From positions 1-49,989 of the forward strand of contig JABLXW010000032.1 of assembly GCA_013177945.1 (NCBI GenBank): a stretch of DNA of 49,989 bases, given 5' to 3'. This stretch comes from Bacillota bacterium (GTDB taxonomy: Bacteria; Bacillota; DSM-12270; Thermacetogeniales; Thermacetogeniaceae). Positions 1-49,989 of this stretch are shown one piece after another (the first letter of the stretch is position 1; each line of letters begins with the position of its first letter). The position numbers were made by a program, and so were the translations under genes. Below the pieces are notes generated by a model. It had not been told where the DNA came from, did no database searches, and saw nothing but the letters and a program-made list of their open reading frames with translations.

Positions 1-586
1 TGTTGTCCGTCGCACTGTTATCCGCGTGTTTTCTAAACATTTGCGCAAGGGAAAACAATAAAATCCCCCCAAGAAATGCCGGAATTGTCATAGAGATAAA
101 TCCCGGCCTTCCGAGGTTTACCGCAACAAGACCTGCTGCAATTGGAGCGATGCTAAACCCCGCATTACCCCCCAAAGCAAAGAGGGACATGCTTAAACCC
201 GGCCGGGCGTTTCCAATGAGGTAAGTTTGCTTGGCGCCTTCCGAATGAGCGGCCGATAAACCAATGCCAGCTAAAATTACTCCCAAAAAGACTCCGCCAA
301 GACTGCTGGAGATGCTCGTAAGGATGAGGCCAATTCCTGAAAGAAAACAACCAATCGGCAACAACAAGTTATTTGAAAGACGATCACTGATTGCACCAAG
401 CACAACCGGAAAAACTGCCAACCCCAGGTCGTAAAGAAAAACAACAAGGCTTGCGGTAAAATAATCGAGATCCATCTCCTCCTTCAAGAGAGGAATGACG
501 AGCCCCAACGATCCCTGGCAAAAATCACAGGCAAAATGACTGAAGGCAACTAAACTAACTAAAAGGAGCACCTTTTTGCTGAGCAT
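1..586 (-). CDS. MFS transporter, Fsr-like (partial, runs off left edge)
   Basis: The frame starts at ATG 586, behind AGGGAGGG, and stays open to the window edge, giving about 195 residues of the N-terminal half. Hydrophobic helices alternate with short loops. An LYDLG...GAISDRLS segment matches the loop 2-3 signature of major facilitator proteins. The later SLFALGGNAGFSIAPI stretch resembles fosmidomycin-resistance (Fsr)-type and related exporters. It lies just beyond the terminator at 611-652, so it is probably a separate transcription unit from the ABC importer upstream. It would act in the cytoplasmic membrane; the substrate is unknown. The MFS call is firm, the Fsr-like assignment is moderate. 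Confidence 0.8.
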   Translation of the reverse strand, partial: MLSKKVLLLVSLVAFSHFACDFCQGSLGLVIPLLKEEMDLDYFTASLVVFLYDLGLAVFPVVLGAISDRLSNNLLLPIGCFLSGIGLILTSISSSLGGVFLGVILAGIGLSAAHSEGAKQTYLIGNARPGLSMSLFALGGNAGFSIAPIAAGLVAVNLGRPGFISMTIPAFLGGILLFSLAQMFRKHADNSATDN

Positions 587-610
587 TGCAGCCCTCCCTA
601 ATCCGATTAC

Positions 611-652
611 AAAGAAAGCCCTTGGAGCAATTGCACTTGCCAGCCAAGGGCT
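611..652 (-). terminator. intrinsic terminator of the Region 1 operon
   Basis: Read on the minus strand, a perfect 9-bp stem (AGCCCTTGG / CCAAGGGCT, 644-652 with 617-625) with an 18-nt loop is followed by TTCTTTG. It closes the ABC importer operon before the MFS gene. Confidence 0.75.
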
Positions 653-690
653 AGTTATATTATTTTTGATTCAATTGCCCTCCTGAAGTC

Positions 691-861
691 TTATTGATTT
701 GCTAAATTTATCCACCAACGCTCTTGTGCTCTTTGCACCGCCAATTCTAAATCCTGCTCCGATGACGGCAGATTTAGCAAACATTCCAACGCTTTAATGA
801 TCCTTTCTTCTGATAAGTGACAATAAGGGAGGAGAAACCCTTTTGCTTTTAACTTTAACAA
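691..861 (-). CDS. small hypothetical ORF, possibly a C-terminal gene remnant
   Basis: A 56-codon frame runs from TTG 861 to TAA 691, between the ABC binding-protein gene and the operon terminator. The predicted peptide is amphipathic (SEERIIKALECLLNLP) and ends RAQERWWINLANQ. That ending loosely resembles the tail RSAEARRWINLKND of the Gfo/Idh protein at 18192-19319. No good ribosome-binding site precedes the TTG, so this may be the leftover end of a lost gene rather than a working one. Confidence 0.3.
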   Translation of the reverse strand: MLKLKAKGFLLPYCHLSEERIIKALECLLNLPSSEQDLELAVQRAQERWWINLANQ

Positions 862-882
862 TTAGCGTATAGTTTTGACAAA

Positions 883-1932
883 TTATCGTAGCGGGGGCTT
901 CCAATCCGCAGGAGCCATACAGTCGGATAAATCAAAGTGTTCTAACCCCTCCTTATCTACTGCAAACTCGTCAGTAGTGTAAATTTTTTTAGGCACCTCT
1001 TCACCAATCGCGGCCTTAAATGCATATGTAACAGCCAATCGCGCCAGCTTAATCGGCTGGCAGGGTACTAAGCCTGTAATCCATCCTTCCCGCAGATACT
1101 TTAAGTTTTCCTCATGGATATCCACCGAGGCAATAACAACTTCACCCGGCTTAAATCCGGCCGCTTTCAGAGCATCCGCCGCTGCCATAGCAGCCACCGC
1201 GCCCCCGGCAAAAACACCGTTGATGTTTTTCCCGTGAGCCTGAATGAAATCTTCCATAACGCGTCTTGCCTCTACCATGTTCTGGGGATGCCACTGCTCG
1301 GCAATGATTTTTATGCCGGGGTACCGCGCGAACTCGTCATGAGCCCCCCGCGCCCTTTCCATAAAGAGGTCGGCGCCAGCAGGACCCTTTAACATTACTA
1401 TGTTGCCTTTTCCATTTAATCTTCTCGCGATAAAATCTGCAACAGCCTGGCCAACATGATAGCTGTTTTCACTTATTTCAATTGTCGTCTTGGTTTTAAC
1501 CAAAACATCATCATTCACAACAGGAATGCCTGCTTCCATTGCCCTGTCAATTACAGGCTTGAGCGCTTCCCGGTTGGTTGCCGTGATTACGATGGCATCA
1601 ATTTTGCGCTCGATTGCATCTTCAATTTGGGAGATTTGCTTCTCAGAGTATTCGTAGCCTCCGGCGTCATACAGTTCAACATTGATCTCATAATCCGGAT
1701 ACCTGCTTTCCAGGATATTCTTGGCTTCGATATACCCGTACGACTTGTTTTGGAAATAAGGATCGCCGGCATTTGAAATAAATACACCAATGGTAACTTT
1801 TTTCTTAGACTTACCATCTGCTCCCGTTTCAGACGTTGACTGTCCACATCCAAATAAGGTAAACGTTAGCACCCCGCACAAAGCTAAATACGAGAGGCAC
1901 CTGATTAAATGTTTTGCTCGACGTCCTAACAT
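883..1932 (-). CDS. sugar-type ABC transporter substrate-binding lipoprotein
   Basis: The 349-residue protein belongs to the RbsB/periplasmic-binding-protein-4 family (type I fold). Residues 1-29 form a lipoprotein signal with the lipobox LFGC; the Cys at about 29 would be lipidated and anchored outside the membrane. The mature part has the family layout: VTIGVFISNAGDPYF at the start of lobe 1, DAIVITATNREALKPVI, GIPVVNDDV and later ASVDIHEENL. The start ATG 1932 is preceded by AGGAGGG. It is the last importer gene in order ATPase, permease, binding protein. Ligand unknown: the family binds ribose, other sugars, autoinducer-2 and polyols. Confidence 0.9.
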   Translation of the reverse strand: MLGRRAKHLIRCLSYLALCGVLTFTLFGCGQSTSETGADGKSKKKVTIGVFISNAGDPYFQNKSYGYIEAKNILESRYPDYEINVELYDAGGYEYSEKQISQIEDAIERKIDAIVITATNREALKPVIDRAMEAGIPVVNDDVLVKTKTTIEISENSYHVGQAVADFIARRLNGKGNIVMLKGPAGADLFMERARGAHDEFARYPGIKIIAEQWHPQNMVEARRVMEDFIQAHGKNINGVFAGGAVAAMAAADALKAAGFKPGEVVIASVDIHEENLKYLREGWITGLVPCQPIKLARLAVTYAFKAAIGEEVPKKIYTTDEFAVDKEGLEHFDLSDCMAPADWKPPLR

Positions 1933-2072
1933 GTTTTCCCTCCTAAAAAATCTTTAGATAAATTGAGGTAGTAGAAAGCTACTTCTGCTCTCAAAAACTT
2001 GCGTTAACATCCCCCCTCCTTTTCTCTAAATATAATTACATCACGTTCCGCCGCGGTAAAATCACTCAATTT

Positions 2073-3050
2073 TTAATATTGGCGAGAACGAAGAATGCTA
2101 ACCAGAACGGCAATGATGATCGTGATTCCGATAATGATCTGCTGAACAAAGCTCGAAATCCCCAATAGGTTGAGAGCATTATTAAGCACACCGATAAGGA
2201 TAACACCGAACAAAGTTCCAATAATACTGCCTTGTCCACCAAAGAGAGATGTTCCACCAATACAGACAGCTGCAATAGCCTGGAGTTCAAGACCTGTACC
2301 GAGCAGTGGCTGGCCGGAGTTCACTCTTGCCGCTAATAGCACTCCTCCTAAGCCGGTTAAAAAGCCTCCGTAGGTATAAATCAAAACCTTATACTTGTCG
2401 ACAGGAATCCCGGCCCAGTAAGCTGCCGTTTCATTCCCACCAATGGCATAAGTATAAACCCCAAATTTGGTGTACCTTAATATTACGTAAGTCACAACCA
2501 GACCGAGGAATGCAATAAGTATTATGACCGGAATACCAATTAGATTACCGCTTCCCAACCAGGCAAAAAATTTCGAATTAAGACCAAAAACCGGGACCCC
2601 TCCTGTATAGGTAAGTGCCGCACCACGCGCAATAGACATTGTTCCAAGTGTTACAACAAACGGTGGAAGTTTAACTTTAGCAATCAAGACGCCGTTGAGA
2701 AGTCCAAAAAGGGTCCCTATAACTAAGCCCGCCAAAATCCCAGCAGCAGCCCCGTTGCTTTTTATAACTGTAGCCGTGACTACGCTCACAAAAGCGACAA
2801 CTGAACCTGCAGAAAGGTCGATGCCCGCGCTGATAATGATTAGAGTCATACCCCAAGCCACGAGAGCTAATGCTGCACTTTGCCGACCAACATTTGCAAG
2901 ATTGTCGAAGGTCAAAAAATTAGGTGAAATGAAACTGAATATAATGCAGAGCAAAATTACAGCTATCGGTACGCCAAGCTCACCCCAGTCGATTCTTCGC
3001 AAAAAGGTAAAAGTGGGTGTATTTTGTACTTTTTGCAACGTGCTTTCCAT
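2073..3050 (-). CDS. ribose-type ABC transporter permease
   Basis: This is a BPD_transp_2 (RbsC-like) membrane protein of 325 residues with about 8-10 hydrophobic segments. It has the family signatures GIDLSAGSVVAF, LPPFVVTLGTMSIARG and AAVCIGGTSLFGGQGS. The frame is open upstream to 3137, but ATG 3050, about 11 nt behind AGGAGG, is the better start and avoids overlap with the ATPase gene that ends at 3067. It forms the transmembrane channel of the importer with the ATPase (3067-4563) and the lipoprotein (883-1932). Confidence 0.9.
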   Translation of the reverse strand: MESTLQKVQNTPTFTFLRRIDWGELGVPIAVILLCIIFSFISPNFLTFDNLANVGRQSAALALVAWGMTLIIISAGIDLSAGSVVAFVSVVTATVIKSNGAAAGILAGLVIGTLFGLLNGVLIAKVKLPPFVVTLGTMSIARGAALTYTGGVPVFGLNSKFFAWLGSGNLIGIPVIILIAFLGLVVTYVILRYTKFGVYTYAIGGNETAAYWAGIPVDKYKVLIYTYGGFLTGLGGVLLAARVNSGQPLLGTGLELQAIAAVCIGGTSLFGGQGSIIGTLFGVILIGVLNNALNLLGISSFVQQIIIGITIIIAVLVSILRSRQY

Positions 3051-3066
3051 AAAGAAACCAAACCTC

Positions 3067-4563
3067 CTAACTCGCTTTTGCTTGAATTCCAAAAGCAGCA
3101 GAAAGAATTTTTTGTTCATCAAAATCTTTGCGTTCAAATTCGCTCGTAATAGTCCCCTTATACATCACGATCACTCTGTCCGCCAAACCAACAATTTCCT
3201 TCATATCGGACGAAATTAGGATAATCGCGGCCCCCGCCTTGGCCAGTTCTCCGATAAAGCCGTAAATTTCGGCCTTGCTCCCAACGTCAATACCCTGGGT
3301 CGGCTCATCAAAGATAAATAGTTTGGATTGGGAACACAGCCAACGGGCAATCACGACTTTCTGCTGATTCCCCCCGCTCAGGTTAGCCAGTCTGGTAAAA
3401 ATCGACGGCGTACGGATATTGAGCCTGCGCACGTACTCCCAAGCGGTATGGTCTAAATCCCGGTGTTTGAGAAACCAGGAGCGCAACGAAGGTGTCAAAA
3501 TATTCTCCTTGACGGAGCGCTGTAAAATAACACTCAGGCTCCGGCGGTCCTCGGGAGCAAAAGCAATTCCCAAACCCTTGGCAACTATAGGGGAGGTGAT
3601 CTCAACGGGATTGCCCATAAAAGAGATCTTCCCTGAGGTATAGCGTATCCCGCCGGCCAGTGTTTTTGCCAAAATAGATCTTCCGGCCCCTACCAGGCCC
3701 ATCACAGCCAGAATTTCGCCCTCACGAACGCTGAAACTAATATCTTTTAAACGTTCACCCACACAAAGATTTTCGACCCTCAAAACCTCTTTACCAATCT
3801 GAATCTCTTCTTTGGGGAAGAGCACATCAAGCTCACGTCCGGTCATCATTTTGATCATTTCGTCCTGGGTAATCTCAGAAGCATTTCTAACTCCTACCTT
3901 TTTACCGTCGCGGAGTACTGTTACCCGATCCGCAATTAAAGGAATTTCCTCCAGCTTATGCGTAATGTAGATGATTCCCTTACCCTCGGCTTTCATGCGC
4001 TTCAGGAGATCGAATAAAAGCATTTCCTCTTCACTAAATAAGCGGTCAGTCGGCTCATCAAGGATAAGAATCGATGGCTCCTGAGAAAGGGCCTTAGCGA
4101 TCTCAACAAACTGTTGTTGGGCGGCACTCAAGTTTGCAACCTTTTCCCTCGGATCAATCTTGGCACCAATGTATTCCAAATATCTGAGAGCCTCTTGATG
4201 CCTTTTTTTGTGGTCGAGAATTCCAAGATGCGAAAACTCGCTTCCTAAGAAAATGTTTTCTTCAACAGTCAAATCTCGAACCAAACTCAACTCCTGAAAT
4301 ACTGTTCCTATACCCATTTTTTTTGCAATTGAGGGACTAAACTGCTTAACTTCAGCGCCATTCACAAAAAGACTACCGGCGTCAGGTGTATATACCCCTG
4401 TAATGATCTTAATGAGAGTAGATTTTCCAGCTCCGTTTTCACCCACAAGGGCCATTACCTCGCCCGCTCTAAGTTCAAAATCAACATCCGTCAGTGCTTT
4501 TACACCGGGAAAAACTTTTGTGATACCACGGGCTTCAACCAAGTTACAAGCTTCGCCCACCAT
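3067..4563 (-). CDS. ribose-type ABC transporter ATPase (two NBDs)
   Basis: The 498-residue, RbsA/MglA-like protein carries two nucleotide-binding domains. NBD1 has Walker A GENGAGKST (about residue 40), the degenerate signature LSAAQQQFVEIAKAL and Walker B ILILDEPTD. NBD2 has a modified Walker A GLVGAGRSILAK, the canonical signature LSGGNQQKVVIARW and Walker B LFIFDEPTQGIDVG. Asymmetric domains are normal for this family. NBD1 reads DEPTDRLFSEEE where most relatives have DEPTASL, a mild oddity. ATG 4563 follows AGGAGG at 6 nt. It powers the importer on the cytoplasmic face. Confidence 0.92.
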   Translation of the reverse strand: MVGEACNLVEARGITKVFPGVKALTDVDFELRAGEVMALVGENGAGKSTLIKIITGVYTPDAGSLFVNGAEVKQFSPSIAKKMGIGTVFQELSLVRDLTVEENIFLGSEFSHLGILDHKKRHQEALRYLEYIGAKIDPREKVANLSAAQQQFVEIAKALSQEPSILILDEPTDRLFSEEEMLLFDLLKRMKAEGKGIIYITHKLEEIPLIADRVTVLRDGKKVGVRNASEITQDEMIKMMTGRELDVLFPKEEIQIGKEVLRVENLCVGERLKDISFSVREGEILAVMGLVGAGRSILAKTLAGGIRYTSGKISFMGNPVEITSPIVAKGLGIAFAPEDRRSLSVILQRSVKENILTPSLRSWFLKHRDLDHTAWEYVRRLNIRTPSIFTRLANLSGGNQQKVVIARWLCSQSKLFIFDEPTQGIDVGSKAEIYGFIGELAKAGAAIILISSDMKEIVGLADRVIVMYKGTITSEFERKDFDEQKILSAAFGIQAKAS

Positions 4564-4580
4564 TAGAAACCTCCTAAAAC

Positions 4581-5801
4581 TTAATCCAGAAGTTTTTCAT
4601 CATAGCCAACCCGTGATAAGACAACAGGGCCTTCGGAGCTGATGTAAATCAAATCTTCGATTCTCACTCCGGCACCTCCGGGAATGTCAGGAATCCAGAT
4701 GAGCGGTTCCATGGCAAGTACCATACCCTCTTCAAGCACCGTATCTTCGGCACCTGGCTGGGTTTCCCCGAGGAATGGCGGTTCGGCCGGAGCGCACCCT
4801 ACACCATGGCCTATAAACAGGTCTATGAAGGAGTTCTCCAAGCCGTATTTGCCTGCAACCTTTTTAAAGATGTTTGCTACCTCCGAACACCTAGTTCCGG
4901 GGCGCATTACCTCAATTCCTTTCATTAAGGCCTCATAAACAGTCCGGTAAACCCGCTTTTGCTGGGGATGGGGCTTCCCGCAGATAACCGTCCTGCCGAT
5001 ATCGCTGAACATACCGTTCCAAAATGCCCCAATGTCAATGAAGACAATATCACCGTTTCGGATTAACTTGTCGGTGTTAAAACGGGTCGGTGGTGCCATG
5101 CGTTCGCCTGAGGCGACGAAAGGGACAGCGGTGTGGCCGAACTCTGCTCCAAGGCGGTACATTGTCCGCATCGCCTCACCTGCAACTTCACACTCTCTAA
5201 CGCCGGGCCTAACGGCTTCAATAGCGGTCTGAGTAACGGCATCTGCAATGGCAGTGGCTTCGGCGATAATTGCCACTTCCTCCGGAAGTTTTTTCATTCT
5301 GGCGCGCTGGATAGGCATCTGTCCGTCCACCCATTCAACGTTGGGCAGAAATTTTTCAAAGGCCTTCCTCTGGGCAAATGTAAGGCAGTCAACCCCTACT
5401 CTTCCTTGTTCAATCCCATATTTTTTGAACAGGGGCACAACTTTGTCGACAACAACCCGTTCTACCAAGCCCTCTTCGTCCATAATGGGGATCGAGTAAA
5501 ATTCCTCGATCCAGGGCATAACTTCTTTAGCCCTGACAACTTCGGCGCTGCTCATGAAAAGGATGGGACCCGCATCCTTTGTAATCAAAACGCCGTATGT
5601 TGTGGAAGAGCGAAACTGGAGCATCAGGACTCGTAAAGAGGTGAGATACCTGACGTTCTCGTCCCTCCAGAGGAAAAGGGCATCTATCCCTTCTTGCTCC
5701 ATAACCTGGCGGACCTTTTCACAGCGTTTGGCGCGCATTTTGTTAAAATCGATGCGTTCCTCAAAATCGGCCTGCATGGGGCCTCTTGCCCAGATGTTCA
5801 T
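4581..5801 (-). CDS. M24-family metallopeptidase/creatinase-fold enzyme (copy 1)
   Basis: The 406-residue protein has the two-domain pita-bread layout: an N-terminal creatinase-like domain (about 1-150, with DALFLWRDENVRYLTS) and a C-terminal M24 domain. All five metal ligands are visible: Asp in FIDIGAFWNG, Asp in MFSDIGRTV, His in FIGHGVGCAP, Glu in LAMEPLIW and Glu in VRIEDLIYI. The family includes Xaa-Pro peptidases, creatinase and DddP lyase; the sequence does not decide between them. Start ATG 5801 has GGGAGG at 7 nt; an in-frame TTG at 5822 is less likely. It sits just before the ABC importer, so it may act on the imported compound. A truncated second copy lies at 19498-19760. Confidence 0.85.
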   Translation of the reverse strand: MNIWARGPMQADFEERIDFNKMRAKRCEKVRQVMEQEGIDALFLWRDENVRYLTSLRVLMLQFRSSTTYGVLITKDAGPILFMSSAEVVRAKEVMPWIEEFYSIPIMDEEGLVERVVVDKVVPLFKKYGIEQGRVGVDCLTFAQRKAFEKFLPNVEWVDGQMPIQRARMKKLPEEVAIIAEATAIADAVTQTAIEAVRPGVRECEVAGEAMRTMYRLGAEFGHTAVPFVASGERMAPPTRFNTDKLIRNGDIVFIDIGAFWNGMFSDIGRTVICGKPHPQQKRVYRTVYEALMKGIEVMRPGTRCSEVANIFKKVAGKYGLENSFIDLFIGHGVGCAPAEPPFLGETQPGAEDTVLEEGMVLAMEPLIWIPDIPGGAGVRIEDLIYISSEGPVVLSRVGYDEKLLD

Positions 5802-5892
5802 CCCAATACCTCCCAATACCAACTGATAGCTTGAGCTGTTTCAACAAATCTGATTTTTTTGTGGTGAACTGCGCTTGACAGAAATAAGTTTC

Positions 5893-6898
5893 TTAAACAA
5901 GGCCGAGCCGTTCCGAGTTTCTGAATAAGATGGCCTCTTTCTCCTGTTCGGTTAACTCCGGGTTTTCTTTGACAAAACCCACAGGGTCGTCGAGGCCCAT
6001 GTCAAAAGGATAATCGGAGCCGAGGGAGTACTTTGCCCACACCTAGCTTATTTTTAAGATAAACCAGTGCCTTTGGATCATGAGTGATGCAGTCACAATA
6101 AACATTGGTTCCGAGAAAGATGGAAGGACAGGCCTCAAGATCCGGGCCCGTTTCTTTTCGCACGCGGTACCCATGATCAATCCGCCCGATCCCGTAGGGT
6201 AAATACCCTCCCCCGTGTGCAGCTAGCACCTTGAGCTTCGGATACTTTTGAAAAACGCCCTCCAGAATCAACAAACCAATTGCAATGCTCGACTCAAGGG
6301 GGTTGCCGATCAGGTTTGTCAGGTAGTGACGCTCAAGGCCGGGACGGGGCCCCACAAAATACGGGTGAATGAAAATGACCGCGCCAAGGGCTTCTGCTGC
6401 CTCGAAAAAGGGCAAATATGACGGATCTGCAATTGGTGTGCCTTCGATGACTCCGCCGATTTCAACACCCACGAATCCCGGCCTTGACATCAGGTATTCC
6501 AACTCTGAAACTGCGCTCTTGCAGTCCTGCATGGGAACTGTCCCGAAGACTTTGAATTGGCCGGGTCTTGCCTGAACCCACTTCTCCAGGGCATCATTAC
6601 AAAGCCGTGCTACTTCCCGGGCGGTCCCCAGATCGCTCCAGTAATAAAAGAGTGTTGGGGAAACGGATAATACCTCATGCGTCAGATTTCTTCTCTCCAT
6701 CTCCAGGAGCCGGGCTTGCAGGTTATAAAACGGAGGTGTAACTTCATACACATACCCCTGATCGTGATGTAAAACAAAGCATCCTTCTTCTTTCTTTTCG
6801 GCGTTTATTTTAACTGTGAATTTGTTTGGGTTTTTGAGGGCGGTTTCAATAAAATCGATCGGTATAATATGAGTATGAAGATCTACTGCGTGCAGCAT
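5893..6898 (-). pseudogene. metal-dependent amidohydrolase (ACMSD-like), frameshifted near its C-terminus
   Basis: This is an Amidohydro_2 family TIM-barrel protein. It starts at ATG 6898 behind GAGGAG. It begins AVDLHTHIIP (metal-binding HxH), then has IFIHPYFVGPRPG and VLAAHGGGYLPYGIGRIDHG. The frame breaks at 6024-6026: the reading ...GVGKVL is followed in another frame by LGSDYPFDMGLDDPVG and then a normal ending to TAA 5893. Removing one G (plus strand) from the run at 6024-6026 restores a protein of about 334 residues with the motif VLLGSDYP. The broken form ends at 6002 and lacks the barrel-closing Asp motif, so it should be inactive unless this is a base-call error. It is translationally close to the ferredoxin gene (4 bp). 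Confidence 0.8.
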
Positions 6899-6902
6899 TT
6901 GA

Positions 6903-7310
6903 TCACTCCTCGATAGCTTTAATGGCATGCACAGGGCAGGTATTGACACAGTATGTTTTTCCGTGACAGAGGTCGCACTTCACCGGGTAACCGTCCAGGC
7001 CAGTTTTAATTGCCTTAAAATTACATGCTCTTACGCAGTCGCCACAGCAGGTACATTTTGCTTTATCCAGACAAACGACACCCATCTCGTTCCTATATAA
7101 AGCCTCGCTTGGGCAGGCATCCACACACTTTGCATTCCTGCACTGGAGGCAAACAGCAATGCGCCACTTCGCCTGCCGCATATCTTTCCATTCGAACTGA
7201 ACGGCGCTTTCCCCTTGCGAAATGAATCCAGCTTTAGCTAAACTGCATGTCACCTGACACGTCCTACATCCCACACAAGCCTTGCGGTCTATCCTCAGAT
7301 ATTTTCTCAT
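6903..7310 (-). CDS. polyferredoxin partner of aldehyde oxidoreductase
   Basis: The 135-residue iron-sulfur protein has several Cys clusters: CVGCRTCQVTC (about 11), CLQCRNAKCVDAC (about 54), CTCCGDCVRAC (about 85) and CDLCHGKTYCVNTC (about 112). This is the four-cluster layout of DmsB/HycB-type electron-transfer subunits. ATG 7310 is preceded by GAGGAG and is preferred over ATG 7331. The gene overlaps or abuts the end of the oxidoreductase gene. It most likely carries electrons between the tungsten/molybdenum enzyme and another redox partner in the cytoplasm. Confidence 0.88.
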   Translation of the reverse strand: MRKYLRIDRKACVGCRTCQVTCSLAKAGFISQGESAVQFEWKDMRQAKWRIAVCLQCRNAKCVDACPSEALYRNEMGVVCLDKAKCTCCGDCVRACNFKAIKTGLDGYPVKCDLCHGKTYCVNTCPVHAIKAIEE

Positions 7311-7317
7311 CTGCTCC

Positions 7318-9150
7318 TCACTCTCCGGCATTTAGTTCTTTGTCAATTTTCAAACGAGCAAGTGTTTCAGCAGTAGGACGCCCTTCGTGATCCCAGCCGC
7401 GCAGCTCGTAATATTCCTGGATCATCATATTTAAGCCATCTTTTGTAATATACTTCCCCTTTGCGGCACCGGACTTCAGGCCCTCATTTAGAATGCGCTC
7501 AGGCAATGTATCGTCCACGCTGGTAAATCCTTCCCGGATGTTAAAAACACGGAACATGGCTTCAATGCGGTCTCCGAATTCGCTAAGCGTAAAATTCTCA
7601 ATCTCACTGCCAACAACGTAGTAAAAATATTTCAGGTAATCTTCTACAGTCAGCGGAATAAATTTCGCAGGGAAATCGCAAACCAGCAACGAATGAAGGA
7701 AATTGTTTTCATCAAACATCTTTTTAACCAGTTCGGCCTTTCCCTCATAAGAAAACCTGTCAATTCCACCGATAATCTCAATTGCAGGCGGCCAGGCCCG
7801 GCGATGACAGGCGCCGCGCGGAGATACAGCATATGCAAGTCCGGCTCCAAATCCGGCACGTGGGTCGTAAGCAGGAAACTCCAAACCCTTGACATGCATT
7901 GCAAAATCAACCGACTTCGACCCGATGCATTCTGCCAGGTACCGAACACCTTCTGCTGCCTGGTTCCCGTAGCCGGTGCGATTTGCGATAGCGTTTAAAA
8001 ATGGGATCAAATCCTTCTTTTTTCCGAAGCGAATTTCATACCCGACTTCATCTTCAGATAGATAACCCCGATCGATACACTCCATAATAAAACCTAAGAC
8101 AGCACCGGCTGAGATAGTATCCATGCCCAAATCGTCACAAGCCAGGTTTAAATCGCCGACTGCAGATAAGTCTGAAATGCCCAAATTGCTGCCTATCATG
8201 CCAAGTGTTTCATACTCCGGGCCTTCCAGACACTTCTGTTCTGCGGCAGCCTGAAATTTGATAAATTTGCTGCAGGGGGTCATGCAGCAATAACATCCCC
8301 GGTCTTTAACAACCAGTTTTCGGACGGCCTCGGCATCTAAATTTCCGCGCGCTTCTTCCATAGTACCGTGCTGGAAATTCAATGTTGGGAGCATGCCCGA
8401 GGCGTTTGTTATGTCTAGTGTAAGGGGTGTTCCATACTTTTTTCTTGCCGTCGCTAGCCTGCTCTCAAACGCTCGCCGTACATCCTCAGAATATTTAGCA
8501 ACTAGGTTTTTCCAATCCGCTACTTCGATGCGACCCGTTCCTCTTACAACGATTCCCTTCAGGTTTTTACTTCCAAAAACAGCACCACCTCCGCCACGTG
8601 CAGCCTGGCGGAAATAGTCGCTTCCAATCGAAGCATACTTGACCATGTTTTCCCCGGCAGGCCCAATCACTGCAACGCCAGCTTCAAAACCCACGTTCTG
8701 GCGCAGATAGGTCTCGCTCTCAAAACACCCTTTGCCTTTTAATTCCGGGACAGGGCGCACAGTGACACGATCATCTTCAATCCACAAAACGGAAAGTTCG
8801 GGGCACTTTCCCGTAATGACCAGAGCATCGTAACCAGCCAGCTTGAGCTGTACGGCAAGTTCCCCGCTTGAATAACTTTCCAAAACCCCACCCGTAAGAG
8901 GTGATTTTGAGAACACAACATACTTGCCTGTACAAGGCGCCAATGTGCCTGTTAAGGGTCCTGTTGCAAGTATCAAGACATTTTCTGGGGAAAGGGGATC
9001 GGTACCAGGTTTTAAATTATCTAAAAGCAACCTGATGCCCAATCCCCTGCCACCTATAAAAAGGGGTCCCCAGTCAGGAGGGACAGGTTCACTCCGGAAA
9101 GAACTGTCCGTTAAATTTACAAACAAGATTTTTCCTGCGTAACCCTTCAT
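7318..9150 (-). CDS. aldehyde:ferredoxin oxidoreductase (W/Mo-pterin enzyme)
   Basis: This is a full-length (about 610 residues) AOR-family enzyme that oxidises aldehydes to acids, or in reverse reduces acids, using a tungstopterin and one [4Fe-4S] cluster. The N-terminal domain begins GYAGKILFVNLTD and has LFIGGRGLGIRLLL, a cofactor-binding motif. The cluster ligands CX2CX3C are in CYCCMTPC (about residue 290), and the distal Cys is in SLLVCDFPAKF (about 500). ATG 9150 has AAGGTG at a suitable distance and is preferred over GTG 9165. It lies with a dedicated ferredoxin, a MoaD-like protein, an alcohol dehydrogenase and an SDR, which suggests alcohol-aldehyde-acid chemistry. The aldehyde is unknown. 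Confidence 0.93.
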   Translation of the reverse strand: MKGYAGKILFVNLTDSSFRSEPVPPDWGPLFIGGRGLGIRLLLDNLKPGTDPLSPENVLILATGPLTGTLAPCTGKYVVFSKSPLTGGVLESYSSGELAVQLKLAGYDALVITGKCPELSVLWIEDDRVTVRPVPELKGKGCFESETYLRQNVGFEAGVAVIGPAGENMVKYASIGSDYFRQAARGGGGAVFGSKNLKGIVVRGTGRIEVADWKNLVAKYSEDVRRAFESRLATARKKYGTPLTLDITNASGMLPTLNFQHGTMEEARGNLDAEAVRKLVVKDRGCYCCMTPCSKFIKFQAAAEQKCLEGPEYETLGMIGSNLGISDLSAVGDLNLACDDLGMDTISAGAVLGFIMECIDRGYLSEDEVGYEIRFGKKKDLIPFLNAIANRTGYGNQAAEGVRYLAECIGSKSVDFAMHVKGLEFPAYDPRAGFGAGLAYAVSPRGACHRRAWPPAIEIIGGIDRFSYEGKAELVKKMFDENNFLHSLLVCDFPAKFIPLTVEDYLKYFYYVVGSEIENFTLSEFGDRIEAMFRVFNIREGFTSVDDTLPERILNEGLKSGAAKGKYITKDGLNMMIQEYYELRGWDHEGRPTAETLARLKIDKELNAGE

Positions 9151-9177
9151 AAATTTCACCTTCACCTCAATTAAGGG

Positions 9178-9957
9178 CTAGATCGCCGTCCAGCCTCCAT
9201 CTACAAGAAGAACGTGTCCGGTAATGTAATCAGCCAAGTCACTTGCCAGGAACATGATGGAGCCCACCACATCATCAACCTCGGCCAACCGCTTGATAGC
9301 AAGCTTTGAAAGCAGTCCCGCAACAAATTTATCATCGGAGAAAAGTTGTGCTCTTGCAGGGGTTCTGACCGCTGCAGGTGCTACCGCATTAACCGTAATC
9401 CCGTATTCCGCCCACTCCCAGGCAAGGGTCTTTGTGAGCAGAACCACTCCGCCCTTACTGGAACAATAGGCGCTGCGATACGGAAAGCCACCCACAGCAA
9501 ACGTAGAAGCAATGTTAATGATTCGACCCTTCTTATTGTTTGCCATCGAGCGTGCTGCAGCCTGGCAACATAAAAAGGTTCCTTTGAGGTTCACGTCGTG
9601 AACAAAATCCCACTCTTCTGGAGTTATTTCTAAAGCTGGCTTGTGCAAATTTACACCTGCACAGTTAACTAAAATATTGACGCCTCCATACTTCTTATCA
9701 ATATCGCTGAAAATTTCGGCAATCTGCTTCGCATCCGTAACATCTGCATGATATGTTACCAATTTGGAATCATAGGAGGCGGCAGTCTCTCGAAGTTGTG
9801 CAAGTAAGCCCCTGTCGCGATCCAAGGCAACTGCCCGGGCTTTCTGCTCAAGGAACGCCATAACTACTCCTTTACCTATCCCCTGGCCGGCGCCGGTCAC
9901 AACAACGTTTTGATTTGAAAAATCAAATTTACTCACTATACCTGCCTGTTCTCTCAC
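9178..9957 (-). CDS. short-chain dehydrogenase/reductase
   Basis: The 259-residue, classical SDR has the cofactor motif TGAGQGIGKG (about 20), NCAGVN, the catalytic Ser in NIASTFAVGG and the YxxxK pair in YCSSKGG, and it ends VDGGWTAI. GTG 9957 is preceded by AAGGAGG at 8 nt. It would oxidise or reduce a hydroxyl/keto group with NAD(P). It stands between the nitroreductase and the aldehyde oxidoreductase genes in one operon. Confidence 0.9.
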   Translation of the reverse strand: MREQAGIVSKFDFSNQNVVVTGAGQGIGKGVVMAFLEQKARAVALDRDRGLLAQLRETAASYDSKLVTYHADVTDAKQIAEIFSDIDKKYGGVNILVNCAGVNLHKPALEITPEEWDFVHDVNLKGTFLCCQAAARSMANNKKGRIINIASTFAVGGFPYRSAYCSSKGGVVLLTKTLAWEWAEYGITVNAVAPAAVRTPARAQLFSDDKFVAGLLSKLAIKRLAEVDDVVGSIMFLASDLADYITGHVLLVDGGWTAI

Positions 9958-9975
9958 AGTCAAGTCCTCCTTAAT

Positions 9976-10512
9976 CTACCTGCCGCCACACCAGCGCTCT
10001 TTGTGCGTAAAAGCAGCGAGATCTTTGCGGTTTTTTGTCCTGGCTTGAACATCTTGCCGTTTGCCAATGGGAAAAACTGCAATTACATCGTGTGTTTCCG
10101 GCACTCCTAACACTTCGGCAACCTTTTTAAGCTCCCCCCCGCATACCCAGCAAGTACCCAGGCCCATTTCCCAGGCAACAAGCACCATTTGCTGGAAGGC
10201 AATGCCCATATCTACAAGACTGTAGTCGATATTATCTTTTACAAAGCCAGCGCTTCGATCGCGGCACGCAACAAGAACTACCCCCGCTGAAAGAATCCCC
10301 TTTGCAGCTGGGTTGCCGGGAAAAGCACTTGCAATTTTTTGTTTCGTTTCTTGCTCCCGCACAACTACCACAGACCAGGGCTGACTATTCATTGCCGAAG
10401 GCGCAGCCTGAACGGCCTCCAGCAGCTGCTGAACCTGGGCTTCACTGATCTCGCACGGACTGTCAAAATCACGGACACTATACCTGCTTTTCACGGTTTC
10501 AAAAACGCTCAT
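9976..10512 (-). CDS. nitroreductase-family flavoprotein
   Basis: The 178-residue protein has the FMN-binding opening SRYSVRDFD, AAPSAMNSQPWSVVVV, the central GIAFQQMVLVAWEMGLGTCWVC and the closing VIAVFPIGK motif. These are typical of small FMN-dependent NAD(P)H oxidoreductases. ATG 10512 follows AAGGGGG. The physiological substrate is not evident; within this operon it may handle an enone or quinone-like intermediate, which is inference. Confidence 0.88.
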   Translation of the reverse strand: MSVFETVKSRYSVRDFDSPCEISEAQVQQLLEAVQAAPSAMNSQPWSVVVVREQETKQKIASAFPGNPAAKGILSAGVVLVACRDRSAGFVKDNIDYSLVDMGIAFQQMVLVAWEMGLGTCWVCGGELKKVAEVLGVPETHDVIAVFPIGKRQDVQARTKNRKDLAAFTHKERWCGGR

Positions 10513-10546
10513 TAGTTTTTCCCCCTTTCTTTCTTTAAGATTCACT

Positions 10547-11572
10547 TTACGGAATCACAACTGCACGCCCGATAATTTTTTCTTCTTTCAAGATGCGCAT
10601 GGCTTCATTTACCTCTTCGAGGGCAAAACGGCGCGTGACAAGAGGAGCAATCTTGCCCATTTCAATTAATTTCATAACAGCTTCCAGATCGTTTTTAGAG
10701 CAAGCCCGGGATCCGAGAATTTCAATCTCATCAAGTAAAGACATGAGGGGATCAACAGGAAAAGTGCTCCCGGGAAGATATCCAACGATACAGAGACGGC
10801 CGCCCGGACGGAGCAGCTTAATATTTCTTTCCATGGTGTCTGGGGTGCCGACCGTTTCAACAATCACAGCATAACCGTAACTTGATGCCGCTATTTCCCT
10901 CGCCTTATCAACATACGTATCTCTGTCATAAAGGATCGTATAATCGCATCCATGCTGCCGGGCAACCTCAAGCTTCTCTTCGTCAATATCGACACCGACA
11001 ACCCGGCCGCCCAGTGCCTTTGCAACCTGAACAGTGTGCAACCCAACGCCGCCGACCCCCATAATCAGGACATAATCACCGGGTTCCATACGACCGCGGG
11101 TTTTAAGGGCATGATATGAAGTCCCAATGGCATCCCCCAACAATGAAGCTTCTTCAAAGTTTAAATTGTCGGGAAATTTCAGAAAGCTTGTTTCGGGCAG
11201 CCTCAGGTATTCCGCATAGCCTCCATCTACCTCAAAACCAACTCTCCCTATGAGGTCACGACAGATGCTTTCCCGGTTGCTTCTGCAATATTCGCATTTT
11301 CCGCAAGTAACATAAAAGTGAGCAATAACCTTATCTCCCTCTTTTAGTCTGGTAACACCGGGGCCGACCTCGCAAACAACTCCCGCAGGTTCATGACCCA
11401 TCGTTACAGGCACTCTTGTCCCCGGAAGCTTTCCGGCTGCAATTTTTATGTCCGTACCGCACATGCCGCATGCTTCAACTTTAATGGTCACTTCGCCCCA
11501 ACCCGGTTTTGGATAGGGCTTATCCCAAAGCACCAGAGGCTTTCCGTATTCCTCGAGCACCATGGCCCTCAT
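10547..11572 (-). CDS. zinc-dependent alcohol dehydrogenase (MDR family)
   Basis: The 341-residue, medium-chain dehydrogenase has the catalytic-zinc Cys in CGMCGTDIKI (about 37) and GHEPAG, the structural-zinc Cys set CGKCEYCRSNRESIC (about 93) and the NAD motif GVGGVGLHTVQVAK. ATG 11572 is preceded by AGGAGGG at 8 nt. The closest named groups by motif are threonine/sorbitol/2,3-butanediol dehydrogenases. It likely makes the aldehyde or ketone used by the downstream oxidoreductase or SDR, as inferred from the operon. Confidence 0.92.
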   Translation of the reverse strand: MRAMVLEEYGKPLVLWDKPYPKPGWGEVTIKVEACGMCGTDIKIAAGKLPGTRVPVTMGHEPAGVVCEVGPGVTRLKEGDKVIAHFYVTCGKCEYCRSNRESICRDLIGRVGFEVDGGYAEYLRLPETSFLKFPDNLNFEEASLLGDAIGTSYHALKTRGRMEPGDYVLIMGVGGVGLHTVQVAKALGGRVVGVDIDEEKLEVARQHGCDYTILYDRDTYVDKAREIAASSYGYAVIVETVGTPDTMERNIKLLRPGGRLCIVGYLPGSTFPVDPLMSLLDEIEILGSRACSKNDLEAVMKLIEMGKIAPLVTRRFALEEVNEAMRILKEEKIIGRAVVIP

Positions 11573-11603
11573 TTTTTCTTCCCTCCTAATGCGGATTCTA
11601 TAA

Positions 11604-11885
11604 CTAACCTCCGATGGGTAAGACCGTTACAAGGATCTCGTCTCCATCACGGACAGTTTTTACTTCAAGCTGGGCATCAGTAACGGAATATCCAGACGCA
11701 AGGATGACAAACTGTCCTCCCTTAACCCCTTGAAGAATCTCAGAGTAACTTACACGATGACTCTCGCAAGCGCTCTTTAAGATAGTTGCGATGGAAACCT
11801 GTTCCTGTTTGCTCTTAAGCGGGTAAATATACTGAATCGGATTGCCAAAAACTCCAATTATATAGACCCTTATATTTCCTTCCAA
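11604..11885 (-). CDS. MoaD/ThiS-like sulfur-carrier protein
   Basis: The protein has about 93 residues and ends DGDEILVTVLPIGG. An acidic DGDEI turn and an exposed C-terminal GlyGly are the hallmark of the ubiquitin-fold MoaD/ThiS family. In MoaD the C-terminal Gly becomes a thiocarboxylate that supplies sulfur to molybdopterin. Its place in an aldehyde oxidoreductase operon fits a role in making the tungsten/molybdenum pterin. The start is uncertain: TTG 11885 has only a weak site. The N-terminal half is divergent, so confidence is moderate. Confidence 0.7.
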   Translation of the reverse strand: MEGNIRVYIIGVFGNPIQYIYPLKSKQEQVSIATILKSACESHRVSYSEILQGVKGGQFVILASGYSVTDAQLEVKTVRDGDEILVTVLPIGG

Positions 11886-11920
11886 ATACCAACACTCGCT
11901 TTAAAATTTTTTAAAAATAA

Positions 11921-11982
11921 GGAGGGCACCAGTTGTGGACTCGAGGGGGGATATTCGGATGGACTTCACCAGTACCCTCCCA
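11921..11982. terminator. possible intercistronic hairpin (GGAGGG/CCCTCC)
   Basis: Six-base arms GGAGGG (11922-11927) and CCCTCC enclose about 50 nt, with A/T runs on both sides. It sits between the second M24 gene and the MoaD-like gene. A diverged copy of the same block is found at 23757-23820. It could attenuate transcription or only be spacer sequence. Confidence 0.35.
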
Positions 11983-11989
11983 TTTTTTA

Positions 11990-13279
11990 TTAACTAAAGA
12001 ATTCCTCCGGATGCGGGCAGCGTGTTAATAACTCTACGCCGTTATCTGTCACAACGAGATTTTCCTCGAGACGGACCGTCTGTTCAAGTCTCGGATGACC
12101 TGCGAATGTCTCAACCGCAAAGCACATATTCTGCTTAATTTCAGCAGGATATTCGAGGGAGTAAGCACGCGAAATCCACATACCCTCATACAGCGACAGA
12201 CCAATACTATGGGCAAATTGCTGCAAGGTCACGGTCTTGTATTCATCATCGGCGTAATAAGGGAATTTCGCGGCAACTTCTGAAGTCGGCACTCCAGGCT
12301 TTATGGCTTCAATAGCAGCATACAGAGAGTCGTAACATTCTTTATAAAGATCCTTCTCAAGCTGGGTAGGCTTCCCCGCTACCTTGAAGCAGCGGACGAA
12401 GTCCACAAAGTATCCTTGAGGCCCAATTGCATTGATATCTATGATGACCAGGTCGCCCTGGCGAATTACTTTATCTGTATGCCATCTCCGGTACGGGCTG
12501 GTATGCCCCCCTGAAGCTACAATGGCATCATATACGAACTCAAATCCTTCTTCATAAAGGTATTCATTAATCTTGGCGCAGAGATAAGATTCTTTAACGC
12601 CTGGTTTGGCCCATTCGTACATAGCCCGCCACATTGCAGCATCTGCATATGCAGAAGAAATCTTCAAACACTCAATTTCATCCGGAGTTTTCACAACACG
12701 TGCTTCCGACATTGCCGGCCAGGCGTTGACCAGATTGAGGCCGAGGGCCCGCAGCGCTTCGATTGCAGTCATATCAGAGCTGTCAATTCCGATGCGCTCT
12801 TTCTCAACGCCAGCTTCTTTCAGCACGTCATAAATTCCTTGCGCCATCCTGCTTGCCATCCAAGCCTCGGCGCCTTCGGCCCATTTCCAGGTAATGGCGG
12901 GCCGGATACGACCTTCTAACCAGGGTGCATCGATTTTTGCATTTTCCAGGTCGGAACCGGCCGTCTCAAAAAGGATTGGCTCACCGCCGCGCGGCAGGAC
13001 ACAGTACCTGATGAAGATGTTGTTCTTCCAGTATCCCTGCCAGACCCCTGTGACATATCTGACGTTTTCGCCTACAAAAAGTACAAGTGCACCCAGGTCG
13101 TGTTTTTCCATCATCGCCTTGGCACGGGCCAGCCGGGCCTTTCTCATTCTTTCAAAATTGATTCGCTCCTGCCAATCGGTAGCGGTGATCGGATATACCC
13201 TTCGCACTAGGTATTCATGCGGCCTTCCGATGAAGCTCAGGTCCATCTTTCTATCAAGACTCGGAAACTCGCCACACAC
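11990..13279 (-). CDS. M24-family metallopeptidase/creatinase-fold enzyme (copy 2, distinct)
   Basis: This 429-residue protein is related in fold but clearly diverged from the enzyme at 4581-5801. The N-terminal domain contains GALVLFVGENVRYVTG. The M24 ligands are Asp in VIIDINAIGP, Asp in YFVDFVRCF, His in FAHSIGLSLY, Glu in FAVETFAGHP and Glu in VRLEENLVV. A GTG start at 13279, with AAGGGG some 12 nt upstream, is used here; ATG 13246 is an alternative with a poorer site. Two M24 enzymes in one operon suggest both act in one pathway, perhaps as hydrolase or lyase rather than peptidase. Confidence 0.82.
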   Translation of the reverse strand: MCGEFPSLDRKMDLSFIGRPHEYLVRRVYPITATDWQERINFERMRKARLARAKAMMEKHDLGALVLFVGENVRYVTGVWQGYWKNNIFIRYCVLPRGGEPILFETAGSDLENAKIDAPWLEGRIRPAITWKWAEGAEAWMASRMAQGIYDVLKEAGVEKERIGIDSSDMTAIEALRALGLNLVNAWPAMSEARVVKTPDEIECLKISSAYADAAMWRAMYEWAKPGVKESYLCAKINEYLYEEGFEFVYDAIVASGGHTSPYRRWHTDKVIRQGDLVIIDINAIGPQGYFVDFVRCFKVAGKPTQLEKDLYKECYDSLYAAIEAIKPGVPTSEVAAKFPYYADDEYKTVTLQQFAHSIGLSLYEGMWISRAYSLEYPAEIKQNMCFAVETFAGHPRLEQTVRLEENLVVTDNGVELLTRCPHPEEFFS

Positions 13280-13312
13280 TGCTTTTTCAGTCCCCTTTCA
13301 GCCCAAGATGTC

Positions 13313-14578
13313 TTATGCTTGCAAAATGTTAAAGCTATGCAAAATTTCCACAAATTCTTCGAATGAAATAAGTTTCTTTGTTTGAATGCTGCGCTCCTTG
13401 ACTTCCATTAAAATTTCTAAAATCTTATCGTCATCGAGCTTCTCTGCAAGATCAGCCCGCCCCATCTTTTGGAGATACACACGGATCGAATCGAGACCGC
13501 TCTTCTTTCCGAGTACGACCCGTGGCTCATTCTGACCAACCACATCCCAGTGGAAGGGAACAACCTCTAAGGGATCTACCTTTTTGCTGTTTTCCCACCA
13601 GCTCGTAATGATGCCTGATTCAATGTTGTACAGCCTGGGACCGACCACCGGCTGGTTTCCCCGCATAGGGATGCCCGCTAACCCGTATACCAGCTCGGCA
13701 AGGGAACATAATTTAGAATAGTCGATCGGCAGTTCCTGCCCGTACAGCGCCAGGAGCCCTAACACGAGTTCCTCGAGATTGCAGTTTCCGGCTCTTTCTC
13801 CGATTCCGCCTACTGTCACGTGCGCAACATCTACCCCTGCAGCCAAAGCGACCAGTGTATTTGCCACTGCCAGTCCAAAATCGTTATGAAAGTGCGCCTC
13901 GAGAGGCTTGTCAATTCTACTTTTAACACCGCGAACAAATTCGGCAATCCCGTGGGGGGAACAGACGCCAAAAGTATCTACAAGCACCAGAGCGTCCATG
14001 TGGCCTTCGCGCGCCACCCTTGTAACAATTTCAAGGAACCAGTCAAGGCTGCTCCGGGTTCCATCAATTGGAAAGAAAACGGTATAGAGGCCAAGTTCTT
14101 TTGCGTATGCAGTTGCCTCGATAGATAGATCGATAGCCTTTTCAAGCGGCCACTGGTAGGCAACTTTAATAACGTGTTCGCTGGCGGGTATCTCGACCAC
14201 TATGCCTTTGACTCCACAGTCCGCCGCTCTCTTGACATCCTGCTTCATGCACCGCGCAAATGCAAAAATCTCGGCATCGGGGTGGCGCTTAACTATTTCC
14301 GTAATCGCTTCTGCATCGTAGCGAGAAACAGCCGGCATACCTGCTTCAATGCGCTTGATTCCGGCCTCAACTAAAGCATCTGCAATCCTGATCTTCTCGT
14401 CCTTTTTAAAACATACCCCCGCCTGCTGCTCTCCGTCACGTAAGGTAACATCATGCAAGACGATATTTTCTGCAAAATTGAAAGATGAGGTCGCCTCCGG
14501 GCTAAAGTTCCAGTCACTAACAAACCATTTCCCACTTCGATAAGACTTTTTGTTGCAGCTTTTGGTAACGCAACTCAT
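13313..14578 (-). CDS. DRE-TIM aldolase/Claisen synthase (HMGL-like; isopropylmalate/homocitrate-synthase family)
   Basis: The 421-residue protein has the signature HDVTLRDGEQQAG (about 41), a catalytic Arg within LRDGEQ, HFHNDFGLAVANT with the metal-binding HxH, and GGIGERAGNCNLEELV. This is the layout of LeuA/NifV/AksA enzymes that condense acetyl-CoA with a 2-oxoacid. There is no long LeuA regulatory domain; about 100 residues follow the barrel and resemble the homocitrate/citramalate group. ATG 14578 has AAGGAG at 10 nt. With the adjacent 2-hydroxyacid dehydrogenase it may build or cleave a branched hydroxyacid; the exact substrate cannot be read. Confidence 0.85.
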   Translation of the reverse strand: MSCVTKSCNKKSYRSGKWFVSDWNFSPEATSSFNFAENIVLHDVTLRDGEQQAGVCFKKDEKIRIADALVEAGIKRIEAGMPAVSRYDAEAITEIVKRHPDAEIFAFARCMKQDVKRAADCGVKGIVVEIPASEHVIKVAYQWPLEKAIDLSIEATAYAKELGLYTVFFPIDGTRSSLDWFLEIVTRVAREGHMDALVLVDTFGVCSPHGIAEFVRGVKSRIDKPLEAHFHNDFGLAVANTLVALAAGVDVAHVTVGGIGERAGNCNLEELVLGLLALYGQELPIDYSKLCSLAELVYGLAGIPMRGNQPVVGPRLYNIESGIITSWWENSKKVDPLEVVPFHWDVVGQNEPRVVLGKKSGLDSIRVYLQKMGRADLAEKLDDDKILEILMEVKERSIQTKKLISFEEFVEILHSFNILQA

Positions 14579-14604
14579 CTCAATAAGGCTCCTTTCCTAA
14601 AATT

Positions 14605-15612
14605 TCACTTACAACTTTTACGGGAGCATAAAACCTCCGGGTTCACAAGAGATCGCTGCGGTTCATTCTTGAGAGCGTAAATTACCTCTTCTGTTGCCCT
14701 GATCTGAAGTTCTTGAACTGCTTCCTCGGAGTAAAACGCGCTGTGAGGGGTACAGATGACGTTGGGCAAGCCAATCAGTTCACGGCTTTTATCTTTTTCG
14801 TCTACTACCACATCGAGTGCAGCACCGGCTATCCGCCCGTTTTTCAACGCCTCCACCAAAGCTTCTTCATCGATGACACCGCCCCGCGCGGTGTTAACGA
14901 TATACACACCCGGCTTCATCAGTTTGATCGTTTCTGCATTGATCAGCTTTGCGGTACCTACTGTGAGCGGGCAATGAATCGAAATAAAATCGGACTCTTT
15001 CAGCAGTACATCCAGTGGTACAAGTTCGTCAGCTCCATTGTTTTTGTTTGCGGCATACGGGTCGTAGGCAAGAATCCTGAGCCCAAAAACCTTTGCCTTT
15101 TTTGCGACATTTCTTCCGATTTTTCCATAGCCAATTACTCCCAGAACCTTTCCGCATAAACGGGGCATTGGAATAAAGCTGCGGTAGTCCCAGTTACCTT
15201 GTTTGACGCAATTGTTGAGTTGAGGGATCTTTCGTATGGCCGCGAGAAGAAGGGCTATGCTGTGGTCTGCAACTTCGTCAATGCAGTAGTCGGGTACATT
15301 TGTTACCTTAATGCCTTTCAAGGTCGCTTCTGCAATGTCGATATTGTCAACACCAATACCATAACGGGAAATAATCTTGCACTTGGTGAGCGCAGAAATC
15401 ACTTTTTTAGTTATAGGCGCATATGTAACCATGATCGCATCCGCATCTTTTGCGTTTTCAATAATTGTATCTTCACTGACATCTTTTAAAAATACAGGGA
15501 AAGCTCCGACTTTGCCCAGCATGTTGATCTCAATTTCTTCTGTAGGAAACGGGTGATCTGTAATAACAACTTTATATTTTTTTTTATTGCAACAACTACA
15601 CTCCATTGACAT
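14605..15612 (-). CDS. D-isomer-specific 2-hydroxyacid dehydrogenase
   Basis: The 335-residue protein of the SerA/phosphoglycerate-dehydrogenase family has the NAD motif VIGYGKIGRNVAKK (about 160), the catalytic Arg within NTARGGVIDEEAL (about 245), a Glu about 30 residues later and the catalytic His in CTPHSAFYS. There is no ACT domain. ATG 15612 has AGGAGGT at 8 nt. It is the first gene of the Region 1 operon, and the 180 bp before it are duplicated in front of the deaminase operon. Substrate unknown. Confidence 0.9.
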   Translation of the reverse strand: MSMECSCCNKKKYKVVITDHPFPTEEIEINMLGKVGAFPVFLKDVSEDTIIENAKDADAIMVTYAPITKKVISALTKCKIISRYGIGVDNIDIAEATLKGIKVTNVPDYCIDEVADHSIALLLAAIRKIPQLNNCVKQGNWDYRSFIPMPRLCGKVLGVIGYGKIGRNVAKKAKVFGLRILAYDPYAANKNNGADELVPLDVLLKESDFISIHCPLTVGTAKLINAETIKLMKPGVYIVNTARGGVIDEEALVEALKNGRIAGAALDVVVDEKDKSRELIGLPNVICTPHSAFYSEEAVQELQIRATEEVIYALKNEPQRSLVNPEVLCSRKSCK

Positions 15613-15790
15613 TCAAATCCACCTCCTTCTTGACTAGCGTTATCCGTCAAATTTAGAATACAACTTCACCATTCCCGGCTGCATCGTTTGAGAAGTACAA
15701 ATCTAAGATTTATTTACTGTGAATAAAAGACAAAAAGATATTTAGCCTTGCTGACGGGTTCCCCGCAAAAAGTTACAAAAACAGGCTCTC
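15613..15790 (-). promoter_or_regulatory. leader/promoter region of Region 1 operon, duplicated at 23939-24113
   Basis: This is AT-rich noncoding DNA between the terminator-like hairpin at 15795-15846 and the first gene. The stretch 15613-15770 is nearly identical to 23939-24090, far better conserved than flanking duplicated coding remnants. Candidate -35-like TTGTCT and TTGTAC boxes occur, but no convincing TATAAT was found, so the exact start is not called. Confidence 0.5.
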
Positions 15791-15794
15791 CAGC

Positions 15795-15846
15795 CAAAAA
15801 AGAAGCCGCCAGTAGATGTTATTATAAGGGAGGACCTGGCAGCTTC
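15795..15846 (-). terminator. intrinsic terminator (repeat-family copy A)
   Basis: On the minus strand, an 11-bp stem (GAAGCTGCCAG with GAAGCCGCCAG complement, one G-U) and a 23-nt loop are followed by TTTTTT. Near-identical copies lie at 25047-25099 and, with a different loop, at 36062-36115. All share the flanking sequence GGGGGCCTC. Confidence 0.7.
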
Positions 15847-15992
15847 GGGGGCCTCGATGTTTAAATAGTCGCAGCCGATGATAAACTGATCCAGGATGGC
15901 CGAAATGAAATTGACCCACCCCCGGCGAATTAGACCTCCGGAGAGACCCAGTTCCGGAGGTGCTACAGAGCTTGTTAAAGGGGTGGCAGATC

Positions 15993-17047
15993 ATGGATAT
16001 CTTCGAGCTAAAAGCGCAAGGTTACAGCATCCGGAAGATTGCCGCGATGACCGGCCATTCCAGGAACACCATCAGGAAATACCTCCGCGCGGAGGAAATA
16101 CCGAAACGTAAGCCCGCTCCGCCGCGGCCCTCGAAGTTGGACCCCTACGCGGCCCTGATCAAGCACCTGGTCTTGGAAAAGGGCATCGATAACTGAGCAG
16201 TGCTTTTGCGAGCAGGGCTACACCTGTGGCAAGAGCATCCTGAAGAACTACGTGCGGAGCTTGCGGCTGCCCAAAGAACCGCCGCCTGTCTGCGCTCTTG
16301 ATGCCCGCCCGGTGACCTGGCTCAGGTGAACTTTGGGGTCTGCAAGTACCAGGACGCCACGGGCGCCGTCAAGCACGAATTCCACGTACAGGTCCCGGGA
16401 GTACTTGATGCCCGATTCGACCTTGCCCTTGGTTTCGGCCCGGTAGGGCCGGCACACTGCGGGCAGAAAGCCCAGTACCTTGGCCAGGTCCAGGAGCACC
16501 GGATGCCATATGGGACGGCCGGCGCAGACGTTCGCCCATCAAGCGCAGGCTTTGCGGCCCGGCCGGGAATTTGTTGACCTGGAGGACCTCAACCGCCAGG
16601 CCTGGCTTGGTGCCGGGAGGTGGGCCAGAGGCTCCACGGTATCACTGGGCAGTGGCCCTGCGACCTGCGTCAAGAAGAGCAGCTGCAGCCCCTGCCGGAG
16701 CCGGCCCGCCTGGCCCCCTTCTTGGTGGCGCGGCGCCGGGTGCAGCGAGATGGGTTCGTGGCTTACGAGGGCGTAGCTACAGCGTGCCCTGAAACCTGGC
16801 CGGCCGCGAGGTGGAAATCCGACCCGTCGGAGGCCTACCTGGAGTTCTCCTACCGCGGCCAAGTGGTGGCCTCCCATCGTCGGGTGACGGGCCCGGCCAC
16901 GGTGCCCCTGGCGGGCCAGTGGGCGGGGCTTACCAAAACCGCACCCCGGCGGCCAAAAGGCCCTATGGCCTACCAGGTGGCCGCGCCCGCGGTCCAGGTG
17001 CGGCCCCTGGAGGAATACGACGCGCTGGTAGGAGAATGGCCGGTGTG
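15993..17047 (+). pseudogene. istA: istA transposase remnant, scrambled
   Basis: The N-terminal part from ATG 15993 (MDIFELKAQGYSIRK, helix-turn-helix SIRKIAAMTGHSRNTIRKYL) stops at about 16195. Further plus-strand pieces resemble the core (AQVNFGVCKYQDATG near 16320) and the C-terminal part (FVDLEDLNRQAW near 16570; a QWPCDLRQEEQLQPLP stretch near 16650). Between them, at about 16390-16500, the minus strand instead encodes CRPYRAETKGKVESGIKYSRD, which is the conserved IstA segment. A short internal piece is therefore inverted and much of the core is missing. Several frameshifts are present. Confidence 0.75.
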
Positions 17048-17886
17048 AACGCGGCCGAACTGAAAAAGTCTCTGGAACAGCTCGGGCTGCCGGCCGCCGC
17101 GGCGGCCCTTGAGCGGCACCCTGAGACGGCGGTCAGGCAGCAAGTGACCTACTTGGAGTTCTTGAGCAACCTGCTTGCGAGCGAGCAGGCCGAGCAATGG
17201 ATAGCGGTATCTCGCCACCCGCATCAGGCTGGCCAACCTCCCTTGCAATGTGACCCTGACCGACTTTGATTTCGGCTTTCAGCCCTCCATAGATGAGCGC
17301 CAGATCCGGGAACTGGCCACCCTGGGCTTTGTCCACCAGGCGGCCAACGTGCTGTTCTGGGGCCGCCGGGCGTGGGCAAGACCCACCTGGCCGTGGCCCT
17401 GGGACTGGCCGCCCTGGAGCAGGGGTACTCGGTGTATTTCACCTCGGCCCACCGCATGATCCAGCCCTGACCGCAACCTACCAGGAGAACCGGCTACGCC
17501 GGCGCCTGCGGCTGTATCTGGCTCCAAAGGTACTGATCATCGACGAGATCGGTTACGAAGCCTTTCCGCCTGCGGCCGCCACCCTGTTCTTTAAGGTGGT
17601 GAGCGCCCGTTACGAGAAGGCCAGTATCATTCTCGCTCTAACAAGTCCTTCAGCAAGTGGGGCGACATCCTGGGCGATCCGGTGGTGGCGACGGCCATCC
17701 TGGACCGGCTCCTCCACCACGCCCATGTGGTCAACAATCCGCGGCGAGAGCTACCGTTTGAGGGAGCGCAAGGCCTCCGGGCTCTACCTGGGTCCCGGCT
17801 TGCGGGTGCCTTCTCCAGGCCTGCAAACTCCTCCGCTTGGTGAACACAAGATGGTCCTAATCGGGAGGCGATCAACATCAAACTAA
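17038..17886 (+). pseudogene. istB: istB ATPase helper remnant, multiple frameshifts
   Basis: The reading begins MAGVNAAELKKSLEQLGLP and shifts frame near 17200, 17360, 17465 and 17640. Stitching frames together gives LANLPCNVTLTDFDF, a Walker A PPGVGKTHLAVALGL whose frame is broken, Walker B VLIIDEIGY and a C-terminal [13 protein letters not shown]. These are the hallmarks of the IS21 IstB AAA+ protein. It is not functional as written. Confidence 0.8.
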
Positions 17887-17975
17887 CACCACTACCATAC
17901 CCCAAGATCGTAGGGGGTGGATCAAAAATAAATCGGCCGAAATGGATCACTTTTACGTCGGCCTTGACAAAAATA

Positions 17976-18125
17976 CGATGTTTAAATACATTAAATTGTT
18001 ATTTAGCCTTCGTAATTTCTGAACACAGTTTAATCTGAACATAAATCGCAATCAATATTGAAAACATATAGGTAAATCCGTTAAAGTTGTATTTTTTCCA
18101 CAAAAATCGCGCTGGACGGTTTAAA
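17976..18125. repeat. long dispersed repeat, copy A distal part
   Basis: This AT-rich noncoding block, with the TTTAATC-GAACATAA and CAATCAATATTGAAAACATAT cores, matches 25104-25245 at roughly 80 percent by eye. With 15613-15858 it makes one repeat of about 400 bp that the IS21 element has split. The stretch 18126-18191 holds nothing recognisable. Confidence 0.7.
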
Positions 18126-18191
18126 AAGAAAACCCTTAAGCAGACCTGTGTGCCACGGGTTACTTGTCCGGTTGACAATTTTTAAAAAGTT

Positions 18192-19319
18192 CTAATCATT
18201 TTTAAGGTTTATCCACCGCCTCGCTTCGGCCGATCTCTGTGCCGCTTCGATGATCTTATCCACCCTTAATCCGTCTCTAAAGGGAGCGTCGGTCTCTTTA
18301 CGCTCCAGAACGGCTTTTGCAAATTCATACATTTGTATTAAATAACTTTCCTTTAACCCAATTCCCATTCCGGTCTTCAAATAAAAATGTTCTCCGTAGG
18401 GATGCGCTTCACCGATAAGGATTGTTTTAAATCCTCTAGTTAAAGAATGTTCCGCTGCGCAAAAGTTGATTTCATTTAGACGCTCGCTATTAAAGTTAAT
18501 TGCTCCCTTGCTCCCGCTAATCTCAAATTGGATGTGGACGCGCCTTCCAAGAGCCATCCAACAGGTTTCAATATACCCTCCGAAACCCTCGCTGAATCTG
18601 ACGAGAATCCTTGTAGCATCATCTACCTCTACGGTATCAAGTTTACCATCCGGCCATTTTCTTTCTTTAACGATTGTTTCAACATCAGCGCATAGCTCCT
18701 CGATATCACCTACCAGCCAGCAAGCCAGGTCAATAATATGCGACCCCATCGTTACCAGGCTTCCGCCACCAGCAGTTGCCTTTTTGAATCTCCACGTCAT
18801 AGGAGAATTGGGATCGAAATAAAAATCTTGCAGGAAAATACCATGAAAACGATAGATTTCTCCTAATTCACCAGCGTCAAGCATTTGCTTAACGTATTGC
18901 AACGCTGGAATGCGACGATAATTGAAACCTACCATGTTGATGACGTTGTTCTTTTCAACCGCGGCAACCATTTCTTTGTCTTCCTGAGAGTTAAGCCCCA
19001 GGGGCTTTTCGCATAAAATGTCTTTTCCTGCCTCTGCGGCTGCTAAAACAATCTCCTTATGTAGAAAATTAGGAACGCAAACATCGATAATGTCTATTTC
19101 TTTGTTTTCTACCGCGTCCTGCCACCTAGTTGTCCAGTTTTTGTAGCCGCATTTCCTGGCAAGATTTTTGGCTGAGTCGGGGTTAACGTCAACAATGGTA
19201 TGCAGGATTAACTGACAATCCAATTCAGGAAACGTACTTGGGACGCGTAAAAAAGCCTCGCTGTGAACGAACCCCATCCAGCCGGCACCGATAACTGCGA
19301 TATTTAATGTGCGTTTCAT
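18192..19319 (-). CDS. Gfo/Idh/MocA-family oxidoreductase
   Basis: The 375-residue, NAD(P)-dependent sugar/polyol dehydrogenase-type protein has the N-terminal Rossmann motif IAVIGAGWMGFVHSEAF, DVCVPNFLHKEI, the catalytic-region EKPLGLN (the Lys of EKP) and GGGSLVTMGSHIIDLACWLVG. ATG 19319 or TTG 19328 may start it; GGAAGGG lies before both. It follows, in the minus direction, a group II intron remnant and a truncated M24 copy. It may work on the substrate of the nearby sugar-type importers (inference). Confidence 0.88.
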   Translation of the reverse strand: MKRTLNIAVIGAGWMGFVHSEAFLRVPSTFPELDCQLILHTIVDVNPDSAKNLARKCGYKNWTTRWQDAVENKEIDIIDVCVPNFLHKEIVLAAAEAGKDILCEKPLGLNSQEDKEMVAAVEKNNVINMVGFNYRRIPALQYVKQMLDAGELGEIYRFHGIFLQDFYFDPNSPMTWRFKKATAGGGSLVTMGSHIIDLACWLVGDIEELCADVETIVKERKWPDGKLDTVEVDDATRILVRFSEGFGGYIETCWMALGRRVHIQFEISGSKGAINFNSERLNEINFCAAEHSLTRGFKTILIGEAHPYGEHFYLKTGMGIGLKESYLIQMYEFAKAVLERKETDAPFRDGLRVDKIIEAAQRSAEARRWINLKND

Positions 19320-19355
19320 TACCTTCAAATCACCCTTCCTTCTTGATAATCGAAT

Positions 19356-19480
19356 TAGGAGGGGGCCGACTTACCCCCGTCCTCTCGCACCACCATACGT
19401 ACCGTTCAGTATACCGACGGTTCATAAAGCACTAACGAAGATTGCAGTCTCCTGCTACCTTCGTCACTCGGGACTCATAA
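19356..19480 (-). mobile_element. 3'-end fragment of a group II intron (domains IV-VI)
   Basis: Read on the minus strand, a 34-nt domain-V-like hairpin occupies 19423-19390 (GAACCGTCGG...GTATGGTGG), with a G-U pair flanked by C in the catalytic-triad position, the CGC form typical of bacterial class C introns. It is followed by GAGAGGACGGGGG...CCCCCTCC, a domain VI stem, and an intron-like end CTCCTAATTCGATT at about 19357. The preceding sequence (GAGTGACGAAGGTAGCAGGAGAC) looks like the usual 3' end of domain IV after the reverse-transcriptase gene. No reverse transcriptase remains. Class C introns are known to insert next to terminators. Confidence 0.7.
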
Positions 19481-19497
19481 CCCTAAGTCCTGACAAC

Positions 19498-19768
19498 TTC
19501 GGCACTGCTCATGAAAAGGATGGAACCCGCATCCTTTGTAATCAAAACGCCGTATGTTGTGGAAGAGCGAAACTGGAGCATCAGGACTCGTATAAAGAGG
19601 TGAGATACCTGACGTTCTCGTCCCTCCAGAGGAAAAGGGCATCTATCCCTTCTTGCTCCATAACCTGGCGGACCTTTTCACAGAGCTTGGCGCGCATTTT
19701 GTTAAAATCGATGCATTCTTCAAAATCGGCCTGCATGGGGCCTCTGGCCCAGACGTTCAATTCTTGTC
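19498..19768 (-). pseudogene. truncated duplicate of the M24 gene at 4581-5801
   Basis: About 260 bp match 5532-5799 almost base for base: the first 90 or so codons of copy 1. A start (TTG at about 19758, in ...GAATTGAACGTCTGG) with AGGAGG upstream is kept, giving LNVWARGPMQADFEE against MNIWARGPMQADFEE. A 2-nt insertion (TCGTATAAAG for TCGTAAAG, near 19591) breaks the frame. The copy stops abruptly where the intron remnant begins. Confidence 0.85.
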
Positions 19769-19789
19769 CTCCTCCTTGCAAAAAAATTT

Positions 19790-20125
19790 CTACTTTCCCC
19801 TAGACGGAACCGTAATGATAAGGTATACCGCCCGTTCGGATTCCTCATTTTTTGTCGCGTGAAGTTCACCAACACCAATATAAACAGCCTGCCCCGCGGG
19901 GACCTGAACGGTACCGTCGGAACCAGTCACGGAAAGCTTTCCTTCAAGAACAAAGATCAGGTGTTCACCATCATGTTTATGGGCTTCCGCCCCACCGCCC
20001 GGTTCCATGTATCCAATTGCGGCTGTAAAACTACCGAGGGTCTTTCCAACAACCTCACGAAGGTGCATATTAAAATGCAACTCCGGTGTATATGGGGAGG
20101 CTTCCTGAGGGTTGATAACTTTCAT
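19790..20125 (-). CDS. small cupin-domain protein
   Basis: The 111-residue single-domain cupin has motif 1 EPGGGAEAHKHDGEHLIFVLEG (metal ligands H-x-H, E, His) and motif 2 PAGQAVYIGVGELHATKN. ATG 20125 begins 4 bp after the deaminase-like gene ends, so they are one operon. Such proteins are often isomerases, dioxygenases or sugar-binding sensors; the role is unknown. Confidence 0.85.
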   Translation of the reverse strand: MKVINPQEASPYTPELHFNMHLREVVGKTLGSFTAAIGYMEPGGGAEAHKHDGEHLIFVLEGKLSVTGSDGTVQVPAGQAVYIGVGELHATKNEESERAVYLIITVPSRGK

Positions 20126-20128
20126 TTT

Positions 20129-21892
20129 CTAACTCACCACCAAATCAACTATTTGCTTGCTCCAGACGTCCACCAGTCCCTTTGAACAGATCTTGAGCGT
20201 ACCGATAATTACAGGCAGACACATAAAACCAAGCATGGTAAAAGGACCCCGGAACTGGCACCCCAAGCTCTTCACAGCACCGCGCAACTTCTCAAACTCG
20301 TCCAATACTTCTTCTAGATTTTTATCTGAAAGCAAGCCGAAGAGTGGCAACGGGACCTCGCCAATAACAGCACCTCCCCTGACGGCAACAAACCCTCCTC
20401 CTAGTTCGACGACCCGGTTTACCGCTACTGCCATGTCAGCGTCATTGGTTCCCACGACAACTAGGTCTTCTTTATGGGGGTTAAAAGTGCTCGCTATTGC
20501 GCCATCCTGCAACATAAAACCCTGAATAAATCCCTTTCCAACCTCAACAACATTGCTGTGCCGATCAAATACAGCGATCTTCAGAACATCTTGAGCAACA
20601 TCCGCTTCCAAATATCCGTTAACAGCCTTTAAAACCGCTCTCCGCTCGGAAGTAATCAAATCCCCTTCGGTTGCACCAATGACCCGTACAGTAAATTGCC
20701 CGTCTTCAGCGGGAGCAGCGATTTTAAAGTCATCCGGACTCACCCGTCGCGGCAAGCGCACCGTCTGATACATAAAAGGTTGATTGTCGGGACACTTGAT
20801 GTTGCAAACAAACCGTCTATTTTCAACAACTATCTCGCCGTTAGCAATAACCGAGTCAATAGTAAAATTGGCTATGTCGTCCACCAGTAGAACGTCAGCT
20901 ATCTTCCCGGGAACAATACTCCCCAATTCGTGACTTATCTGGTAACACTCAGCGGCATTGATTGTTGCCATCTGGATTGCAGTAATTGGATTCACGCCAG
21001 CACGAACGGCGAGGCGAATTTTATGATCAATATGGCCTATTTTAACAAGTCTTTCCGGGTCCTCTTCATCGGTGCAAAATGCAAACATCCGGGGGTCCGC
21101 TTTGTACTCCGTAATTGCTCTAATGACACGCTGAACATCGGAGGCAGCAGAACCCTCGCGCAGTAAAATCCTGATCCCCAAGCGGCTCTTTTCAAGGGCC
21201 TCTTCAGCGCTCACGCACTCATGATCATTTGTGGTTCCAACAAAGGCAAGCCATGCCTGAAGCTCCCGTCCCTTAATTTCCGAGGCGTGACCGACGATTA
21301 CCTTTCCTTTTTTCCGCGTAAGGTTAATCAATTCCAGTATCTCGGGGATTTGCTGCAGTACCTCAGGTGCAAAAGCTTCGTTGAGACCGAAGCACTCGGG
21401 CCACTCTAGCATTTGCTTCATATCGTCAAAGGTAAGCGCCCCTGTGTGTCCAAACTCCCCATTCTGTAAAAAGGCGGGCATGGGAATAACAAAAAATACT
21501 TTAAGCGGAGTGGCTTTAAGCTGATCTAAACACGCGCGGATTCCCTTAACTCCTGCTACCGAACCTATTTCATAAAAATCGGTCGCAATTGATGTAGTAC
21601 CGTGGGAAAGGGCGGCACGTGCAAACTCACGCATGCTCAAGTGAGAGCCAGCTACATGCTGGTGCGTTTCAATCAGGCCCGGCGTGATATATTTCCCTGT
21701 CGCATCAATTATCTTTGTTTCAGGGCCGATGGACTTACCTACATCCCCAACAGCAGCAATTCGTGAACCTTTGATCGCGACATCTGCCTCGTAAATTTCC
21801 TCCGTGTGGACATTTACTAATTTACCACCTTTGATTACTAAATCCGCCGCTTCCTGACCAAGCGTAACATCAATCAATTCAGATCTCTTCAT
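20129..21892 (-). CDS. adenine deaminase-like amidohydrolase (paralogue 1)
   Basis: The 587-residue protein has the composite-domain start ADLVIKGGKLVNVHTEEI, the HxH metal site in LIETHQHVAGSH (about 77), VIVGHASEIKG, NDHECVSAEEA, the Asp-containing FCTDEEDPERL, and GVNPITAIQMATINAAECY followed by LGSIVPGKIADVLLVDD. A C-terminal adenine-deaminase domain (VGTNDADMAVAVNRVVELGGG) is complete. AGGAGG lies 8 nt before ATG 21892. The family also includes enzymes acting on other amides, so adenine as substrate is only the default guess. It is in tandem with paralogue 2. Confidence 0.88.
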   Translation of the reverse strand: MKRSELIDVTLGQEAADLVIKGGKLVNVHTEEIYEADVAIKGSRIAAVGDVGKSIGPETKIIDATGKYITPGLIETHQHVAGSHLSMREFARAALSHGTTSIATDFYEIGSVAGVKGIRACLDQLKATPLKVFFVIPMPAFLQNGEFGHTGALTFDDMKQMLEWPECFGLNEAFAPEVLQQIPEILELINLTRKKGKVIVGHASEIKGRELQAWLAFVGTTNDHECVSAEEALEKSRLGIRILLREGSAASDVQRVIRAITEYKADPRMFAFCTDEEDPERLVKIGHIDHKIRLAVRAGVNPITAIQMATINAAECYQISHELGSIVPGKIADVLLVDDIANFTIDSVIANGEIVVENRRFVCNIKCPDNQPFMYQTVRLPRRVSPDDFKIAAPAEDGQFTVRVIGATEGDLITSERRAVLKAVNGYLEADVAQDVLKIAVFDRHSNVVEVGKGFIQGFMLQDGAIASTFNPHKEDLVVVGTNDADMAVAVNRVVELGGGFVAVRGGAVIGEVPLPLFGLLSDKNLEEVLDEFEKLRGAVKSLGCQFRGPFTMLGFMCLPVIIGTLKICSKGLVDVWSKQIVDLVVS

Positions 21893-21925
21893 CTTTTCCG
21901 CCTCCTCCCAATGCCACCTAAGTTA

Positions 21926-23701
21926 TTAAACAAAAAGATCCACAAATTGCCGTTTATCAACATCAAAAAGGCCCTCATGACCTATCTTCAACGTACCTAT
22001 TTCACCGCAGACAGCCATGAAAGCCAGGGAATGGAAAGGACTCTTGAGAGGACATCCTAATTCGCGCACGACATCGTAGACTTTTCTCATCTTTTGAATA
22101 GCAACATCAAGGGATTCATCAGAAAGTAAACCGCAAAGCGGGAGAGGAAGTTCCCCTAATACAGAACCGTTTTGGACAACCACAAAGCCACCGCCCAGTT
22201 CTACAATTCTATTCGCAGCTATAAGCATATCCTCGTCATTTGTACCGACAACAATAATGTTTTCGTAGAGTGGGTTATATGTTGAAGCAAGGGCACCCGA
22301 TTTTAACCCTACACCATGAATAAAGCCTAAACCAACTTTATCGAACCGGGCATACCTGTCGATCATCGCGATTTTGAGCACATCTTGAGTTAAATCGGGA
22401 TTAACCAGTCCATCGGTTACTTTAAGCGTGAAATGCTTCTCGTCAGAAAGCAGGCTACCGTCTTTGAGATTAATAACTCGCACCTTTACTTCTTGCCTTC
22501 CATCGGGAGCTTTGATTGCAAAATCCTCTCGTACGAGGGGCCGGAAAAGACGAACAGTACCGTACATATAATCTGGATACTGTGGACGTTTCAGATCAAT
22601 GCAAAACTGACCTTTCTCAACAACGACTTTACCGCTTGCAATAACTGCAGAAATACTGAATTCTCTCAGATCATCCACAATCACAACATCTGCGTATTTG
22701 CCGGGCACAACACTGCCAACTTCGTGACTTACGCGGAGAAGCTCGGCGGCATTGATCGTTGCAATTCTAATTGCATCAACCGGATTAACTCCGCCGCTAA
22801 TTGCCAACCTGATGTTATAATCAAGATGACCTTTTTCATAAAGACGCAAAAATTCAACTTCATCCCCGCAAAATGTAAAACACCTGGCAGGTATTTTTAG
22901 TTCTGTATTCGCCCTCATTACTTGGGCAACGTCCGATGCCCCCGAACCCTCGCGCGCTGAAATTGACATTCCTAGGCGAGCTTTTTCACGCACTTCCACG
23001 GGATCTACACATTCATGATCCGATGCCGCTCCCGCAAGCACATACGCCTGAAGCTCTTTTCCAAGACAACCGCAGGCATGACCTGTAATCACCTGGCCGC
23101 GTTTCATGGCCCGTTCAAAAAGTTCTAGGAAAAAGGGATCTTTTTCTACAATCGGTACGTATGGAGGTTCCTCAATTCCGTAGCATTCCGGCCAGTCCAG
23201 AACTTTTAACATCTCCTCTGCGCTTGGCGTATTGGGTGCTACAGGAAGACCGAGTTCTCTGTTTTGGAGGTAAGCTAAAACCGGAACTAAAAAAGCAACC
23301 TTCACAGGAGTAGCTAGAAGTTCTTGCAGACAAAAACGAACAGCTCTAAGTCCCGCCACAAGCGCCATACCGTAGAAGGCTTCACTAACCAAGGTAGTTC
23401 CATGTAAGAGGAGTACCTTCGCATACTCGGTCATATTTATATGTGCTTCGTAACTATGCTGGTGAGTATCGATAAAACCGGGCACTAGGTATTTATCACT
23501 GGCATCAATTACTATTGTGCGAGGCCCTACGGTGTAACTAACATCACCGGTACACGCGATTCTAGAACCCTTAATCGCAACACCAGCAGGGCGTATTTCT
23601 CCGGTGTGTACGTCTACAAGTTTACCACCGTGAATCACCAGATCCGCCGGTGTATTACCAAGTGCTACCTCGGCCAGCACCTTCTGTTCAGCCAGATTCA
23701 C
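21926..23701 (-). CDS. adenine deaminase-like amidohydrolase (paralogue 2)
   Basis: This is a 591-residue homologue of the neighbouring gene with the same domain order: FIDTHQHSYEAH (metal HxH), VITGHACGCLG, SDHECVDPVEV, FCGDEVEFLRL, GVNPVDAIRIATINAAELL and LGSVVPGKYADVVIVDD. GTG 23701 with AAGGAG at 8 nt is chosen; the frame stays open to a TTG at 23746. Residues lining the pocket differ (FCGDEV against FCTDEE; SYEAH against VAGSH), so the two probably act on different substrates or as a heteromer. Confidence 0.87.
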   Translation of the reverse strand: MNLAEQKVLAEVALGNTPADLVIHGGKLVDVHTGEIRPAGVAIKGSRIACTGDVSYTVGPRTIVIDASDKYLVPGFIDTHQHSYEAHINMTEYAKVLLLHGTTLVSEAFYGMALVAGLRAVRFCLQELLATPVKVAFLVPVLAYLQNRELGLPVAPNTPSAEEMLKVLDWPECYGIEEPPYVPIVEKDPFFLELFERAMKRGQVITGHACGCLGKELQAYVLAGAASDHECVDPVEVREKARLGMSISAREGSGASDVAQVMRANTELKIPARCFTFCGDEVEFLRLYEKGHLDYNIRLAISGGVNPVDAIRIATINAAELLRVSHEVGSVVPGKYADVVIVDDLREFSISAVIASGKVVVEKGQFCIDLKRPQYPDYMYGTVRLFRPLVREDFAIKAPDGRQEVKVRVINLKDGSLLSDEKHFTLKVTDGLVNPDLTQDVLKIAMIDRYARFDKVGLGFIHGVGLKSGALASTYNPLYENIIVVGTNDEDMLIAANRIVELGGGFVVVQNGSVLGELPLPLCGLLSDESLDVAIQKMRKVYDVVRELGCPLKSPFHSLAFMAVCGEIGTLKIGHEGLFDVDKRQFVDLFV

Positions 23702-23756
23702 CTTTGGCACTCCTTCCTTCTTTTTACATTTGCTAACCAGTCTCAATTAAATTAAA

Positions 23757-23938
23757 GGAGAGCACCTGTTTGTGGACTCGAGGGGGGAGATTCGGTAGGA
23801 TTCCGCCAGTACTGTCCCATTTGTTATTAACTGAACTAATGGATTCCTCTTGATGTGGACATCGTTTTAATATAGCTCTACGCCGTTATCTGTCACACGA
23901 GACTTTCCTCAAGACCTACTGTACCTACTAGTCTGTTC
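23757..23938. repeat. diverged duplicate of 11921-12091 (end of M24 copy 2 plus spacer)
   Basis: The block runs from GGAGAGCACC...GGACTCGAGGGGGG through CTACGCCGTTATCTGTCAC to GTCTGTTCAA. It follows the order of 11921-12091 with many substitutions and small indels (about 75-80 percent by eye). It is the non-functional remnant of the last 30 codons of the M24 gene and its spacer. Confidence 0.75.
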
Positions 23939-24117
23939 AAATCTACCTCCTTCTTGACTAGCGTTATCCGTCAAATTTAGAATACAACTTCACCATTCCC
24001 GGCTACATCGTTTGAGAAGTACAAATCTAAGATTTATTTACTGTGAATAAAAGACAAAAAGATATTTTAGCCTTGCTGACGGGTTCCGCAAAAAAGTTAA
24101 AAAAAAAGGCTCTCTAG
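23939..24117. repeat. near-identical duplicate of 15613-15790 (operon leader)
   Basis: The match begins at ATC[TC]ACCTCCTTCTTGACTAGCG and runs to the GCTGACGGGTTCC region with only a few differences. It keeps the ribosome-binding sequence but leads into remnant DNA and then the deaminase-like genes. It may serve as their promoter. Confidence 0.8.
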
Positions 24118-25041
24118 CAGACCGTGTTAGTAATAAGGTTTATTGAGCAAGCAAAAAGCTCTTTGACAACCGGAAATGGCGGAAACTGCCGGTGGTCAGG
24201 GGAGAGGCTCTTTTCAGGGCATCGGCAGACACTTCCTTTGGGCGGCAGCCGGTATTTTGTTCCACCTGGTCGAGCACGGGCACCAGGTGGGGTGCATCGG
24301 CAGCCTGGTTGGAGAGTTCGGCCGGCCACGGCGATCTGGGTTTCGGCGTCAACGGCAAGCTGGGCGTTGTAGGCCTGGATGAAGGCCCTTTCGGAGCTCA
24401 GCATGATCCGGGAGTCGGGGTCGGTGAAGTTGTACTGGGCCTTTCCCGGGGGAGTTTCTTCAGCCCTTTTTCTTCTTCCTTTAACTTGCCCCTGGTTTTC
24501 TTTCTTCTGCTCTTTTGCCGCCGCCTTCCTCTTTGCTTCCGCTTCCAGCTCCGCCTTGGCCCGCCGGATGGCCTCCAGGCGCCTCTTGGGATCTCTTAAG
24601 TGCTCAGGGAGTTCATCCCCTAAGGCGTGGTAGTGCCTGCGCCGGAAGGCAGCAATGGTCCAGGAGTCAGGCTGCTGGTTGGCAGAGAGGACCCTGAAGC
24701 CCACATCTTCATAGAGCGCCCTCTCCAGCTTCCTTGAGGAGCGGATACCCCGCCAGTAACCGTAGAGCAGGACCTTCACCATCATGACCGGGTTGTAGGG
24801 GGTTGCCCCTTTGGTTCCTTGTAATCGTTCAGGATGGCGGAAAGGTCGAGTTGGTTCACCACCTCATCAATGAAGTAAACGGGGTGATCCGGGGGAAGCC
24901 AGTCTCCCGGCGATGGGGGAAACAGAAACATTTGGTCTGGTTGGTAATCTTTAAACTTTTTCATACTTTAAGTATTCGCCATCCTGGTTGACTTTTCCTG
25001 GGCGAAGAAAAAATTTTATACAGGATTATTCACACGGGCTG
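24118..25041 (-). mobile_element. IS1182-type element, internally deleted (924 bp)
   Basis: The ends are exact: imperfect terminal inverted repeats CAGACCGTGTTAGTAAT and CAGCCCGTGTGAATAAT, and a 4-bp target duplication CTAG at 24114-24117 and 25042-25045. The uninterrupted relative of the target is at 15781-15800. Full-length family members are about 1.6-1.8 kb, so about half is missing. Confidence 0.88.
24130..24964 (-). pseudogene. IS1182-family transposase remnant
   Basis: It begins MKKFKDYQPDQMFLFPP and PPDHPVYFIDEVVNQLDLS, shifts frame near 24800, and continues PVMMVKVLLYGYWRGIRSSRKLE and DPDSRIMLSSERAFIQAYNAQLAVD. A second shift near 24350 moves to ELSNQAADAPHLVPVLDQVEQN...PKEVSADA. 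Then the catalytic C-terminal region is deleted and only a short tail, SFRHFRLSKSFLLAQ, remains. It cannot be active on its own. Confidence 0.85.
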
Positions 25042-25046
25042 CTAGC

Positions 25047-25099
25047 CAAAAAAAGAAGCCGCCAGTAGATGTTATTATAAGGGAGGACCTGGCGGCTTC
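25047..25099 (-). terminator. intrinsic terminator (repeat-family copy B)
   Basis: A perfect 11-bp stem GAAGCCGCCAG/CTGGCGGCTTC (25055-25065 and 25089-25099) is followed on the minus strand by a run of seven T. It is placed downstream of the EamA exporter gene. Confidence 0.75.
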
Positions 25100-25103
25100 G
25101 GGG

Positions 25104-25245
25104 GCCTCGATGTTGTTACTTAGCCTTGGTCATTTCTTGAAAGACAGTTTAATCCGAACATAAGCTACAATCAATATTGAAAACATATAAGGTAAACCCG
25201 TTAAAGTTGTGCTTTCTCTACAAAAAGCTCCCCTGGACAGCACAA
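25104..25245. repeat. long dispersed repeat, copy B distal part
   Basis: Matches 17976-18125. Together with 23939-24117 it forms the second copy of the repeat of about 400 bp, split here by the IS1182-type element. Confidence 0.7.
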
Positions 25246-25253
25246 CTTTGCGA

Positions 25254-26189
25254 TTAGCACTGAGCCGTTTCTCCTTTTCGGTTCAAGCCCTCTGCTTTCT
25301 GTTGCCTGTTTATGAGCAGTGCTACTGCCAGCAACATCAAAAACATCCCGAACAGCTGGAGCGCTTCAAGTCTTTCCTGGAACAAAAAGTAAGAAAAGAT
25401 TCCGGCAATTGCCGGCTCTAATACTGTAATCACACTTGCATGAATAGCTTCGCAATTTTCTAAAGCCTTAATATATAAAAAATAAGCTAACAGACTGGGT
25501 ACGAGGCCCAAATAAATAAGATAGATCCAGGTAAGAGGACTCGTTAACGGTAAAATTGGAAAGGAGGGATTGAAGAAAGTGATAAAAAGCGAACCAAAAC
25601 CGGTTGAATAAAGCACAACAGTAAGTGGGTGATACCTTTTGACAACAATTTTTCCCAAAACAGTGTACAAGGCATAAAAGAAACCTGAGCCAAACCCCAT
25701 TAAAATACCTGGAAGGTTAACTTTTAAAAGGGAAAGTTCATAACCTCGCACCACCAAAAAACATCCGCCGATAGCTGCAAGAAGACAACATAATTTGATG
25801 AAATTTATCTTTTCTTTAAAAACAAATATTGAAAATACAGTCACAAAAATCGGCGACGTATAAAGAAGTGTGGTCGCAATAGTAACACCTGCTAAGTTGA
25901 TGCAACTAAAAAAACAAAAATAGAGCATCGCAATTCCAACCAGACCGTAGAGCATAAAAAATATTAAGTCTCTTCTTGCCACCTGAAGTAATTGTTTGGA
26001 TCTTATAAATAGGTATACAAAAGGAAGAAAAAAACATATAAAAGCGCGGAACCAGGCGACGGTAAGAGGCTCCAAACCTAAATTCATAAGTAAATTACCT
26101 GCAATTCCAGAAGTAGCCCAAAAACATACCGCAACAAAGACTAGAAGGTAGGTTAAACTTCTGGGCAAATTAATCTCCCCTTTTTCCAT
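25254..26189 (-). CDS. EamA-family (drug/metabolite) membrane exporter
   Basis: The protein has about 311 residues with ten predicted hydrophobic helices in two EamA repeats (first: VCFWATSGIAGNLLMNLGLEPLTVAWFRAF; second begins near GILMGFGSGFFYALYTVLGK). The repeats end AGVTIATTLLYTSPIF and ASVITVLEPAIAGIFSYFLF, the usual signatures. ATG 26189 has a weak site; TTG 26168 with GGGGAG is an alternative start. Probably exports a metabolite; substrate unknown. Confidence 0.85.
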   Translation of the reverse strand: MEKGEINLPRSLTYLLVFVAVCFWATSGIAGNLLMNLGLEPLTVAWFRAFICFFLPFVYLFIRSKQLLQVARRDLIFFMLYGLVGIAMLYFCFFSCINLAGVTIATTLLYTSPIFVTVFSIFVFKEKINFIKLCCLLAAIGGCFLVVRGYELSLLKVNLPGILMGFGSGFFYALYTVLGKIVVKRYHPLTVVLYSTGFGSLFITFFNPSFPILPLTSPLTWIYLIYLGLVPSLLAYFLYIKALENCEAIHASVITVLEPAIAGIFSYFLFQERLEALQLFGMFLMLLAVALLINRQQKAEGLNRKGETAQC

Positions 26190-26265
26190 GCCCAACCGGG
26201 AGCTGCATCAATTTTTTCTGCCGTCCTATCAATTTAATTACCTCACTTTAGGAACATCTATGGAA

Positions 26266-26293
26266 ACAAAAAAAGAAGGAGGATTATCTCCTG
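26266..26293 (-). terminator. weak terminator after pucR-type gene
   Basis: On the minus strand, a short AGGA-GATAA-TCCT hairpin is followed by CCTTC and seven T. The stem is short, so this is tentative. Confidence 0.4.
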
Positions 26294-26325
26294 CTTGAGA
26301 TTGCAGCCGAAAGCAACAAATTGTG

Positions 26326-28098
26326 TTATGAAAAAACATTCATGAGCTTTGCAAAAGAATCAGCCGGTTGCTCCGCCCGCTGCTGAAGCTTATTCTGATC
26401 GAAACTGTAAAGAAGCAGGGCAATTTTTAATTCAAATTGAACCTCTGGGTTTTTCAGATCGATCCCTAAAATTTCTTCTACTTTATTGAGACGGTAATTT
26501 AATGTGTTGACGTGGATAAACAGTTTCTTCGCGGCACGGATCCGGTTGCAACCGCATAACAACCAGCAATTAAGGGTCTCAATCAGATCTGTGCCTTTGC
26601 CTGTGTTATCATTTAGCAAGGGTCCGAGATATTCCAGGTAAAACTTGCGCGCCTCATGAGTGTTTCTCAGCGGGAACAACAACCGCAACAAACCGAGTTC
26701 TTCATAACAAACAACCTGCCACTCACTCTTAATATTACAAGAAATCGACTTTGCGATGATTACCTCCTGGTGAGCCTCCTTCACCCCGGCCAAGCCTTCT
26801 TGAACGGTACTTACCCCTACTATACCTGTTTTGATGTTATACTGTGCTGCCAGTTTTCTTGTAGCTTCGCGAGCCAGATCTTTTATTTTATGAAGGGGGA
26901 GCGCTTGGGGCATCCCGGGCGACGCGTAGATAAACACAAAAATATCATCGTTCTGAGGCAAAATTATGCATCCGCAACCGTATTTTTCAACCGTTTCCTT
27001 GAACATACGGTGCATTGGGTGATCGAAAAGTCTGGCCAGCGGCTGAGCACTCGGTTCGAAACTCGAAAACACAATCGCTCTAAAAGGACGCTTGACATCC
27101 AGGCCGATGAGGGCTACTTTAAGACGCGCCTCTTCTTCGGTAGTATACTTGTTCTCCAAAATGTGATGGAACACATCGACCCGCGCCCTAATCACCGACT
27201 CCAGTTCCGTATGCTGTCTTAAAAGTTCAACCGCAAGGACAAGGGTAGAGCGCTCCATTAAGCGAACAATCCTGACGGGAAGTTTATCCTCCACAAAAAC
27301 TCCGATATATCCGAGAGTAACACCGCCTCCCAGTACGGGCAAAGCCACACCCTCAATTTCAGGTTTGTTTCTCCGCATCTTTATTCGGATAGGTTCGATT
27401 CTCGATTTTTCACTGAGTTTAAAGCCGCCATCTACTTTTGCAACCTGAATCTTTCCAGCCTGTAAAGCATCGAACAGATTCCATTTATCAGGGTGAATGC
27501 CTAACTCGTCGATGACCTTCTGGTATTCCGGCGGGTACTCGATGAACAAGAGATTCCCTCGCGAATCTGTCACAAAAAACGGGTAAGGAATTTCGCGGGA
27601 AATCGCTTTAATAATATCCTGGAAATGCTTTCCTTCCGCAAGCAAACTCAGAAGGCGGTGCTGCAACTCTCTCTCTTGACTCAGAATCCGGCTGTGCCGC
27701 TCGAGAATGACCCCCATTACCTGCTCAATAACAACGGGCCACCGGATCGGAAGCGGTATTTTTATTAAGGGTACTGCCATTCTGTTTGCTTCTTCATATA
27801 CTGCACCAGGCAGGCCTCCCAAAAAGCGTTCTGGTTTGAGCGCCAAAGCAGAGGCCCCCGCATTTGCCATTGCCCGAACCCATTCGACAAGCACCTCAGG
27901 ATTATCCTTCAAGTGATAGCAAGTCGAACAAACCAGCTCCCCACCTTGCAACCACTCCGCATTATCAGGGACTTCGGCAATTGTAACCCTTTTCACGATC
28001 CGGGAAATGCCGCATGCGCCGGCAAGAAGTTCTGAATCCTCAAAAACGGGAAGCTCAAGCATTTCTCGCACCGTAATGCCAAGTTCGCTTGAATCCAT
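26326..28098 (-). CDS. PucR-family transcriptional regulator
   Basis: The 590-residue protein begins with a PucR N-terminal ligand domain (TVREMLELPVFEDSELLAG and VPDNAEWLQGGELVCSTCYHL). A GAF-like middle region follows (FFVTDSRGNLLFI). A C-terminal PucR/CdaR helix-turn-helix (HTH_30) ends it (LIETLNCWLLCGCNRIRAAKKLFIHVNTLNYRLNKVEEILGI). ATG 28098 sits close behind GGAGGGGGG. Relatives control purine, gamma-aminobutyrate or sugar-acid use. It is next to the ABC importer genes it most likely regulates. Confidence 0.9.
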   Translation of the reverse strand: MDSSELGITVREMLELPVFEDSELLAGACGISRIVKRVTIAEVPDNAEWLQGGELVCSTCYHLKDNPEVLVEWVRAMANAGASALALKPERFLGGLPGAVYEEANRMAVPLIKIPLPIRWPVVIEQVMGVILERHSRILSQERELQHRLLSLLAEGKHFQDIIKAISREIPYPFFVTDSRGNLLFIEYPPEYQKVIDELGIHPDKWNLFDALQAGKIQVAKVDGGFKLSEKSRIEPIRIKMRRNKPEIEGVALPVLGGGVTLGYIGVFVEDKLPVRIVRLMERSTLVLAVELLRQHTELESVIRARVDVFHHILENKYTTEEEARLKVALIGLDVKRPFRAIVFSSFEPSAQPLARLFDHPMHRMFKETVEKYGCGCIILPQNDDIFVFIYASPGMPQALPLHKIKDLAREATRKLAAQYNIKTGIVGVSTVQEGLAGVKEAHQEVIIAKSISCNIKSEWQVVCYEELGLLRLLFPLRNTHEARKFYLEYLGPLLNDNTGKGTDLIETLNCWLLCGCNRIRAAKKLFIHVNTLNYRLNKVEEILGIDLKNPEVQFELKIALLLYSFDQNKLQQRAEQPADSFAKLMNVFS

Positions 28099-28208
28099 CC
28101 CCTGACCCCCCTCCAGAATCAAACAAAAACAATGCCATAACGATGTACATTCCCTGTTTTAATTAAGCATGTTAACATAAGACAACCAGTTAAGCAATTG
28201 GCACTTTC

Positions 28209-29186
28209 TTACTGTTCCAACCTTCTCTTAAATATGGCTAAGGAGATCAAGATGATGATCCCTTTAATCGCCTGTTGATAATAAGCGGAAATATTTAGCA
28301 AATTCATAATATTACTGATCAGGCCGATTACAAGGGCGCCAGCAACTGTACGCCCAATACCGCCAAAGCCACCTTCTAGCTGGGTGCCGCCAAGCGCAAC
28401 TGCCGCGATACAATCAAGTGTATAATAAAACACCAGCCCCGGGTCGGCCTCGCGCAGCCTGCCCGCTAAAAGGATTCCTGCCACTCCTGCCAAGAGACCG
28501 GCAACTGTGTAAATACCCAACTTCACCCTAGCTACATTGTGGCCTGCGTACATCACGGCAGTTTCATTAATCCCTAAACCATACGTATTACGTCCAAAGC
28601 GGGTATACTGCAGAACAGCCCAGCAAAAAATCGCCATCCCAAGGAAAATTAGAACAGGCACAGGAATCCATGAGGCAATCATGCCGCTACCAAGCGTCCA
28701 CCAGGCTCTTTCAGAGATGACAACCCTGATTCCCGTCGAAACTACATAGGCAATACCCCCAAAAGCGCTCATTGTAGCGAAGGTGGCAATAAAGGGAGGA
28801 AATCTAAGATAGGCAACAAAAACACCATTAATGGCACCACAAACAGCAGATATTAAAAGCACTGCGGGTATGCTTATGAACATCGGCAGGTGCTGGAACA
28901 GGCCCACGAACATTGTACAAAGAACCATCACGGGGCCAACTGAAAGGTCAATCCCGCTTGTTAATATAACAAAAGTTGCACCTAACGCGGCGGTACCAAT
29001 AATGCTTATCTGGCGCAACACATTGATCAGGTTGTCGGATGTTAAGAATTTGTCGCTGCTAGCGCTTCCAATGACAACCAGAAAGAGCACTACGATCAAA
29101 CAGTCGTACTTCCCAAGCCCGTGCAAAATAGAATTTAAATTGAACCTGAAGCAAACTCTATTCTGTACAACATTGTTTGTTTCCAA
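28209..29186 (-). CDS. ABC transporter permease (RbsC-like), second of pair
   Basis: The 325-residue BPD_transp_2 membrane protein has GIDLSVGPVMVLCTMFVG, FPPFIATFATMSAFGGIAY and AAVALGGTQLEGGFGG. It starts at TTG 29186 with GGAGGTG at the right distance. It is paired with a different permease just upstream, so the transporter core is probably a heterodimer. Confidence 0.9.
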   Translation of the reverse strand: METNNVVQNRVCFRFNLNSILHGLGKYDCLIVVLFLVVIGSASSDKFLTSDNLINVLRQISIIGTAALGATFVILTSGIDLSVGPVMVLCTMFVGLFQHLPMFISIPAVLLISAVCGAINGVFVAYLRFPPFIATFATMSAFGGIAYVVSTGIRVVISERAWWTLGSGMIASWIPVPVLIFLGMAIFCWAVLQYTRFGRNTYGLGINETAVMYAGHNVARVKLGIYTVAGLLAGVAGILLAGRLREADPGLVFYYTLDCIAAVALGGTQLEGGFGGIGRTVAGALVIGLISNIMNLLNISAYYQQAIKGIIILISLAIFKRRLEQ

Positions 29187-29204
29187 GCACTAACACCTCC
29201 ATTC

Positions 29205-30191
29205 CTATACCGCTTCAGCAAAGCCCTCTTTCGGTTGGGATGCTCTCAGCGCAGCGCGGGAAATTAAGATTGCCGCTAACAAAATAACTCCTTTTGTGAA
29301 TATCTGCCAGTAATAAACTACACCCATGAGATTTAATACGTTATTTATAATTGCTACAATCAGTGTTCCAATAGCACTTTCAACGATGCCGCCGTAGCCA
29401 CCCTCAATACGAGTTCCTCCGATTACAGTTGCAGCAATGATATCGAAACTTAAATTCATTCCAATAGAGGGGTCCCCGGTGCAACTCCGGCTGCTGGCAA
29501 TAATGGCCGCAACTCCCGCAAAAAAACCTGCAATGACATATGACCATTGACGAACTGACTTCACATTAACCCCATATGTGAACAGTGCATCCTCGTTCGT
29601 GCCCAGTCCGTATAAATGTTTTGCATAGACGCTGTGTTTTAAAAAGAAATGGGTGCATACAATCAACACAAAGTAAATCAAGAACGCAATCGGGATGCCC
29701 AGTACTTCGCCGTCTCCCATGATGCTGTAATCACTTCTGTTAATAAAAAGGGGCCACCCACCGCTTAAGCCCAGGGATAAACCCATGGCAATACTGCCCA
29801 TACCAAACGTACCGATGAATGAAGGAAGTTTCACTCTGGCTATTGCAAACCCGTTAAGGAGCCCAAAGACAACCCCTGTAAAGAGTACAATCAGAAAGAT
29901 TAAAGGCATTTTAAACCCTTGTGTTAACGCGGCCACAACCGTACAAAGCGAAATAACAGGGCCAACTGAGAGATCAATTCCTGCGCCGAGCACCACGAAA
30001 GTGGCACCCAATGCTGCAATTCCGACTACGACAAATTGCTTCAAAATATTCTTCAAATTGATAACTGTTCCAAACTCCGGGCAAATCAAGAGTGCTACAA
30101 TAATTAAACAAAGAAGTGGGATGAGCATCGGGTACCTTTTTAACAACCCTGAAGCAGTGTATCCTATTCTTCCCCGGCCAGAGGCGAGCAC
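29205..30191 (-). CDS. ABC transporter permease (RbsC-like), first of pair
   Basis: The 328-residue homologue has GIDLSVGPVISLCTVVA, LPSFIGTFGMGSIAMG and AATVIGGTRIEGGYGG. GTG 30191, 7 nt behind AGGAGG, is the best start. It is clearly diverged from the following permease, so the pair is not a recent duplication. Confidence 0.9.
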   Translation of the reverse strand: MLASGRGRIGYTASGLLKRYPMLIPLLCLIIVALLICPEFGTVINLKNILKQFVVVGIAALGATFVVLGAGIDLSVGPVISLCTVVAALTQGFKMPLIFLIVLFTGVVFGLLNGFAIARVKLPSFIGTFGMGSIAMGLSLGLSGGWPLFINRSDYSIMGDGEVLGIPIAFLIYFVLIVCTHFFLKHSVYAKHLYGLGTNEDALFTYGVNVKSVRQWSYVIAGFFAGVAAIIASSRSCTGDPSIGMNLSFDIIAATVIGGTRIEGGYGGIVESAIGTLIVAIINNVLNLMGVVYYWQIFTKGVILLAAILISRAALRASQPKEGFAEAV

Positions 30192-30227
30192 CTGCAACCC
30201 TCCTAATATTCCTTAATAGCTCGAAAA

Positions 30228-30262
30228 TTGGTGGCGGTGAGCCAGTTCCCGCCCACCACCAC
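30228..30262 (-). terminator. intercistronic hairpin after binding-protein gene
   Basis: On the minus strand, GGTG-G-GCGG pairs with CCGC-CACC and is followed by AATTTT. Such hairpins between binding-protein and permease genes often protect the upstream mRNA or cut readthrough, giving more binding protein. Confidence 0.5.
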
Positions 30263-30288
30263 CACCAGCAGCAGCATTTAAAGAGCGA

Positions 30289-31389
30289 TTACATCTTTTT
30301 CTTGAGTTCCATCCATTCCTTTTTTGTATATACTTTTGACTTGCTGATCAGATCTTCAAGAGACCATTTACCCTCTTCCCACATCACGTTATCAATTGAG
30401 AATTTGCCTTCAACGTAATAGTCTCGCGCGTTTTCTTTGGTGATGAGGGTACTGGCCATCTGCAGAACCTCGGGGTAATCCTGCTTGTTAAGGATGCGCC
30501 AGGCAATTTCTGCTGCCACATTAGCACAGTTCGAATATGTCACAGTAGACGCGAGTGTGCCGTCAAGAATTGCTTTAATTTCACCCATTTCACCGTCTAC
30601 GCTACAAATTACAACAGAACCGGGATCGATGCCTGCATTTTCAAGAGCAATCGCCGCGCCGAGGGCCATATTTGCAGAAGGGGCGTATACTCCTTTAATT
30701 CTTTTTCCGTATGCAGAAATAAAGTTTTCCATCACAGCGGTAGAGTCGGTCTTCGAGTAGTTTCCAGGCTGGCTTGCAATAATTTTAATTCCTGGGTATT
30801 TTTTTGTAATTACTTCCTCAAAACCTTTTTTCCGCTCGATCGCCGTCGTGGTCCCCGGCAGGCCCTCTATCTGGACAATTTCACCTTTTCCTTTAAGAGC
30901 CTGTCCCATAAACTCAGCCGTCATCCTGCCTATGGCCACGTTATCTCCCCGCACTGCGGCTGTCCACTGATCGCCCTCGACCATTCTGTCTACTAATACA
31001 ACGTGAATGCCTTTTTTATAAGCCTTGGCCAATACCCCCTGTAAAGCCTTTTCATCTCGCGGGCTGACCATAATCAGATCGACTTGCCTTGCAATCAAGT
31101 CTTCAATGTCAGCTATCTGCTTTGCCGCCTGGCCCTGAGCATCGGTAACTATGACTTCAATCTCCGGGTGCTTCTCTAAAGCAGCTTTGCCGCATTCCAT
31201 CTGATTGCGTTTCCAGGGATCAGCCGTATTATCGACGGACCAGCCAACCTTCCATTTCTTTCCCCCCGGAGTGGCAGCGGGGCCCTCTTTTTCCTCCGAC
31301 TTCTTGCAGCCCACTACAGCAGCAGCTAACGTAAGGAGCAGGAAGAAACAGACAACAGCGCTCAAAAACCTCCACTTTTTAAAATTCAT
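30289..31389 (-). CDS. sugar-type ABC transporter substrate-binding lipoprotein
   Basis: The 366-residue type I binding protein has a signal and lipobox at AAAVVGC (Cys about 28). The mature part opens WKVGWSVDNTADPWKRNQ, then has DLIMVSPRDEKALQGVLAKAY, GIHVVLVDRMV and VVICSVDGEMGEI. GGGAGGGG lies 10 nt before ATG 31389. Ligand unknown; the aromatic-rich opening is typical of sugar binders. Confidence 0.9.
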   Translation of the reverse strand: MNFKKWRFLSAVVCFFLLLTLAAAVVGCKKSEEKEGPAATPGGKKWKVGWSVDNTADPWKRNQMECGKAALEKHPEIEVIVTDAQGQAAKQIADIEDLIARQVDLIMVSPRDEKALQGVLAKAYKKGIHVVLVDRMVEGDQWTAAVRGDNVAIGRMTAEFMGQALKGKGEIVQIEGLPGTTTAIERKKGFEEVITKKYPGIKIIASQPGNYSKTDSTAVMENFISAYGKRIKGVYAPSANMALGAAIALENAGIDPGSVVICSVDGEMGEIKAILDGTLASTVTYSNCANVAAEIAWRILNKQDYPEVLQMASTLITKENARDYYVEGKFSIDNVMWEEGKWSLEDLISKSKVYTKKEWMELKKKM

Positions 31390-31436
31390 ATAAATTGAAC
31401 CCCTCCCAAGATTTAAAATATCAAAAATATTACATG

Positions 31437-32210
31437 TTACATGGCATTCCAGCCACCATCGACAACAAGAGTCTGCCCTGTCATGTAACGCGATTCGTCG
31501 CTTGACAGGAAAACAGCGGCGTACGCAATATCCTCAGGCTCACCCAGAAATTCACCATCGGGGCGAATCAACGGTGTCTGCATTTTCCATTGAGCAATAA
31601 CATCTTCACGTGCTCTAAATTCCCTGTTAATTTCAGTTTTGGTAGCACCCGGGCAAAGGGCATTGACTCGTACATTGTAGCCGCCCACTTCAAGTGCAAG
31701 CGCCTGGGTAAGCCCAATTACCCCCGCTTTCGATGCACAATAGGGTACCATTTCGCGGGTGCCCACAAGCCCCAGGTTGGATGCAACATTTACAATAGAA
31801 CCGGATTTTCGCTCAATCATATAAGGAAGAACGCTCGTACAGCAAATAAAAGTTCCCTTCAGGTTGACGCCTATGATAAAATCGAACTCCTCATCGGAAA
31901 AATCAAGCGCTTTTTTAAAGATGTTAACTCCTGCAACATTAACGATAGTATCAATTTTGCCCAGTTTTTTTACAACATCCTCAACCGCGTCTTTTACCTG
32001 CTGGCGATTCGAGACATCCACCTGATAAAAAGCACAGAAACCGTTATTCTGTTTAATGATGGTTTCGACGTCAGGCCCGCCCTCACGGGGCGTCCTGTTC
32101 AGGTCGAAAACTGCGACGCTTGCACCTTCCCGCGCGAACATTATGGCAACAGCTTTACCTATACCTGAGCTGCCTCCTGTAACAATTGCCACTTTATCTT
32201 TCAACCGCAT
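31437..32210 (-). CDS. short-chain dehydrogenase/reductase
   Basis: The 257-residue classical SDR has VTGGSSGIGKAVA (about 12), NVAGVN, Ser in SIVNVASNLG, YCASKAG (YxxxK) and the ending VDGGWNAM. ATG 32210 has GGGAGGT at 7 nt, and the upstream open frame to 32342 is not used. It lies within the importer cluster, so probably oxidises the imported compound or a product of it. Confidence 0.9.
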   Translation of the reverse strand: MRLKDKVAIVTGGSSGIGKAVAIMFAREGASVAVFDLNRTPREGGPDVETIIKQNNGFCAFYQVDVSNRQQVKDAVEDVVKKLGKIDTIVNVAGVNIFKKALDFSDEEFDFIIGVNLKGTFICCTSVLPYMIERKSGSIVNVASNLGLVGTREMVPYCASKAGVIGLTQALALEVGGYNVRVNALCPGATKTEINREFRAREDVIAQWKMQTPLIRPDGEFLGEPEDIAYAAVFLSSDESRYMTGQTLVVDGGWNAM

Positions 32211-32454
32211 CGTAACACCTCCCATTTTTAATTTCGCTGGCCGTTCAGGGGTGACAAGGATTCCCAATCTCTTTACTTGCTCGCCAATTTGGTTTATAAT
32301 AGTCTTTGACTTTGCCAGAGACCCTCTCATACGTACCCACACACGCGTGGCAAAAGCGTGCCACGTATTGCCACGCGTGTGTGTTTAGAGGTTATGGTTT
32401 TGCTTTCATGCAATGCTTTCCATTAAAGAAGTCTTCTTTGGGCATTTATTTTGT
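32211..32454. other. intergenic region with long palindrome
   Basis: Separates the SDR gene from the tautomerase-like gene. Apart from the inverted repeat at 32338-32383 and the SDR ribosome-binding site, nothing coding is seen. Confidence 0.6.
32338..32383. promoter_or_regulatory. perfect 16-bp inverted repeat, probable operator
   Basis: Arms CACACACGCGTGGCAA (32338-32353) and TTGCCACGCGTGTGTG (32368-32383) with a 14-bp spacer that contains a third TGCCACG half-site. There is no T run after it on either strand, so it looks like a protein-binding site about 130 bp upstream of the SDR start rather than a terminator. Confidence 0.6.
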
Positions 32455-32679
32455 TTAGTCTTCTTCGGGTTCGGTCCACTCACCAGTAGGAAGAAGCCTT
32501 CTCTTTGAATAGAGTGCCCCTCCCCAAGACCAGCGGTTGCGCGGCAGATCAAAGAAGATGACATGGGTGTTCTGTTTTGGAATATTGCAAATCTTTTCCA
32601 AATCCTCTGTAAAAGCTTTTGCAATCTTGGCGTATTCTTCTTCTTCACGAGGAAAAATGTAAACGTGGATGCAAGGCAT
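32455..32679 (-). CDS. tautomerase-superfamily small protein (4-oxalocrotonate tautomerase-like)
   Basis: The 74-residue protein starts Met-Pro-Cys-Ile-His-Val; Pro directly after Met is the catalytic N-terminal proline of this superfamily once Met is removed. The spacing EEYAKIAKAFTEDLEKICNIP followed by VIFFDLPRNRWSWGG fits the beta-alpha-beta fold and the usual Trp-x-x-Gly-Gly ending. AGGGGGAT precedes ATG 32679. Confidence 0.75.
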   Translation of the reverse strand: MPCIHVYIFPREEEEYAKIAKAFTEDLEKICNIPKQNTHVIFFDLPRNRWSWGGALYSKRRLLPTGEWTEPEED

Positions 32680-32703
32680 TTGATGATCCCCCTTCGGAAA
32701 TTT

Positions 32704-33081
32704 TTATTTTTTTTCTGCAATACATTCAATTTCAACTAAATATTCGGGCAATGCCAGGCTGCTGCACACTACAAAAGTACTGGCCGGCGGGTTGGCGCCG
32801 AGATATTTGTCGCGCACTTTTAAAACTGCTTCTTTATAGGAATAGTCGGTGATAAAAATAGTAACCTTGATAATATCATCAAGCGTGCATCCTGCATCTC
32901 TTAGACAGGCCTCGATGTTTTTGAAAATTTGCTCTGTTTGGGCGCCCGGATCTCCTGCTCCAACAATTTCCCCGGTCGCGTTCCTCCCCACCTGACCGGA
33001 TAGAAATACCAGGTTGCCAACCTCTACCAGATGCGTGTAACCTGCGGGTGCGTGTACAGTATTTGGATTACTTTTACGCAT
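32704..33081 (-). CDS. RidA/YjgF-family protein
   Basis: The 125-residue protein has VEVGNLVFLSGQVG, QTEQIFKNIEACLRDAGCTLDDIIKVTIFITD and LVEIECIAEKK. The family hydrolyses reactive enamine/imine intermediates. The usual Arg in the R-x-x-x-E region near the C-terminus is replaced here (PPASTFVVCSSLALPEYLVEIE has no Arg), so it may not be a classical deaminase. ATG 33081 follows GGAG at 8 nt. Confidence 0.87.
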   Translation of the reverse strand: MRKSNPNTVHAPAGYTHLVEVGNLVFLSGQVGRNATGEIVGAGDPGAQTEQIFKNIEACLRDAGCTLDDIIKVTIFITDYSYKEAVLKVRDKYLGANPPASTFVVCSSLALPEYLVEIECIAEKK

Positions 33082-33107
33082 TCTTTTCACTCCTTTTTCA
33101 ACGCTTA

Positions 33108-34649
33108 TTAATTAATTGCAGCCCGCTCTGAACCCATTAAAATATACCAGTCAATATCCTCTTTGCGAGTCTCAGGCGTTACTTTGATTGTTCCTGAAGC
33201 ATACCCCCCTCTCAAAACGATGATGCGGTCGCACATAGCAACGAGATCCTCCGGATCCGTTGAGATAACTAATATTCCAGTGCCCACCTCCTTTGCCAAA
33301 TGTCTAACCAGTTCGTGAATCTGTCTCCTGGTGCCAACATCTACTCCAACAGTTGGTTCATCTAGAATCAAAACCTTTAAATTTCGCAAGAGCCAGCGTG
33401 CCAATACGACTTTTTGCTGGTTCCCCCCGCTCAGTGACTTAACCAACTGGCATAAAGCGTTATACTTAATTTTATATTTTGCAACAGCCTCAAGACTTAC
33501 TTTTTCCTCTTGTTTTACCCTCCGAATCCCTCCTACATCCAAATTGTCAGTAAAAGCTAAAATAATATTTTCAACAATACTTTGATCGAGGAGGAGCCCC
33601 TGCCGCTTGCGATCTTCGGGCACCAAGCCCACACCTGCTTTCAATGCTTCTTTGGGGTGCCGCGGTTCGTAAGACTTGCCTCCGAGCCGAATTGTTCCCT
33701 TTTGCTTTTTCTGCAAACCGAATAAAACGCGCGCAATCGTCGACCTTCCGGAGCCAACCATTCCTGCTAAACCCACAATCTCGCCCTGTCTGATCTCAAA
33801 CGAAATATCCCTGATAATTCCCGCACTCAGGTTTTCGATTTGCAATACGACATCAGAATCTTCTCTGCCCTCCGTCTCTTTTCGGACCTCTGCTGGAGGA
33901 GTTACTCTAGAGCCAACCATATATTCGACAAGCTTATCTTTGGTTAAATCCCCCGTGTTATAAGTTCCTACCAATTTACCCTCCCTGAGCACTGTCACAC
34001 GATCCGTGAGGGAGAAAACTTCGTCCAGCCGGTGGGTTATGTAGATTATGCTGCACCCTCCCGACCTGAGCTGGCGGATAATTTTAAACAGCTCCTCCAC
34101 TTCCTTTGCGGATAAAGACGCAGTTACCTCATCCAGCACAAGAACACGGGCGGATAATGCAAGAGCGCGGGCTATTTCAACCATCCTCTGTTGGGCGGGA
34201 TTTAACTCTTCAATAGACTGTTCCGGGGAAATGTTTGAAATTCCTATTGAATTCAGAATTTGTCGGGTTTTCTGGTAAAGAGTGACGCGGTCTTCCAGGA
34301 GAGAAAAACGCTTACTTCGTGGGAGTTCGTTCAAGAATATATTGTGTGCAACATCTAAGTTTGGAAAGATCAGTTTTTCCTGGTGAACAACACGAATCCC
34401 GTAGTTTTCCGAATCGCGGGGTGAAGTGATATGCACTTTTTCGCCATCTATCCAGATTTCGCCACCATCGGCATGAACAATACCTGTTAAAATCTTAATT
34501 AACGTACTTTTTCCTGCACCATTATGGCCGAGCAAAGCATGAATCTCACCCGGCAAAACACTAAAATCAACGTTGCACAGCACCGGAACGCCCGAGTATT
34601 TTTTCTGTATACCTGCCATCACAACACGGGCTTTCGCATCCTTTTCCAC
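33108..34649 (-). CDS. ribose-type ABC transporter ATPase (two NBDs)
   Basis: The 513-residue protein has NBD1 with Walker A GHNGAGKST, signature region LNPAQQRMVEIARAL and Walker B VLVLDEVTASL (Val for Pro). NBD2 has GMVGSGRSTIAR, signature LSGGNQQKVVLARW and VLILDEPTVGVDVG. GTG 34649 is the probable start. It is first in the operon and energises the two-permease importer. Confidence 0.92.
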   Translation of the reverse strand: MEKDAKARVVMAGIQKKYSGVPVLCNVDFSVLPGEIHALLGHNGAGKSTLIKILTGIVHADGGEIWIDGEKVHITSPRDSENYGIRVVHQEKLIFPNLDVAHNIFLNELPRSKRFSLLEDRVTLYQKTRQILNSIGISNISPEQSIEELNPAQQRMVEIARALALSARVLVLDEVTASLSAKEVEELFKIIRQLRSGGCSIIYITHRLDEVFSLTDRVTVLREGKLVGTYNTGDLTKDKLVEYMVGSRVTPPAEVRKETEGREDSDVVLQIENLSAGIIRDISFEIRQGEIVGLAGMVGSGRSTIARVLFGLQKKQKGTIRLGGKSYEPRHPKEALKAGVGLVPEDRKRQGLLLDQSIVENIILAFTDNLDVGGIRRVKQEEKVSLEAVAKYKIKYNALCQLVKSLSGGNQQKVVLARWLLRNLKVLILDEPTVGVDVGTRRQIHELVRHLAKEVGTGILVISTDPEDLVAMCDRIIVLRGGYASGTIKVTPETRKEDIDWYILMGSERAAIN

Positions 34650-35009
34650 TAACTTTAACCCCCCGTTCCCAGAGAAAATGCCACCTTCCCTAGTGCAATG
34701 TTAACAAAATTTTAATTCTCCCTCATTGTTCAGAGACAACAAAATCGAAACACAAAAATAAGAGCCTGTTGACAAATACCTCTTCAAACTTTTCTGTCGC
34801 GCAAGGGCCAGTTTGCCGCAAAAACCCAGAAGCCGCCGGAACATGGATTTGAGCAGGATTGAAGTAAGTTAAAGGAGACAAAACGAACAGAAAATAACAT
34901 CACAATAAATAAAAAGGCTGCCAAAAACCGGTTCTCACCAGTCGGCAGCTTTAAGGGTTTCAACGCCTCCGTTAAGGCAGCAAATGAGACATCCCGGCAT
35001 CCGGGCAAG
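34650..35009. other. intergenic region before the second importer operon
   Basis: This is AT-rich sequence with a TTGTT-N7-AACAA dyad (34727-34743) that could bind a regulator of the importer, and a terminator for the hydratase gene. No coding frame is convincing. Confidence 0.5.
34904..34955 (-). terminator. intrinsic terminator of enoyl-CoA hydratase gene
   Basis: On the minus strand, AAAGCTGCCGACTGG pairs with CCGGTTTTTGGCAGCCTTT (GCTGCC/GGCAGC core), followed by TTTATTTATT. Confidence 0.65.
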
Positions 35010-35792
35010 TTACTTGCCTTTGAATTCTGGTTTTCTTTTTTCGAGAAATGCCGCCAGCCCCTCTTTATGGTCTTCGGTCTGCAACGCAATTCCCATGTAA
35101 TCGGCTTCGAGATCGAAGTAGGCTTCCAGCGAGAGCTCGCTCAACCGGTTGGCAAGCTGCTTGATAAACCCGATTGCAATCGGAGCCTTCTCCGCGAGCT
35201 GCCGGGCAAAGGCCATTGCCTCGTCGTACAACTGATCCGAGGGAACCACCTTCAAGACCATCCCGTAGCGCGCCGCCTCTTCTGCATCAATGAGGCGGCC
35301 GGTCATGGCAAGCTCCTTGGCGCGCATGATTCCCGTCAGCCTCGCCAGGGTCCAGAGGCCGCCCGTATCCGGCACCAGACCAATATTGACGAAGGCCTGG
35401 CCAAACCGGGCCCTTTCGGAAGCAAAAACAAAATCGCAGGATAGGGCAAGGTTTGCACCGCCTCCTGCAGCAGCCCCATCAACCGCCGCAATCCACGGCT
35501 TGCCCATGTTGTATATTTTTGCAATTGTATTCCCAAGGGACCTGATCGCGGCCCGGGCCCTCGCAGGAGCATCGAGCATCTTCAAAAGTTCAAAATCACC
35601 TCCCGCACTGAAAACCCTGCCGTTTGCCTTTAAAACAACAACCCTGACTTCGGGGTCCTCCGCTACCGCCGTTACGACTTCGTCGTATTCTTTGAGGAAC
35701 TGGGGGGTCATGGTGTTCATCTGATCCGGGCGGTTTAACGTGATCACCCCGATCCCGTCAACCTTCTCAAACAACAGTGTTTCCCAGGCCAT
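35010..35792 (-). CDS. enoyl-CoA hydratase/isomerase, PaaG-like
   Basis: The 260-residue crotonase-fold protein has the oxyanion-hole segments NGRVFSAGGDFELL (about 57) and GAAAGGGANLALSCDFV (about 105). The acidic residue of the second helix is Asp in FVNIGLVPDTGG and the first catalytic Glu of ordinary hydratases is absent. This is the pattern of PaaG-type isomerases rather than simple hydratases. ATG 35792 has AGGAG. It stands alone between two terminators, near CoA-transferase genes with which it may share a pathway. Confidence 0.87.
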   Translation of the reverse strand: MAWETLLFEKVDGIGVITLNRPDQMNTMTPQFLKEYDEVVTAVAEDPEVRVVVLKANGRVFSAGGDFELLKMLDAPARARAAIRSLGNTIAKIYNMGKPWIAAVDGAAAGGGANLALSCDFVFASERARFGQAFVNIGLVPDTGGLWTLARLTGIMRAKELAMTGRLIDAEEAARYGMVLKVVPSDQLYDEAMAFARQLAEKAPIAIGFIKQLANRLSELSLEAYFDLEADYMGIALQTEDHKEGLAAFLEKRKPEFKGK

Positions 35793-36061
35793 GAAACCAC
35801 TCCTTTTTTCTTAAATTTTTATTTCGCCGGCATGGCAGGCTGAGCCGCATACCCACGAAGCACCCTGACGAGCAGACCGCGGCCATCAATCAGTGAAACC
35901 CCCTCCTCTTAAAATCTTTGGAAGCACTATCAGGAGGCCGCAAGAAGCGTGCTGACTGCAGGTGCTGAAAGCTGTTGCAAAATGTCACATTTTCTTGCGC
36001 AAAAACGCAAGTTCTGCCGCCCCGGAAGCTGGGGAGGCAAATTTCACAGGAAAGGAAAAAA
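35793..36061. other. intergenic region with several small hairpins
   Basis: No gene is recognised. CTTGCG-CAAAAA-CGCAAG and a GCAAAATG-TCA-CATTTTC dyad lie near 35975-36015. They could mark a regulatory site for the hydratase gene. Confidence 0.4.
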
Positions 36062-36115
36062 GAAGCCGCCGGAAACCGGCCCCCAGGGACCGGTCGGGAG
36101 GTTTACGGCGGCTTC
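36062..36115 (-). terminator. terminator of coaD-like gene (repeat-family copy C)
   Basis: The GAAGCCGCC/GGCGGCTTC stem with an inner ACCGG/CCGGT hairpin is followed on the minus strand by six T. It shares GGCGGCTTCGGGGGCCTC with copies A and B. Here the upstream GGCCCCC could also pair with GGGGGCC inside the loop, giving an alternative fold. Confidence 0.7.
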
Positions 36116-36133
36116 GGGGGCCTCTTGGTTTTT

Positions 36134-36646
36134 TCACACTTTCACTGTTCTGGCTTCTTTTTGCTCTTGAGCCAAAGCCATCTTTTCAAAGACCCGTGTT
36201 TCAATATAAGGCGGAACAAGGTGTCCGATGTTTCCACCAAAGGCGGCGATTTCTTTTACCATTTCTGAAGTATAAAAGAGTTCGGGCCGGCAGGTAATAA
36301 AGAGCGTCTCAATTTCGGGCACAAGCTCTTTGTTTAATTTGGCCCGCTCGAATTCCATTTCAAAGTCGCTGAAACTCCGCAATCCCCTGATAATAACCCG
36401 CGCCCGGTATTTCCGGGCAAAATCCAGAACGGGTTCACAGCACGGCAGCACGATAACGCTGGAAAGTTCACGGGTCAGATGCTCCAGCATTTTAATGCGC
36501 TCGTTCAGGCTAAAAAGCAGATTCTCTTCCGGGGCCGGCCTTACTCCTACAATGACCCGGTCAAACAAAAAATTTGCCCGGGTGATGACATCCAGGTGAC
36601 CATATGTGACAGGATCGAAGCGTCCCGGAAGAACAGCAACTACCAC
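36134..36646 (-). CDS. phosphopantetheine adenylyltransferase-like protein (CoaD paralogue)
   Basis: The 170-residue nucleotidyltransferase has PGRFDPVTYGHLDVITRA (ATP-binding T/HxGH; canonical GTFDP is GRFDP here), VIIRGLRSFSDFEMEFERAKLNKEL and YTSEMVKEIAAFGGNIGHLVP. Canonical CoaD has ISSSLVKE; here it is YTSEMVKE. It is divergent but keeps the catalytic His and Arg positions. GTG 36646 follows GGGAGGGG. It is preceded by a sigma-54 promoter, unusual for a CoA-synthesis gene, so it may serve an inducible CoA-dependent pathway. Confidence 0.85.
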   Translation of the reverse strand: MVVAVLPGRFDPVTYGHLDVITRANFLFDRVIVGVRPAPEENLLFSLNERIKMLEHLTRELSSVIVLPCCEPVLDFARKYRARVIIRGLRSFSDFEMEFERAKLNKELVPEIETLFITCRPELFYTSEMVKEIAAFGGNIGHLVPPYIETRVFEKMALAQEQKEARTVKV

Positions 36647-36786
36647 CCGCTTCCCCTCCCGAAAAGTTCTCCACAACAGGATAAAACTTCTGGCGCGGGC
36701 TGCCCCCGGTCCTGTATGTGGGGGGAAAAGTAATTGACAGGCTGATTCTTGTTGGGGGCATCCCGCACTTTGTACCTTTTAGTACA

Positions 36787-36803
36787 AGCAAAAAGCGTGC
36801 CAG
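36787..36803 (-). promoter_or_regulatory. sigma-54 (-24/-12) promoter of coaD-like gene
   Basis: On the minus strand, CTGGCAC-GCTTT-TTGCT is a perfect TGGCAC-N5-TTGC match. The predicted start is near 36776, about 130 bp before GTG 36646. It lies right beside a sigma-54 activator gene. Confidence 0.65.
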
Positions 36804-36921
36804 ACAAGAGGCAGGAGTCTTTAGCGCTCACTTCAGGGCAAAAAAGAACCCGCAAAGTAAAAAAACAGGGTATATTAAGCGTCAGGTTTTTGTACAGCAA
36901 CTGACAGCATCTCAGACACAA

Positions 36922-36946
36922 TTAAAAAGCCCCTCCCGGGGGCCTA
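36922..36946 (-). terminator. intrinsic terminator of sigma-54 activator gene
   Basis: On the minus strand, GCCCCC-GGG-AGGGGC is followed by TTTTTAATT, 20-45 bp after the gene's stop codon. Confidence 0.75.
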
Positions 36947-36966
36947 AACAGGACTCTCACAGGTGA

Positions 36967-38769
36967 TTAAACGTTGATATTTAATGATTTGATTTTATAA
37001 TACAGCGTACTGCGGGGTATGTTAAGCGCCCTGGCGGCACGGGATTTGTTGTACTGGTGCTGCTTTAAGACGCTAAGGATTGCTTCCCTCTCCTTCGCCG
37101 CAAGCATTTCTTCAAGACAGTAAACACCTTCTGGTCCGGAATCAGGCGGTCCGCTCTCTTTTTCCCCGCAGTCTTTAATCAGGTCTTCCCTAATTACATC
37201 TGAAAGATGTTCAATTTTGATGCACCCGTTTTCTGAAAGAAGAACAAGTCTTTCTGCAACGTTCCGGAGCTCCCGGTAGTTTCCCGGCCAGGAGTAATTT
37301 CGCAGAGCTGAAATTACGCCTTCTTCAATGCTGCTAATGGGAATATCATAGAATTTGCTGAACTGTTCGATAAACTCTTTAACCAGCCCCGGAAGCTCTT
37401 CACCTCTTTCGCGCAGGCTGGGCAGTTCCAGGGTAACGACGTTCAATCTGTAGAAGAGGTCCTCCCTGAAATTACCCTCTTTGACCATCTGCTCCAGATC
37501 CCGGTTGGTGGCGGCAATGAAACGGAGGTCAACCCGGACCGGTTTCACTCCCCCGACGCGGTAAAATTCCCTCTCCTGAATGACGCGCAGCAGTTTCGCC
37601 TGCATTTCGAGAGGAAGTTCACCGATTTCGTCGAGAAAAAGGGTTCCTCCGTCGGCAATTTCTAGCTTCCCCTTCTTGCCAGTCCTGGAAGCACCTGTAA
37701 AAGCGCCAGGCTCATATCCGAAAAGTTCGCTTTCGAAAAGGGTCTCGGGGATGGCACTGCAGTCCACTACGACAAACGGTTTATTTTTCCGGGGTCCTGC
37801 GAGGTGAAGCGACCTTGCCATCAATTCTTTCCCGGTTCCGGTCTCCCCTCGAATCAGGACGGTAGCGTCGACCCGCGCAGCTTTTTTAGCCAGAGCAATC
37901 AGCTTCTCAAAGCGCTTCCCTCTCCCCGAAAAAGCCTCAAAGCAAGGAGGTTCGGGAGCAACCTGATTCCCTCTCTTCTCCCCTTTACCCAGGCCCTGGA
38001 TCAGCTCCGCCTTTTCGTTCCTGCTCTCAACCTTGTTCATCAGGTTGACAACCTTGGTGACATCTTCTACTGTACAGACGGCCCCGATTACTTCCCCAAG
38101 CTTAATGATCGGGCTGATATTTTTTACCAGATGCCGGCCCTCCCTGACTTCGTATATATTTTTAATTGCTTTTCCTGTTGCAAGAACATTTTTGATCAGC
38201 TCCTGGCTGGCAATTTCGTTGGACCGTACTCCCGGTTTTATGCTGTTCTTGCACAGCCTCCTGGCACTGTTATTCCAGTAAATCAGGCGGCAGTATTTAT
38301 TGAAAACAAAGGCGGCTTCGGTGATGGAATCGAGCACTGCCTGGAGGTGTCCGCCCACTTCCTCCAGTTTATCGGAAAAGCCGTTGCAAATAGCAACAGC
38401 GGTAACGAGACCGATTAATCTGCCCGAATCACTGACCACCGGAACCCGGCCGATTTTGTGCTCCCTCATAATTTCCCGGACCTGATAAACATCGTCGTTC
38501 CCTTTAACCGCGATTACGGGCTGCTGCATCACTTCTCTTACAGGAGCCCGCAGATCCAGCCCCTCGTTGATCTTTCGCAGCAGAGCCTTGCGGGTGATAA
38601 TTCCGGTAACATGCTGATCCTGATCGAGAACAACCACTTCCTCCTTATCGCTGCAGATAAGCTGGTTGATTAACTGGCAGACCTGCGCCTCCGGCGGCGC
38701 GGTAAGGACTTCACTCTGCATAATCTCCTTGGCCTTTAAATTGGTCAGGTCGATCTGACACAAGTCCAT
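36967..38769 (-). CDS. sigma-54-dependent activator with CBS pair and PAS domain
   Basis: The protein has about 600 residues. Two CBS domains (about 12-130; IMQSEVLTAPPEAQV and VMQQPVIAVKGNDDV) are followed by a PAS-like domain (about 140-260; AVLDSITEAAFVFNKYCRLIYWNN). The AAA+ core has Walker A GETGTGKE, the sigma-54 contact loop GAFTGA, Walker B GGTLFLDEIGEL and RLNVVTLELPSLRER. A Fis-type helix-turn-helix (SRAARALNIPRSTLYYKIK) ends it. ATG 38769 is preferred over 38844. CBS domains usually sense adenosyl nucleotides. It is next to a CoA-transferase operon and a coaD-like gene that both have sigma-54 promoters, its likely targets. Confidence 0.92.
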   Translation of the reverse strand: MDLCQIDLTNLKAKEIMQSEVLTAPPEAQVCQLINQLICSDKEEVVVLDQDQHVTGIITRKALLRKINEGLDLRAPVREVMQQPVIAVKGNDDVYQVREIMREHKIGRVPVVSDSGRLIGLVTAVAICNGFSDKLEEVGGHLQAVLDSITEAAFVFNKYCRLIYWNNSARRLCKNSIKPGVRSNEIASQELIKNVLATGKAIKNIYEVREGRHLVKNISPIIKLGEVIGAVCTVEDVTKVVNLMNKVESRNEKAELIQGLGKGEKRGNQVAPEPPCFEAFSGRGKRFEKLIALAKKAARVDATVLIRGETGTGKELMARSLHLAGPRKNKPFVVVDCSAIPETLFESELFGYEPGAFTGASRTGKKGKLEIADGGTLFLDEIGELPLEMQAKLLRVIQEREFYRVGGVKPVRVDLRFIAATNRDLEQMVKEGNFREDLFYRLNVVTLELPSLRERGEELPGLVKEFIEQFSKFYDIPISSIEEGVISALRNYSWPGNYRELRNVAERLVLLSENGCIKIEHLSDVIREDLIKDCGEKESGPPDSGPEGVYCLEEMLAAKEREAILSVLKQHQYNKSRAARALNIPRSTLYYKIKSLNINV

Positions 38770-38919
38770 CCGGCCTTCCACCCCCCTAAACAGACGGTAC
38801 CACAGGGCCCCATATCTTTTGAATACAGATTTCGACAAAGGCAAAGAGAAACCCTTTTTTCGCCGGCCTCCATTAAAACTTAAAAAATCAGCAGAACGGC
38901 TCCGGAGACCAAAGTTAAG

Positions 38920-38953
38920 GCTGGCCCCGGGGGAGCCAGCCTCCTCTGGTCCT
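38920..38953 (-). terminator. hairpin at end of CoA-transferase/Hdr operon
   Basis: A GGCTGGC/GCCAGCC stem with a C/G-rich interior lies just after the stop at 38968; only a short T-rich tail follows, so termination is probable, not certain. Confidence 0.55.
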
Positions 38954-38967
38954 GTTAAATTCGGGCG

Positions 38968-39690
38968 CTAGAACTCCGCAAGGTAGATCTTGTTGGGGTC
39001 CACCTTGGCAAGGGCAGCAAGCTCTGCATCGGTAGGCGGTGGGGTAACGGGCGCTTCTGTTTGGGTAATTTCCCAGCCGGTGTTCTTCCTGACCTCTTCC
39101 AGCGTTGTGTACGGGTGGACGCTTTCTACCTCCAGCTCCCCATTCCTCATGACAAAGGTGCAGAGAGGAGTGATCACCTTGTAGACGTTGCCCTTGGTGG
39201 TGCAGAAATCTACCTTCTCCACCAGAGAGCGGGGGTCGTGGGCGGTACGCCAGATCAGAACCTGCTTCACCGTGGGCGTAAGGGTTGCGCTTCCCGCCCC
39301 GCCGGGCAGACGCACCTTCGGCTTTTCGTACTCACCCCCGACGTAGGACATGTTAATTTCGCCTTTCCTGCTCAACTGGATAAAGCTCAGGAAAGCGTAG
39401 TCCAGTCTTCCGCTGCAGGCCAGGTCGAAAACCTCTTCCAGCGAGAAGTAGCTCACCACCCCTTTTAAAAGCCTTTCCTGGTCCAGCGTGGAAGGGGTGA
39501 TCGCCGGTTCGGGCTGGGGATCGATCCCTCCCGCGATGGTAATCCAGGTGCAGCTCGGTGCATGGAGGGCACGCGCCAGCTTCATGGCGGTTACCGGAAC
39601 GGGGGATGCCAGACCGGTAAAGTACTTTTTGCCATTTTGAACCTCCCGCGCCAGGGCCACAACCATCATTTCAGCGGGGCCATATTCCAT
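38968..39690 (-). CDS. CoA-transferase family I beta subunit, GctB/IpdB-like
   Basis: The 240-residue protein opens YGPAEMMVVALAREVQNG, has TGLASPVPVTAMKLARALHAP, SYVGGEYEKPKVRLPGGAGSA and VYKVITPLCTFVM, the layout of glutaconate CoA-transferase subunit B. Where GctB has its catalytic Glu (V-E-S-G), this protein reads I-A-G-G, so it lacks the residue that forms the glutamyl-CoA intermediate. The same loss is known in IpdAB, a ring-opening hydrolase of steroid degradation, so a hydrolase or lyase role is plausible. ATG 39690 has AGGAGG at 10 nt. Confidence 0.85.
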   Translation of the reverse strand: MEYGPAEMMVVALAREVQNGKKYFTGLASPVPVTAMKLARALHAPSCTWITIAGGIDPQPEPAITPSTLDQERLLKGVVSYFSLEEVFDLACSGRLDYAFLSFIQLSRKGEINMSYVGGEYEKPKVRLPGGAGSATLTPTVKQVLIWRTAHDPRSLVEKVDFCTTKGNVYKVITPLCTFVMRNGELEVESVHPYTTLEEVRKNTGWEITQTEAPVTPPPTDAELAALAKVDPNKIYLAEF

Positions 39691-39713
39691 CTCTTCTTCC
39701 TCCTTTCGTAGAT

Positions 39714-40502
39714 CTAGAGCCATTCACTTACGGCATCGTTTTTCACGGCGCCCAGATAGGCCTTCATCCCGTCACGATCCGGCAGCGGGTAGTCGGGCCA
39801 GCAGGGACCGGGGGCCGCTCCCTTCGGTGCTTCGACCACCGCTTCCACGAAGATATAGGGAATTGTTGTCAGTTCGGGTTTCTCGCGGAACGTCTCCGTT
39901 GGGACAATCCTTTCCGCAGTAATAATCGTTCTTTTGGCGGCCCGGGTTAAGAGGACATCCTGGAAGGTGTTGCCGTAAATCCGGGCATTCCCCATTTCGT
40001 CTGCTTCGTGGACGTGCACCAGGGCCCAGTCGGGCTGGAGCGATTTGACACAAACCACTTCTTTTCCGTCAAAGGGGCTCTTCATCACCTGGTACATTTC
40101 GGGACGGATCTTCAGGAGGTCGCTCCCCCACATTCCGCCTACCGGCATGAACGGAACGCCGTATGCTCCCCCACGGAGAGCGTGAATGATCGCCGTTCAG
40201 GAGCCCTCCATTGCCTTGATCTTCCCGCTTTGAACCCCTTTCCGCATTCCGGGAGCCAGCCCAAACTCGTTTTCAAAACCGAAGAAACCAAACCAGATTT
40301 CCTTTACGCAGCCTGCTGCGCAAAGGATATCGGCGGCCAAACCAGGAGCAGCACCGACCACGGTTAACCCTTCGGGCCTGCGCCTGGCAAGGGCGCGGCA
40401 GAGGGCAACCGGGTTCCGGTGGAGGGCGTTTCCACCTACGGCCACAATCTGGTCGTTGCCGATAAGTTGAGCCGCCTGTTCGAGGGAAACCAACCTGGAC
40501 AT
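39714..40502 (-). CDS. CoA-transferase family I alpha subunit, GctA/IpdA-like, with in-frame TGA (candidate selenoprotein)
   Basis: Two abutting frames, 40502-40197 and 40148-39714, are in the same reading frame and are separated only by one TGA (40199-40197, codon 102). Read through, they give one 262-residue protein of normal family length: VAVGGNALHRNPVALCRALAR, FGFFGFENEFGLAPGMRKGVQ, AMEGS-TGA-TAIIHALRGGAYGVPFMPV and GSDLL, then DWALVHVHEADEMGNARIYG. No indel is needed. The TGA lies three codons after a Glu (codon 99) in a segment that in IpdA carries the catalytic Glu. A SECIS-like hairpin follows. The alternatives are a nonsense mutation or a sequence error. The neighbouring beta subunit is intact. 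Confidence 0.8.
40165..40181 (-). promoter_or_regulatory. candidate bacterial SECIS hairpin
   Basis: In the mRNA, GCUCUCC-GUG-GGGGAGC forms a 7-bp stem (one G-U) with a 3-nt loop whose first base is G. The loop begins 23 nt after the UGA. As I recall the bacterial SECIS model, it asks for a stem-loop with G in the first two loop positions about 16-37 nt after UGA; this fits. Confidence 0.5.
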
Positions 40503-40556
40503 AGTTGTACCTCCTTGCTTGAATTTGTTTATTTTAAGAGAAAAATTGAAACTCGA

Positions 40557-41888
40557 TCAAAACTGTGGCTTTTCTTTAAATGTGGAGTAGAGCAGGAGCG
40601 CCAGGGCCATGCCTGCAATCAAGAAGGCAAAAGCCGCCTGGTAAGCTGCAGCCGGGTAAATTCCGTTGACTGCAGGGTAGCGCTGGATGATCAGTCCCAT
40701 CACCTGCTGGTGAACAGCACCGCCTACAAAGATGTACAGGTTGACAGCGCCGGTAGACGTTCCGGCCAGCTCCACCGGGAAACACTCCTTGGAATTGGCA
40801 AAGCAGACCACGAAGCTGCCTGCCGTGAGCCCCCAGTAGAAAAAGAGGGCCGCGATCATGGTTGGAGTTAAGGTAGCGATTTTCAAAACAATGGGAATGT
40901 ACGAGAGTGTATAGAGAATGCCGCCGTATAAAAGCACCTTCTTCCTGGATTTTAGCACCTTATCGGAAAGGATTCCCGACAGGGGGCAGCCGAAGACAAG
41001 CCCTACCGCCATCAACATCAGGTAGTTGGCAGCCTGAGTTGGTTCCATTCCGTACACGTGGCGGAGCCAGGGGCCCGCCCAAAGCCCCTGGAATCCCATC
41101 ATCCCGCCGTAGAAGAAGAACAGGAGAATCCCGATCTTGTTAAACTGCCAGTTGGAGAAGATCAGCTTCAGGCTTTCGCCAATGCCGATCTTCTTCCCCC
41201 CCTGGCCCGTCGGCGCGGCAATCCCCTCGATCTCCTGGATGCTGGGCCACCCCTTGTCCTGCGGTTTGTTCACCATGAAGAGGAAGAAGAGGATTACGGC
41301 AAGGAAGGTCACGGCACCGATCACGTAAAAAGAGCTGCGCCAGCCGATGGCCGCCATCATTAGGGCAAGGGGGCCTGCCGAAGAAAGAGACCCCATGTTC
41401 CCGATGGCCAGCAGGACGCCGGACATGGTCGCAAACTCCTGCTTCCGGAACCAGTCCGCCAGCAGCCGCATGGCAGGCACATAGACAAAGCCCACGCCCA
41501 GGCCAACCAGGAACCTCCCCACCACGGCAGTGGCAAAGTTTGGAGCGGCACCGAAGAGGATTGCTCCTGCAGCCGCAATCAGGAGAAAAAGGGAAACCGT
41601 CTTTTTAGGGCCCCAGTTATCGGCCAGAATCCCGGCCGGTAATTGACCTGCCGCGTAGGGGTAGAAGTACATCGAGCCCAAAAGGCCCAGGGCCGCCGGG
41701 GTCACCCCAAAAGCGTCCACAAGCGCCTTTGCAACAACCGCCGTCGAAGTCCTGTGGAAATATACAAGAAAGTAAGGAATTGCAATCAGGGCAAAGATAA
41801 AGTAGCGATAGGTCAGCACTTTTTGGACAAGTGCACTGTTTAACACAGAACCGTTCTTCTTTTCCACTTGAGGGGCGGATATCGCCAC
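40557..41888 (-). CDS. MFS transporter
   Basis: The 443-residue protein has about 12 hydrophobic helices. Landmarks are YFHRTSTAVVAKALVDAFG, AGQLPAGILADNWGPKKTV (loop 2-3 signature), RFLVGLGVGFVYVPAMRLLADWF and PLSGILSDKVLKSRKKV. GTG 41888, with AGGAGG at 7 nt, is the best start; the open frame reaches 41909. It probably imports the organic acid whose CoA ester is handled by the surrounding genes (inference). Confidence 0.88.
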   Translation of the reverse strand: MAISAPQVEKKNGSVLNSALVQKVLTYRYFIFALIAIPYFLVYFHRTSTAVVAKALVDAFGVTPAALGLLGSMYFYPYAAGQLPAGILADNWGPKKTVSLFLLIAAAGAILFGAAPNFATAVVGRFLVGLGVGFVYVPAMRLLADWFRKQEFATMSGVLLAIGNMGSLSSAGPLALMMAAIGWRSSFYVIGAVTFLAVILFFLFMVNKPQDKGWPSIQEIEGIAAPTGQGGKKIGIGESLKLIFSNWQFNKIGILLFFFYGGMMGFQGLWAGPWLRHVYGMEPTQAANYLMLMAVGLVFGCPLSGILSDKVLKSRKKVLLYGGILYTLSYIPIVLKIATLTPTMIAALFFYWGLTAGSFVVCFANSKECFPVELAGTSTGAVNLYIFVGGAVHQQVMGLIIQRYPAVNGIYPAAAYQAAFAFLIAGMALALLLYSTFKEKPQF

Positions 41889-42009
41889 CTTAAAACCTCC
41901 TCTCTTCATTCGTTCTTTTCCTGCCCTTAACTTCCATGTCCGCTAATAACCGCTTTCTGAAGACCGGCCGGTTCCAGCACCCCCTTCCTTCAGGCCTTGC
42001 GCAGAGGAC

Positions 42010-42885
42010 CTAAATTATTCCTTTTTCCTGCAGGGCAGGGAAGGGATCGACCAGCAGGCGCTTCAGGCCCAGCACCCGGGGAGCGAAACCCATCGCCAGT
42101 CCAAGCAGTTGCGTGACGTAGAGAACGGGCAGATGCAACTCCTCACCCAGCTCCCTTGCGACGGCTTCCTGGCGTGCATCCAGGTTCATCTGGCAGAGGG
42201 GGCAGGCAACGGCGATGACATCTGCCCCGGAGCGCTTTGCCGCCTGCAGGATCTCTCCCGCAAGCCTGAGCACCACCTGAGGCTCAGGCAGGACAAAACC
42301 GGCGCCACAGCATTCCGTTTTATAGGTCCAGGGTACGGGTTCCGCCCCCGCCGCAGCGAGAACTGCTTCCAGCAAGGTCGGGTCTTCAGGATCGGGCTGT
42401 CCCGTAACAGCAGCCGGCCTTACCAGGAAACATCCGTAGTAACAGGCAACCCGCAACCCGTTCAACGGCCTCACGATGCCGGCCTTCAGGCGGTCCCGCA
42501 GCTCGCGGAGGCAAAGGAGATCCAGGAGGCTGAGCACCTCCATTTCTTGCACTCCATCCAGGTCCGGCAACCGGGAAGCTATTTCTTGATAAAGCCGGGC
42601 CTCGGTTTGAAGTCGGTGGCGGGAGGTGAGAAGGCGGCTGTAGCAGGCAGCACAGGGAGCAAGCACCTTGCCGGAAACCATTTTTTTTGCCAGACTTAAA
42701 TTGCGCGCCGCAAGCAAAATGCTCAGTTTTTCGTCGATGCTGTGGGCAGAGGTTGCCCCGCAGCAGTTCCAATCAGGCACTTCCGTGAGTTCAATGCCCA
42801 GGTTCTGGAGGCAGAGTTTTAAACTGGCATCGTACTCCCGGGCGGCCGCGTGCAGCGAGCAGCCGGGGTAATATGCGATCTTCAT
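42010..42885 (-). CDS. HdrB-like heterodisulfide-reductase subunit (CCG domains), second copy
   Basis: The 291-residue protein has two complete CCG motifs. The first is YYPGCSLH, then NWNCCGATSAHS-like CCG, then CAAC; the second is CYYGCFLV, then TECCGAGF, then CPLCQMNLD. These bind the unusual [4Fe-4S] clusters where disulfide reduction happens in HdrB. The start ATG overlaps the hdrC stop (ATGA), showing translational coupling. The real disulfide or other two-electron acceptor is unknown in a bacterium. Confidence 0.9.
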   Translation of the reverse strand: MKIAYYPGCSLHAAAREYDASLKLCLQNLGIELTEVPDWNCCGATSAHSIDEKLSILLAARNLSLAKKMVSGKVLAPCAACYSRLLTSRHRLQTEARLYQEIASRLPDLDGVQEMEVLSLLDLLCLRELRDRLKAGIVRPLNGLRVACYYGCFLVRPAAVTGQPDPEDPTLLEAVLAAAGAEPVPWTYKTECCGAGFVLPEPQVVLRLAGEILQAAKRSGADVIAVACPLCQMNLDARQEAVARELGEELHLPVLYVTQLLGLAMGFAPRVLGLKRLLVDPFPALQEKGII

Positions 42886-43445
42886 TCCGGCAGCACCCCC
42901 CTTGGGCCCGCTTCCCTGAAAAAGGACCTGATCTCCTTCTGGCCGGAAATGCGCTCCGGAAAGAGCTTTATCTTGCCTTTCAGGAACATCTTTCTGCCCA
43001 GACCCAGGTCCCGGAAATAATCCTTTGTCCGAAAATTAAACTGGAGGGCCAGGAGGGCCTCCGGAGCCCTGCCGTACCTGGCAAGCTGGGCAAGGAAGAG
43101 TCTGTGGAAGAGGAGCACCCTTTCCCCGTTCACCGCGTATTTTTCCTTCAAGCACAACTCGCGGCAGGCATCCATGACCCGGGAAAGGCCGATCCCGCCG
43201 GGACAGCGTTCTTCACAGGTGTAGCACCCCAGGCAATACCAGATGCTCCTGCTCTCCAGTACCCTTTTTTTCTCGCCGCGCCTGATCAGGGCGATAAGTT
43301 CGCGGGGGCTGTAATCGTAAAAGGAAATGTTGGGGCAGCTTCCCGTACAGGTGCCGCAGCCCAGGCACCCGTCCAGGTTCTGGCCGCTTCTTGCTTCCAC
43401 TTCTCTCTGGAAATCGCCAGAAACAGCGGTTAATGAAGTCAGCAC
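42882..43445 (-). CDS. HdrC-like iron-sulfur subunit, second copy
   Basis: The 187-residue protein has two [4Fe-4S] motifs, CLGCGTCTGSCP (about 28) and CLGCYTCEERCP (about 70), and the HdrC helix region. GTG 43445 has GAGAGG at 6 nt. Coupled to HdrB by a 4-bp overlap. It passes electrons between HdrA and HdrB. Confidence 0.9.
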   Translation of the reverse strand: MLTSLTAVSGDFQREVEARSGQNLDGCLGCGTCTGSCPNISFYDYSPRELIALIRRGEKKRVLESRSIWYCLGCYTCEERCPGGIGLSRVMDACRELCLKEKYAVNGERVLLFHRLFLAQLARYGRAPEALLALQFNFRTKDYFRDLGLGRKMFLKGKIKLFPERISGQKEIRSFFREAGPRGVLPE

Positions 43446-44516
43446 TTAAATCCTCTCCCGCATTCTGAGATCGCAAACCGCCTGGAGGGCCGCAGCCTGG
43501 GCCTGGACCAGGGTTTCCGCCACACTTTTTGGAAACTCGCAGGCGCCGGCATGGTAGACACCTTCTCCTGCCTTCAGGGACCCGGCAGCGGCTGACGACC
43601 GGAGGAAGCCGTGGGGATCCCGTGCCAGTTGCAGGCTTTCCACAAGCCGGACCGTCTCCGGAAGGGGCTCCTGGGCCGCGGCAAGAACGACCAGATCTAC
43701 CTCCAGTTCCAGGGGAACACCCATCAGCGTATCCTCGGCGCGGATCAGCAGGCTGCCGTTTCCGGGAAACACCTTGGCCGGACGACCCCGCAGGTAGTGT
43801 ACCCGGTATCTTTCCATGGTTTCCCGCACAAACTCCTCATAGCCTTTTCCTGCAGCGCGTACATCCATATAGAAGACATAGCACTCTACATCAGGAAGAA
43901 GATCCTTAAGTTCCCGCGCCTGCTTCGCAGTATACATGCAGCAGATCTTCGAGCAGTAGGGCCGGCCCCGGACTCCCAGACCCGTCCTCATCCGCGAGCC
44001 CACGCACTGGAAAAATGCCACCTTTCGAGGGGGGGCTCCGGTTCCAGAGAGGCGGAACTCACCCGCAGCCCTGGCCTCCTTTAAGGCTCTTTCAAGGTCG
44101 AGACTGGTAAGAACACCCTGGTAACGCCCGTAGCCGTATTCGCTGCACTTTTCCGCCTGAAAATAGGCGGCACCGGTGGCCAGAATCAGCGCTTCCACCC
44201 TTTCCACGTAGCTCTTTCCGTCCCGCCCCAGGGTAACCACAAAGCCGCCCCCTGCCCTCTGGACGTCTTCCAGAGATGTATTGAGCCAGACGTCAACGCC
44301 GGGAGACCCGGCAATCTTTTCCCTTAAAGCACCCAGCAGGGCGGCGGCATCTTCCATATCGGGGTACAGCCGTCCCAGCTGGAGCAGCCGCCCCCCCAAC
44401 TCCCTTTCCCTTTCCACCAGCAAAACCGGATGGCCGCACCGCGAGACCCAGGCCGCCGCTTCCATTCCCGCGGCCCCCCCGCCGAGCACCAGAACCTTCT
44501 CCTTTTCCCCTGTCAC
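43446..44516 (-). CDS. HdrA-like FAD-binding subunit (short)
   Basis: The 356-residue protein starts VLVLGGGAAGMEAAAWVSRCGHPVLLVE (FAD Rossmann motif) and has LILATGAAYFQAE and the HdrA stretch FFQCVGSRMR...YCSKICCMYTAKQA, ending with HAGACEFPKSVAETLVQAQ. Archaeal HdrA is nearly twice as long: this form lacks the N-terminal domain and the extra ferredoxin clusters. GTG 44516 has GGGAG at 8 nt. It is placed centrally between two HdrBC pairs, which suggests it feeds both. Confidence 0.9.
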   Translation of the reverse strand: MTGEKEKVLVLGGGAAGMEAAAWVSRCGHPVLLVERERELGGRLLQLGRLYPDMEDAAALLGALREKIAGSPGVDVWLNTSLEDVQRAGGGFVVTLGRDGKSYVERVEALILATGAAYFQAEKCSEYGYGRYQGVLTSLDLERALKEARAAGEFRLSGTGAPPRKVAFFQCVGSRMRTGLGVRGRPYCSKICCMYTAKQARELKDLLPDVECYVFYMDVRAAGKGYEEFVRETMERYRVHYLRGRPAKVFPGNGSLLIRAEDTLMGVPLELEVDLVVLAAAQEPLPETVRLVESLQLARDPHGFLRSSAAAGSLKAGEGVYHAGACEFPKSVAETLVQAQAAALQAVCDLRMRERI

Positions 44517-44517
44517 G

Positions 44518-45447
44518 CTACTTTCTCCCTTCTTTCCGGATCACCACAGGAACCGTGTTCATCTCGAAGCCGAGCAGCTCCTCGGGAACGCCCAGCGTCC
44601 AGGCGATCAACTGCGAGAGATCGATGACCGGAAGGGCAAAATCCCCCATACCCCGCTCCTTCATCACCGCCTGGGAACGGTCAAGCTGAACGTTGCAGCC
44701 CGGGCAGACGGTGAGCAGCAGTTCAGCCCCTTCTTCCCGCGCCGACCGGATTTTACGGTAAGACTGGGCAAGGGCAAGCTCGTCGTGGGTAAACATTACT
44801 CCCACCGCCGCTCCACAACACTCCCTCCTGGCCTGGTAGAAAACAGGTTGACCGCCCAGCATTTCCACGATCTCTTCGATGAAAGTGGGATATTCGGGAT
44901 CATCGATCACACCGTACTTCTTGGCCAGGTAGTGACAACCGTAATGAACGCCGACGGGCAACCCCGCGAGGGAAAAGACCTGTTTCGCCCGGATCCGGTC
45001 GCGCAGCCGGTACCAGAGTTCTTGAAAGTGGTAAATTTTTGCCGTCCCCTTGTAGCAGCGGTTAATTAAACCCAGCACCTGGTCTACTTTCTGTCTGGCA
45101 TTCCGGTCGTGGTCCAGGATGTGCTTGAACTCCGTCATCCAGCCGTAACAGCCGTTGCAGTTTGTAAAGAGATCGAGCCCTTCCCCTTCGGCAATGCTCA
45201 GGTTTCTCGCCGCAGCCGCCAGGGAGGTTAAAGGCTCAAAGCCCTGGCAGGTCATCAGGTACCCCGTACAGCAGGTTTGCTCCCTGGATTCCACCAGTTC
45301 TATCCCGAGGATTTTTGTGATCTCCCTGATGGACTTCTCAAGGCCCGGATACTCCATGCTTCCGGTGCAACTGCGGAAGAAAAAGACCCTTTCAGAAAGC
45401 GGAATCTCTTCAACCTGCCTGTGGTTAATAAGGCCCCGTCCGGTCAT
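44518..45447 (-). CDS. HdrB-like heterodisulfide-reductase subunit, first copy
   Basis: The 309-residue protein has CCG motif 1 (RSCTGS, TCCTGYL, CNGC) and motif 2 (HYGCHYL, ECCGAAVG, CPGCNVQLD). It is diverged from the copy at 42010, most clearly in the first motif, CTG in place of the usual GC at its start and CCTG in place of CCG. It overlaps the hdrC stop by ATGA. Confidence 0.88.
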   Translation of the reverse strand: MTGRGLINHRQVEEIPLSERVFFFRSCTGSMEYPGLEKSIREITKILGIELVESREQTCCTGYLMTCQGFEPLTSLAAAARNLSIAEGEGLDLFTNCNGCYGWMTEFKHILDHDRNARQKVDQVLGLINRCYKGTAKIYHFQELWYRLRDRIRAKQVFSLAGLPVGVHYGCHYLAKKYGVIDDPEYPTFIEEIVEMLGGQPVFYQARRECCGAAVGVMFTHDELALAQSYRKIRSAREEGAELLLTVCPGCNVQLDRSQAVMKERGMGDFALPVIDLSQLIAWTLGVPEELLGFEMNTVPVVIRKEGRK

Positions 45448-46031
45448 CCGGCAGTTCTTCCCTTCGCATAGGCAAGTTCAAGGGGGCGATCTTCCCTGGC
45501 ATCCAGGCCGGAGATCCATTCCTTCGCTCCGGTGGCCTCAAAGATCACCCGCAGTTCCTCGAGAGCCTTTTCCTCCAGGACGAGGGGCGGGAGGTCGAGC
45601 TTTTCCCTGCCCTCCCTGATCCGCTCCATCCTTTTTTCTCCCGGTACAAAGCTCAATCCATACTGGTAAAGTCTCTCTGCAAAACGTTTGAAACCCGCCG
45701 CATACCTGGCTCCGTAACCCCTTGCCAGAGCCTGAAAGCGCAGGGCGAGAATGAGCATCGCAGGATCCACATCATGGGGGCAGGAAACATAGCATGTCTT
45801 GCACCAGAAGCACTGCCAGATTTCCTCGCCGGAAAGAAGCCGGGCCGCGTTTCCGAAAAGAACGTCGCGGATAATCCGGCGTGAATTGTACGTTTCTGTA
45901 AGGGCGGCCGCAGGACAGCCTCCCACACACTTGCCACAGGCCATGCATTTTTCCAAATCCTTGACGAGCCCGGTCGCTTCCAGTTTTTCATAAAAATCTG
46001 AAATCCACTCTTGACCCCGTTCCTTCTGCAC
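45444..46031 (-). CDS. HdrC-like iron-sulfur subunit, first copy
   Basis: The 195-residue protein has CMACGKCVGGCP (about 29) and CFWCKTCYVSCP (about 71). GTG 46031 with AAGGAG is the start. It is the first of the five Hdr genes and follows the CoA-transferase pair by about 75 bp in the same operon. Confidence 0.88.
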   Translation of the reverse strand: MQKERGQEWISDFYEKLEATGLVKDLEKCMACGKCVGGCPAAALTETYNSRRIIRDVLFGNAARLLSGEEIWQCFWCKTCYVSCPHDVDPAMLILALRFQALARGYGARYAAGFKRFAERLYQYGLSFVPGEKRMERIREGREKLDLPPLVLEEKALEELRVIFEATGAKEWISGLDAREDRPLELAYAKGRTAG

Positions 46032-46105
46032 GCAGATCGTCTCCTTGAGTTGGGGATTAAACCAGGGGAGAAGGGACCTCCACCCCGGAGGCCCCGCTCA
46101 TCTTG

Positions 46106-46771
46106 TTAAACCTGGTACTCTTTCAAGTCCGCGGCAACGGTAAAACTGGCTTCGGTGATGGCACGGATATCGTCGACGGTGAGACCGGGCCAGATTTCTT
46201 TGAGCACGTAACCTTTGTCGGTCAGCTCAAAGACCGCCTTTTCGGTAATCACCATGTGGGCGCACCTGGGCGCAGTAATGGGGTACTTGCACTTCTTAAC
46301 AAGCTTGGGGGCGCCTTTTGCGGTATGGGTCATGGCAATGATGACCTTTTTTGCCATGAACATCAGGTCCATACCCCCGCCCATTCCCGGCTGGTACTTG
46401 TTGGCCCCGGGATAAATGGGGAGCGCCCAGTTGGCCGCATTCCCCTCTTCATCCACCTCCAGACAGCCGAGGATGGTGACATCCACGTGCCCGCCCCGGA
46501 TTAACTGGAAGGAATAGCTCAGGTCGAAAATGGACATACCGGGCAGCCTGGTAATGGGGCCGGCACCGGCATTGGCCAATCCGCAGTCGGCTTCCTCGTA
46601 GGTGGGAGTTCCTCCAAACCCCAAACCCCCGTTTTCGGTTTGAAGCCAGACGTGGACGCCCTCGGGAATAAAATCAGCGACACCCAGCGGCATTCCAAAG
46701 CCGAGATTCACAACCATTCCGTCGCGCAATTCCTTCGCGGCACGGCGGCAAATAATTTCACGCTCATCCAT
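46106..46771 (-). CDS. acetoacetate/3-oxoacid-type CoA-transferase beta subunit
   Basis: The 221-residue protein has VVNLGFGMPLGVADFIPEG and TENGGLGFGG. The Glu of TENG is the catalytic residue that forms the thioester with CoA in AtoA/ScoB. GGAMD-like GGGMDLMFMAKKVIIAMTH follows, as in the family. ATG 46771 with GAAGGAGG. Unlike the pair at 38968-40502 this subunit keeps its catalytic Glu, so it should be a true CoA-transferase. Confidence 0.9.
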   Translation of the reverse strand: MDEREIICRRAAKELRDGMVVNLGFGMPLGVADFIPEGVHVWLQTENGGLGFGGTPTYEEADCGLANAGAGPITRLPGMSIFDLSYSFQLIRGGHVDVTILGCLEVDEEGNAANWALPIYPGANKYQPGMGGGMDLMFMAKKVIIAMTHTAKGAPKLVKKCKYPITAPRCAHMVITEKAVFELTDKGYVLKEIWPGLTVDDIRAITEASFTVAADLKEYQV

Positions 46772-46819
46772 CAGGTTTAACCTCCTTCATGCCAGTTTCT
46801 AAAGAAAGATGCCCGGTGC

Positions 46820-47539
46820 TCAGCCTGCTGCCCGGAGCCGCTTTCTTTCCTTCCAAAGGTCACGGTAGATCCGCTGTTCTTCCTCAAAGGTATAGCCCTG
46901 GACAAGGACATCAACCAGCGGGGCAACGATGTGGATCAGGTCGGGGTCGATTTCATCTACGAATTCATTAACTTCACAGACCACATAATCTGCCGCAAAG
47001 GCCATAATCGGATTTGTATTCCTCTGAAGATAGCGGCACCTGACATTTCCGAACCGGTCGGCCTGGTACCCCTTCAGGAAAGCAATGTCGGCCCTTAATG
47101 GCTTCTCGATCAGGTAATCCTTCCCGTCGATGGTCACCTTCTGCTTTCCTTCTTCCACCAGTGTTCCTATTCCCACCGGCGTGAGGACACCACCCAGGCC
47201 GCTTCCCCCCGCCCGGATCTTCTCAATCCAGGTTCCCATGGGGTAGAATTCGACTTCCAGCTTTCCTTCTTTATAAGCATTGAGGTGCTCAGGGGCAACG
47301 CCGACGTGGCTCGTGATGTATTTCTTGATCTTTCCCTGGGCGAAAAGGTACGCCGTACCAAAGCCGCCTCCGACCATGGACCCGCAGGTGTTGATCAGGG
47401 TCAGATCCTTGACATCGATCTCGCGGAGTTTTTCCACGATCTTGAGGGGAATTCCCACGTCCAGAAAACCACCGATCATGATCGTCATTCCATCTCGAAG
47501 CCGTGCTACCGCTTCCTCCAGCGTGCCAACCTTACCCAT
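46820..47539 (-). CDS. acetoacetate/3-oxoacid-type CoA-transferase alpha subunit
   Basis: The 239-residue AtoD/ScoA-like protein has TIMIGGFLDVGIPLKIVEKL, the GGSGLGGVLTPVGIGTLVEEGK oxyanion region, and YLIEKPLRADIAFLKGYQADRFGN. ATG 47539 is chosen over the two upstream starts for its spacing from AGGTGG. It is the first gene of the long operon and moves CoA onto the incoming acid from acetyl- or succinyl-CoA (inference). Confidence 0.9.
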   Translation of the reverse strand: MGKVGTLEEAVARLRDGMTIMIGGFLDVGIPLKIVEKLREIDVKDLTLINTCGSMVGGGFGTAYLFAQGKIKKYITSHVGVAPEHLNAYKEGKLEVEFYPMGTWIEKIRAGGSGLGGVLTPVGIGTLVEEGKQKVTIDGKDYLIEKPLRADIAFLKGYQADRFGNVRCRYLQRNTNPIMAFAADYVVCEVNEFVDEIDPDLIHIVAPLVDVLVQGYTFEEEQRIYRDLWKERKRLRAAG

Positions 47540-47670
47540 CCACATACCCACCTTTCTAAAGAAAATTGAGAAAAAACCTTATGGATAAAACCGGCCGACC
47601 TCCCTTTGGACATCCCTCCCATTTAAGCGATTTTTGATCAAAACTTCACATTTTCCGCCGGATCTGAATT

Positions 47671-47687
47671 CGCAAAGAGCATGCCAG
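47671..47687 (-). promoter_or_regulatory. sigma-54 (-24/-12) promoter of the CoA-transferase/Hdr operon
   Basis: On the minus strand, CTGGCAT-GCTCT-TTGCG matches TGGCAY-N5-TTGC. The predicted start is near 47660, leaving a leader of about 120 nt. The dyads at 47818-47857 lie 130-190 bp upstream, the normal distance for a sigma-54 activator. Confidence 0.65.
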
Positions 47688-47751
47688 AAAAGAAAAAGCC
47701 CGAAAACAGGCTTTTTGCCGGGTTAACAGGAGGTATTTTTGTCAACGTCCT

Positions 47752-47857
47752 GACACCCAGGTGTCGAAAAACAGACATCGTTCAAGATCTCTCTTTCACT
47801 ATTCCGGATAGTGAAGATTGTGTATTCTTTCACAATCCCTTGTGCAGGAATGCACAA
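47752..47857. promoter_or_regulatory. cluster of dyad operators between divergent sigma-54 promoters
   Basis: Two identical-type dyads TTGTG-N8-CACAA lie at 47818-47835 and 47840-47857, exactly 22 bp apart. Also present are TTCACTAT-TCCGG-ATAGTGAA (47795-47815) and GACACC-CA-GGTGTC (47752-47765). The TGT-N10-ACA core matches the NifA-type enhancer form; it also contains the TGTG-N8-CACA core used by Crp/Fnr proteins. Confidence 0.65.
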
Positions 47858-47896
47858 ACGGCTCCGGTCGGGACCTGGGCGCAAGGCGGCTTTCTA

Positions 47897-47913
47897 TTGG
47901 CATGTTTTTTGCA
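47897..47913 (+). promoter_or_regulatory. divergent sigma-54 promoter
   Basis: TTGGCAT-GTTTT-TTGCA on the plus strand is an excellent match. The start would be near 47924, directly at the structured RNA at 47924-48002. No plus-strand gene follows. Confidence 0.55.
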
Positions 47914-47921
47914 TATAGATT

Positions 47922-49118
47922 TCAATGAAATGAAAAAGGCATAGGCCCTTGCAACTTGAAAAAGTTGCCCTCTCCCCCCGGGGCTCTATGCCTTTTCATT
48001 TTTGTTTTCGCGACCACAGGAGCCAGAAACCACTCAGTAGGCCGCGAAAAAAGGTGTTCGTTCCCAAGGTAAACACGATGCAAACCGGCAGCCCGGGCCG
48101 CCTCCCCGGCCTGCCGGGCATGGCGCGCTGAAGTCGGAGGCAGGTCCCCCAGGTGAAACTGGGGGGCAAAACCAAGCAAAAAGTAAGGAATCCGGGGATC
48201 GCAACCGGCAATAAACCTTGCAATCCGGTAAACCTCATCTGCATCCACATACCCGGGCACCAGAAGGGTGCTGGCGACAAGAAGCGGCGGTTCGGGACGC
48301 TCCGGAAAATAGGATGCCGCCAGGCGAAAGTTCTCCAGGGTCCGCCGATTTCCGACACCTGTCAGCGCCAGGTGCAGGTAAGGATCCCATGCCTTGAGAT
48401 CGAATTTAACACACCCCCCGGAAGCAAGAGAGAGCCTGACAGCCTGCTCTAAAAGCCGGGGGTGCATTGCTCCGTTTGTCTCCCAGCAGACGCGAACCCC
48501 CTTTGCCGCGAGGCGCCGGCCGGCGGCCAGGGCATGGGGCATCTGCGAGCTGGGGTCTCCCCCGAAAAAGCAGATACATGCCGTTTCCGTATCGGCAACC
48601 CGGGCAAGTTCCGCCGCACTGGTGGTGCTCCGCTGCCCCTTCATCTTCCGGTAATGCCAGTTCTGGCAGAACAGGCAGTTGAAGGAGCAGCTTCCATAAA
48701 AAACGGCAAGGTTCTTGCGTCCTGAACCGTTCCGCTCGGGACAAACCAGACCCGCCACGCAGTTTGTTGGAATCGGGTCAAAGTACCATTGCAGCAGGCC
48801 CCGTCCCGGAATCCCCGCGTGGACAACCAGCTTTCCGCCCTGATTTTCCCGCAAACCGCAGTAACCCTGTTCCCCCTCCGGGATGAGGCACTCGTGGAAG
48901 CACAGGGTGCACCTGATTCCCGGGGTTCCTCGAGGAGCTTCTCCAGGAAGCCCGTATCCTTCCCGGGCGAGCCGGTGGGCGGCTGCCACATATGGCCATG
49001 CTTCTCCCGGGAACCTCTTCAGGCACACCGGACAAACCTGCAAGGCGCGGGCCAGCAAAGGCACCTGGCGGCGGCAGACAAGGCACTGACCCCCGTAAAG
49101 AAAAGCCGCGTCAAACAT
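47922..49118 (-). CDS. radical SAM protein, AmmeMemoRadiSam/PflA-activase-like
   Basis: The 398-residue protein has the cluster motif CSFNCLFC (about 145), GGDPSSQMP, CWETNGAM and VKFDLKAWDPYLH, typical of COG1313/AmrS-type proteins. Two Cys pairs come earlier: a zinc-ribbon-like CLVCRRQ...CPVC (12-35) and CTLCFHECLIPEGEQGYCGLREN (about 70-92). GGGAGG lies before ATG 49118. The last 30 or so residues (after LGNEHLFS) look unrelated to the family and overlap the hairpin at 47924-48002. Confidence 0.88.
   Translation of the reverse strand: MFDAAFLYGGQCLVCRRQVPLLARALQVCPVCLKRFPGEAWPYVAAAHRLAREGYGLPGEAPRGTPGIRCTLCFHECLIPEGEQGYCGLRENQGGKLVVHAGIPGRGLLQWYFDPIPTNCVAGLVCPERNGSGRKNLAVFYGSCSFNCLFCQNWHYRKMKGQRSTTSAAELARVADTETACICFFGGDPSSQMPHALAAGRRLAAKGVRVCWETNGAMHPRLLEQAVRLSLASGGCVKFDLKAWDPYLHLALTGVGNRRTLENFRLAASYFPERPEPPLLVASTLLVPGYVDADEVYRIARFIAGCDPRIPYFLLGFAPQFHLGDLPPTSARHARQAGEAARAAGLHRVYLGNEHLFSRPTEWFLAPVVAKTKMKRHRAPGGEGNFFKLQGPMPFSFH
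47924..48002 (+). ncRNA. candidate small structured RNA or terminator hairpin
   Basis: The outer stem ATGAAAAAGGCATAG/CTATGCCTTTTCAT (one bulge) plus GCCC/GGGC encloses a perfect GCAACTT-GAAA-AAGTTGC hairpin and is followed by ATTTTTGTTTT. The whole unit is about 80 nt and begins where the sigma-54 promoter would start transcription. On the other strand it overlaps the end of the radical SAM gene, for which it could instead be the terminator. Confidence 0.45.
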
Positions 49119-49134
49119 TTCCCTCCCCCCTTGG

Positions 49135-49392
49135 CTAAAATTTCTCTTTTTTCTCAGAAAAATCCTTGTTGCTGCCGATCGGGAAGCAGAATCTAGTACG
49201 CATACCCTCCCGAGAGCAGGCTTCCTGAAAAGGGCAGTTACCAGAGCAGCTGCAGTGATGACGACACTTGCGGCAACCAGGATGATCTCTGCATTCCTGG
49301 TGCAAAAGCCCCAAAAAATTTCTGAAAGTCAATTTGTCCAGAAGGAATTTTTCCCATGGGGTAGAATTATAAAACAGTGAAAAGTATAACAA
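49135..49392 (-). CDS. small Cys-rich hypothetical protein
   Basis: This is an 85-codon frame, TTG start, with a Cys/His-rich centre (HQECRDHPGCRKC, HHCSCSGNCPFQEAC). Such spacing suggests zinc or cluster binding. The start is doubtful and a shorter form from a downstream TTG is possible. I recognise no family. Confidence 0.45.
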   Translation of the reverse strand: MLYFSLFYNSTPWEKFLLDKLTFRNFLGLLHQECRDHPGCRKCRHHCSCSGNCPFQEACSREGMRTRFCFPIGSNKDFSEKKEKF

Positions 49393-49399
49393 ACACTTA

Positions 49400-49552
49400 A
49401 ATATTTATCTCCGAGTCCCCGTTCTAAAGCGCCAGCCATGAACGGCGGACCGATAGGGTAAATCGGGAAACTGATTTGCCTCCCAGTGCGGAAAGGAGAA
49501 AATATATATGATTGTACAGCCGGGTCTTGTGCATCCTTTCTGCATTGGCCCG
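49400..49552 (+). ncRNA. possible structured leader RNA with mini-ORF and terminator
   Basis: Three short stems are visible: CCGTTC/GAACGG (49420s-49440s), CCGAT/ATCGG and ACTG/CAGT. Then comes AAAGGAG with a 17-codon ORF from ATG 49508 (MIVQPGLVHPFCIGPAF) whose end overlaps an intrinsic terminator (AGCCGGG/CCCGGCT then TTTTT, 49519-49551). I do not recognise a known riboswitch class. Confidence 0.35.
49519..49552 (+). terminator. plus-strand intrinsic terminator
   Basis: A 7-bp AGCCGGG/CCCGGCT stem with a 20-nt loop, followed by TTTTTAG. Confidence 0.65.
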
Positions 49553-49799
49553 GCTTTTTAGGTTGTTCATAGCCCTTGCTGCTCCGAGCCTGCCCACCTA
49601 AGACACCGGCTACGGCGGCAGGGCGCAGCCTTTTCTGTGATGTTTGACGTGCAGATTGCCGATATCGGTTCTGCAGAGGGGGCCTTTAGATCACATGCGA
49701 GGGAGATTCAGGGGCCTGAAAGCGGGCCTTGCCTGCACCCCTCAAGACAATTCGATGAACGCGGTTTATGGCAGCTGTTCCGGCGGTAATGAACTTTTT
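49553..49799. other. noncoding stretch
   Basis: GC-rich sequence with a CCGATATCGG palindrome near 49660 and no convincing gene on either strand. Confidence 0.5.
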
Positions 49800-49815
49800 C
49801 GGCACGAATTTTGCA
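49800..49815 (+). promoter_or_regulatory. possible sigma-54 promoter
   Basis: CGGCAC-GAATT-TTGCA keeps the essential GG-N10-GC core; the first base differs from TGGCAC. It points to the frame starting near 49859. Confidence 0.4.
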
Positions 49816-49858
49816 TGGAGTTTTCCTGCAAAAGCGAGGGATAGCCAGGAGAATAAAT

Positions 49859-49989
49859 TTTGGCGGCAGGCAGCTCGCCTGTTCCTGGGGGCCGCCCGAC
49901 CCCAGTTCCGGTGGTTTGTCATTACACCTCTGCCGAGCAAAAAACCGGCGGGCCGCCTGCCGCTTTTCTCTTCCAGTTTCCAAGAGATG
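49859..49989 (+). CDS. possible partial ORF running off right edge
   Basis: AGGAG-N8-TTG opens a frame (AAGSSPVPGGRPTPVPVVCHYTS) that stays open to the end of the window, about 43 codons. Composition is Pro/Gly-rich and no family is recognised. Supported only by its start signal and the sigma-54-like promoter before it. Confidence 0.25.

Follow-up and report, generated by a model that had tools for sequence, protein, structure and literature searches.

IpdAB is the COCHEA-CoA hydrolase of steroid ring cleavage. Glu105 of its alpha subunit is reportedly catalytic, a role that rests here on the title of PDB entry 6COJ (IpdAB E105A COCHEA-CoA complex) and on what a 2018 paper in PNAS is reported to show. 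The reaction itself is a retro-Claisen cleavage of a CoA ester (PMC6678751), and the IpdB subunit has a glycine, Gly57, at the column where transferases of this fold carry a glutamate (PMC5380842). In the related AibAB, decarboxylation proceeds through the enolate of the CoA ester, and the cysteine that replaces the transferase Glu in the beta subunit, AibB Cys56, is dispensable (PMC7756340).

How does the locus described here compare with these enzymes? The window, by which we mean the entire stretch of 49,989 nucleotides analysed (contig JABLXW010000032.1 of assembly GCA_013177945.1; Bacillota, Thermacetogeniaceae), encodes an alpha/beta pair of the same superfamily (Table 1). Along the alpha frame (40502-39714, minus strand), the sole stop before the terminal TAG (39714-39716) is a TGA at codon 102 (bases 40199-40197). 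Read-through of this codon yields 262 residues, with a Pfam CoA_trans match over residues 7-225; none of the NCBIfam models matched the subunit above its cut-off. An earlier interpretation made from the letters alone (hereafter the sequence-only reading) had held that nothing but this TGA breaks the frame and that read-through gives a subunit of full family length, and both statements stand. We interpret the apparently broken gene as encoding a selenoprotein, namely the alpha chain of a heteromeric enzyme from the GctAB/IpdAB/AibAB superfamily, which has the class I CoA-transferase fold. In this interpretation, UGA-102 is decoded as selenocysteine (Sec) via a downstream hairpin, and Sec replaces the catalytic Glu of IpdA; for this explanation as a whole we estimate a probability of about 0.9. 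That the alpha subunit is an active-site selenoprotein is very likely, in the absence of protein-level proof of Sec.

Table 1. Coordinates of the Sec-alpha/beta pair, its recoding elements and the surrounding genes in the window.
Feature	Position	Strand	Basis or remark
CBS/sigma-54 activator resembling PrdR, possible regulator	36967..38844	minus	PrdR model 565 bits, below cut-off 795
Partner beta subunit (AibB/GctB-like), Ile at catalytic-Glu column	38968..39690	minus	CoA_trans; AibB best in PDB
Predicted selenoprotein alpha subunit gene (GctA/IpdA-like, 262 aa, Sec at 102)	39714..40502	minus	single frame, broken by TGA only
SECIS-like hairpin GCUCUCC-GUG-GGGGAGC	40165..40181	minus	covariation, synonymous-site conservation, presence in Sec genes
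TGA codon 102, predicted selenocysteine	40197..40199	minus	TGA/Cys column in homologues; IpdA Glu105 alignment
MFS transporter (organic-anion type), conserved neighbour	40557..41909	minus	
HdrB-like protein 2 (CCG domains), conserved neighbour	42010..42885	minus	
HdrC-like Fe-S protein 2	42882..43445	minus	
HdrA-like FAD protein	43446..44516	minus	partial match to HdrA models
HdrB-like protein 1 (CCG domains)	44518..45447	minus	
HdrC-like Fe-S protein 1	45444..46031	minus	
Conventional 3-oxoacid CoA-transferase subunit B, motif QTENGG	46106..46771	minus	TIGR02428 251.1 bits, cut-off 243.55
Conventional 3-oxoacid CoA-transferase subunit A	46820..47551	minus	TIGR02429 175.9 bits, cut-off 128.5

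The residue at codon 102 and its homologues

In phmmer and profile alignments alike, U102 aligns exactly with IpdA Glu105, a position held by Glu in the 6CO6 entry and by Ala in 6COJ. The sequence-only reading had placed the TGA near the catalytic Glu of IpdA; the segment was right, and the position can now be refined from mere proximity to the very same column. An AlphaFold model of alpha as a single chain (mean pLDDT 93.2), matched best in the PDB by GctA, IpdA and AibA, has residue 102 at the start of a helix (102-114). A catalytic role for Sec102 is supported by inference alone, from the exact match to Glu105.

The beta gene comes directly after alpha, with an ATG at 39690 as its start inside a longer ORF that begins at 39723, and its product has the CoA_trans fold with AibB as the best PDB match (E 1.7e-30). 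As had been noticed before, this subunit lacks the usual catalytic Glu: the column holds Ile in the window, and Glu never occurs there in the aligned partners of Sec and Cys alpha subunits, whereas conventional CoA-transferases encoded in these gene clusters retain TEGG in their beta subunits. Because beta is devoid of this Glu and Sec occupies the Glu105 column of alpha, the pair has neither the feature that defines CoA-transferases nor the Glu that marks IpdAB.

Do relatives carry Sec (TGA) or Cys at this column, as the sequence-only reading would have it? TGA is found there in 26 distinct homologous genes with identities down to 36-41%, of which 15 are close homologues (15 of 15) and 11 are divergent. 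Cys is found in five: locus L003, three further genomes and the cultured Acetoanaerobium noterae. In L003 (Peptococcaceae BICA1-7), the Cys codon is TGT, in the motif EGSCISII. All other relatives carry Asn, Glu or Gly instead. The GTDB contig scan, which reaches close relatives only, returned seven loci of 57–64% identity (six with TGA, one with Cys); our Sec counts refer to the phylum of the window, with other phyla outside the scope. Among related genomes, a same-genus homologue (89%) and others at 62% and 53% all have TGA, as do many more across the phylum. A deeply divergent second group, marked by the motif [DE]H[TV]U[PV], has TGA in ten genomes, and another genome has it in the motif EHTUPT. 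By maximum likelihood, the Sec sequences fall into two main groups on the tree, with the Cys sequence of L003 nested inside one of them. No Cys was found near Sec102 that would make a redox motif of the UxxC/CxxU kind.

The carrier genomes are mostly metagenome assemblies, and no relative was found on the viral contigs scanned. Within the class to which the window genome belongs, the Sec version is present in 2 of 20 genomes, from its own genus only; lateral transfer is likely, judged from this distribution alone.

Gene neighbourhood and possible reaction

What might such an enzyme do? The pair is embedded in a cluster ordered as 3-oxoacid CoA-transferase, HdrC, HdrB, HdrA-like protein, HdrC, HdrB, MFS transporter, Sec-alpha, beta and PrdR-like activator. 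Genes of disulfide-reductase type stand beside the pair at all 14 loci examined of the window lineage, in the form of an Hdr module (or part of one, at a contig edge) at 11 and of a CoA-disulfide-reductase-like gene at three. These loci are related, and such counts do not represent independent events. Neither the ten loci examined in the divergent Sec lineages nor four of the five Cys homologues have a disulfide-reductase neighbour, and the 19 loci of Asn, Glu or Gly homologues yielded at most one, a weak FAD match. Homologues of the PrdR-like activator are located beside the pair at four loci; PrdR regulates proline reductase, which is a Sec enzyme.

The Cys pair of A. noterae lies directly behind a CoA-disulfide reductase gene (611.8 bits, cut-off 458), in a cluster (L143:949-15711, NZ_CP154629.1) that further comprises microcompartment-shell-like ORFs, a class II aldolase, an acylating aldehyde dehydrogenase, PduL, MtnK, MtnA and a sugar-type ABC transporter. 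We identified the shell proteins by visual inspection, without a family scan. Possibly, this cluster constitutes a microcompartment route for methylthioribose, and given that the Cys pair is found in such a setting and immediately behind a CoA-disulfide reductase, methylthioacetyl-CoA would, on a reductive reading of the chemistry, fit as its substrate. The 2.6 Mb record NZ_CP154629.1 is labelled as a plasmid.

Several other features were encountered around these genes. The Cys pair of L003 is followed by a gene for a short YedF-type selenium-metabolism protein (L003:7565-7945; TIGR03527, 118.5 bits, cut-off 110). Near the divergent Sec pairs at four loci lies a conserved gene set for an adenine-deaminase-like amidohydrolase, a HAD protein (at three of the four), an NAD(P)H-dependent FMN-reductase-like protein and a PAS-type protein. 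In the corresponding cluster of Syntrophomonadaceae AS10tlH2TH_358, the alpha gene of the conventional CoA-transferase has an in-frame TAG near its C-terminus (L004:1407), in a region that homologues read through.

As IpdAB and AibAB act on CoA esters, the latter via an enolate, and the neighbouring genes are of disulfide-reductase types, a serious candidate for the reaction is that an acyl-CoA loses a group reductively, with an enolate as the leaving group. Comparative genomics indicates that SelB and tRNA-Sec decode UGA-102 as Sec, directed by the downstream hairpin. The further steps are inferred: the selenolate may sit at the N-terminus of the helix, facing the alpha-beta active site, and serve as catalytic nucleophile on the CoA-ester substrate; selenium would take a thiol or another leaving group, with release of an acyl-CoA enolate; and the neighbouring module of Hdr or CoA-disulfide reductase type would restore the selenolate. 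Reaction and substrate are not established, and that turnover in the window lineage is reductive remains a tentative inference, to which we give somewhat less than even odds. The stronger claim of new chemistry, namely that a C-S (or C-X) bond of an acyl-CoA is cleaved reductively while an enolate leaves and a partner re-reduces selenium, appears rather unlikely at present. Moreover, with the divergent Sec loci and four of the five Cys loci devoid of disulfide-reductase neighbours, reductive turnover may not cover all members.

Alternatively, Sec102 might not undergo redox chemistry at all, and instead act as a nucleophile or general base as Glu105 does in IpdA, be it in hydrolysis, retro-Claisen cleavage or CoA transfer, with the Hdr genes serving another step of the pathway. 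Sec and Cys are redox residues in most known selenoproteins, and the disulfide-reductase-type module at 14 of 14 window-lineage loci, together with the one Cys homologue directly behind a CoA-disulfide reductase gene, argues against a non-redox role. Such a role is in turn favoured by the exact correspondence to the IpdA Glu105 column, by a beta subunit that lacks the GctB Glu just as IpdB does (PMC5380842), by the divergent Sec lineages without a disulfide-reductase neighbour, and by a thiolase-like gene in two of the clusters. We regard a non-redox function as a possibility to be taken seriously without being probable, and a hydrolase or transferase role as about as likely as reductive removal.

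Decoding of the UGA

A hairpin alone is weak evidence, and the identity of Sec is therefore decided by comparative evidence rather than by the fold of a single gene. The sequence-only reading had recognised a hairpin after the UGA; it is indeed present (40181-40165) and covaries across homologues. In the window gene, 22 nt separate the UGA from the hairpin loop, and the loop lies 21–23 nt past the UGA in all 25 Sec genes examined, with no such hairpin in any of the non-Sec homologues tested. When defined as a stem of at least 6 bp, with a loop of 3–8 nt that has G in its first two bases, 16–37 nt from the UGA, a bacterial SECIS-like model fits 18/18 Sec genes as compared to 0/15 non-Sec homologues, and further cases agree. 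For the close group (15 Sec genes), 88.6% of the cells in stem columns 19-25/29-35 after the UGA are paired, two pairs have changed on both sides, and the covariation score is 0.208 versus 0.078 in shuffled data. The ten genes examined from the divergent group share a stem with the loop GGC, 23 nt past the UGA: here, 98.6% of cells are paired (slid registers reach 44% at most), four of seven pairs have changed on both sides, and the score is 0.435 (shuffled, 0.181). Compensatory base changes are thus seen in two separate lineages. Synonymous sites of the stem are conserved as well: at invariant residues of the close group, codon identity amounts to 0.66 in the stem and to 0.30 at the four- and sixfold sites elsewhere. 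The Arg codon of the loop is CGT in 15 of 15 close Sec genes.

Synonymous recoding gives a comparable hairpin in 8–23% of trials per gene. Compared with synonymous recodings, the 42 nt that follow the UGA have an ordinary folding energy (z -0.7, window gene), and we dropped energy as evidence for the hairpin, relying on position, covariation and codon conservation instead. A search of Rfam returned no SECIS match and no matching family, all hits being chance ones that did not reach the gathering score.

The four genes on which the sequence-only reading had let its proposal hinge, selA, selB, selC and selD, are all present in the window genome. The selA gene (584.1 bits, cut-off 267.9) adjoins selB (388.6 bits, cut-off 242.25), and selD has an in-frame UGA of its own. 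Two clearly different tRNA-Sec genes (L048:12161-12257, C11; L052:1067-1163, C35) were identified, one ~5.5 kb downstream of selB and the second on another contig, both with the anticodon TCA according to ARAGORN and above the Rfam cut-off. Of the carrier genomes, 11 were tested: each has tRNA-Sec and selD above cut-off, and ten have selB above it; in G104, selB gave split, sub-cut-off matches only.

Could the UGA be accounted for otherwise? Translation might stop there and restart at ATG 40148, in frame and ~50 nt further on, so that two polypeptides form one subunit. The 16 residues in between (TAIIxALRxGAYGxPF) are, however, conserved in all homologues, the unbroken Cys versions included, the codon is always UGA and never TAA or TAG, and the hairpin covaries, which leaves a split gene highly improbable. 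Nor do we give much credit to a reading of UGA as some other amino acid, through a changed code or a suppressor tRNA: the frame would be open if TGA were a sense codon, but TGA is the normal terminator of 8 of the 34 window genes, which argues for the standard code, the genome has the full Sec machinery including two tRNA-Sec genes, and homologues carry Cys at the column. A pseudogene, in which a single in-frame stop is often seen, or a sequencing error is the least credible of all, since the same TGA recurs at the same codon of 26 distinct genes and the two halves of alpha are equally conserved (identity to the same-genus genome 0.91 upstream and 0.88 downstream of the UGA). The conserved TGA, the covarying hairpin, the use of TGA as a stop elsewhere and the Sec machinery led us to reject all three.

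Comparison with known systems

The window enzyme resembles IpdAB (6CO6, 6CO9, 6COJ, 6CON) in several respects: the fold (TM-score 0.92), the alpha/beta arrangement and the column of the alpha catalytic residue are the same, and beta lacks the transferase Glu in both (PMC5380842). In contrast to IpdA, with its Glu105, the window alpha has Sec, identity is only 27–28%, steroid genes are not found near the pair, and the window beta is nearer to AibB than to IpdB. GctAB (glutaconate CoA-transferase, 1POI) shares the fold and subunit layout, and is the best sequence match of alpha (E 6e-27), but Glu54 of GctB is replaced by Ile in the window beta, and GctA has Gln at the Sec column of the alignment. 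The GctAB-type Glu is kept by the separate, conventional CoA-transferase of the window cluster. AibA/AibB (3-methylglutaconyl-CoA decarboxylase, 5MZW) contributes the closest relative of the window beta, and likewise has a sulfur-containing active-site residue in place of Glu. There, however, the Cys is in beta, whereas here the chalcogen residue is in alpha, as Sec or Cys throughout the Sec/Cys group, and the AibB Cys56 column is Ile in the window.

A 2026 review counts 119 prokaryotic selenoprotein families or subfamilies, none with PF01144 (PMC13188914), and the nine new families from deep-Sep (2025) do not include the CoA-transferase fold. Our full-text literature search, with subscription papers outside its scope, found no selenoprotein of this fold either, in keeping with the sequence-only reading, which knew of none in the family. 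If true, our interpretation adds a selenoprotein family to a fold without any in the 2026 inventory, and suggests a hitherto unknown chemistry on CoA esters among anaerobes that live by syntrophy or fermentation. Genes of this kind are probably annotated as two fragments or as pseudogenes. With known prokaryotic selenoproteins, the window gene has in common the UGA, the SECIS-like hairpin, the Sec machinery and the pairing of Sec and Cys homologues; the nearest of them by substrate, CoA-disulfide reductase, has an unrelated fold (PMC13188914). Here, Sec would replace a catalytic acid and not a redox Cys of the thioredoxin type, and since a single active site exists in forms with Sec, Cys, Glu and Asn, the reason for selenium is directly testable.
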